DNA from: Anaerolineae bacterium | GTDB lineage: Bacteria > Chloroflexota > Anaerolineae > DRVO01 | Length of the DNA stretch: 37,275 nucleotides | Assembly (NCBI GenBank): GCA_013178015.1 | Contig: JABLXR010000041.1 | Location: 1-37,275, forward strand | Direction: 5' to 3' | In this document: positions 1 through 37,275 of the stretch, piece by piece | How positions within the stretch are numbered: the stretch's first letter is position 1 | Layout of the letters: each line of letters begins with the position of its first letter | The notes under the pieces: model-generated | The model's input: the letters and a program-made list of their open reading frames with translations, nothing else | What the model was told of the DNA's origin: nothing | Database searches by the model: none | Position numbers and translations under genes: made by a program

Positions 1-690
1 GCGGCGCTGGGCACGATGGTGTTCCTGGCAGGCGTCCTCTTCATGCCCGACACCAGAGGCCAGGCCCACGGCCTCAACTCGGCCCAGAGCCTGTCCGGCT
101 ACGGGACCATCATAAGACGCCCTCCGGTGCTCCTACTGGGAGCCCTGCGCTTCGTGCCCACCGCCTACTGGGGTACGGCGGCGCTGCTCTTACCCCTCCT
201 CATATACCGTGTCTCCCATTCTCCCGCCATCGCCGCCTACTACGGTACCGTGAGCCTGCTCTTCGCCTCCGCCTGCCAGCTGGCAGTAGGAAGGCTGAGC
301 GACCGCATGGACCGCACCCGTCTGGTAGTGGCCCTGAGCGCCCTGATCGTGCTGGCGTCGCTCGCTGCCTCCGCCGTCACCGATAGCCTGATCGGCCTCT
401 ACCTCACCGGAGTGCTGGGCGCCGGCTTCGCCTGGGCCCTATCGGTCCCCATCCCCGGCCTGATTAGCCAGGTCTCGCCCGCCGGTGAGCAGGGACGCAC
501 CCTCGGCTTCACTCACATCTGCTGGTACTCGGGGATGATCGCGGGCACTCAGCTGGCGGGGTGGCTGGTCCAGGTGAACAGCGGCCTCCCCTTTCTGGTG
601 ATCGGTTTGTTCAACCTGACCGGCGTGGCCTGCGCGCTCATTCTGGCCCGCCAGGCGAGTCCTCCGCCCGAGGCTGATCGGAGTCGGTAG
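1..690 (+). CDS. MFS transporter, 3' part (5' end outside window)
   Basis: The frame is open from base 1 to a TAG at 688-690, so at least 229 C-terminal residues are present and the start lies upstream. The protein is strongly hydrophobic, with about six membrane segments. A basic loop after the third segment (GRLSDRMDRTRLV, roughly residues 97-109 of the visible part) matches the conserved G-R-x-x-D-R loop of the major facilitator superfamily. This suggests a proton-coupled or uniport carrier in the cytoplasmic membrane. The substrate cannot be told. The tail is short and hydrophilic. A methyltransferase gene starts 11 nt downstream, so the two are probably cotranscribed. MFS assignment is fairly sure; subfamily unknown. 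Confidence 0.75.
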   Translation, partial: AALGTMVFLAGVLFMPDTRGQAHGLNSAQSLSGYGTIIRRPPVLLLGALRFVPTAYWGTAALLLPLLIYRVSHSPAIAAYYGTVSLLFASACQLAVGRLSDRMDRTRLVVALSALIVLASLAASAVTDSLIGLYLTGVLGAGFAWALSVPIPGLISQVSPAGEQGRTLGFTHICWYSGMIAGTQLAGWLVQVNSGLPFLVIGLFNLTGVACALILARQASPPPEADRSR

Positions 691-701
691 GGAGGAGCAC
701 C

Positions 702-1313
702 TTGGCTCGCAGCCACTTCGATCTGGTGGCTCGGTTCTACGACCGCCTCCTGCCCTACTCCGGTCCCGAACCCCTCCTCAGGCTATTAGCGGTAAGGGAC
801 GGGCACCGGGTCTTGGACGTGGGCGGCGGCACTGGCCGGGTGATCGGCACCTTCGGGTGCCAGTGCCTCCTAGTGGTGCTAGACGCCTCCTGGGCCATGG
901 CGCGAGAGGCTACCGCCAAGGAGCTGCCCGCGTGTGTCGGTTGGGCAGAAACGCTGCCGTTCGCCGATGAGACCTTCGACCGGCTGGTGATGGTGGACGT
1001 CTTCCATCACCTGGACGACCAGGCTACGGCCGCGCGGGAGGTTGTGCGCGTCCTGGCCCCGGGCGGCATCGCCGTGATCGAGGAGCCCGACATTCGCCTG
1101 CGCCCGGTGAAGGCCATAGCCTTGGCCGAGCGACTCCTTCTCATGCGGAGCCGCTTCTACTCCGTGGCGGATATGGTTGCCATCTTCCGCCGAGCAGGGG
1201 CCGACACAGTGGAGCGACGGGAGGATCCACCCAACGTACGGCTGGTGATACGCCGGGGCGGCGGGACGCAGGGGGGCTCCGCTTCTCCCTCCAGCGCCGG
1301 GCCGGCAAGCTAA
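702..1313 (+). CDS. Class I SAM-dependent methyltransferase
   Basis: A 203-residue soluble protein of the UbiE/methyltransferase-11 type. Motif I is VLDVGGGTGRV near residues 38-48. A later acidic/hydrophobic strand (VMVDVFHHL) and the LAPGGIAVIEEPD segment correspond to motifs II-III. The start is TTG at 702, chosen because GGAGGAG lies at 691-697 with ideal spacing. The gene follows the MFS stop by 11 nt and precedes the SGNH hydrolase by 12 nt, so the three look like one transcript. The last 20 or so residues are Gly/Ser-rich and of low complexity. The methyl acceptor cannot be predicted. Confidence 0.85.
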   Translation: MARSHFDLVARFYDRLLPYSGPEPLLRLLAVRDGHRVLDVGGGTGRVIGTFGCQCLLVVLDASWAMAREATAKELPACVGWAETLPFADETFDRLVMVDVFHHLDDQATAAREVVRVLAPGGIAVIEEPDIRLRPVKAIALAERLLLMRSRFYSVADMVAIFRRAGADTVERREDPPNVRLVIRRGGGTQGGSASPSSAGPAS

Positions 1314-1325
1314 TCGGGAGGAAAG

Positions 1326-2069
1326 ATGAGACATGACCTGCACCCCGATCCCTTCCGCACCATGGTAGCTTTGGGCGAGAGCCACGTGGCCGGTGCCTCC
1401 GCCTCCAGTGAGGAGCGTCGCTGGGTGAATGTGACGGCTCGGCTCCTCGGTGAGTTCCAGGGGACCCCGGTAGCGCTCCACAACAAGGGCATTGGCGCCA
1501 ACGCTATCTCGCCCCGGAGCCCGGGGTACCCCACGTCCGCCAAGCCCAGCGCCCTGGAGCGCTACCGTCAGGACGTGATCCCTTTGGAGCCAGACCTCTT
1601 CATCCTCTCCTACGGCCTCAACGACATGCGAGCGGGCATGCCGCCGGAGGACTTCCGCCAGGACATGAAGCAGATCATTGAGGACGTGCGGCAGGCCTGC
1701 AATCCGGTCATGGTCCTGACCACCGTCTACTACATGACTGCCTACGACCTCTATCCCCCGTACGATGTAGGCAGCATCGCCGCCAGCGAAGTCTACAACC
1801 TGGTCATCCGCCAGCTTGCTCGGGAGCAGGGCTGCATCCTGGCCGATATCTGGGAGGCCGAAGGCAGGGCGGATTGGGCGATCCATCCGGACACCGTGCA
1901 CGCCAATGATCTCGGCCATGCTCTGATCGGCCACCGGGTCTTCGAGGCCATCGCCACCCGCTGCAGCGGAGTGGCCAAGGCAGTGACGGAGAGCCTGGCG
2001 GAGGCGAGGCAAGAGGTGGAGCGGACCATGGAGCAGAGGCGGCAGCCGCAAGACTACGGACGGCGGTGA
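1326..2069 (+). CDS. SGNH/GDSL-family hydrolase
   Basis: A 247-residue protein with the four SGNH blocks. Block I is GESHVAG, where GES replaces the usual GDS and supplies the nucleophilic Ser near residue 19. The middle glycine and asparagine lie around IGAN and YGLNDMRAG. The C-terminal Asp-x-x-His of block V is in PDTVHANDLGH. Family members are esterases, lipases or carbohydrate deacetylases. There is no signal peptide, so it is probably cytoplasmic. The start ATG is preceded by GGGAGGAAAG at 1316-1325. The C terminus is charged and Gln/Arg-rich. It is last in a three-gene cluster and converges on hicA. Substrate unknown. Confidence 0.82.
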   Translation: MRHDLHPDPFRTMVALGESHVAGASASSEERRWVNVTARLLGEFQGTPVALHNKGIGANAISPRSPGYPTSAKPSALERYRQDVIPLEPDLFILSYGLNDMRAGMPPEDFRQDMKQIIEDVRQACNPVMVLTTVYYMTAYDLYPPYDVGSIAASEVYNLVIRQLAREQGCILADIWEAEGRADWAIHPDTVHANDLGHALIGHRVFEAIATRCSGVAKAVTESLAEARQEVERTMEQRRQPQDYGRR

Positions 2070-2151
2070 GGGACAGCAGCGCCGGCTCGCACCCCGAGCC
2101 CTACCGAGGAGGTTCCAGAGGGCAGCCCGCATCGCGCCCCACAGGAAGCCC

Positions 2152-2358
2152 CTAGCGGCCCTGCAGGTCCTCCAGTGTGAGCCCGAGTTGACGCAGGATG
2201 GTCGACAGAGTCCTCGGAGCGATCTCGCGGGTGTGATGGGGCACTACGCTGATCCCGCCAGTACTGGGGTTACGCCAGATCTCGTGGCTGCCGCCGGCCT
2301 GACGCACGAACTCACAACCCAAACGGCGGAGTCTCTTCGCTAACTCGCCGTAGCGCAT
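2152..2358 (-). CDS. hicA: HicA-family mRNA interferase toxin (YcfA/HicA)
   Basis: A 68-residue basic protein with the HicA fold signature. An N-terminal helix (GELAKRLRRLGCEFVRQ) is followed by GGSHEIW, which carries the catalytic His near residue 25, then a strand with PHHTREIAPRTL and a final helix. Family members bind double-stranded RNA and cleave mRNA until bound by HicB. The ATG overlaps the hicB stop in a TGATG junction at 2356-2360, so the toxin is translationally coupled to the antitoxin. The order antitoxin then toxin is the reverse of the classical hicAB arrangement. Length is typical for the family. Confidence 0.88.
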   Translation of the reverse strand: MRYGELAKRLRRLGCEFVRQAGGSHEIWRNPSTGGISVVPHHTREIAPRTLSTILRQLGLTLEDLQGR

Positions 2359-2600
2359 CAGGCCGCGACGAGTACATAGAGACTGAACTCCTCCGACACA
2401 GGCTGGAGGCGGGCGGGAAGCGGCATGTCGAGCTGCCTGTACGCCTCAAGCAACTCCCGGGCGACGACCGGCGCCTGCCCATACACATCTTCCATCGTCT
2501 CACCTTCCACCAGGAAGCCCGGGAGAGCGTCGCTGGTAGCCAGGTAGCCTCCGGTCTCTGTGCGCTCGATTCGGATCGGGAGAGCGAACAGCGTGGACAT
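2358..2600 (-). CDS. hicB: HicB-family antitoxin, short form
   Basis: An 80-residue acidic protein with the HicB-like core: strand IRIERTETGGYLATSDALPG, then a strand and long helix containing EGETMEDVYGQAPVVARELLEAY. This partly degraded RNase-H-like fold binds HicA and blocks its active site. The protein ends shortly after the core with LYVLVAA. It lacks the C-terminal ribbon-helix-helix or HTH domain that lets longer HicB proteins repress their own promoter, so autoregulation is uncertain. The ATG is preceded by GAGGTGG. It is first in the pair and overlaps hicA by one base. Confidence 0.85.
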   Translation of the reverse strand: MSTLFALPIRIERTETGGYLATSDALPGFLVEGETMEDVYGQAPVVARELLEAYRQLDMPLPARLQPVSEEFSLYVLVAA

Positions 2601-3033
2601 CTACTGCCACCTCTGCACGTCATCCTACCTCAAAGCGAAGGTCCGCAGCAAGACCTCGCAAGAGCTCAGGATCGGGGGGACAAGTCTTCGCGCGCGACCC
2701 CGCTCTGGTGCTTCGCTGGGCTTAGGTCACTCTCTTGAGGCGTCCGCCTCCAGGCGCGGCGGCACCCTGGCGGGGAGGTTTGCTGCCAGGGCCCTTTCGC
2801 GCGTGGGCGCGCGAACTCCTCGAGGGGTGCCGAGCTTCGAACAGGGGAGAAGGCCAAGCTGGTGCCCTCGTTACGCTCCGGGAAGGCTCCCGGCTCACTG
2901 GGAGACTGCGCCAGCCTGCCGAAGCCGGATTGGCTTGCCGCAGCCCGGCGATTCATGCCCAGGCTGACGCGCGGGCGTGGCCAGCTCCCCCGATCTTGAA
3001 CGCATTCACGACCTCGATGGCCCCGCGTCCCGA
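2601..3033 (-). other. Intergenic region, no gene recognised
   Basis: About 430 bp between hicB and the next minus-strand gene. Several short frames cross it on both strands, but their translations are Arg/Pro/Gly/Ser-rich, overlap one another and resemble nothing I know. The hicBA promoter should lie in the right-hand 80 bp next to 2600. A weak TAGGAT-like -10 can be read there on the minus strand but is not convincing. The rest may be decayed sequence. Confidence 0.5.
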
Positions 3034-3546
3034 TCAGCCGGCGGGCTTCGCCCTCTCGAGCCGTCTAATCACGGTGTAGCTCATGGCCGCCAGGGCCAGA
3101 CCGATGATCACCGGTCGGTCGTACCCGTCTACCGAGAACATCTCCGCGAACCGAGCCGTGGAGGTGAAAAGGATCAGCGGCGGCAGGGCGAACAGGAGGC
3201 CTATCACCGCCGACGCCGGCACGGATGCTGGCGAGCGCAGTCCCACGAAGATGCTGAAAACCATGATGACCGCAGCGCCCCACCAGCCCAGCAGAAACAC
3301 AGCCTGCGCGGCGCGGACGGAGACGTCTCCTTGCCGGTCGAGGACGAAGGCGACCGCGACGAACAGGGCAGTCAAAGCGAAGGGGAGGACGAGCAAGCCC
3401 CGCAGCACCGCAGACAGCTCCATGCGGGGGAACGCCCGGACGATGGCCGAGCGGTCCTGCACCAGCGCTCTCACCCCCGACCAGAGAAGGACCATCGCGA
3501 TGAGGGCGTCTACGATGACGATGAGAAGGTTTCTGGAGATCATCAT
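3034..3546 (-). CDS. Hypothetical integral membrane protein, about five membrane segments
   Basis: A 170-residue hydrophobic protein that I do not recognise. Membrane segments are suggested near residues 5-24, 44-67, 80-102, 112-132 and 145-160, joined by short polar loops. The C terminus is basic (RRLERAKPAG), consistent with a cytoplasmic end. Two ATG codons are adjacent at the start. GGAGGA touches the first, so the second ATG at 3543 has better ribosome-site spacing. It sits downstream of the M19 dipeptidase on the same strand, but a hairpin-forming repeat in the roughly 200 bp gap may separate transcription. No motif suggests a transporter or enzyme class. Confidence 0.6.
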   Translation of the reverse strand: MMISRNLLIVIVDALIAMVLLWSGVRALVQDRSAIVRAFPRMELSAVLRGLLVLPFALTALFVAVAFVLDRQGDVSVRAAQAVFLLGWWGAAVIMVFSIFVGLRSPASVPASAVIGLLFALPPLILFTSTARFAEMFSVDGYDRPVIIGLALAAMSYTVIRRLERAKPAG

Positions 3547-3600
3547 TCCTCCGTGGCCGTGGGCGGCCAGGGGTGCCGGCCCAGGAACGTTTGGGCTGGT

Positions 3601-3668
3601 GGCTGGCCGCCCTGCGGAGGCCTGGGTCCTGCGCCTACGGCAGGGCGGCCCCCCGTGCCGTCCCTACA
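3601..3668. repeat. Inverted repeat with 11-bp perfect stem (element J)
   Basis: GGCCGCCCTGC at 3605-3615 is matched by its exact reverse complement at 3640-3650. On the right the element ends in CCGTGCCGTCCCTAC. It lies between the M19 stop at 3743 and the membrane-protein start at 3546, so it could act as a transcription end for the dipeptidase gene, although no T-tract follows. The minus-strand word GTAGGGACGG resembles GTAGGGGCGA found on the minus-strand-facing repeat cluster near 26573. Confidence 0.6.
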
Positions 3669-3742
3669 ACCAACCTGTCGTCCGTAGGGCCAGAACCACT
3701 AGCCACACCGTAGCTCTGTGCGCTTGTGCCTGCCTTGCCGCT

Positions 3743-4774
3743 CTACCGACCGATGGCGTCACCCAGTACTCTAAGGGTGTTCTCCCCCAGAATCCTACGG
3801 ATGTCGGCTTCGCCGTATCCTCGCTCCAGCAGTCCAGCGGTGATGCGAGGCATGTGAGTGGCATCGGGCAGGAGGGTCCCCCCTCCATCAAAGTCCGACC
3901 CGATGCTCACTGACTCCACGCCGGCCACCCTAGCCACGTGATCCACGTGGTCCAAGAACCTTTCCAGGCTGGGGTTCCGCTTATCCACGAACATGGGCAC
4001 GAAGCTCAGTCCTATTACCCCGCCATTGCGGGCCAGAGCCCGGAGCTGATCGTCGCTCAGGTTGCGCGGATGGTCGCAAAGGGCGCGAGCGTTGCCGTGG
4101 GAGAAGATCACCGGGCGCGTTGTCACCTCCAAGGCGCTGAAGAAAGCCGACGGGCTGACGTGAGCCAGGTCCACCAGCATCCCCAGCCGGTTCATCTCCT
4201 GCACCAGCGCCCGGCCGTAGTGAGTCAGCCCCACCCCGTCGCGCGCCTCCAGGTTGCCATCGGCGGCGGCACTGCTGACGTTGTGGGTTAGCCCGATGGA
4301 CCGGACCCCGAGTTCGTACAGGGATCGGAGGACGTTCAGGCTGTGCTCGGTGCCGTCGGCGTGCTCGATGGCGAGCACAATAGCTGGTGTGCCCTGCTGC
4401 CGGGCGCGAAGGATGTCGTTAGCGCGGCGCACTATGGCGGCGGCAGCGCCGCTCTGCTCCAGGTCGCGGAAGAGGTAGCCGAAACCGTCCATGGCGTAGG
4501 CCAGGTGGTTGTGCCGCGCTAGCGTCACGTCAACGGCGAAGAAGCCCGCATCGATGCCACCCTGCAGCATCTTGGGGAAGTTGATCTGGATCGGTTCTGC
4601 CCCCTCTCGAGGGGATTCATGCCCGCGCAGAAAGGAGATAGTGCCAGAGAAGCGGCCCTCGACCCCCTGATCGCCCTGGGCCAGGCTCAGGTTGCCGCGC
4701 CGTATGTGAGCCACGATAGTGTCGTTGTGGGAATCCACCACCAGTGCGTCGCGATGCAGCTCCTCGTAGCTCAT
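3743..4774 (-). CDS. Membrane dipeptidase (peptidase family M19, renal dipeptidase type)
   Basis: A 343-residue zinc dipeptidase of the amidohydrolase superfamily, expected to cut dipeptides, including those with D-residues. The first metal motif is DSHND at residues 14-18. The bridging Glu is E137 in LAIEHADG. Zinc-binding histidines are H205 in VDLAHVS and H226 in FSHGNAR, followed by the typical DHPRNLSDDQLRAL segment. The final Asp motif is GSDFDGGG. Length and motif order match the family, with no truncation. The ATG at 4774 has GGGAGGGG seven bases upstream. There is no signal peptide, so it is probably cytoplasmic despite the family name. Its role is likely peptide scavenging. Confidence 0.93.
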   Translation of the reverse strand: MSYEELHRDALVVDSHNDTIVAHIRRGNLSLAQGDQGVEGRFSGTISFLRGHESPREGAEPIQINFPKMLQGGIDAGFFAVDVTLARHNHLAYAMDGFGYLFRDLEQSGAAAAIVRRANDILRARQQGTPAIVLAIEHADGTEHSLNVLRSLYELGVRSIGLTHNVSSAAADGNLEARDGVGLTHYGRALVQEMNRLGMLVDLAHVSPSAFFSALEVTTRPVIFSHGNARALCDHPRNLSDDQLRALARNGGVIGLSFVPMFVDKRNPSLERFLDHVDHVARVAGVESVSIGSDFDGGGTLLPDATHMPRITAGLLERGYGEADIRRILGENTLRVLGDAIGR

Positions 4775-5159
4775 ATGTGTCCCCTCCCGCTGCCGGTAGG
4801 CACGATGGCCGAGTGGCGGCTAGGCCGCATTATAGCAGGAGGCAACCCTCCCGGCTCGGCGCGGTAGCTCGGCCCGAGGTCAGCAGATGAGCTTCTGCAG
4901 CGCCAGTGGCGGTCACGCCGCCCCGAACGGACAGAGAGGCGGGGAGCCCTACCTGGGCTCCCCGTAAGCGTGGTATGAAGGGGGGAACAGGAGACAAGAG
5001 GCGGTGGAATGGGGGGATTCCACCCGATGGTTGTGTCCTCTCTCCCTCGATTCACCTTAGATTGTGGCAAAGCCGCATTAAAAGCCCATAAAGGCAACCT
5101 TAGAGGTACATTACAGAAGCAGGAACCCGACGGCCTCAACACTACCTATGAGCCCCCTC
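4775..5159. other. Intergenic region with a 10-bp perfect hairpin
   Basis: About 385 bp between the M19 start and the cupin stop, both on the minus strand. It contains a perfect inverted repeat at 4940-4964: a 10-bp stem starting CGGGGAGCCC, with a 5-base loop. No T-tract follows on either strand, so it is a candidate processing or termination hairpin rather than a clear intrinsic terminator. The M19 promoter should lie to its left. I see no gene or tRNA here. Confidence 0.5.
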
Positions 5160-5519
5160 TCATTCCCTGAGCGGACGCACGCCCTCCAGCCACTCCTGAG
5201 GAACCAGGCAGATGAAGCGAAGGCTATCCTCGCCCGTATTGGTGAAGTGGTGGGCCTCGCCTCCAGGCACCAGTACCGTGCTACCCTCGGCAATGGGTCT
5301 TTCTCCTCCATCGCTGACTACCACACCGCGGCCCGCCAGGACGAACACCTCGTGCTCCCACCAGTGGCTGTGGTGGGGCGTGCTGGCGCCGGGCTCCACC
5401 TCGAAGACACGCAGGTTGAAGATGGGCGCCCCCTCACGCGGCCCGATCACCAACCGCATGGTCACTCCCTCAGCGGCCACCTCCGCCGGTACTTCGCTGT
5501 AGTGCCGAACCCGTACCAT
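5160..5519 (-). CDS. Small cupin-domain protein
   Basis: A 119-residue single-domain cupin. Motif 1 is seen in PGASTPHHSHWWEHEVFVLAGRG, with the His-x-His pair and Glu that usually bind a metal. Motif 2 is in PGGEAHHFTN with the last His. Cupins of this size are sugar or keto-acid isomerases, dioxygenases or metal-bound sensors, so the reaction is not predictable. The ATG follows AGGAAGG closely. The histidine kinase gene ends 32 nt upstream on the same strand, so the two may be cotranscribed. In that case the cupin could serve as a small output or ligand-binding protein, but this is speculation. Confidence 0.85.
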   Translation of the reverse strand: MVRVRHYSEVPAEVAAEGVTMRLVIGPREGAPIFNLRVFEVEPGASTPHHSHWWEHEVFVLAGRGVVVSDGGERPIAEGSTVLVPGGEAHHFTNTGEDSLRFICLVPQEWLEGVRPLRE

Positions 5520-5551
5520 CTGCCTTCCTCTCCCCTCTCACCGATCTTCGC

Positions 5552-8500
5552 TCACACGCTCTCGCCGTCGGTCGGGCCCATGATGGGCAGACGCACTCTG
5601 AACGTGCTTCCGCGGTTGAGTTCGCTCTCTGCCTCAATGGTGCCGCCATGCATATCCACTATCGCTTTCGAGATGTACAGCCCCAGGCCGGTGCCGCTCA
5701 CGCCTGACTCGGTCACGTTATGGCCACGGAAGAAGCGCTGGAAAAGGTGGGGCAAATCATCGGCCGGTATGCCCACTCCCGTATCGCTGACGGCGATCTC
5801 CAGAGTCTTGCCGTCCACTTGACGGGCGGAGACGACGATCTTGCCTCCCGGCGGGGTGAACTTGACCGCGTTGCTGAGCAGGTTGCTCACCACCTGCTCC
5901 AAGCGCCGCGGATCTCCCCTGATCTCGGGCAGAGGGGGCTCTTCCTCCACCACCAAGTCCACCACTAGCTCCTCCAGCACCGGCTGGATGCGAGCAACGG
6001 AACTGCGCAGCAGCTCCCCTGGCCGGACCAAAGCCATCTCCATGTCGAACCGGTTGCTCTCCAGCCGCGACACGTCCAGGAGGTCGTCTATCAACCACTC
6101 CAGTCGCTCTCCGCTCTCGAAAACGGTTCCCAGGAACTCCTTCTGTAGCGGGCTCAGCAGGCCGGCTCCCCCATCCAGGAGGAGTTCGGTGTAACCCTTG
6201 ATGGACGCCAGAGGAGTGCGCAGTTCGTGGGACACGCTGGCGAGGAACTCGGACTTCATCTCCTCCAGGTGAGCTCGCTCCCGCTCCGCCGCCTTGATGT
6301 CGGTGATGTCCTGGTACACCGCCACCGCCCCGGTGATATAGCCCTCCCTGTCGAGGATGGGCGCCGAACTAGCCCGCAGGTCCCGCCTTCTGCCGTCTCC
6401 CCAAAGCAGAATCACCTCTTCGGCGGCACAGACTTCACCGTGCCGAGCGGACCGGGCCAGGGGCAGCTCATCAGGATGGTAGGGACGAAGGTCGCCGTGG
6501 CATACCCTGGCAGCATCGCTATCCGTTGGCTGTGCGCCTCCGACCAGAGGATGGGCGCGGAGCCCCTCGGCAGCCCGGTTGGCGAGCTGCACTCGCCCCT
6601 CCCGGTCGCACACCACTATGGCCTCGGGTGCGCTCTCGATCACCGCTCTCAGCCGAGCGCGCTCTTCCTCCAGCTCAGCCGCGCGTTGCTGGCTCTCCGC
6701 CGCCAGTTCCTCGATGCGCCCTCGGGCCCGGACGGACGCCGTCACGTCCAGCAGGCAGAGCACCAGCCCCACCACTTCCCCCTTCGAGTTCTTCACCGGC
6801 ACCAGGGACCAGTCCCAGTACTCAGGCCCGAACTCCCTGGAACGGGGGAAGGTAAAGCCCCGCTCGTGGAAGCGAACCGGAAGGCCCGAGTCCCGACCCC
6901 ACTCGAATACCCGCCGGACTTCGAGGTCCGGCAGCACGTCGAAGAAGCTGCGGCCGACCAGGCTCTCGGCGGTGGTGCCGAGGGCATCAGCAAAGTTGGC
7001 GTTGACCCTCACCAGCTCCAGGCGGCGGTTGAGGTAGGCCAGGTAGGTGTCGGTGTTATCCATGATGGCCCGGAGCACGTCGCGCTCATGCTCCAGACTG
7101 GCGGCCAGCTCCTCCACTCGTTGGCGAGCCCTCACCGACTCGGTGACTTCCCGTGCCACGATGAGAACGTCCCGGCCCCCGTCAGGAGACTCAGAGGGCA
7201 TCACCGTCACCCACCAATAGGTCAGCCCCCGGGGAAGCCCATCCAGCCTAGCTTCCTCCTGCTGGCAGGGGACACCGGTGTCCCTCACGGTTCGTATGGC
7301 ATGGGCCAGGCGGCTGGCCTCGCCGTCTGGCACCAGGTCGCTTATGGGCACTCCAGGTACCGCCAGCGATCGGTAAGGCTCACCCAGGAGCGCCAGGCCC
7401 CCCGAGTTGATCCACTTGAGTCGCAGGCTCTCGCCGTCCACCACGGCCATACCCACGGGGATGCTGTCCGTCACCGACTGCAGGAACCGGCGATGCCGAA
7501 TCTCGGCCTGGTATAAGCGGGATCTCTCCAGCGCCAGGGAGATCAACGCGGACAGATGGGTGGCAAACTCCCGCTGAGCCCGGGTGAAAGCCGTGGGACG
7601 GCAGTAGCTGAATGACAGCACCCCCTTGACGCGGTGGTCGGTAAGGAGTGGCACGCCCAGACAAGCCTGGTACCCAGCCTCAAGCAGCCACGAGCCTGGG
7701 CTAACCTGGGAGCTGGCAATATCCTCGATCATCACCAAGCGTCGCCTCTGAGCCACCCGACCACAGAGAGGAAACTGCGCCTCCGAGCCACGCCGACCCA
7801 CGAGGCCCGGCACATGGCCGGAGGCGTAGGCGATCACCCACTCGTCCTGCTCGCGCAGGATCACAGCCACGGCGTCGGCCTTCAGGGCTTGCAGGCATTC
7901 CTGCATCACTGCCGCCATCATCATGTCGAGGTCGAAGGTGGCACTCACAGCGGCGTCGACCCGGTCCAGGGCCTCACTCAAGCTCCTGGCCTCCTGCAGC
8001 CGCCCCTCCACCCGCCCCCGATGGATGGCGTTGGCCACAGCCTCACCCACCATGTGAAGGAAATGAGCCTCTCGGTCGAAAGCGGCAGCGCCGGGCCGGA
8101 CCCAGTCGAACCCGATGAACCCCAGGAGCTCGCCTGAGGCAACCAGAGGTAGCACGACCACGCTCTCTATGCTCTGGGCCCGGAGAATCTCCCTTTCCGC
8201 CTCCGCCTCTGGAGGCAGGCTGCTCACGTCAGGAACCACGATCGGTTCGCCGCGTCGGAGGTGTGCCATCCACCAGGGGAAGTCGGCGCTCGAAAGAGCT
8301 TGCAGCCGAAGGATCTGCGGCTCCACTCCGGGAGCACACCACTCGTGGGTGTTGTCCATCCAGTCGGTGCCATCCCGGAACAGAAAGACGTAGCTGCGGT
8401 CGGCCCCACAGAACTGGCCCGCCAGGCGCAGAGCCTCGTCTATGCCCTCGCCCAAGGCCTCGTAAGGCAAGCGCACCAGGTCGGTACAGATGCGCCGCAC

Positions 8501-8563
8501 CAGTCGCTCTGCCGCCAGGTCGTCGCCGCGGCGGCCCTGCCGCTCGATCTTGCTCTCCTGCAC
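5552..8563 (-). CDS. Hybrid-input sensor histidine kinase (GAF-GAF-PAS-PAS-PAS-HisKA-HATPase)
   Basis: A 1003-residue soluble kinase without membrane segments. Two GAF domains (about 20-185 and 195-350) are followed by three PAS domains (about 355-480, 490-615 and 640-760). The second and third PAS are preceded by coiled-coil linkers (VRARQRVEELAASLE and VRARGRIEELAAESQ). The H-box SHELRTP places the phosphorylated His at residue 779. The N-box is SNLLSNAVKF (about 893-902), G1 is DTGVGIP at 927-933 and G2 is GTGLGL at 957-962. All catalytic boxes are intact. The start is GTG, with GGAGG six bases upstream. No response regulator is adjacent, so it is an orphan kinase. GAF/PAS inputs suggest a small molecule, redox or light signal. 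Confidence 0.93.
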   Translation of the reverse strand: MQESKIERQGRRGDDLAAERLVRRICTDLVRLPYEALGEGIDEALRLAGQFCGADRSYVFLFRDGTDWMDNTHEWCAPGVEPQILRLQALSSADFPWWMAHLRRGEPIVVPDVSSLPPEAEAEREILRAQSIESVVVLPLVASGELLGFIGFDWVRPGAAAFDREAHFLHMVGEAVANAIHRGRVEGRLQEARSLSEALDRVDAAVSATFDLDMMMAAVMQECLQALKADAVAVILREQDEWVIAYASGHVPGLVGRRGSEAQFPLCGRVAQRRRLVMIEDIASSQVSPGSWLLEAGYQACLGVPLLTDHRVKGVLSFSYCRPTAFTRAQREFATHLSALISLALERSRLYQAEIRHRRFLQSVTDSIPVGMAVVDGESLRLKWINSGGLALLGEPYRSLAVPGVPISDLVPDGEASRLAHAIRTVRDTGVPCQQEEARLDGLPRGLTYWWVTVMPSESPDGGRDVLIVAREVTESVRARQRVEELAASLEHERDVLRAIMDNTDTYLAYLNRRLELVRVNANFADALGTTAESLVGRSFFDVLPDLEVRRVFEWGRDSGLPVRFHERGFTFPRSREFGPEYWDWSLVPVKNSKGEVVGLVLCLLDVTASVRARGRIEELAAESQQRAAELEEERARLRAVIESAPEAIVVCDREGRVQLANRAAEGLRAHPLVGGAQPTDSDAARVCHGDLRPYHPDELPLARSARHGEVCAAEEVILLWGDGRRRDLRASSAPILDREGYITGAVAVYQDITDIKAAERERAHLEEMKSEFLASVSHELRTPLASIKGYTELLLDGGAGLLSPLQKEFLGTVFESGERLEWLIDDLLDVSRLESNRFDMEMALVRPGELLRSSVARIQPVLEELVVDLVVEEEPPLPEIRGDPRRLEQVVSNLLSNAVKFTPPGGKIVVSARQVDGKTLEIAVSDTGVGIPADDLPHLFQRFFRGHNVTESGVSGTGLGLYISKAIVDMHGGTIEAESELNRGSTFRVRLPIMGPTDGESV

Positions 8564-8721
8564 TCGCTCCTCCGCGTGGTGACCTAGGATGATACAGGTT
8601 ACCCGTTCCGGGGAGTCGGGCGCGGCGCTAGCGCGTGCCCGCGATCAGAAGGGGCTTCTTGCCCCCTCTCGCAGTACCTGTGCCTTCCCCCTGCTCCCTG
8701 GCCGACAGACACCCGTCCCCT

Positions 8722-8749
8722 TTGACAGCCGGCCGTACGATGCTAATGT
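8722..8749 (+). promoter_or_regulatory. Candidate sigma-70-type promoter for the PIG-L cluster
   Basis: A perfect -35 TTGACA at 8722-8727, a 16-bp spacer and a -10-like TAATGT at 8744-8749 preceded by TGC, an extended -10. It lies 38 bp before the ATG at 8787. This argues that the true deacetylase start is 8787 and not an upstream in-frame codon. Confidence 0.55.
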
Positions 8750-8786
8750 GGTGCCCATCCTTCAACATGATGGACTGGAGCGCGAC

Positions 8787-9605
8787 ATGCACGACCAACT
8801 ACGCATTCTAGCGTTCGGTGCCCATCCCGACGACTGCGACACGCGTGTGGGCGGGCTGGCTATTATGTACGCCCAGATGGGGCACAAGGTCAAGCTCGTG
8901 TCCCTCACGAACGGCGATACCGGGCACTACTCCATGGGCGGCGGCCCCCTGGCGCGCCGTCGCTACGAAGAGGCCCAGTGCGCCGCCCGAGTGGCCGGCA
9001 TCGAGTACCAGGTGGTCGACATCCACAACGGGCAACTCATGCCCACTCTGGAGAACCGCTGGCTGGTGGTGCGCATCATCAGGGAGTTCCGCCCCGACCT
9101 GGTCCTCACCAACCGGCCCAATGACTACCACCCCGACCATCGCTACGCCTCCCAACTGGTGTCGGATGCTTCTTACACCGTCACCATCCCCAACGTGCAG
9201 GCCCTCACTCCCCACCTCATGTACAACCCGGTGGTGGCCTACTGGGGAGACAGCTTTCGGCGTCCTTACCCCTTCACCCCGGATGTGGCTATCAGCATTG
9301 ACGACGTCATCGAGACCAAGCTGGACATGATCCACTGCCACACTTCGCAGATGTACGAGTGGCTGCCCTACAACCAGAACAGGCTCGATGAAGTGCCAGA
9401 GGGAGAGGCCGAGCGCCGCGCCTGGATGGCCAAGAGACGACTAGAGGCTTTCGCCCACGAGGCCGACCGGGCCCGGGATCTGCTCAAGAAGCTCTACGGC
9501 GAGGAGAAGGGCTCGCAGGTGAAGTACGCCGAGGCCCTCGAGTTCGGCGAGTACGGCGGCAAGGTGGACGAGGCCACATTCAGGAGACTGTTCCCCTTCT
9601 TCTAG
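8787..9605 (+). CDS. PIG-L (LmbE-like) family N-deacetylase, copy 1
   Basis: A 272-residue zinc-dependent deacetylase. The AHPDD motif (near residues 12-16) supplies a metal His, the metal Asp and the catalytic Asp. The later HPDHR supplies the second metal His. Family members remove acetyl groups from N-acetylglucosamine-type substrates, as in mycothiol, bacillithiol or GPI precursors. The start ATG at 8787 was chosen because GGAG lies six bases upstream, because a promoter overlaps the upstream frame, and because it gives exactly the length of the neighbouring paralogue. The two copies are near-identical over long DNA blocks, including the 3' third. No thiol-biosynthesis partner is present, so the substrate is open. 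Confidence 0.9.
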   Translation: MHDQLRILAFGAHPDDCDTRVGGLAIMYAQMGHKVKLVSLTNGDTGHYSMGGGPLARRRYEEAQCAARVAGIEYQVVDIHNGQLMPTLENRWLVVRIIREFRPDLVLTNRPNDYHPDHRYASQLVSDASYTVTIPNVQALTPHLMYNPVVAYWGDSFRRPYPFTPDVAISIDDVIETKLDMIHCHTSQMYEWLPYNQNRLDEVPEGEAERRAWMAKRRLEAFAHEADRARDLLKKLYGEEKGSQVKYAEALEFGEYGGKVDEATFRRLFPFF

Positions 9606-9725
9606 ACAGGTTATAGGTTACAGGTTATAGGTTACAGGGAGCAAGGTGCGCAGCGAGAGCCGGCTGGCTGGCCAAGGTCTCCTTCCTATCCCCTACCCCC
9701 TGTAACCTGTAACCTATAACCTACC
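9606..9725. repeat. Heptad-word inverted repeat element A1
   Basis: Immediately after the TAG of the first deacetylase, 7-bp words alternate: TTATAGG at 9611 and 9625, TTACAGG at 9618 and 9632. The right arm carries the complementary words CCTGTAA at 9699 and 9706 and CCTATAA at 9713. The arms flank a core of about 60 bp. Part of that core, starting GGTGCGCAGCGAGAGCC at 9645, is also found in element A2. The right arm ends at the AGGAGG of the next gene. Confidence 0.85.
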
Positions 9726-9736
9726 CAGGAGGTATC

Positions 9737-10555
9737 ATGTCCGAACCGCTTCGCATCCTGGCTTTCGGTGCCCATCCCGACGACTGCGACATCAGCATCG
9801 GAGGGCTAGCGGTCAAGTACACCCGCCTGGGGCACAAGGTCAAGTTCGTGTCCGTGACCAACGGCAACACCGGCCACTTCTCCATGGGCGGGGGGCCACT
9901 GGCACGCCGTCGCTACGAAGAGGCCCAGCGCTCCGCCGCTATCGCCGGGGTGGAGTATCAGGTCCTGGACATAAACAACGGGCAACTGCTGCCCACGCTG
10001 GAGAACCGCTGGACCATTGTCCGCATCATCAGGGAGTATGAGCCCGATCTGATCATCACCAACCGGCCCAACGACTACCACCCCGACCATCGCTACGCCT
10101 CCCAACTGGTGTCGGACGCCTCTTACACCGTCACCATCCCTAACGTGCAGGCCCTCACACCTCACCTGATGTACAACCCCGCGGTGGCCTACTGGGCCGA
10201 CAACTTCCGGCGTCCTTACCCGTTTACTCCCGACGTCGCCGTGAGCATAGACGATGTCATCGAGACCAAGGTGGACATGCTGGACTGCCACGTCTCCCAG
10301 TTCTACGAGTGGATGCCCTACAACCAGAACAAGCTGGACCAGGTGCCCCAAGACGAGGCCGAACGGAAGCGGTGGATGGCGGAACAGTGGCTGCCGCCCA
10401 TGGCCCGGGACGCCGATCGCTTCCGCGATCTGCTCAAGAAGCTCTACGGCGAGGAGAAGGGCTCGCAGGTCAAGTACGCCGAGGCCCTCGAATTCGGGGA
10501 ATACGGCGGCAAGGTGGACGAAGCCACGTTCAAGCGCCTCTTCCCCTTCTTCTAG
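9737..10555 (+). CDS. PIG-L (LmbE-like) family N-deacetylase, copy 2
   Basis: A 272-residue paralogue of the preceding gene with the same AHPDD and HPDHR metal and catalytic motifs, so it should be an active zinc N-deacetylase. Blocks such as RPNDYHPDHRYASQLVSD and the C-terminal LEFGEYGGKVDEATF are identical in both proteins. Differences cluster at residues 19-45 and 225-245. Those variable segments could set substrate preference. The start ATG has AGGAGG at 9728-9733. The gene and its downstream repeat element appear to have been duplicated as one unit. It is probably cotranscribed with copy 1 and the following methyltransferase. Confidence 0.9.
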   Translation: MSEPLRILAFGAHPDDCDISIGGLAVKYTRLGHKVKFVSVTNGNTGHFSMGGGPLARRRYEEAQRSAAIAGVEYQVLDINNGQLLPTLENRWTIVRIIREYEPDLIITNRPNDYHPDHRYASQLVSDASYTVTIPNVQALTPHLMYNPAVAYWADNFRRPYPFTPDVAVSIDDVIETKVDMLDCHVSQFYEWMPYNQNKLDQVPQDEAERKRWMAEQWLPPMARDADRFRDLLKKLYGEEKGSQVKYAEALEFGEYGGKVDEATFKRLFPFF

Positions 10556-10690
10556 ACAGGGTTACAGGTTGCAGGGGATAGGTTACAGGGAGTAGGGTGC
10601 GCAGCGAGAGCCGGCTGGCGGGCCAAGGTCTCCTCCCTATTCCCTATAACCTATAACCTGTAACCTATAACCTGTAACCTGTAACCTGCT
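10556..10690. repeat. Heptad-word inverted repeat element A2
   Basis: The second copy of the A element, directly after the TAG of the second deacetylase. The left arm has degenerate heptads (TTACAGG, TTGCAGG, GGATAGG). The right arm has six heptads in exact phase from 10643 to 10684, each CCTATAA or CCTGTAA. The core at about 10596-10633 matches A1 with very few changes. The AGGAGG of the methyltransferase follows at 10697-10702. Confidence 0.85.
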
Positions 10691-10711
10691 CTCAGCAGGA
10701 GGTGCGGGCCG

Positions 10712-11287
10712 ATGGCGAAGCATGGTGGCGGGCACGAGGCTGCCGCTTACCGGCTCATGCTCTGGCAGTACCGGCTTCAGGACCTATTGCATCTGGATCC
10801 ACCCGAGCCCCACCTGGCCCAGGCTCCCATCCGGCCGGGGATGACGGTGGTGGACTACGGCTGCGGCCCGGGCCGCTACGCCGTTCCCCTGGCGCAGCGG
10901 GTGGGGCCGTCCGGCAAGGTGTACGCGGTGGACATCCAGCCATTGGCCATCGAGGCGGTCAGGAAGAGGATCGCCCGAGCCGGGCTGGCCAACGTCGAGC
11001 CCATCCTGGTGGACTCCTACCGTACCCCCATCGCCGCCGACAGCGTGGATCTGGTGGTGCTGCTCGACACCTTCCACGCCATCGGCGACCGTCCGGCATT
11101 GCTGCAGGAGATCCACCGGCTGCTGAAGCCCGATGGCCTGCTCTTCATGGACCCCGGGCACATGCCCATGGCCGAGGCGAGGGAAGCCGTGGAGGGCAGC
11201 GGCCTCTTCCGGGTGAAGCAAACCGACGGCAAGCACATGCTGGTGGAGCCGATGCGCGGCAAGCGAGGAGTGAACCCTGACACGTGA
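10712..11287 (+). CDS. Class I SAM-dependent methyltransferase
   Basis: A 191-residue protein of the methyltransferase-25/UbiE type. Motif I is VVDYGCGPGRYAVP at about residues 46-59, the acidic end of strand 2 is VYAVDIQP, and motif IV/V is VVLLDTFHAIGD followed by LLKPDGLLFMDPGH. The start ATG is preceded by AGGAGG nine bases upstream. It closes the deacetylase cluster. Its last codons, through Asp-Thr-stop, are formed by the heptad words of repeat element B, so the natural C terminus may have been replaced by repeat sequence. The methyl acceptor is unknown; a product of the deacetylases is possible but unproven. Confidence 0.87.
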   Translation: MAKHGGGHEAAAYRLMLWQYRLQDLLHLDPPEPHLAQAPIRPGMTVVDYGCGPGRYAVPLAQRVGPSGKVYAVDIQPLAIEAVRKRIARAGLANVEPILVDSYRTPIAADSVDLVVLLDTFHAIGDRPALLQEIHRLLKPDGLLFMDPGHMPMAEAREAVEGSGLFRVKQTDGKHMLVEPMRGKRGVNPDT

Positions 11288-11365
11288 GCAGTGATCCGTG
11301 AGCGGTGACACGTGATAGGCCACGGGCCAGGTGTCGTGAGTCACGCCTCACGGATCACGTGTCAC
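11270..11365. repeat. Heptad-word inverted repeat element B between convergent genes
   Basis: On the plus strand seven heptads run in phase from 11270 to 11318, most of the form GTGANNN (for example GTGAGCA, GTGATCC, GTGACAC). On the minus strand five heptads run from 11365 to 11331 (GTGACAC, GTGATCC, GTGAGGC, GTGACTC and a degenerate one). The arms face each other and could fold into a long imperfect hairpin. Each arm supplies a GACACGTGA in which ACG-TGA ends one of the two converging genes. Confidence 0.85.
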
Positions 11366-12125
11366 TCCTCATCTCGAAGACCACCATGACGCTGGCGCTC
11401 ACCGTGATCTGCCCCGGGGCCAGGCTTCCCATCACGTCCCCGCCCTCGCCCACCTGCTGGATCACGTTCTGGGCCATTGACGAGCCCCATCCGTACCCCC
11501 ACCAGGAGCTGTAAGGAGACCACCAGCGGCTGTATTCCTCCCGGATTTCCTTGGGCTCGCCTACCCGCTGCCCCAGCTCGGCGCATAGGGCCTCCGCCTT
11601 CTCCCGAGCGGCATTCACTGCCAGGGCCCGGGCCTGATCCCGGTAACGACGCAGCTCGGTGGTGCGGAACTCGACCCCGTGCACGTGGGTGGCCCCCGCC
11701 TCCAGAGACTGGGAGAGGAAGCTCTCGAACAGCGCCAGGTCGCTCAGTGTCACCACCACGGTCTTGCGCACGAAGTACCCGATGAAGTCCACCTTCTCAT
11801 AGCCATCGCGATACCGGGGTTCGATGTGTAGGAACTCGGTCTGGACGTGACGCGACTCAATGCCGCTGTCCTCGGCCAGCGCCAGCAGCCGCTGCACGAT
11901 CTCATCGTTCTCGCTCTTGGCCCTCCCCAGGTTCTTGTCCCAGGTCTCCACCCCCAGCATCAACACTACTTCGTCAGGCACGACCCGAACCTCGGCGTCG
12001 CCAGTGACGGTCACCGTGCCGGGAGAGTCTGGTTGGGCCGCAGCCGGCAGCGCCCGCGGGGCGTAGCCGACGATGAGCAGGGCCGCGACCAGGATCATTG
12101 CTGCCACACTCGTCGCTCGTCTCAC
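11355..12125 (-). CDS. SIMPL-domain (DUF541) exported protein
   Basis: A 256-residue secreted protein. The N terminus has the form of a signal peptide: basic RR, then a hydrophobic stretch MILVAALLIVGYAP and an Ala-rich cleavage region ending near AAAQ. The SIMPL domain begins with TVTVTGDAEVRVVPDEV, includes the middle helix and strand segment with VVVTLSDL and ends in ITVSASVMVVFEM. Function in the family is poorly known and often linked to oxidative stress or the cell surface. I chose GTG at 12125 because GGAGG lies upstream with good spacing. The longer in-frame extension to 12422 overlaps the amidohydrolase gene and reads as shadow. The C-terminal Ser-Asp-Thr comes from repeat B. Confidence 0.85.
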   Translation of the reverse strand: MRRATSVAAMILVAALLIVGYAPRALPAAAQPDSPGTVTVTGDAEVRVVPDEVVLMLGVETWDKNLGRAKSENDEIVQRLLALAEDSGIESRHVQTEFLHIEPRYRDGYEKVDFIGYFVRKTVVVTLSDLALFESFLSQSLEAGATHVHGVEFRTTELRRYRDQARALAVNAAREKAEALCAELGQRVGEPKEIREEYSRWWSPYSSWWGYGWGSSMAQNVIQQVGEGGDVMGSLAPGQITVSASVMVVFEMRSDT

Positions 12126-12186
12126 CTTCCTACCTCCGTATTGCCTCCCGCACGGGCCGCGGACCGGCGGGGAGCGCACAAGCGTA

Positions 12187-13473
12187 TCAGCCCAGTCGGT
12201 AGAACTCCTCCCCGTTCTCCAGCATGATGGCCGAGGCGACCTCGCGGGCGGTGGCCTCGTCCATGTAGCCGGCCTCGATCTTCTCCTCCAGCACGCGGGC
12301 GATCCCAATCTTGGCCTGGAGGGAGTAGCCCACGTTGCACCAGGGCAGGCCCGTGTCGGCCCCATAAGCGAAGATCTTGTTGAAGGGCACTCCATCCAGC
12401 CATTCGGATAGGGCGCGGGCACACTCGGTGGGGTTCATGGCCCAGGCCCAACACATGTCGGCCCAGACATTGGGGTAGTTCTTGGCGATGGCTCCCAGCT
12501 CCGAGGCCCAGGGCCAGGAGGCATGGAAGAGGTCGAAGCGCACGTTGCGGTACTTGTCGAAGATGGGGATGAGATTGAGGGCCTTGGTCCCCGCCAGAGA
12601 GCCCCAGTTGCCTGCCAGGTAACCGGTGTGGATTTGCACCGGCAGGTCCTCGTCGGCCGCCCGCTGCACCAGCGCGTGGAACAGGAAGTCGCCCAAGGCC
12701 CGCCCCGCTGCTGCATCCAGGGCGCCTGTGTTCTGCTGTACGCCGTCCCAGAACGCCTTGCGGCTGCGGATACGGTTGAACGCGGCTTCGGCCTCCGCCC
12801 GGGTGGGGTCGAAGACGGTAAGGTCCCGACGATAGGCCATGCCGATCTTGAGTGCGGCCAGCTTGCCCGTGGCTCGGAAGCGGTCTATGGCCTCATTCAC
12901 CCCGGAGACCAACTGCTCCAGGGTGTGGATGGACCGATCCAGGAAGCACTCCAGCGTGTCTATAGGCTGGGCATCCGTTATGTCTAGAAGGGCGTCGAAG
13001 CGAAAGGCGAAGCGGTAGGAGTCGGGGAACTGGCCTTCCTTCAAGGCATCCTTGGTATCGCACCGGAACTTCCCATCCTGGATGGTCCAGCGGTTGTGCG
13101 CCTTCTCGTGGACGAAGTAGTGGTACACCTCCTCCGCGGACCGGCCACGGATGGAGTCCTGCAGCGCCTCAGTGATGGCGTCGAAGTTCTCCGGCGCATA
13201 CTCCAGCCCGAACAACTCCCGCGAGGTCAGCGTGACAGCCCGCCCGTAGCCGGTGACCCGCATCTTGGGCCAGAATCGCACCACCTCCTCGCGAGTCACG
13301 GGCCCGCGAACCGTCGCAGTCCCGGCGGCGGTGACCAGGTCGGCCGAGGCGTAGCCCAGAACGTGGCGGAAGTCGTACTGCTCTCGCTCGGCCTCGAACT
13401 CCCCGTAGGAGCGGTGATGGTCGTGATGGCAGAACAGGTCGTGGTTGAGGACGAACTCCCGGATGTTGGACAT
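12187..13473 (-). CDS. Amidohydrolase-family protein (amidohydrolase-2 type TIM barrel)
   Basis: A 428-residue metal-dependent hydrolase-like protein. The N terminus has a His-rich metal motif (FCHHDHH near residues 14-20). Later strands supply ALKIGMAYRR, a possible Lys position, PVQIHTGY with a His, FDLFHASWP with a His, and the terminal-strand Asp in YGADTGLP. This order fits the amidohydrolase-2 family, which includes decarboxylases and lactonases, and is also reminiscent of uronate isomerases. The reaction cannot be assigned. The ATG has AGGAGGA at ideal spacing. The upstream CapA frame runs 178 nt into this gene in another frame. No signal peptide. Confidence 0.85.
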   Translation of the reverse strand: MSNIREFVLNHDLFCHHDHHRSYGEFEAEREQYDFRHVLGYASADLVTAAGTATVRGPVTREEVVRFWPKMRVTGYGRAVTLTSRELFGLEYAPENFDAITEALQDSIRGRSAEEVYHYFVHEKAHNRWTIQDGKFRCDTKDALKEGQFPDSYRFAFRFDALLDITDAQPIDTLECFLDRSIHTLEQLVSGVNEAIDRFRATGKLAALKIGMAYRRDLTVFDPTRAEAEAAFNRIRSRKAFWDGVQQNTGALDAAAGRALGDFLFHALVQRAADEDLPVQIHTGYLAGNWGSLAGTKALNLIPIFDKYRNVRFDLFHASWPWASELGAIAKNYPNVWADMCWAWAMNPTECARALSEWLDGVPFNKIFAYGADTGLPWCNVGYSLQAKIGIARVLEEKIEAGYMDEATAREVASAIMLENGEEFYRLG

Positions 13474-15227
13474 GCAGTTCCTCCTGTTGGTCCCTCAGTC
13501 TCACGCAAAGCGGCAAAGGCGCCAAGCCCATGCCTTGCTTCGCGTCCTTGCGTGAGGGTTCCCGCTAGGCTGATCACCAGGTTGCCCGCTCGGTCGGGCG
13601 TGAGCGCCAGGTCGCTGTACGGCCCGGGCGGGCTGCGCCAGATGAGGGTGTAGCCCCAGCCGTGCCAACGCCATACGGCCACGGTCCTCTCCTCGTCTGC
13701 TTCCTCCAGAACTACCAGCTCCTGAACGCCGTCGCCATCCAGGTCGCCCAGCTCCAGCTCCAGGATGGGATCGGCTACGGCGGACCCTCCCCAGACCACG
13801 CGGTAAGCCCCTCCGCGATAGCCCACGATGAAAGGATGGCTGCGGAGTTGCCCGTCGGCGTCGGGCTTCCATAGGGCCAGCACCATCTCCCCCCGCCCGT
13901 CGTCGTCAGGGTCTCCCAGGGCCAGGTCCACCACCTGCCACTCAGGCAGGCCCTCCCAGTCCGCGTACCCCTCGCCGCTCACCGTCACCCGCCCGTCCGC
14001 CAGCCGCACCCGCTCCGGCACGCCGTCCCCGGTGAGGTCCAGTCCGCCGGCGACGAAGGGGCCGCGCACCGGCGTCTGATCCACCTCCACCGGATGGCAG
14101 GCATAGCCCGGCCCTCGGAGGGGCGGCGGGCAGGCGAAGCCGAGGCGAGGAACGGGCGGTCGCACTCGCTCCAGTAAGGGGCTAGCCTCCTGCGGGCTCA
14201 TCAGCCGGGGAGCCGACCCGGCCCACACCGGCAGCCCCTGCACCGCCCGCAGCCCGTCCCGGTCGAACAGGGCCCGGAGGGCCAGTCCTTGTCGGGTATC
14301 GCCCTGCTGCTGATCGAAGACGAAGTTGCCCAGGCTGTAGGCCACGAAGCTCTCGCCCTGGACCTCGGTCTCCTGGACTACGTGCGGATGGTGTCCCACC
14401 ACCAGGTCCGCCCCCGCCTCCACCATGGCCCGGGCCAGACGGCGCTGGTAGGGGTCCGAGTGCACCTGGTATTCGTAGCCCCAGTGGACCGAGACGATCA
14501 CGCCCTGGGCCTCCCGGCGGGCCACGCCGATGGCCGCCAGGGCCCGCGCCTGATCCCAGCCGGCTGTGGTCCATCCCGGCGTACCCGTCTCACCCGAGGG
14601 GAAGCCAGAGGCGTCGAAAGCGAGCACCGCCAGCCGGATGCCGTTGACCTCTCGGACCACAGGAGCGCAGGCAGTCTCGACGCTGGGCCCGGCACCGACG
14701 GCCGCCACCCCAGCCAGCCGCAGCCGGGCCACCGTTTCCACCAGACCCCGGGCCCCCCGGTCCAGGGCGTGGTTGTTGGCCAGGCCCAGGAGGTCGAAGC
14801 CGGCCTGGCGCAGAGCTACCGCCGCCCCGGGTGGCGCGGCCAGCGAGTGGGCGTCGGGCGGCGGTCGGTCTACGATCAGCGATTCTAGGTTCCCCAGGGT
14901 AAGGTCGGCGGCGCCGAGCCAGGGCAGTGCGGCAAGGGGATCGCTGACACCGGCACCACCCAAAGCGGGAGCCACGCCCCGCCCCAGCATGACGTCCCCC
15001 ACGACCAGAACCGAGGCGACCGGTTCCCCGTCGGTCAGGGGAGGGCCGGAACGCCGATAGAGCCAGGGGTAGGCGTCCAGGTCGTCGTTCTGGGCGGCGG
15101 CGAGGACAGGCAGAACCACCAGCCCCAGACCGGCCAGAAGGAGCGCCACCCTGAGGAAGCGACGAAAGCGCTGTGCCGGTCGGGCGAAGGGACGGCCTAA
15201 GGGTAGTCTCCGCCCCGGCGGCCCCAA
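13296..15227 (-). CDS. CapA-type metallophosphatase-fold protein with FG-GAP-like repeats; 3' end altered by a repeat
   Basis: A 643-residue exported protein. An N-terminal basic and hydrophobic segment (residues 20-45) looks like a signal peptide. The CapA/PgsA fold spans about 70-310 with GDVMLGRG, GNLES, LANNHALDRG, VSVHWGYEY, GHHPH (278-282) and YSLGNFVFD. Three FG-GAP/VCBS-like Asp-rich turns follow (LDLTGDG, GDPDDDGRGE, GDLDGDG; 396-505), typical of calcium-binding propellers. CapA homologues act in poly-gamma-glutamate synthesis. The start is TTG at 15227 with no good ribosome site, overlapping the tautomerase gene, so it is uncertain. From about residue 556 the frame runs through repeat C and then into the amidohydrolase gene out of frame. 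That tail is probably not native. Confidence 0.8.
   Translation of the reverse strand: MGPPGRRLPLGRPFARPAQRFRRFLRVALLLAGLGLVVLPVLAAAQNDDLDAYPWLYRRSGPPLTDGEPVASVLVVGDVMLGRGVAPALGGAGVSDPLAALPWLGAADLTLGNLESLIVDRPPPDAHSLAAPPGAAVALRQAGFDLLGLANNHALDRGARGLVETVARLRLAGVAAVGAGPSVETACAPVVREVNGIRLAVLAFDASGFPSGETGTPGWTTAGWDQARALAAIGVARREAQGVIVSVHWGYEYQVHSDPYQRRLARAMVEAGADLVVGHHPHVVQETEVQGESFVAYSLGNFVFDQQQGDTRQGLALRALFDRDGLRAVQGLPVWAGSAPRLMSPQEASPLLERVRPPVPRLGFACPPPLRGPGYACHPVEVDQTPVRGPFVAGGLDLTGDGVPERVRLADGRVTVSGEGYADWEGLPEWQVVDLALGDPDDDGRGEMVLALWKPDADGQLRSHPFIVGYRGGAYRVVWGGSAVADPILELELGDLDGDGVQELVVLEEADEERTVAVWRWHGWGYTLIWRSPPGPYSDLALTPDRAGNLVISLAGTLTQGREARHGLGAFAALRETEGPTGGTACPTSGSSSSTTTCSAITTITAPTGSSRPSESSTTSATFWATPRPTWSPPPGLRRFAGP
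13503..13553. repeat. Octad-word inverted repeat element C
   Basis: The left arm has 8-bp words in phase: ACGCAAAG at 13503, CGGCAAAG at 13511 and GCGCCAAG at 13519. The right arm carries complements of ACGCAAGG (13546-13553) and ACGCGAAG (13538-13545). It lies at the 3' end of the CapA frame, which passes through it without a stop. The minus-strand word CTTTGCGTGA contains a TGA, but in another frame. Confidence 0.8.
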
Positions 15228-15550
15228 TTGTCGCTGTGGACTTCGCTCATCACCAGCATCACCTTCATCGGGTCCACCCCGAGCACCCGGTGGAGCAACT
15301 GCGACACCTGGCGGGTGACGGCCTGCTTCACCTCCAGGGGAAACTCCCCGATGTAGCGCAGGTCCACTGCCGCAGCATCAGGCGCGGGCACGCCGGCGCG
15401 ATAGAAGCCATCGGCCGAGGTGAAAGTGACCGCCAGGCCGGTCTCGGGCTTGTCCATGGTCTCGGCCAAGATGCGACCTAGGTCGGTCTTGATCTGCTCC
15501 TGCTCCGGCTGGGAGCAGGCTCTGCCGGTCACGATGTTGCACCAGGGCAT
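15197..15550 (-). CDS. Tautomerase/MIF-family protein
   Basis: A 117-residue protein with the tautomerase superfamily plan. It starts Met-Pro, so Pro becomes the N-terminal catalytic base after Met removal. The internal repeat of the beta-alpha-beta fold is visible, and the C terminus DNWGRRGGDYP resembles the Asn-Trp-Gly ending of MIF-like proteins. Members tautomerise phenylpyruvate-like substrates or dehalogenate small acids; the native substrate is unclear. The ATG is preceded by GGAGGACC. Its 3' end overlaps the proposed CapA start by 31 nt. Probably cytoplasmic. Confidence 0.8.
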   Translation of the reverse strand: MPWCNIVTGRACSQPEQEQIKTDLGRILAETMDKPETGLAVTFTSADGFYRAGVPAPDAAAVDLRYIGEFPLEVKQAVTRQVSQLLHRVLGVDPMKVMLVMSEVHSDNWGRRGGDYP

Positions 15551-15749
15551 GAAGGTCCTCCGGGGTTGCCTCTAGCGAGGGGATACGGCTGCATATAGCA
15601 GCACCTGTTGCACGTGTCAACGGAACGAGGGCTGGGCGGTGGCCACGCCCGGATGGCAGGCTGCACTTCCCCCTGCTCCAGGTCCTGGGCGAGAGTCAGT
15701 ACCAGGGGCTGGTCCCGTGCCGACGTCCGGCCCACTGGAGGTGCGCGTC

Positions 15750-17246
15750 TCATTTGCGTGCCCAGTCTCGCGGCGTGATCCGGCGGGCCCACAGGTCGTC
15801 CTCCGTCTCCACCTCGAACATGCTGGGCAGCCAGTGGTGGAAGTTGTCGCCGGCCTGGCGCAGGTGTCGGTACAGCCGGGTCATCAGGTCGCGGCGGACG
15901 TCCCGGTAGGCGGGGTGATCGTACACGTTGTTGAGCTCGTAAGGATCGGCTACCAGGTCATAGAGCTCGTTGATGTCGGGCGGGTTCACCACCAGCTTGT
16001 GGGTCCGAGTGCGGATCATCCGCTGGGGGTAGGGGAAGTGGTGACCGTGGAACTCGGCGAAAGCGGCGTCCGGCCACTCCGCCTCGGGGTCACGCAGGAG
16101 GGGCATCAGGCTCCGAGCATCCAGGTCATCGGGCACCGGCACGCCGGCCACGTCCAGGAAGGTGGGCATGAGATCCATCAGGGTGACAGGGGCGTCGCAG
16201 ACCGCGCCGGCCGGCGTCACGCCTGGCCAGCGGGCAATCAAGTTGATGCGGTAGGTGTCGTCGTACATCATGGGCCCCTTATCGGCCAGGCGATGGTTGC
16301 CCACGAACCCGCCGTGGTCGGCGGCGAAGAACACGGCTGTGTCCTGCGCCAGGCCTAGGGCTTCCAGTTCGCCCAAGATGCGGCCGATCTGCTCGTCTAT
16401 CAAGGTGGTGTAGGCCCAGTAAGCGGCCACCACCCGCTGCCACACCGGCCAGGGGTAGGTATCCACGGCCCAGTGCTCGTTGTAGCGCCGGTGGACGGCG
16501 GGCTTGCCGGCGAACGTCTCGGCCATGGAGGGGTGACGCTCCACCAGACCGGGGTCATAGCGCTCCAGGACTTCCTGGGGCAGGAAGTAGGGCAGGTGCG
16601 GCCCGAAGAAGTGACAGCCTAGGAAGAAGGGGTCGCCGGTGCGGTCCCGCCGCTCGGCGTAGCGGCGCAGCGTCTCCACCGTTCGCTGCGCCAGGTAGTG
16701 ATCGTAGGTAGCCTCCGCCGGGGCCTGGTGCACTCCCATCATGGGAAGGGAGGGCTTGCCGTTGGGAAAGGTGCCCCGCACCTCATCGCGGGTGGAGAAG
16801 CGGGGCAGGCCGCGCTCGTCCAGGTAGGCCAGGTAGTCGGGGTGCTCGTAGTCGGGGGCCCAGCCGGCGATGTGCTCGCCCTGGAAGCCATAGTACTCCG
16901 GCCCCCGCTCCACCCCCACGTGCCACTTGCCCACGTTGCCACAGACGTAGCCCGCCGGCCGGAGGTACGAAGGCAGCAGGCGGTTGTGCTCCGGAATCTC
17001 CCAGGGATAGCCCACGTTGCGCTCGAAGTTGGCCAGCAGGCCGTGGCGGAAGGGGGCATAACCAGTGAGCAGGGAGGCGCGGGCCGGGGTGCAGATGGAC
17101 GTGTTGGTGATGGCCTGGGTGAAACGCACGCCGTGGCCCGCCAGCCAGTCCAAGTGAGGAGTCTGGCACACGGGAGCGCCGTAGCAGCTCAGCGTGTCCC
17201 AGCGGAGCTGGTCCATAGTCAGAAGAAGGATGTTGTGCCGTGCCAC
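15750..17246 (-). CDS. Cys-type sulfatase (arylsulfatase family)
   Basis: A 498-residue sulfatase. The C-x-P-x-R motif CTPARASLLTG puts the formylglycine Cys at residue 52. The N-terminal metal motif is LLTMDQLRWD with Asp12, where Gln replaces the usual second Asp. The second metal site is in FFAADHGGFVGNH. Further typical parts are GKWHVG and the C-terminal HKLVVNPPDINELYDLVADPYE. It should hydrolyse a sulfate ester after maturation of Cys52; no maturase gene is in the window. No signal peptide is apparent, which is unusual for glycan sulfatases. The start is GTG with AGGAGG five bases upstream. It lies 33 nt after the M55 gene on the same strand. Confidence 0.93.
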   Translation of the reverse strand: MARHNILLLTMDQLRWDTLSCYGAPVCQTPHLDWLAGHGVRFTQAITNTSICTPARASLLTGYAPFRHGLLANFERNVGYPWEIPEHNRLLPSYLRPAGYVCGNVGKWHVGVERGPEYYGFQGEHIAGWAPDYEHPDYLAYLDERGLPRFSTRDEVRGTFPNGKPSLPMMGVHQAPAEATYDHYLAQRTVETLRRYAERRDRTGDPFFLGCHFFGPHLPYFLPQEVLERYDPGLVERHPSMAETFAGKPAVHRRYNEHWAVDTYPWPVWQRVVAAYWAYTTLIDEQIGRILGELEALGLAQDTAVFFAADHGGFVGNHRLADKGPMMYDDTYRINLIARWPGVTPAGAVCDAPVTLMDLMPTFLDVAGVPVPDDLDARSLMPLLRDPEAEWPDAAFAEFHGHHFPYPQRMIRTRTHKLVVNPPDINELYDLVADPYELNNVYDHPAYRDVRRDLMTRLYRHLRQAGDNFHHWLPSMFEVETEDDLWARRITPRDWARK

Positions 17247-17279
17247 GACGCCTCCTACGTGGTCGGGTTAGCCACTCGA

Positions 17280-18113
17280 TCAGGCCGGCAGAGGCACCGG
17301 CGTCCCCCGCGAGCGCATGAACACTTCCCACAGGCTGTCGCCCGTCCAGCGGACGGTGAAGGCGTCCACCCTCTCGCCTCCGCCCAGGACCTCCAGCGGG
17401 CCTGGCTCGCGCCGCTCGATCTCCAGCACCACCGGAGGCCGAGCCACCAGCGGTTCGATCTCGCTCGCCTTAGCCACCGCTTCCTGGATGCGCTGGCGGA
17501 TGAGCGCGCGGGCATCCACCGGAGCCAGGTGGATGGCGCACAACTCGGAGAGGCCCTCCTTCACCGCCGCTGTGACCATGCCGGGCACCCACTGCTCAGC
17601 CTCGCGGCAGGCGTGCAGGTCGCCGGAAGTGAAGATCCAGGGGATTCCCAAGTCACCAACCAGGTAGGCGGCCAGCTCCATCTCCCCTACCTCCCGGCCG
17701 TTGACCCGGTAGGCCTTGATGGACTTGCTCATAGTGTGGCAGAGGTTGGCGTTGGGGGTGTCACTCATGGCGTGCATCCCCACCTGCACCAGGGCATCGC
17801 AGCGGCGGGAGAGCCCCACCATCCAGTGGGGGCGGTTCAGGCCCCGCACGATCTTGACGCCCGAGAGAAGCTCCTCGGGGAGGATGGTGCGGCCGGCGCC
17901 GTGGGCATCGTTGACGATGATCTCCTCTACCCCGGCGGCAAAGAGCCCTTCGCAGGCGGCGTTCACCTCGCCGGTGAGCAGCCGCTGCACCTCGGAGCGT
18001 TCGTAGACGCCCTTGGCTTCATTGGCGTAGTCGAAGTGGCGCGGGTCCCAGTTGTCCACCCCCGCCACCCCTTCCATGTCAGTGAACATGTAGACGGACT
18101 TGACTTGAGCCAC
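17280..18113 (-). CDS. M55-family D-aminopeptidase (DppA-like)
   Basis: A 277-residue zinc aminopeptidase. The N-terminal FTDMEGVAGV carries the D-x-E metal ligands. VNDAHG and QVGMHAM carry further metal and active-site residues, in the order seen in Bacillus DppA, a decamer that removes N-terminal D-residues from peptides. Family members often sit with peptide uptake genes; here the neighbour is a sulfatase 33 nt downstream. The start chosen is GTG at 18113, behind GGGGGGA and at the normal N terminus. An in-frame upstream extension to 18173 adds a Ser/Cys-rich piece with no family match. It is probably cytoplasmic and may recycle peptidoglycan or D-amino-acid peptides. Confidence 0.88.
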   Translation of the reverse strand: MAQVKSVYMFTDMEGVAGVDNWDPRHFDYANEAKGVYERSEVQRLLTGEVNAACEGLFAAGVEEIIVNDAHGAGRTILPEELLSGVKIVRGLNRPHWMVGLSRRCDALVQVGMHAMSDTPNANLCHTMSKSIKAYRVNGREVGEMELAAYLVGDLGIPWIFTSGDLHACREAEQWVPGMVTAAVKEGLSELCAIHLAPVDARALIRQRIQEAVAKASEIEPLVARPPVVLEIERREPGPLEVLGGGERVDAFTVRWTGDSLWEVFMRSRGTPVPLPA

Positions 18114-18173
18114 GGTCCCCCCAGAATGGATCGATTGCAGAGAACGGCAACATGATAGCAGTGAGAGAGGCAC

Positions 18174-18437
18174 TGGTCACCCGCTAGCCTCAATCAGTCG
18201 GGTCCCCGGGCCGGCCACACCCCATCCGGGCAGCACGACTACGAGGGCCGGGCCCCACTCCGCATGATCACAGAAAACCGGAATGAAAGGGCGAGGATTC
18301 ACCAGATCGGGACGAAGGCGACGACATCAATCAGCATTGGTCTCGTCCGGCTCCATTCCCAACCCAGCCCTCGCCGGCAGCTGCACTGCAGCTATCCTCT
18401 GGGCCCGCTCCTGACGCAAGGCCATACAACGCCGATA
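18174..18437. other. Intergenic region, no gene recognised
   Basis: This is the left part of a gap of about 417 bp between the M55 start and the UroD-like stop. It should hold the M55 promoter, but I see no convincing -35/-10 pair. Short frames have no recognisable product. The right part, 18438-18520, is repeat element E. Confidence 0.5.
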
Positions 18438-18520
18438 AGCCGCTGATTCCCACTGATCCTTCTGCATTGTCTCTGTCTGATCAGCGTCGATCTGCGTAGT
18501 ATCAGCGTCAATCAGCGTTC
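18438..18520. repeat. Decad-word inverted repeat element E
   Basis: The right arm has ATCAGCGTCG at 18480, an 11-bp variant at 18490, ATCAGCGTCA at 18501 and ATCAGCGTTC at 18511. The left arm has the complements of ATCAGTGGGA (18448-18457) and ATCAGCGGCT (18438-18447). The word period is 10, with one 11. It ends 10 bp from the stop codon of the UroD-like gene, in terminator position. Confidence 0.75.
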
Positions 18521-18530
18521 CATTCCCCGT

Positions 18531-19607
18531 TCACATGCCCAGCACCCCCCTGAGCGGCTCGATCTCCTCCAGGCTTGATACCATGATGTAGAGATACAGC
18601 CCCCGGCTGTCCAGGTAGTCCAGGAGCAGCCTGACCTCGTCGGGCGTGAAGGAGCCGCGGATCAGCAGCGGCTTCTCCGCCTGCTGTACCATGGCGTAGT
18701 AGGGGATCATCTCCTCCAGAGGCGGGCCGCTCACGTCGCGGTTGTACTCGTACGCGGCGATCTCGTCTACCTCCAGGATGGCGTCCAACACGAAGTTGGA
18801 GGTGGAGTGCAGGTGGATGAAGGCACACTCGTACCGCGAGGCCCACTCCCGATCCACCGGCTGGAGCAGTTCCCGGTACAGCTTGGGCGAGAAGAGGCCA
18901 GTGGCGTCCTCCTGCATCCTGACGATGGGTCCGGGAGCCCAGAGAGAGTACTGGGCGTCGAAGTACCCACCGTGCCAGGGGGGCGCGACATCCCACACAG
19001 CATCGCGAACGGTGCAGAAGGCCTCCATCATTTGGAAGAACAGCTTCTGCAGCCTATCCGGAGCATCGTAGAAGTCGTTGATCATGTTGTGGTGCCCCCG
19101 GAAGATGGCCGCTAGGTCCGAGGGTCCACTCATGGTGCCGTGGCTGATGGGGTAACGCCCGCCGGACGCCTCCACCAACACCCGCACGAAGTCCAGATGC
19201 TTGGCGAACCAGGGGTGGTTCGGATCCAGGTACAGATGATCCAACTCCTCCCAGGACAGGTTCAGGTCCGGCGCCAGGGTGCTCTCCTCCAGGATACGCA
19301 GGGGAGCCCCGAACATGGGTGGCAGCCACATCACCGCCTGGGAAGGACAGGCTCCCCGGATGATGTCGTCCTCGATCACCTCGCCCTCGGCCAGAAGCCT
19401 CTCCTGGTCCGCCACGAAGTCCTCCGGCCGGATCATATCCGGGGTGAGCCAGTGGTGACCCCTCCAGGCGCGAGAGGCGGCGAACTCGTGCATGGGGAAC
19501 CAGGTCTTCAGGGAGAAGCCCACCAGGGGTCGATCCATCGCCTCGCGGGACCAGAAGCGCCGGTAGCCCTCGATCTTGGCCGGGTCATTGCCGAAAGGAT
19601 ACGCCAT
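18531..19607 (-). CDS. Uroporphyrinogen decarboxylase (URO-D)-family protein, probably not HemE
   Basis: A 358-residue protein with the TIM-barrel layout of the URO-D/corrinoid methyltransferase family. Supporting segments are the PISHGTMSGPSDLAAIFRGH strand-helix, the helix ending in FFQMMEAFCTVRDA, the FSPKLYRELLQPVDREW motif near residues 237-253 and the IHLHSTSNFVLDAILEV strand with its His. The FSPxLYRE segment is typical of methyltransferase-like and uncharacterised members found with sugar or glycan genes. It lacks the N-terminal arginine signature of true HemE, so haem synthesis is unlikely. The ATG follows GGAGG. Function is unresolved. Confidence 0.75.
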   Translation of the reverse strand: MAYPFGNDPAKIEGYRRFWSREAMDRPLVGFSLKTWFPMHEFAASRAWRGHHWLTPDMIRPEDFVADQERLLAEGEVIEDDIIRGACPSQAVMWLPPMFGAPLRILEESTLAPDLNLSWEELDHLYLDPNHPWFAKHLDFVRVLVEASGGRYPISHGTMSGPSDLAAIFRGHHNMINDFYDAPDRLQKLFFQMMEAFCTVRDAVWDVAPPWHGGYFDAQYSLWAPGPIVRMQEDATGLFSPKLYRELLQPVDREWASRYECAFIHLHSTSNFVLDAILEVDEIAAYEYNRDVSGPPLEEMIPYYAMVQQAEKPLLIRGSFTPDEVRLLLDYLDSRGLYLYIMVSSLEEIEPLRGVLGM

Positions 19608-19634
19608 CTCGTTCCGCCTCCGTAGGGGCTTTCA

Positions 19635-19707
19635 CCGCAGAGATCGCCGAGACCGCAGAGAAGAACAAGGAAGAGAAGCTGTCCTTTGCGCCTTGGCGTC
19701 TTTGCGT
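19635..19707. repeat. Chimeric repeat element D1 (nonad left arm, octad right arm)
   Basis: The left arm has 9-bp words in phase: CCGCAGAGA at 19635, TCGCCGAGA at 19644 and CCGCAGAGA at 19653, then AGAACAAGG. The right arm has complements of octads GCGCAAAG, ACGCCAAG and ACGCAAAG between 19684 and 19707. The left arm is the D2 family and the right arm the C family, so two repeat families are joined. It lies between the M14 stop and the UroD-like start. Confidence 0.8.
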
Positions 19708-19741
19708 GAGGCCTTTCCATGATCGCCGCAGCCAGGGAGTC

Positions 19742-21382
19742 TCACCCAGCACATACCGTCGTGCTCACGTTGCCGCCCGCACCACCCAGGACGCGGACCT
19801 GGCACAAGACCTCGGCCCCCTCGGGGGCAGCGACGAACCATTCCAGAAGCCGGCTGCCGGTCACGCCCTCCAGGTGGCCCACATCGGCGTGGCCCCGGTT
19901 CGAAAGCAGTTGCACTCCCTCGTCCAAGTGCAGCTCCACCTGCACCGTCCGCAGCCGTCGCAGGGCCCTCCCCCGGTTGCTGACCTGGGTGGGAAGCTGC
20001 CCCCGGTTGGCCACCCGCGCCCGCACTCGGTACACGGGCCCACCCACCGGCTCGGTCCGCACCTCCTCCAGCCGCACCCACGGGTGCATGCCGGCATGCT
20101 CCAACGTGAAGCGATAGGTGGCTTCGGCGATGCGGGGCAGGTGCCTCAAGCTGGGGTTGTAGGTGTATGGTCGGACCAGCCCTCCCACCTCCACCGGCCC
20201 CAACTGTGGGTGGTCGAGCGGGCGCCAGGGCCGGAACAGGGGGTAGTCGGGAGCTTCGCGATCCCACCAGCGCATGACCCGCCGCATGTGGGCCTCGCTT
20301 TCCTCCTCGGTGCGGATGGCGAAGATCTCCTCAGTGGTGAGGCCGGCGCTATTGAGGATGGTGCCCAGCTCGAACTCGTAGACGAACAGGCCCAGGTGCT
20401 GATAGCCGAAGTTGTGGAAGTGCCCCCGCAGGTTGATGTCGCGCCCGCGCCGGGTGTGATACTCGACCACGGGCACCACGGGGAAGCCCGTCTCCCGCGC
20501 CCCGATCAGCGCCAGGTCCTCCATCACCTGGTCGTCCTCGGGGTCCAGGTCCGAGCGGGAGCCGGTGGAAGGCGGGCGCAGTACCGCTGCCGGCCCGGTG
20601 TGGTATCCGAGCACGCCGAATAGGTTGGGACGCGAGTGCATGAACTCCGCCAGAGCGCGCATCTCGGGCTCGCTGAAGGGGAAATCCCCCGCGCCCGGCT
20701 GCTCCGGCTCCGGCCGCCAGTCGTAGGACCAGTTCCGGTTCCAGTCGAACCCCCGCCCCTCGATCCGAATCTCGTCGCTCCCGTCCCACTGGTGGATGAT
20801 GCCCTCGGGGAAGAGGCGGTAGTACGGTCCGGGAGACCGGGCCCGGCGGCGGACCATCAGCCGAGGGTCCTCCGGGTCGACGACGAAGCGACCGTCCGGG
20901 TGCTCCTGCCGCAGGGAGAGGATGTAACCGTCTCCGTCCACGTCCTCCTGGTAGAGCGTGTTGGGCTGGCGCTCTGAGCGGTCGGTGCGACTGCGGATCT
21001 GGCCGCCGGTAGTCACGGCGAACTCGGCCCCGTCCGGGTTGATGCGGGGCACGATGTAGAAGGCCACCCGCTCCAGCAGGTCCGACGTCGGATGGTCAAC
21101 CAGCAGTCGCCTGGCGGTGTGGAGGGCAGTGTGGGTTCCGGCCAGTTCGGTAGCGTGAATGTTGCCGTGGATCAGGTAGGCGGGCTTGTCCTCGGGGACG
21201 CCGGTGGCGAAGTCGGTAATGGTGACCAGGTGCAGCTGCCTGCCTTCCCGGGACGTCCCCAGAGATGAGAGCTGGCACAATCCGGGCCTGGCCTCAGCCA
21301 GGGCTCTCAAGAAGTCGGTCAGCTCTGCGTAGGTGAAGAAGCGGTCGACGCTGAGCGGTGGCAGCGGTCCATTCGCGGACAT
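19742..21382 (-). CDS. M14-family zinc carboxypeptidase
   Basis: A 546-residue metallocarboxypeptidase. GNIHATELAG gives the zinc ligands H76 and E79. The later GYHTG gives the third ligand His and YEFELGT the catalytic Glu. RINPDGAEF and GFDWNRNW are the substrate-binding Asn/Arg segments. After about residue 400 there is a beta-rich C-terminal domain (VYRVRARVANRGQLPTQVS and onward) like the accessory domains of exported M14 enzymes. No signal peptide is seen. The start at 21382 is chosen over the frame start at 21424 because GGGGGAG lies just upstream and the protein then begins MSANGPLPP. It should trim C-terminal residues from peptides. Confidence 0.88.
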   Translation of the reverse strand: MSANGPLPPLSVDRFFTYAELTDFLRALAEARPGLCQLSSLGTSREGRQLHLVTITDFATGVPEDKPAYLIHGNIHATELAGTHTALHTARRLLVDHPTSDLLERVAFYIVPRINPDGAEFAVTTGGQIRSRTDRSERQPNTLYQEDVDGDGYILSLRQEHPDGRFVVDPEDPRLMVRRRARSPGPYYRLFPEGIIHQWDGSDEIRIEGRGFDWNRNWSYDWRPEPEQPGAGDFPFSEPEMRALAEFMHSRPNLFGVLGYHTGPAAVLRPPSTGSRSDLDPEDDQVMEDLALIGARETGFPVVPVVEYHTRRGRDINLRGHFHNFGYQHLGLFVYEFELGTILNSAGLTTEEIFAIRTEEESEAHMRRVMRWWDREAPDYPLFRPWRPLDHPQLGPVEVGGLVRPYTYNPSLRHLPRIAEATYRFTLEHAGMHPWVRLEEVRTEPVGGPVYRVRARVANRGQLPTQVSNRGRALRRLRTVQVELHLDEGVQLLSNRGHADVGHLEGVTGSRLLEWFVAAPEGAEVLCQVRVLGGAGGNVSTTVCAG

Positions 21383-21550
21383 GGGCTCCCCCCAGTGCGG
21401 TAGGAGTGCTGTGAAGGATAGCACGGTCGCGGTAGCGGGTGAAGCGCGCTCGCTACTCCAGGCCGTTCAGCCCTTCCCTGCGTCAAGCCAGGTCCGTGCT
21501 CACCAGAACACCATCAGGCAGTGCGTTCCTGCATGCTCGGCCTCCACGCA

Positions 21551-22666
21551 TCATGAGGGCGCAGGCTCTCCGTCGGCCGAGTGCTCGCCTGCGTCTCCGC
21601 TCTCGATGGGCCCGCCGCCCAGGCAGCGGTCTCCCTGGTAGAGCACAGCGCTCTGCCCCGGCGTGATGTCGCGCAGGGGCCGATCAAGGGTGACGTGCAC
21701 CCGATCGCCGTCTACCGTTATGCTCGCCGGCACGGGACTGGCGCGGTAGCGAATCTGCACTTCGGCGCGGAGGCAGTCGCTCTCCGGCCGGCCCTCGATC
21801 CAGTGCATGGGCGAGGCGGTCAGGTGGCTACGGCCCAACTCCGCAGCCGTCCCGACTACCACCGCATTCTCTGCCGGCCGCAGCTCCACCACGTAGAGCG
21901 GCTCAGGCGCGGCGATGCCGAGGCCGCGCCGCTGCCCGACGGTGTAGAATGCCAGCCCTCGGTGGGTACCCAATCGCCGCCCCTTCCGGTCCACAATGGG
22001 GCCAGGGCGAGCCGTTTCCGGTGCCCACCGGCTTAGGAAGCGACGGTAGTCGCCATCGGAGACGAAGCACAGGTCCTGACTCTCCGGTCGGTCGGCAACG
22101 CGGAGGCCACGCTCGGCCGCCAGTTGGCGGACCTCGGCCTTGGTCAGCTCCCCCAGGGGAAACAGGGCTCGCGCCAGCTGCTGTTGGTCCAGCGCGTGCA
22201 GCATGTAGGATTGATCTTTCTCCCGGTCCGCTCCGCGCCAGAGCTGAAAGAGCCCGGTTGCCGACCGGCGGACGCGGGCATAGTGTCCGGTAGCCAGTCT
22301 CTCGGCCCCTAGCATGAGGGCATAGTCCAGGAGAAAGCCGAAGCGCACCCGCCGATTGCATACCACGCAGGGGTTGGGGGTGCGCCCTCGGGAGTACTCC
22401 TCAATGAAGCAGTCCACCACCTCACGGCGGAACTGCCCCTCGGCGTTGATGAGGTAGAAGGGGATGCCCAGGTGGTGGGCCACCGCGCGCGCCTCTTCCA
22501 CCGCCTCAGGGGTACAGCAGCGGTTTGTGCTCTCGACTCCCGGCTCGACCTCGGACCAGAGGCGGAGCATAAGGCCGATGACGTCGTATCCCTGCTCCAC
22601 CAACAGAGCGGCGGCGGTGGAAGAATCCACCCCGCCGCTCATGGCTACTACCACTCGCTCGTTCAC
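21551..22666 (-). CDS. mnmA: tRNA-specific 2-thiouridylase MnmA
   Basis: A 371-residue enzyme that activates U34 of tRNA-Glu, Gln and Lys with ATP and inserts sulfur from a persulfide. The PP-loop is AMSGGVDSS (residues 8-16). The catalytic cysteines are C100 in NPCVVCN and C200 in SQDLC. The TGHYAR and KDQSYML motifs are intact. The C-terminal barrel includes FYTVGQRRGLGI and GQSAVLY. The start is GTG with a weak ribosome site, but the N terminus has normal family spacing. It stands alone between the M14 gene and a repeat-rich gap. The C-terminal 16 residues are acidic and Ser/Pro-rich. Confidence 0.95.
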   Translation of the reverse strand: MNERVVVAMSGGVDSSTAAALLVEQGYDVIGLMLRLWSEVEPGVESTNRCCTPEAVEEARAVAHHLGIPFYLINAEGQFRREVVDCFIEEYSRGRTPNPCVVCNRRVRFGFLLDYALMLGAERLATGHYARVRRSATGLFQLWRGADREKDQSYMLHALDQQQLARALFPLGELTKAEVRQLAAERGLRVADRPESQDLCFVSDGDYRRFLSRWAPETARPGPIVDRKGRRLGTHRGLAFYTVGQRRGLGIAAPEPLYVVELRPAENAVVVGTAAELGRSHLTASPMHWIEGRPESDCLRAEVQIRYRASPVPASITVDGDRVHVTLDRPLRDITPGQSAVLYQGDRCLGGGPIESGDAGEHSADGEPAPS

Positions 22667-22815
22667 AACCGATCAGAACACGAGGCGGACCGCCAGCACA
22701 TCAGCAGGTCATCCACGGCAACAATAGTGTCTCTGGCCACCAGACTGCTCCATCCACGAGTACCAAACGACCCAGGCCTGACACATCGCGTCCCGACTCG
22801 GGGAAATGCGCCCGG

Positions 22816-24179
<1,364 letters not shown>

Positions 24180-24201
24180 TCAGGGGCCCAGAAGCGGTGT
24201 G

Positions 24202-26121
24202 CTAGTCCTCCAGCGTCGAGAGATCGCCTTCCGGTTGGCCCAGCGCTCGCGCCCTCAGCACTCGTCGCATGATCTTGCCGCTACGGGTCTTAGGGAGCGC
24301 ATCAACGAACGTGAGAGCTTCGGGCCGAGCGATGGGACCTACCTCATGCCCCACGTGCTGGCGCAACTCCTCCATCAGCTTATCCGAGGCTTGATAGCCT
24401 TGGCGCAGCACGACGTACGTGTAGACAGCATTGCCCTTGACTTCGTGGGGCACGCCAATGGCGGCAGCCTCGGCTACGGCAGGGTGGCTCACCAGCGCGC
24501 TCTCGATCTCGGCGGTGCCCAAGCGGTAGCCCGATACCTTGAGCACGTCATCCACCCGGCCGATGATCCAGAAGTAGCCGTCCGCATCTCTCCTGGCTGA
24601 ATCGCCGGTCATGTAGACACCGGGAAAGCGGCTCCAGTACTGAGACACGTACTCGTCGGGGTTGCCGTAGATGGTGCGAAGCATGGCCGGCCAGGGATTC
24701 CTGATAACCAAGTACCCCTCCTCCATCGGCGGCACCGGGTTGCCCTCCTCGTCCACCACGTCGGCCTGAATGCCGGGGAAGGGGAACGTGGCCGAGCCCG
24801 GCTTCAGGGGCAGGCACGGTAATGGGGTGATCATGAACATCCCCGTCTCCGTCTGCCACCAGGTATCCATGATGGGACAGCGCTCCTTCCCGATGACCCT
24901 GTAGTACCAACGCCAAGCCTCTGGGTTGATGGGCTCGCCCACCGAACCCAGCAAGCGCAGGCTCGACAAGTCGTGGCGGTTGGGCCAGGCCTCGCCGAAG
25001 CGCATCAGCCCACGTATGGCCGTCGGGGCAGTGTAGAGAATGGTGATGCCGTACTTCTCTACCATCTGCCACCAGCGGTTGGGGAAGGGGTGGGTGGGCG
25101 CGCCCTCGTACATGAAGCTCGTCGTGCCCAGCAGAAGCGGCCCATACACGATGTAGCTGTGGCCCGTGACCCAGCCCGGGTCCGCCGCACACCACCAGCG
25201 ATCGCCGTCCTGAATGTCGAAGACGTACTTCAGGGTGGTGTACACACCGACCATGTAGCCACCGTGGGTGTGGAGGATGGCCTTGGGCTTGCCCGTAGTG
25301 CCGGAGGTGTACAGGATGTACAGCGGCTCCTCCGCATCCATTACCTCCGTCTCGCATTTGCTGTTGGCGATGGGCAAGTTCATGAGGTCGTGGTACCACA
25401 AGTCCCGGCCCGGTTCCATGTTGACTTCGAGGCCTGTCCGCCGGACCACGATGACGTGCTCCACAGTGGCACAGCGGTTCAGGGCCTCGTCCATGATTTG
25501 CTTCAGCTGGACGACCTTGCCTCGCATGTAGCCGCCATCGCAGGTGACGGCCACCCTCGACTGCGAGTCCTCGATCCGCTCTGCCAGAGCCTCGACCGAG
25601 AAGCCGCCATAGACGACGGAGTGGATGGCGCCTATCTTGGCGCAGGCGAGCATGGCGATCACCTGCTCCGGCACGCGGCCCATGTAGATGGTGACCCGAT
25701 CGCCCTTTCTCACTCCCATGCTCTTGAGGACGTTGGCGAACCGGTTCACTTCGCGGTTGAGTTCGTAGTAGGCGAAGGTGCGCGTCTCGCCGTTCTCTCC
25801 CTCCCAGATGAGAGCCAGTACATTCTTGCGATATGTGTTCATGTGCCGGTCGAGACAATTGTGAACTATGTTCACCTTTGCACCGACGAACCACTTGTAG
25901 AAGGGCCTGTCAGACTCGTCCAGGACCCTCTCCCAGGGAGAGTACCACTCGAGTTCCTCCGCTCGCTCCTCCCAGAAAGCGATAGGGTCGCCATTGGCCC
26001 ACCTGGCCAGTTCCTGCCAGTCTCTGACGTGCGCTCTCTCGACTACTTCGGGTGGTGGTGTGTACACTCCGCTCTCGACCTCGCCGCTTTCGGTCTCCCG
26101 CATGGCAGATTCGTGGACCAC
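24202..26121 (-). CDS. acs: Acetyl-CoA synthetase (AMP-forming acetate-CoA ligase)
   Basis: A 639-residue member of the adenylate-forming family, making acetyl-CoA from acetate, ATP and CoA in the cytoplasm. The P-loop-like [10 protein letters not shown], the acetate-pocket WWQTETG and the [30 protein letters not shown] hinge are all present. The C-terminal [11 protein letters not shown] holds the catalytic Lys that is the site of regulatory acetylation. Length matches Acs, not longer acyl-CoA ligases. The start is GTG behind AGGAGGTAGGAG. It is probably first in an acs-metY unit. Use in acetate scavenging is the simplest reading. Confidence 0.95.
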
Positions 26122-26288
26122 GGCTCCTACCTCCTACCTATGTAGAATGGGGGAAAGGGGCCTGAGACCTGATCCCGCCATGCGGCACTGCATAACCCAG
26201 GCGGCCTCGAGCCCGTACTCCACCGACTAACCACAGGCCGGATGCCCTGTCAAGCGTTCTCCACAACCGGGCGCATCTCGGAAACGGG

Positions 26289-26402
26289 CGACAGCGTATT
26301 GACGCCTGCTATGAAGGCGTCAGGATCCCCCGCTCACGGGGAGCGTCCACCGCCACCGGCCGACAGCGTATTGACGCCGGCTATGAAGGTGTTAGGTGCC
26401 CC
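26289..26402. repeat. Direct repeat pair F, 72-bp period
   Basis: Two copies of about 42 bp start at 26289 and 26361 with CGACAGCGTATTGACGCC and continue CTATGAAGG(C/T)GT. Each contains a small hairpin (GACGCC facing GGCGTC in the first copy). They lie in the 575-bp gap between acs and FTR1. To their left, 26122-26288 shows only a weak minus-strand TTGACA at 26248-26253 that could belong to an acs promoter. Confidence 0.75.
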
Positions 26403-26440
26403 GGACACCACGACGAACCGATCTGCAAATTGCCTACCCC

Positions 26441-26574
26441 GCGGGCCAGCCCGGCCGCCCATCCACCACCTCCCGTGCGCGCAGGCCTCGCGGGCCAGCC
26501 CGGCCGCCCATCCACCACCTCCCGTGCGCGCAGGCCTCGCGGGCCAGCCCGGCCGCCCGTCCACCACCTCCCGT
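26441..26574. repeat. 49-bp tandem repeat, 2.7 copies (element G)
   Basis: A 49-bp unit beginning GCGGGCCAGCCCGGCCGCCC starts at 26441, 26490 and 26539. The first two copies are identical. The third is cut after about 36 bp and has one A-to-G change, then runs into GTAGGGGCGAACAC. There are no spacers, so it is not a CRISPR array. Its position downstream of FTR1 suggests a non-coding role. Confidence 0.9.
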
Positions 26575-26580
26575 AGGGGC

Positions 26581-26637
26581 GAACACAAGGTGTTCAGTAT
26601 CACGACAGGGATGACAGGTATGCGGCACCGGTGCCGC
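26581..26637. repeat. Two perfect palindromes downstream of FTR1
   Basis: GAACACAAGGTGTTC at 26581-26595 is a 6-bp stem with a 3-base loop. GCGGCACCGGTGCCGC at 26622-26637 is a perfect 16-bp palindrome. A further small stem (CGGGC facing GCCCG) at 26679-26696 ends directly at the FTR1 stop. They could be termination or protein-binding sites; none is followed by a clear T-tract. Confidence 0.6.
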
Positions 26638-26696
26638 GATTCGCAGCCGGACTGGAATGCACCCCCCACGACAGCCATCGGGCTTCCCTTCGCCCG

Positions 26697-27554
26697 TCAG
26701 TGGCTCGCGGGCACCTCGGCTTCTCCCCTCGAATGGACAGAGCTTCTGGCCCTCCAGACCACGGCCACGGCGACGAGGTAGGCCAGCCAAGACGACAGCT
26801 CCATCAGAGACGGGTCGCCATTGTAGCCAAACAGAGCCTTGAGGAAGCTGCCCACGTACCCGTTCTCGTGTAGCAGAGGATAGCTCCCGTCCGGCCTGAC
26901 CGGCGGGTTGATGTCCCAGACGTGCTCCACCACGATGGGGACCACGCCCGCTTCCTGTAGCTCGTGGATCCCGTGCGCCACCAGCCCGGCGGCGAAGAGA
27001 ATGAGTATGACGCTGGTCACGTTGAAGAAGGTGCGCACGTTGACCCTCATCGCCCCTCTGAAGGCAGCGTACCCCAGGACGATGGCGGCCGCCACCCCGG
27101 CCAATGCGCCCACCAGGCTGGCGCCCCCGGCGGCGAAACTGGCGGCTCCCAGGAAGATTACGGTCTCGATGCCCTCTCTGAGGATGGCGACGAACACCAG
27201 GAGCAAGAGGCCGAACCGGCGCGCCGCCGCCACCTCGGTGGCCACGCGCTCCTGGAGCTCGGCCGCCACCTGCCTCTGGCCCATCATCCACAGGATCATA
27301 GTGGTCAGGAGCGCCGCCCCCACGAGCATAGTCACGCCTTCGAACACCTGCTCCGCTGCCCCGGTGAACCCCCCGGCCAGCCATTCGAAGATGAGAGCGC
27401 CTACGGCGCTGGCGGCCAGCCCGAGGGCGACCCCCCAGTAGACCACGGGGCGGTACCGCCTCTGGCCGGTCCGATCGAGGTAGCCGAGTACGATGCCGAC
27501 TACCAGAGCGGCCTCCAACGTCTCTCGGAAGGTGATGAGAAAGCTCGGAATCAA
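26697..27554 (-). CDS. FTR1-family iron permease (EfeU-like)
   Basis: A 285-residue membrane protein with about seven membrane segments. The two R-E-x-x-E iron-binding motifs are RETLE at residues 10-14 and REGIE at 127-131, in the first and fourth segments as in EfeU and Ftr1. A periplasm-facing loop near the C terminus (EHVWDINPPVRPDG) is typical of bacterial members. The protein would import iron, usually after oxidation by a partner; no EfeO or EfeB is here. The start is TTG behind AGGAGG with a 7-nt gap. It lies 17 nt after the stop of the read-through rhodanese frame, which supports cotranscription with the sulfur genes. Confidence 0.9.
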   Translation of the reverse strand: MIPSFLITFRETLEAALVVGIVLGYLDRTGQRRYRPVVYWGVALGLAASAVGALIFEWLAGGFTGAAEQVFEGVTMLVGAALLTTMILWMMGQRQVAAELQERVATEVAAARRFGLLLLVFVAILREGIETVIFLGAASFAAGGASLVGALAGVAAAIVLGYAAFRGAMRVNVRTFFNVTSVILILFAAGLVAHGIHELQEAGVVPIVVEHVWDINPPVRPDGSYPLLHENGYVGSFLKALFGYNGDPSLMELSSWLAYLVAVAVVWRARSSVHSRGEAEVPASH

Positions 27555-27571
27555 GCCGATTCCTCCTGCAA

Positions 27572-28090
27572 CTAGGGCGACGCCGAGGTCACGGGGTAAC
27601 CGGCCGCCTCCCAGGCGGCCAGCCCTCCCCGGAGGGCCTTGACGTCGCTATAGCCCCAATCTGCAAGCATCCGCGCCGCACGGGCGCTACTCTGCTCGGC
27701 AGGTCAAGTACAGATGGTGATGATCTCGGCATCGCGGGGAAGCTCACGATAGCGGTCCTCGAGCTCCGCCAAAGGGAGCGATATCGCCCCCGGGATATGC
27801 CCCCGCCGAAAGTCTTCCTCGCTGCGAACGTCTACCAAGAGAGCCTCCCCGGCGTCGTGGCGTGCCTTGGCTTCGTCCACCGATACTCGAAGCACCTCCG
27901 GGTAGGGGATGGAAGTGCCCCCCGATGTGGGCGCGGCGCCAGCTCGCGCTCCGGTGCCGGAGCTGCGGGCCAGCACTATGCCCACCACCAGCAGGACCAG
28001 CAGGCTCCCCACCGCCAGGCTCCAGGTTCCCCCCTTATCTCGTGCGCGGCGCGCCTTCGGGCGCGACCTCCTCGAACTCCGTCCGCTCAA
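27572..28090 (-). CDS. Membrane-anchored rhodanese with in-frame TGA (selenocysteine candidate or nonsense mutation)
   Basis: The first 128 codons give a basic N terminus, one membrane anchor (about residues 23-42) and the front half of a rhodanese domain (VDVRSEEDFRRGHIPGAISLP), ending in ITICT. A TGA at 27704-27706 follows. The same frame then continues PAEQSSARAARML and LRGGLAAWEAAGYPV, the normal rhodanese second half, to a TAG at 27572-27574. In families I know, this loop reads C-T-C-P-(A/N)-E, so TGA sits at a Cys position. With TGA read through, the protein has 172 residues and ends 17 nt before FTR1. A TTG start has GGAGA upstream. No Sec machinery is visible in the window. If TGA is a stop, the product lacks half the domain. 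Confidence 0.7.
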
Positions 28091-28149
28091 GCGCGTCTCC
28101 TTCTCGCTCCGTCAGTGGCCGTCGCTCACGCTGCCCTCGCAGGAGCGCG

Positions 28150-29007
28150 TCATCGTCTGGCAGCCCCTTCCGCTGCCAATACCTCGTTCATGCTGCCGGA
28201 GCGAAACCCCTGCAGATCCAGAGCGACGTACCGGTATCCCAGCTGCTTCAGCCCCTGGACCACCGAGTGCCGCTGCTCGATCAGCCGGCCGAAGTCGGCC
28301 GGCTCCACCTCCAGCCGAGCCACGTCCCCGTGGTGCCGCACGCGTACTTGGCGCAGCCCGATCTTGCGCCGCAGTAGATCCTCCGCCTGCTCCACCTGCC
28401 GCAGCCCCTCCCCAGTGATGGACGAATGATAGGGAAAGCGCGAAGCCAGACAGGCCATGGCCGGCTTGTCCCAAGTGGGAAGACCCAGATCGCGGGAGAG
28501 CATCCTTACCTCGATCTTCGTCAGACCGGCCTCGATCAGAGGCGCTCTCGCGCCCAGCTCTTGCGCTGCCCGCATCCCCGGCCGGTGGTCGCCCAGGTCG
28601 TCCACGGTGGCACCGTAGATTACCTGGGGCAGGCCTTCCTCCCTAGCTACCTGCCACAGCTCCTCGAAGAGGTGAGTCTTGCAGAAGAAGCAGCGGTCGG
28701 GAGGATTGCGCCGGAACCGCTCATCCGTCAGTTCATCGGTGAGGATGATGCGGTGCCGGGCCCCCAGCCTGGATGCCAGCTCCCGTGCCTCCTGAAGCTC
28801 ACTCGCGGGATAGGTCTCAGACTGGGCCGTGACCGCCAGCACCCCCTCCCGCCCCAGGGCCCGTAGGCTGGCTGCCAGGAGGTAAGTGCTGTCCACCCCT
28901 CCGGAGTAGGCTACCACCACTCCCCCGGTGGCCTGCAGGAGCGATAGCAGACGCTCCTGTTTGCCCTTGGCGGCACTGTCTGGAGCTCCACCGGCGCCGT
29001 CTGCCAT
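28150..29007 (-). CDS. larE: LarE-family ATP-dependent sulfur transferase, three-cysteine type
   Basis: A 285-residue PP-loop enzyme. YSGGVDST at residues 34-41 binds ATP. LarE adenylates a carboxylated nicotinate-derived substrate and adds sulfur during synthesis of the nickel-pincer cofactor of lactate racemase. Cysteines C106 and C109 (RCFFCK) and C186 (MACLASR) form the three-Cys set reported for cluster-dependent LarE proteins; single-Cys LarE instead gives up its own sulfur. LarB, LarC and LarA are not in the window, so the sulfur acceptor may be different. The ATG follows GGAGG. The gene starts 12 nt after cysK, in an operon with a rhodanese. Confidence 0.87.
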   Translation of the reverse strand: MADGAGGAPDSAAKGKQERLLSLLQATGGVVVAYSGGVDSTYLLAASLRALGREGVLAVTAQSETYPASELQEARELASRLGARHRIILTDELTDERFRRNPPDRCFFCKTHLFEELWQVAREEGLPQVIYGATVDDLGDHRPGMRAAQELGARAPLIEAGLTKIEVRMLSRDLGLPTWDKPAMACLASRFPYHSSITGEGLRQVEQAEDLLRRKIGLRQVRVRHHGDVARLEVEPADFGRLIEQRHSVVQGLKQLGYRYVALDLQGFRSGSMNEVLAAEGAARR

Positions 29008-29019
29008 GGAATGCCTCCG

Positions 29020-29952
<933 letters not shown>

Positions 29953-29974
29953 CTCGTGCCTCCAGAGCACTGTA

Positions 29975-30418
29975 TCAGATGCAGTACGTGGGAGCCGCAG
30001 CGGCTTGCCGGCGGCGATAGCGGTCGGCCAGGTCGGCGAGGGTTACTGACTCCAGTACCTCCATGGCGGCCCGATGCATTCTGGCCCAGACTTCCTGCGT
30101 GACGCAGGTCTCCCACCGGCTACACTCGGCAGGGGACGCGATGCAGGCCACGGGCGGGTCGGGCCCCTCCATCACCTCGTACACCTCTCTCACGGTGATG
30201 GTCGCCGGGTCGCGCGCAAGCAGGTAGCCACCCTGAGCCCCGCGGACGCTTTGGACCAGCCCGGCGATCCGGAGGCGGCTCATGAGAGCCTCAGCGTACT
30301 TCTCCGAAAGTTCCTGGCGGCGGGCGATCTCGGCCAGGCTGAGGGGCCCCTCGTCATGGTGCAAGGCCAGCTCCAGCATGGCTCTGGTGCCGTAGCGGGT
30401 CTTGGTGGTCAGGTTCAT
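29975..30418 (-). CDS. Rrf2-family transcription regulator with three-Cys cluster motif
   Basis: A 147-residue winged-helix repressor. The HTH is in [25 protein letters not shown], and the wing is [14 protein letters not shown]. Cysteines C92, C99 and C105 (spacing C-x7-C-x5-C) match the Fe-S ligand region of IscR/NsrR-type proteins. It probably senses cluster, iron, sulfur or redox status and controls its own operon. The promoter upstream has a TAGTAGTC/TGTAGTC motif next to the start site that could be its operator. It heads cysK, larE, the rhodanese and FTR1. CymR-like control by cysteine is an alternative, but CymR lacks this Cys trio. Confidence 0.92.
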
Positions 30419-30422
30419 ACCC

Positions 30423-30438
30423 TAGTAGTCCTGTAGTC
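30423..30438 (-). promoter_or_regulatory. Candidate Rrf2 operator (repeated GACTAC)
   Basis: TAGTAGTCCTGTAGTC reads on the minus strand as two GACTAC words 9 bp apart. It lies between the -10 box and the start codon of the Rrf2 gene, where a bound repressor would block transcription. It partly resembles known Rrf2/IscR half-sites. This is inference from position and repeats. Confidence 0.4.
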
Positions 30439-30447
30439 TTTGGTGGG

Positions 30448-30476
30448 ATGATACGGGAAGCGGGCGTCCTTGTCAA
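30448..30476 (-). promoter_or_regulatory. Sigma-70-type promoter of the Rrf2-cysK-larE operon
   Basis: On the minus strand a perfect -35 TTGACA (30471-30476), a 17-bp spacer and -10 TATCAT (30448-30453). The predicted start is about 20 bp before the ATG at 30418. It is the best promoter in the window. Confidence 0.75.
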
Positions 30477-30822
30477 GTGCGGGGGAAGCAGTCAATGGGA
30501 GGCGACAGCCACGGCCCGAGAACCCATTGAGGGCCGCCCAGGGCAGTGACTCGTTCGGCCCAGGAGCGGCGGGGCGATGCCCGAGGCCCGGCCCCGACGC
30601 ATGTGGAGTCGCGGCGGTCAGGGCCGAGACAGAGGCCGGCCCTGGGCCACCACCGGGATGGCTCCGATGGTACGCTCGAGCGCACCCATGCCATACGGGC
30701 ACAGGTCCAGGCCAGCCTGTCCTCACCATCGCGGTTGCGTCTGAGGCTTGGAAAGGTATCCTAGAGGGAGGGAGCACGGGCCGCGGGGCGGCCATGCGAG
30801 CCGGAGCGAGCCGAGGGAGGGA
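30477..30822. other. Intergenic region between divergent genes
   Basis: About 345 bp between the operon promoter and the LysM lipoprotein start. It is GC-rich. Short frames on both strands are Gly/Arg/Pro-rich with no recognisable product. It should hold the lipoprotein promoter, but I cannot place it with confidence. A purine-rich GAGGGAGGGA immediately precedes the ATG at 30823. Confidence 0.5.
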
Positions 30823-31278
30823 ATGAGGAGCACACTGGCCTGCGTGGCACTAGCATTGGCCCTGACGGCGTGCACCAGGGCCGGCCCTCCCCCTCCGGAC
30901 TTTCAGAGCACCCTGGAGGCCATCCGCATCGAGCTCACCGGGATGGCCTCCGCTGCGATGCCCATCCCGATAGCCACGCCTACCCCGGCCGTCCCCACCA
31001 GCACCGCGACGGACACGCCGGAACCCACCGCCACCGCGACGGACACCCCAGTGCCCACCGCCACCACTACGCCCACGCCTTCGCCTGAGCCCACAGCCAC
31101 CCCGGTGCTATACGTCGTGCAGCAGGGGGACTACCCGGGCCTGATCGCTTCCAGATTCGGGGTCTCGGTAGAGGAGCTGATGGAAGTCAACGGCATCACC
31201 AACCCCCGGGCTCTGGCCATAGGCCAGGTGCTGATCATCCCCGGCCCGCAGGTAACGGTTACGCCCGAGTCCCAGTAG
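30823..31278 (+). CDS. LysM-domain lipoprotein with Thr/Pro-rich linker
   Basis: A 151-residue exported lipoprotein. The signal sequence ends in the lipobox LTAC with Cys17 as lipid anchor. A linker of Pro, Thr and Ala from about 45 to 95 contains near-repeats of TATDTP(E/V)PTA. A single LysM domain (97-140; VVQQGDYPGLIASRFGVS, then ELMEVNGI and IGQVLIIPG) binds peptidoglycan or chitin-like glycans. The protein would tether to the membrane and reach the wall. ATG at 30823 was chosen because of the ribosome site and the signal peptide; the upstream frame is not coding-like. It converges on the second Rrf2 gene with an 18-bp gap. Confidence 0.87.
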   Translation: MRSTLACVALALALTACTRAGPPPPDFQSTLEAIRIELTGMASAAMPIPIATPTPAVPTSTATDTPEPTATATDTPVPTATTTPTPSPEPTATPVLYVVQQGDYPGLIASRFGVSVEELMEVNGITNPRALAIGQVLIIPGPQVTVTPESQ

Positions 31279-31296
31279 AGGTCGCGGCCACCAGTG

Positions 31297-31734
31297 TCAG
31301 GTCGCGTCCATCAGCCGCCTCTGTGCGCGGCAGAGGTCGTCCAGGGTCACTGCGCTGAGCTCGTTCATGAGGGACGAGGAAAGCTCGTCCCACACCGAGC
31401 GGGCTGAGCAGTTGTCAATGCGCGGGCAAGGGGCGCTCTCCTCAGCGAGGCAGGGCACGAGCGTGATCCTCTGCTCGCATACGCGCACAATGTCGGCGGC
31501 GCTGATCCGCGTCGGGTCGGAGGCCAGCCGATAGCCGCCGCCGATGCCGCGCACGCTGACCAGGAGGCCCGACTTGGCCAGATCCACAAGGACGTGGGAG
31601 AGGATGCCGTGAGGGATGTTCTGCTCCGCAGCCATTTCGTCGCGCGTCAGCTGCTCGCGCCCGTTCGCCTGGGCGATTGCCAGGGCTATCATGGCCTGTA
31701 TGGCATAGCAGGTCTTTCTGGTGAGCCGTAACAT
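31297..31734 (-). CDS. Second Rrf2-family regulator with three-Cys motif
   Basis: A 145-residue Rrf2 protein. The HTH is in LTRDEMAAEQNIPHGILSHVLVDLAKSG and the wing in VRGIGGGYRLASDP. Cysteines C95, C103 and C109 have the same C-x7-C-x5-C spacing as the first Rrf2 protein, with extra Cys at 9 and 86. Overall sequence differs clearly, so it is a distinct paralogue. An Fe-S or redox sensor is likely. The ATG has GGGGGAGGTG six bases upstream. No target operon is adjacent on its strand, so targets may be elsewhere or include the cysK operon. No promoter is obvious. Confidence 0.9.
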   Translation of the reverse strand: MLRLTRKTCYAIQAMIALAIAQANGREQLTRDEMAAEQNIPHGILSHVLVDLAKSGLLVSVRGIGGGYRLASDPTRISAADIVRVCEQRITLVPCLAEESAPCPRIDNCSARSVWDELSSSLMNELSAVTLDDLCRAQRRLMDAT

Positions 31735-32004
31735 TGCTTACACCTCCCCCGCCTGCTGGCTCAAGACCGACGACGACACTCTAGCGCAAGCCGCCCTCCT
31801 CATCAACTGACGCAGGCTGGTGCCTGGACTGGTAACAATTGCGCCGACGCTGCCCGACGCACAGGTTGTGTGCCTGCGCGTGGGGGCGCATCACCGGGGG
31901 CACCCGGGCCGGTGCCGGGCGCAACGTGACGGCCAGAGGGCGAGGCCGTATCATGGGCGCAATCACCGCTACCGCGGTCGCCGACGCCTATAGCGGAGGA
32001 AGCT

Positions 32005-32889
32005 GTGTCCGGCATCGCCGTGGTGACCGACAGCACTGCCAACGTGACACCTGAATGGGCTCGGGAGCACTCGGTCGAGGTAGTGCCGGTCTACATCTAC
32101 TTCGGCGAGCAGGCCTACCGGGACGGTGTCGACATGGATGCTGCCACTTTCTACAGGCGGCTGCGCTCGGCTACCTCTCTGCCCCGCACCTCGCAGCCCT
32201 CTACCGGCGACTTCCTGGCGACCTACCGCCGCCTGAGCGCGGACTTCGACCACATCATCTCCATCCACATATCGGCCGAGCTCAGCGGCACGGTGGCAAC
32301 GGCGAGGATGGCGGCGGAGCAGTTGCGGCAGGAGATGCCCGATGCAGCTCAGGTACATGTGGTGGACTCGAGGCTCACCTCGGGGGCGCAGGCACTGCTG
32401 GTGTCGGCGGCCAGCCGGGCCGTCTCCGCCGGCCGGCAGGCCACTGAGGTGGTGGAGCGGCTGAGCGATCTGATCCCCCGGATGCGGGTGGTGTTCATGC
32501 TGGCCACGATGGAGTACCTTCGGCGTGGCGGCCGAATCGGGGCAGCGGCCGCGGTGGCGGGAGCCATGCTTCAGATCAAGCCGCTGCTCCAGATCAAGGA
32601 CGGCGCCATCCACGTTCTGGAGAGGGTGCGCACGGCCGGCCGGGCGCGACGCCGCTTCTACGAGCTGATCGAGAGCTGGGGCGAGGGCCGGCCGGTGCGG
32701 GCCGCGGTGGCCCACGCCGATGCCCCCGACGAGGCGCAGGAGACGGCCGAGTTCATACGCCGTCGGCTCGACTGCAGGGAGCTGATGGTGGTGGAGTTCA
32801 GCCCTGTGGTGGGTGCTCACAGTGGGCCCGGGACCCTGGGAGCAGCTCTGTACGCGGATCCCGAGGACCTGGCAAGCCCACCCGGTTAG
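32005..32889 (+). CDS. DegV-family fatty-acid-binding protein
   Basis: A 294-residue protein with the two-domain DegV layout. VTDSTANVTPEW starts the first domain; TSQPSTGDFLATYRRL and SIHISAELSGTVATARMAAE form the lipid-binding cleft; VDSRLTSGAQALLV is typical. The C-terminal domain includes RRGGRIGAAAAVAGAMLQIKPLLQIKDG and VVGAHSGPGTLG. DegV/FakB proteins present fatty acids to the FakA kinase, which is not in the window. The start is GTG with GCGGAGGA five bases upstream. Its TAG interlocks with the TAA of a convergent small gene in the bases TTAG at 32886-32889. Confidence 0.9.
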   Translation: MSGIAVVTDSTANVTPEWAREHSVEVVPVYIYFGEQAYRDGVDMDAATFYRRLRSATSLPRTSQPSTGDFLATYRRLSADFDHIISIHISAELSGTVATARMAAEQLRQEMPDAAQVHVVDSRLTSGAQALLVSAASRAVSAGRQATEVVERLSDLIPRMRVVFMLATMEYLRRGGRIGAAAAVAGAMLQIKPLLQIKDGAIHVLERVRTAGRARRRFYELIESWGEGRPVRAAVAHADAPDEAQETAEFIRRRLDCRELMVVEFSPVVGAHSGPGTLGAALYADPEDLASPPG

Positions 32890-33098
32890 AACAGACCCCG
32901 CACTACCAGCATGAAGCCGAAGACGGCCAGGGGGATGCCCACGACGGCTCCCACGATGGTGGCTGACAGCAGCACCCCGAGGATCATCAGCAGCACCCCC
33001 AGGACGATGGCCAGCAGCCGCCCAGTGACCTGGATGATGCCGGCCACCAGGCGCCACAGGGCCACGAAGGGCCAGAGAAACCATGAAGTCCCTGACAT
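32886..33098 (-). CDS. Small two-segment membrane protein
   Basis: A 70-residue protein that I do not recognise. Trp-rich N terminus (SGTSWFLWPFVALWRLV) is followed by two hydrophobic hairpin segments, about 20-45 and 48-69, with Gly/Leu/Val/Ile. The ATG at 33098 has GGAGG five bases upstream, which supports translation. The same frame is open upstream to 33638 but reads as Arg/Gly/Pro-rich shadow with no ribosome site. It overlaps the DegV stop by four bases in convergent orientation. Its role may be in membrane stress or as a small regulatory protein, but nothing in the sequence shows this. Confidence 0.65.
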   Translation of the reverse strand: MSGTSWFLWPFVALWRLVAGIIQVTGRLLAIVLGVLLMILGVLLSATIVGAVVGIPLAVFGFMLVVRGLF

Positions 33099-33367
33099 CG
33101 CCACCTCCGCCAATCCAACGCTCTTCATCAGCAATCTACCATTGCCCTGGGCGAATGTGAAGGGCGGCCAGCAGGACCGCGATCGGACGCGGGCGGTCAG
33201 AGGCACCGACCGAGGGCCTGCTGCCAGCGTTGAGCCTGTGCCCATCGGGCCCGGCGCCCGTGCCCAACCGGGGCGAGCGGCAGGTGGTGCGGGTGGCAAA
33301 GCCGGGCGTCCCGATGGCCGCCGAGCGGCGGCTCCCACGGCGCTTGCGTCCCCCGATGCCGAGCACG

Positions 33368-34279
33368 CTAGCCAGCTGAGAACCGAGGCTCCCTCACCAC
33401 CACCGTCCCCCCGTGCCACTCGCTGGCGTTGGCGCCACCATAGCGGGCGTTGTCGCCGAAGCAGAAGTGACAGGTGCCCCGCACCGCCTCGTCCTCCATG
33501 ATGACCCCCGAAGGCCGAGCTCCCGCATTGCCCCCGATACCCACCTCGGCTAGGAGGCGGTTGGCCTCCGCCGCGGCAAAGTGGCGCTGCATCGCGTCCA
33601 CGTACATTCGGAACAGCCGGTCGGATTCGTCTGCGCACCGAAGGGCCACGATACGGCCCCCGTCAAGCCGCACCTCGATGGGCGCCGACACCAGGCCGTA
33701 GAACACGCTCAGATCGGCCACGATCCGGCCCTCGGCTGAGCCCTCCACCGGGGCGGTGAGCACCTCCGTATGACCGCAGATCATCCAATGCCGGGCACGG
33801 AAGGTCAGGTCGGTGCCGCCGGGGGCGGTGACGCGCACAGGCGCATCGGCCGGCAGCCTGTCCCTGAGGCTTTCGAGGTGGGCCCAATCCTCTCGCGGAT
33901 CCGAGCTGTACACGCGGAGGAAGCTCTCGGGGGCGATCACGGTGTCCACGAAGAGAGGCGAGGGACGAACGCTCAGGGAGGGCTGGCCATCGCGCATGAC
34001 GAAGAGCCGCGCCACTCCCTGTCGGCTCCACATGCCGGGGGACAGGAGCACGATGAGGCCGATGTTCCCGTCGTCGAAGGCGTCCAGCGCTGCATCCGGC
34101 AGGCTAGAAGCATCGTCGGGAACAGGGATGAGCTGGTGCTGGCAGTCCCGCGCCACCAACCCTTGCGCCATCGCTTGGGCCAGGGTCGCCTTCTCCTCGG
34201 GGTACACGATGGCGACCCGGCGACCCGGGGGAGCGCGCAGGTGGTAGTCGAGTATGTTGGCAACCACACGCTGCATCAT
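33368..34279 (-). CDS. M29-like (aminopeptidase T-like) protein, diverged
   Basis: A 303-residue protein resembling the aminopeptidase-T group in layout. The N-terminal alpha/beta domain has RVAIVYPEE, and the second half has the metal-site region AEVGIGGNAGARPSGVIMEDEAV then GTCHFCFGDNARYGGANASEWHGG. Likely metal residues are the Glu in EVGIG, the Glu in MEDE and the His positions. In M29-type sites the last His is followed two residues later by Asp; here it is H-G-G, so that ligand is missing. It may be a related non-peptidase. The start is one of two adjacent ATGs. It stands alone; a repeat follows on its 5' side. Confidence 0.6.
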   Translation of the reverse strand: MMQRVVANILDYHLRAPPGRRVAIVYPEEKATLAQAMAQGLVARDCQHQLIPVPDDASSLPDAALDAFDDGNIGLIVLLSPGMWSRQGVARLFVMRDGQPSLSVRPSPLFVDTVIAPESFLRVYSSDPREDWAHLESLRDRLPADAPVRVTAPGGTDLTFRARHWMICGHTEVLTAPVEGSAEGRIVADLSVFYGLVSAPIEVRLDGGRIVALRCADESDRLFRMYVDAMQRHFAAAEANRLLAEVGIGGNAGARPSGVIMEDEAVRGTCHFCFGDNARYGGANASEWHGGTVVVREPRFSAG

Positions 34280-34296
34280 GTCCTGGCTCGGGGGAT

Positions 34297-34474
34297 CTCA
34301 CCGCAGAGATCGCAGAGACCGCCGAGAAGAACAAGGAGAAAGCCAGAGAACAGGCACGAGCCATGAGGCGGGGCAGGCTGGCCCTGATGCATCTGGCGCA
34401 GCGCCACGCCCATCTGAAGAACGCTAGACCCTGCCCTTGCCCTTCTCTGCGCTCTCTGCGATCTCTGCGGTGAG
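34297..34474. repeat. Nonad-word inverted repeat element D2
   Basis: The left arm has CCGCAGAGA at 34301, TCGCAGAGA at 34310, CCGCCGAGA at 34319 and AGAACAAGG at 34328, all in 9-bp phase. The right arm has the complements of GCGCAGAGA, TCGCAGAGA and CCGCAGAGA at 34444-34470. The core is about 100 bp. The left arm, including AGAACAAGG, matches D1. It fills the gap between the M29-like start and a small membrane protein. Confidence 0.85.
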
Positions 34475-34485
34475 TCCCTCTGCCT

Positions 34486-34656
34486 CTACAAGCCCCTGAG
34501 GATGTTGCCCAGGGCTAGCAGGACGAAGCCGGCCGTGACCAGCCAGAAGGACGCCTCGGCCCCCAGACCCACGTCCACTAGCCGGGTGGCCACTCCCGCC
34601 AGTGCCAGCAGTAGAGATAGGTTCCACGTAACCCTTTTGGGCGGGCTTAGCTGCAT
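34486..34656 (-). CDS. Small membrane protein downstream of pspA
   Basis: A 56-residue protein with two hydrophobic segments (about 9-24 and 34-52; ASFWLVTAGFVLLALGNI). It starts MQLSPPKRV, a basic leader. I chose ATG at 34656 because GAGGAGG lies five bases upstream; the frame could extend to 34686 without a site. It is 70 nt downstream of pspA on the same strand, and its position suggests a partner in the membrane-stress unit. PspC/PspB homology is not evident. Its stop lies a few bases from the right arm of repeat D2. Confidence 0.6.
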   Translation of the reverse strand: MQLSPPKRVTWNLSLLLALAGVATRLVDVGLGAEASFWLVTAGFVLLALGNILRGL

Positions 34657-34726
34657 CGCTGCCTCCTCAGTATCGGTGACATCCACGGGTCAGTTGACAG
34701 CGACATATGTGTGCATCGCCGTCGAG

Positions 34727-35440
34727 CTAGCTCTCAGGAGCCTCCGCCGAGGGGAGCTGCGCCTTCCCGGCGGCTGCTTTGAGAGAGAGCAGCTCGGCCT
34801 CGATCTCCAGGTCGGTCTCGCCGCGCTCCAGCGCCTCCAGGCGCGACTCCGCCGAGGCAGCCAACATCTCGCCCCGGGCGGCCACCTGGGCCTCCTTCTC
34901 CCGGATGCGGCGCTCCATTCGCTCGATCTGGCTGCTGGGGTCGTAGACCGAAACGCTGCCCAGGGCCTGTTCGGTTGTGCGCTGGATGTGTTCCTGAGCC
35001 CGAGCGGCACGATACCGGGCCAGAAGGGAGTCCCGGTTGCTCCTGAGCTCGGCGTAGCGAGACTCGAGCAGGGCCAGCTCCGACTTGAGCTTGTTGATGA
35101 TCGGTTCTTGAGCTGCCAGCATGCGCTCCTGAGCCTGGGCGTTGGTCTCGTAGTCCCGCTTGCGGACCAGGCACTCGCGGGCTAGGGCGTCGTCCCCTTG
35201 AGCCACGGCCAGCTCGGCGTTACGCCGCCACTTCTCGGCCAGCTCCCGAGCCTGCTCCAGGTCCCGCTGCACCAGCTTCTGCTGCGCCACGGCTTCCACT
35301 ACCTGCTCGCGGGCCTCTCTGATGCCGTCGTACATGTCTCGTAGGATCTGGTCCAGCATAACCTCCGGGTTCTCGGCTCGGTCGAGGGCGTCATTGATGT
35401 TGGCGCGAATAAGAGTGGTGATACGGTTGAGAACTGACAT
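34727..35440 (-). CDS. pspA: PspA/IM30-family phage-shock membrane-maintenance protein
   Basis: A 237-residue almost entirely helical protein. The N-terminal amphipathic helix (MSVLNRITTLIRANINDALDRAENPEVMLDQ) binds membranes. Long coiled-coil helices follow (DMYDGIREAREQVVEAVAQQ, RDYETNAQAQERMLAAQEPI, SQIERMERRIREKEAQVAARGEM), as in PspA and Vipp1. Such proteins form ESCRT-III-like rods or rings that stabilise damaged membranes. The C terminus is acidic. It is flanked on the same strand by an upstream membrane protein (57 nt) and a downstream small membrane protein. PspF is absent, as expected outside Proteobacteria. ATG with GGGAGG upstream. Confidence 0.93.
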   Translation of the reverse strand: MSVLNRITTLIRANINDALDRAENPEVMLDQILRDMYDGIREAREQVVEAVAQQKLVQRDLEQARELAEKWRRNAELAVAQGDDALARECLVRKRDYETNAQAQERMLAAQEPIINKLKSELALLESRYAELRSNRDSLLARYRAARAQEHIQRTTEQALGSVSVYDPSSQIERMERRIREKEAQVAARGEMLAASAESRLEALERGETDLEIEAELLSLKAAAGKAQLPSAEAPES

Positions 35441-35497
35441 CCTTTCTGCCTCCCTAAGCTGCCCGGCAGGGGCGAGGTCACCGGGCGCGATTCTGAA

Positions 35498-36283
35498 TCA
35501 CAGGCCGCGAGAGAGCTCTCTCGCGGCCTCCGCTACTGCTTGTAGGCGGTCGGCCACCTGGGCCAGTTCGCTCTCGCTGTCGCTGCCGGACAGCGTCACC
35601 TGGGCCAGGCCCTCGCGGGCGGCCAGGACGGCGGCGCTGAACCGCCGCAGTTTCTCCACCTCTCGGTCCACTGCCTCTTCCATCGCTGGCGTAGCCACTC
35701 CCTGGGCGGAGGCAGCGGCAGCGGCGCCAGCCGTGTGCGCCAAGGCGGCGCCTGCCTCCCGCAGGTCATCGTGCACCCGGCCCACCAGAACGGCGGGAGC
35801 TCCGCTCGACCGAGCGATGGTGGCTCCCTCGCGCAGCGCTGTCAACTCGGACGCCGCCCACAGAAGCTGCACCTTGAGGCGGTCGTAGGGAGCGCCCGTG
35901 ATGGACCGGTCGAGGAGCCGCGCCGCCTCCTCCTGCCGGCCCTGTTCCAGGTAGGTGCGGAGCATCTCCTCTACAGTGCGGGGCCGAAGAGCGCCGGCGA
36001 ACCGGCCCTGCCCTCCCTCGAGCCTCTGTCCCAGCCACCGGCCGACCGCCTGCGCCAGCCCTAGGATGGCCGTGGTAGACAGGCCCGCACCCAGGGCCAC
36101 CCACCACAGGGAGCGCAGGGCCAAGGCCATGAGGAGGTAGACCAGGGGCGGTACCAGAGAAGCCACCACGCTCGGCCCAGGGCGGCGATCCAGGCCCTCC
36201 AGCTCCCGGAACAGGCGTACCGAGCCCATCCAGAGAAGGAGCGCCACTATAAGGTGGTAGAGCACGAGCAGGATCACACTCAC
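35498..36283 (-). CDS. Membrane protein upstream of pspA, unknown family
   Basis: A 261-residue protein. Residues 1-20, 40-60 and 63-85 are probable membrane segments. The rest is a soluble helical domain of about 170 residues rich in Ala and Glu, including EMLRTYLEQGRQEEAARLLDRS (TPR-like look) and a coiled-coil-like C terminus (REVEKLRRFSAAVLAAREGL). I do not recognise the family. It is probably a membrane-anchored partner that recruits PspA or reports membrane stress, based on the 57-nt spacing. The start is GTG at 36283, directly after AGGAA; a second GTG two codons later has better spacing. Confidence 0.65.
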   Translation of the reverse strand: MSVILLVLYHLIVALLLWMGSVRLFRELEGLDRRPGPSVVASLVPPLVYLLMALALRSLWWVALGAGLSTTAILGLAQAVGRWLGQRLEGGQGRFAGALRPRTVEEMLRTYLEQGRQEEAARLLDRSITGAPYDRLKVQLLWAASELTALREGATIARSSGAPAVLVGRVHDDLREAGAALAHTAGAAAAASAQGVATPAMEEAVDREVEKLRRFSAAVLAAREGLAQVTLSGSDSESELAQVADRLQAVAEAARELSRGL

Positions 36284-36391
36284 TTCCTGGTATCCGGCGT
36301 CACGTGTACGCCGGAACGCCGGCCCACGGGGGCGCGGCCAACCGTGACCGCCTCGCGCCGAGCCTCCCTGGCGCCATCCTGAGAGTCCCCC

Positions 36392-36479
36392 GTGTCATTC
36401 TGAGCGTCAGCGAAGAATCTCCACCCAGCGAAGTGGAGATGCTTCACTCCGCAAACAGACGCTCCGTTCAGCATGACAC
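36392..36479. repeat. Inverted repeat element H with inner hairpin
   Basis: GTGTCATTCTGAGCG at 36392 faces CGTTCAGCATGACAC ending at 36479. Inside, ATCTCCAC (36417-36424) and GTGGAGAT (36433-36440) form a perfect 8-bp stem. It lies between the gltX stop and the membrane-protein start. The words resemble a dispersed intergenic repeat I have seen in other bacterial genomes, but I cannot verify that here. Confidence 0.7.
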
Positions 36480-36523
36480 CGAGAGCGCAGGTGCCTCGTC
36501 GAGTATGACGCGGGGAGCGACAC

Positions 36524-37275
36524 TCACACAGCCTCGGTGAGCGCCTCGATGGTGAGAGCCAGACGGCGGCGCACCTCGTCCGGCCCCAGAATCTGGGTGA
36601 CCTCGTAGAGGGGCGGAGTACGCTCGGCGCCGGTGAGGGCCAGCCGCAGGGTCATGAAGAGCTTGCCCGCCTTCACCCCCGCCGCCTCGGCCTGCTGGCG
36701 GATCTTGGCCTCCCACTCCTCGTGCCCGTCGGCGAAGTCGTACTGCTCCAGGTAGGCCCGCAGCATGGCGGCGGCCGCCTCGGCGCTGCCCATCTGCTTG
36801 GCCAGAGCCTCCGGCCCCGGCGGCGAGTACAGGTCCGGCAGGAAGAAGGCGTACTGGAGGATGAAGTCACCCAGCTTCTTGAACCGCTCCCGCTCCAGAG
36901 TCAACGCCTTGCGGCTGTAGTCCGGGTCGCGGCGGAAGGCGGCGGCGAAGCGGCTGACCTCCTCCGGGCTCAGCTCGTGGGCCACCCGGCCCTGCCTGGT
37001 GCCCTCCTCGATGACCACGCCCTCGCCCTTGGCCTCGATCCGGGCCAGGAGCGCGTCTAGAGCCTCGTAGAACTGCTCCGGACTGAGATCGCGCAGGTAC
37101 TGGCCGTTGATGAAGTCCAGGAGATCCCGGTCGGCCACGGGACCGGCCTTGGAGAGCTGGCGAATATCGAAGAGGCGCACGAACTCCTCGTAGGAGTAGA
37201 CGTCCTTCTCCTCCGGGTGGGCCCAGATGATGCGGGTGAGGAAGTTGCGGAAGCCCTCGGGGAGGTAGCCCTGGT
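36524..37275 (-). CDS. gltX: Glutamyl-tRNA synthetase, C-terminal part (5' end outside window)
   Basis: The minus-strand frame is open from the window edge and ends at TGA 36524-36526, giving about 250 C-terminal residues. It begins QGYLPEGFRNFLTRIIWAHPEE, typical of the GluRS region after the catalytic domain, then YSYEEFVRLFDIRQLSKAG and LDFINGQYLRDLSPEQF. The helical anticodon-binding domain follows and ends in LTIEALTEAV. GTG at 37180 is internal, not the start. The catalytic HIGH and KMSKS motifs lie outside the window. The enzyme charges tRNA-Glu, and in many bacteria also tRNA-Gln for amidation. Confidence 0.92.
   Translation of the reverse strand, partial: QGYLPEGFRNFLTRIIWAHPEEKDVYSYEEFVRLFDIRQLSKAGPVADRDLLDFINGQYLRDLSPEQFYEALDALLARIEAKGEGVVIEEGTRQGRVAHELSPEEVSRFAAAFRRDPDYSRKALTLERERFKKLGDFILQYAFFLPDLYSPPGPEALAKQMGSAEAAAAMLRAYLEQYDFADGHEEWEAKIRQQAEAAGVKAGKLFMTLRLALTGAERTPPLYEVTQILGPDEVRRRLALTIEALTEAV

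Follow-up and report, generated by a model that had tools for sequence, protein, structure and literature searches.

The window, i.e. the whole stretch of 37,275 nucleotides that was analysed, is contig C41 of a 4.57-Mb genome with 95% completeness. A series of genes lies on the same strand in the order Rrf2-family regulator, cysteine synthase, LarE-like protein, rhodanese, FTR1 permease, acetyl-CoA synthetase-like enzyme, and O-acetylhomoserine sulfhydrylase-type enzyme (Table 1). The rhodanese frame, as read from the sequence, comprises 173 codons of the minus strand (28090-27572) and contains an in-frame TGA in the active-site loop. The stretch TGT-ACT-TGA-CCT-GCC-GAG, translated as C-T-U-P-A-E, places the TGA two codons past the catalytic Cys, and 43 further codons lead to a TAG, as described in the initial annotation. 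The distance from the TAG to the TTG start of FTR1 (27554) is 17 nt, while from the TGA it is 149 nt, both in agreement with the earlier values.

Table 1. Features of the rhodanese locus and of its surroundings in the window.
Feature	Position	Strand	Remarks
Candidate Sec-rhodanese gene	27572..28090	(-)	TTG start, TAG stop; 172 residues if UGA is read as Sec; same TGA in homologues
In-frame TGA, codon 129	27704..27706	(-)	Predicted selenocysteine, +2 from catalytic Cys127
Shine-Dalgarno AAGGAG ahead of the rhodanese TTG	28097..28102	(-)	From the sequence
Predicted membrane-anchor helix, residues 23-43	27962..28024	(-)	AlphaFold2 helix 23-43, after Arg/Lys-rich N-terminus
Bacterial SECIS, upper stem and loop GCGCC-CGUGC-GGCGC	27673..27687	(-)	Loop 21 nt after UGA, G second in loop
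FTR1 iron permease	26697..27554	(-)	PF03239; 17 nt downstream of rhodanese
ATP-pyrophosphatase-fold protein, LarE-like (name by judgement)	28150..29007	(-)	Weak NAD_synthase / Asn_synthase Pfam matches
Cysteine synthase-like PLP enzyme	29020..29970	(-)	PF00291; adjoins rhodanese in same-genus L031
Rrf2-family regulator	29975..30418	(-)	PF02082; homologue adjoins rhodanese in L040
Cys/Met metabolism PLP enzyme, probably O-acetylhomoserine sulfhydrylase	22836..24149	(-)	PF01053; follows rhodanese in L031 and L040

With the TGA translated as Sec, the protein consists of an Arg/Lys-rich start, a hydrophobic helix, a linker, and the rhodanese domain. The PF00581 profile spans the TGA (residues 70-163, profile positions 1-102 of 102, 73.5 bits versus a gathering score of 22.2), which bears out the presence of a normal second half of the domain beyond this codon. 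In the AlphaFold2 model the rhodanese domain is confident (block pLDDT 94-98) and is accompanied by the helix of residues 23-43; in respect to both fold and anchor, the product is thus predicted to be a membrane-anchored rhodanese. From the positive-inside rule we infer that the domain is placed outside the cytoplasm. The solved structures closest to the model in a Foldseek search are ordinary rhodaneses (best match 3tp9, E 4.8e-10; GlpE 1gmx, E 7.2e-7, 28% identity), and the fold is shared with the classical single-domain proteins GlpE, YgaP, and PspE. The active-site loop is clearly different. The classical loop is C-R-S-G-N-R-S, whereas that of the window type (C-T-U-P-x-E-x-S-S-A-R) is longer and has no Arg at position 5; in the window protein it reads C-T-U-P-A-E-Q-S-S-A-R, which, despite the presence of Cys127, is not the C-x4-R loop of thiosulfate sulfurtransferase.

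The hairpin pointed out initially, in which GCGCC and GGCGC pair round CGTGC, is present and begins 17 nt after the TGA. The published limits for a bacterial SECIS are an apical loop of 3-9 nt, an upper stem of 4-16 bp, a G in the first two loop positions, a spacing of 16-37 nt, and an energy of -7.5 kcal/mol or lower (PMC13188914). The window hairpin lies within all of them (5-nt loop, 5 bp, G in second position, 21 nt, -17.3 to -21.3 kcal/mol). The accompanying caution that hairpins arise cheaply in GC-rich DNA was justified, as ~35% of the synonymous shuffles of the window gene alone give an equally good one. An open frame of 43 codons has a chance of ~37% at the base composition found here. 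Hence, the open tail and the hairpin of this single sequence constitute weak evidence for Sec, and it is conservation that decides. An Rfam search with the hairpin returned nothing, the best match being a chance sRNA (E 0.27).

In a search of 60 relatives, nearly all members of the top tier carry an in-frame TGA in the same column, within C-T-U-P-x-E-x-S-A-R. The class-wide search (396 genomes) was run with a profile having Cys at the Sec position, so that Cys forms would score equally; among the matches listed above 107 bits, all carry the in-frame TGA. Of the aligned non-redundant sequences scoring above 100 bits, 77 have the TGA in this column; the few without it are rhodaneses whose loops are ordinary or shorter, along with one shifted loop (C-S-D-C-U). 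The expectation that Cys is the usual residue at x of C-T-x-P-A-E does not apply to the clade of the window gene, where the codon is nearly always TGA. A pattern scan of the genomes of named species yielded at least 119 stretches; since the pattern required TGA, their TGA content is not evidence, and this role falls to the class search. The verified non-redundant rhodaneses of the scan (at least 99) belong to Chloroflexota (at least 58), Acidobacteriota (at least 18), Myxococcota, Nitrospirota, Rokuibacteriota, Thermomicrobiota, Actinomycetota, Pseudomonadota, Gemmatimonadota, and Planctomycetota, while at least three are not assigned to a phylum. Within this TGA-requiring scan the form thus occurs in at least 10 named phyla.

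The alignment of homologues at this codon shows TGA, with the exception of the Chloroflexota family f71 (L281-L290), the loop of which (Y-GDAxRP or Y-TDQ) contains neither Cys nor Sec. These proteins were considered as Cys versions of the Sec-rhodanese and rejected, both active-site residues being lost; they may be catalytically dead descendants. The selA gene is present in 11 of 12 f71 genomes. Four plasmid-encoded Cys rhodaneses were likewise rejected as CxC orthologues, as their loops are ordinary (CRSGNRS or CRGPYC).

The hairpin is kept together with the codon. A bSECIS-like hairpin is found in all 174 non-redundant sequences (174/174), and in 157 of them the best one has the identical offset, with a 5-nt loop 21 nt after the UGA. 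Two of the stem pairs join wobble positions: Ala7-Ala9 (positions 21-27), paired in 173/174 sequences with T-A replacing C-G in 2, and Ser6-Ala10 (positions 18-30), paired in 170/174 with T-A replacing C-G in 12. The wobble-wobble covariation at 21-27 and 18-30 exceeds that of column shuffles; no excess is seen for the other combinations of wobble positions that were tried. Codon choice is constrained as well: Ala7 is GCC in 168/171 (39% in the rest of these genes), Ala9 is GCG in 159/163 and Ala10 is GCG in 154/171 (32% elsewhere for both), and Arg8, the codon of which supplies the G-U of the loop, is CGT in 151/166 (13% background in the same genes); these statistics treat related sequences as independent, and their weight rests on the effect sizes. 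The window carries the exact consensus AGC GCC CGT GCG GCG. The constraint at synonymous sites is strong enough for the SECIS of this clade to be a possible model for searches.

The search of the source genome for selA, selB, selD, and tRNA-Sec, suggested at the outset, recovered all four: selA (536 bits), selB (336 bits), selD (342 bits), and tRNA-Sec (76.7 bits, also called by ARAGORN). The selD gene (L014, G000:C50:15894-16829) also encodes a selenoprotein, its in-frame TGA lying at RAAG-U-AAK. In the case of the named genomes carrying the Sec-rhodanese gene, selB is above the cut-off in 8 out of 8, including Levilinea saccharolytica; this species is cultured and has both genes, which makes the Sec-rhodanese testable. 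For selA, a value above the cut-off is found in 52 of 60 class genomes, hence its co-occurrence is a weak test. G006 (70% complete) and G632 (95% complete) gave no selA, and G004 and G683 contain only fragments or weak matches, though TGA genes are present in all of them. In G632, the contig with selA may be missing, sequences may have been misbinned, or Sec-tRNA may be made by another route.

The window gene is very probably a functional selenoprotein gene in which the UGA at codon 129 is decoded as Sec. The initial suggestion of a possible selenoprotein finds independent support in the complete Sec machinery, the TGA conserved across phyla, and the conserved SECIS with its synonymous-site constraint and covariation. 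The opposite view, that the gene is an ordinary Cys rhodanese cut short at 128 residues by a single-base nonsense mutation or by an error of assembly, draws on the fact that TGA is one substitution away from TGC or TGT. It is highly improbable, given that 77 non-redundant class homologues share the TGA at this column, with no homologue carrying Cys in this type of loop, and that the SECIS is kept at synonymous sites; an assembly error is untenable, as the same TGA is found in dozens of independent assemblies. A changed genetic code, with TGA read as an ordinary amino acid, would also leave the frame open past the TGA and has a negligible probability, since FTR1, the LarE-like gene, Rrf2, and MnmA of the window all end in TGA, which is thus an ordinary stop elsewhere, and the Sec machinery is complete.

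Rhodaneses of the CxU kind are already known as predicted selenoproteins, and the window gene adds a well-supported member below the curated cut-off. The family in question is NF041203 (rhodanese_LYCAU, 'Rhodanese-like domain-containing protein form 3', with one Sec; PMC13188914), and the CxU form also appears in PMC9312934. In NCBIfam, the window protein and all homologues tested have their best match in NF041203, with which they share the rhodanese domain and the C-x-U motif (C-T-U in the window). However, with 77.6 bits the window protein stays below the cut-off of 115 and is therefore not placed in this equivalog, and the Chloroflexota homologues tested reach 61-96 bits; the motif is also different, mostly C-T-U in the window type and C-A-U in NF041203. 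The cut-off is passed by the delta-type homologues L217, L193 (U-T-U), and L161. Rhodanese forms 1, 2, and 4 have one Sec at the position of the catalytic Cys, in UxxS or UxxG (PMC13188914). They share with the window protein the rhodanese domain and a Sec in the active-site loop, but in these forms Sec is the nucleophile, while in the window protein Cys occupies this place and Sec lies at +2; U-T-U relatives combine both. Standard annotation likely presents the window gene as a truncated rhodanese of 128 residues, and may do so with many of its relatives, in Chloroflexota as well as in other phyla, that score below the curated cut-off. With the window gene, a well-supported clade of Sec-rhodaneses is added.

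In respect to the mechanism, the hairpin 21 nt downstream would bring in SelB with Sec-tRNA-Sec to decode UGA codon 129 as Sec, and the product would be a membrane-anchored rhodanese with the loop Cys127-Thr-Sec129-Pro-Ala-Glu. Cys127 may take up sulfane sulfur as a persulfide, or be otherwise oxidised; Sec129 would then attack the Cys127 persulfide, releasing sulfide and leaving a Cys-Sec selenenylsulfide to be reset by a thiol reductant. The enzyme would therefore be a redox (sulfane-sulfur or thiol) reductase and not a classical thiosulfate:cyanide transferase, acting outside the cytoplasm and perhaps feeding or protecting sulfur assimilation. The topology, substrate, and catalytic steps are all putative, and the role of sulfane-sulfur reductase is proposed tentatively.

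The neighbouring genes point in this direction in the window, in the same-genus locus L031, where the rhodanese is flanked by cysteine synthase and the sulfhydrylase, and in L040, where it is flanked by Rrf2 and the sulfhydrylase. The genomic context varies widely, and support for the sulfur role is therefore weak. Heavy-metal P-type ATPases at 16 loci and ArsR-type regulators at 8 in other genomes, as well as SCO1-, PCu(A)C-, and DUF1573-like neighbours elsewhere (assigned by eye from the sequence), would favour a selenoprotein for metal or redox stress of the envelope, reducing thiol-disulfide or metal-thiol species and not sulfane sulfur for assimilation. Such a function is conceivable, with some doubt: the sulfur-assimilation genes next to the rhodanese in the three loci named above speak against it, and each context (metal ATPases, ArsR regulators, second rhodaneses) is present in a minority of the TGA loci in a survey limited by short loci. 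The iron permease does adjoin the rhodanese, as initially emphasised, but it is an incidental, non-conserved neighbour; a functional link was rejected, as a single TGA locus carries a recognisable FTR1.

The window gene has the C-T-U form. In at least 20 homologues from several phyla, the codon of the catalytic Cys is replaced by a second TGA, which gives U-T-U, and the hairpin is the same. The two TGAs, six nucleotides apart in U-T-U or U-A-U, are found in L033, L038, L063, L105-L111, L159, L168, L177, L185, L193, L201, L231, L270, and L291-L296; the U-T-U sequences L291-L296 were added by the phylum-wide search, and L295 is the same gene as L270. L295 belongs to G632, the 95%-complete genome without a selA match. 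In a tree computed with both active-site positions masked, the U-T-U label changes 14 times, at least 3 of them on well-supported branches, with few columns available and many forks unresolved. The family of the window gene seems rather likely to include a double-Sec variant, the active site of which would work via a diselenide without Cys. No published description of a UxU motif in a rhodanese was found in the open-licence literature, and a table in a 2026 review gives form 3 as CxU, with a single Sec, and contains no UxU (PMC13188914). The rhodanese/DsbD fusion-like double selenoprotein TsoB (NF045694, UxxxxU, 2 Sec; PMC13188914) also has a rhodanese domain with more than one Sec, but it is a fusion with a different Sec spacing, while the window protein is not fused and reaches 32.8 where the cut-off is 805. 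With the U-T-U form, Cys-Sec and Sec-Sec active sites could be compared in natural proteins.

Other positions of the TGA were also observed. In L037, L137, and L138 it directly follows a Cys located a few residues further on (Y-GDR-C-U-PP, Y-CGR-C-U-PP, and Y-CSD-C-U-PP, respectively). The source genome contains a second TGA rhodanese, L057 (G000:C6:110942-111250, minus strand, TGA at contig position 111070), with the loop Y-U-GFRHPGRSSSERAA, in which the TGA takes the position of the catalytic Cys. The same arrangement is present in its relative L062 (G044:C71), and this looks like another form of Sec-rhodanese.
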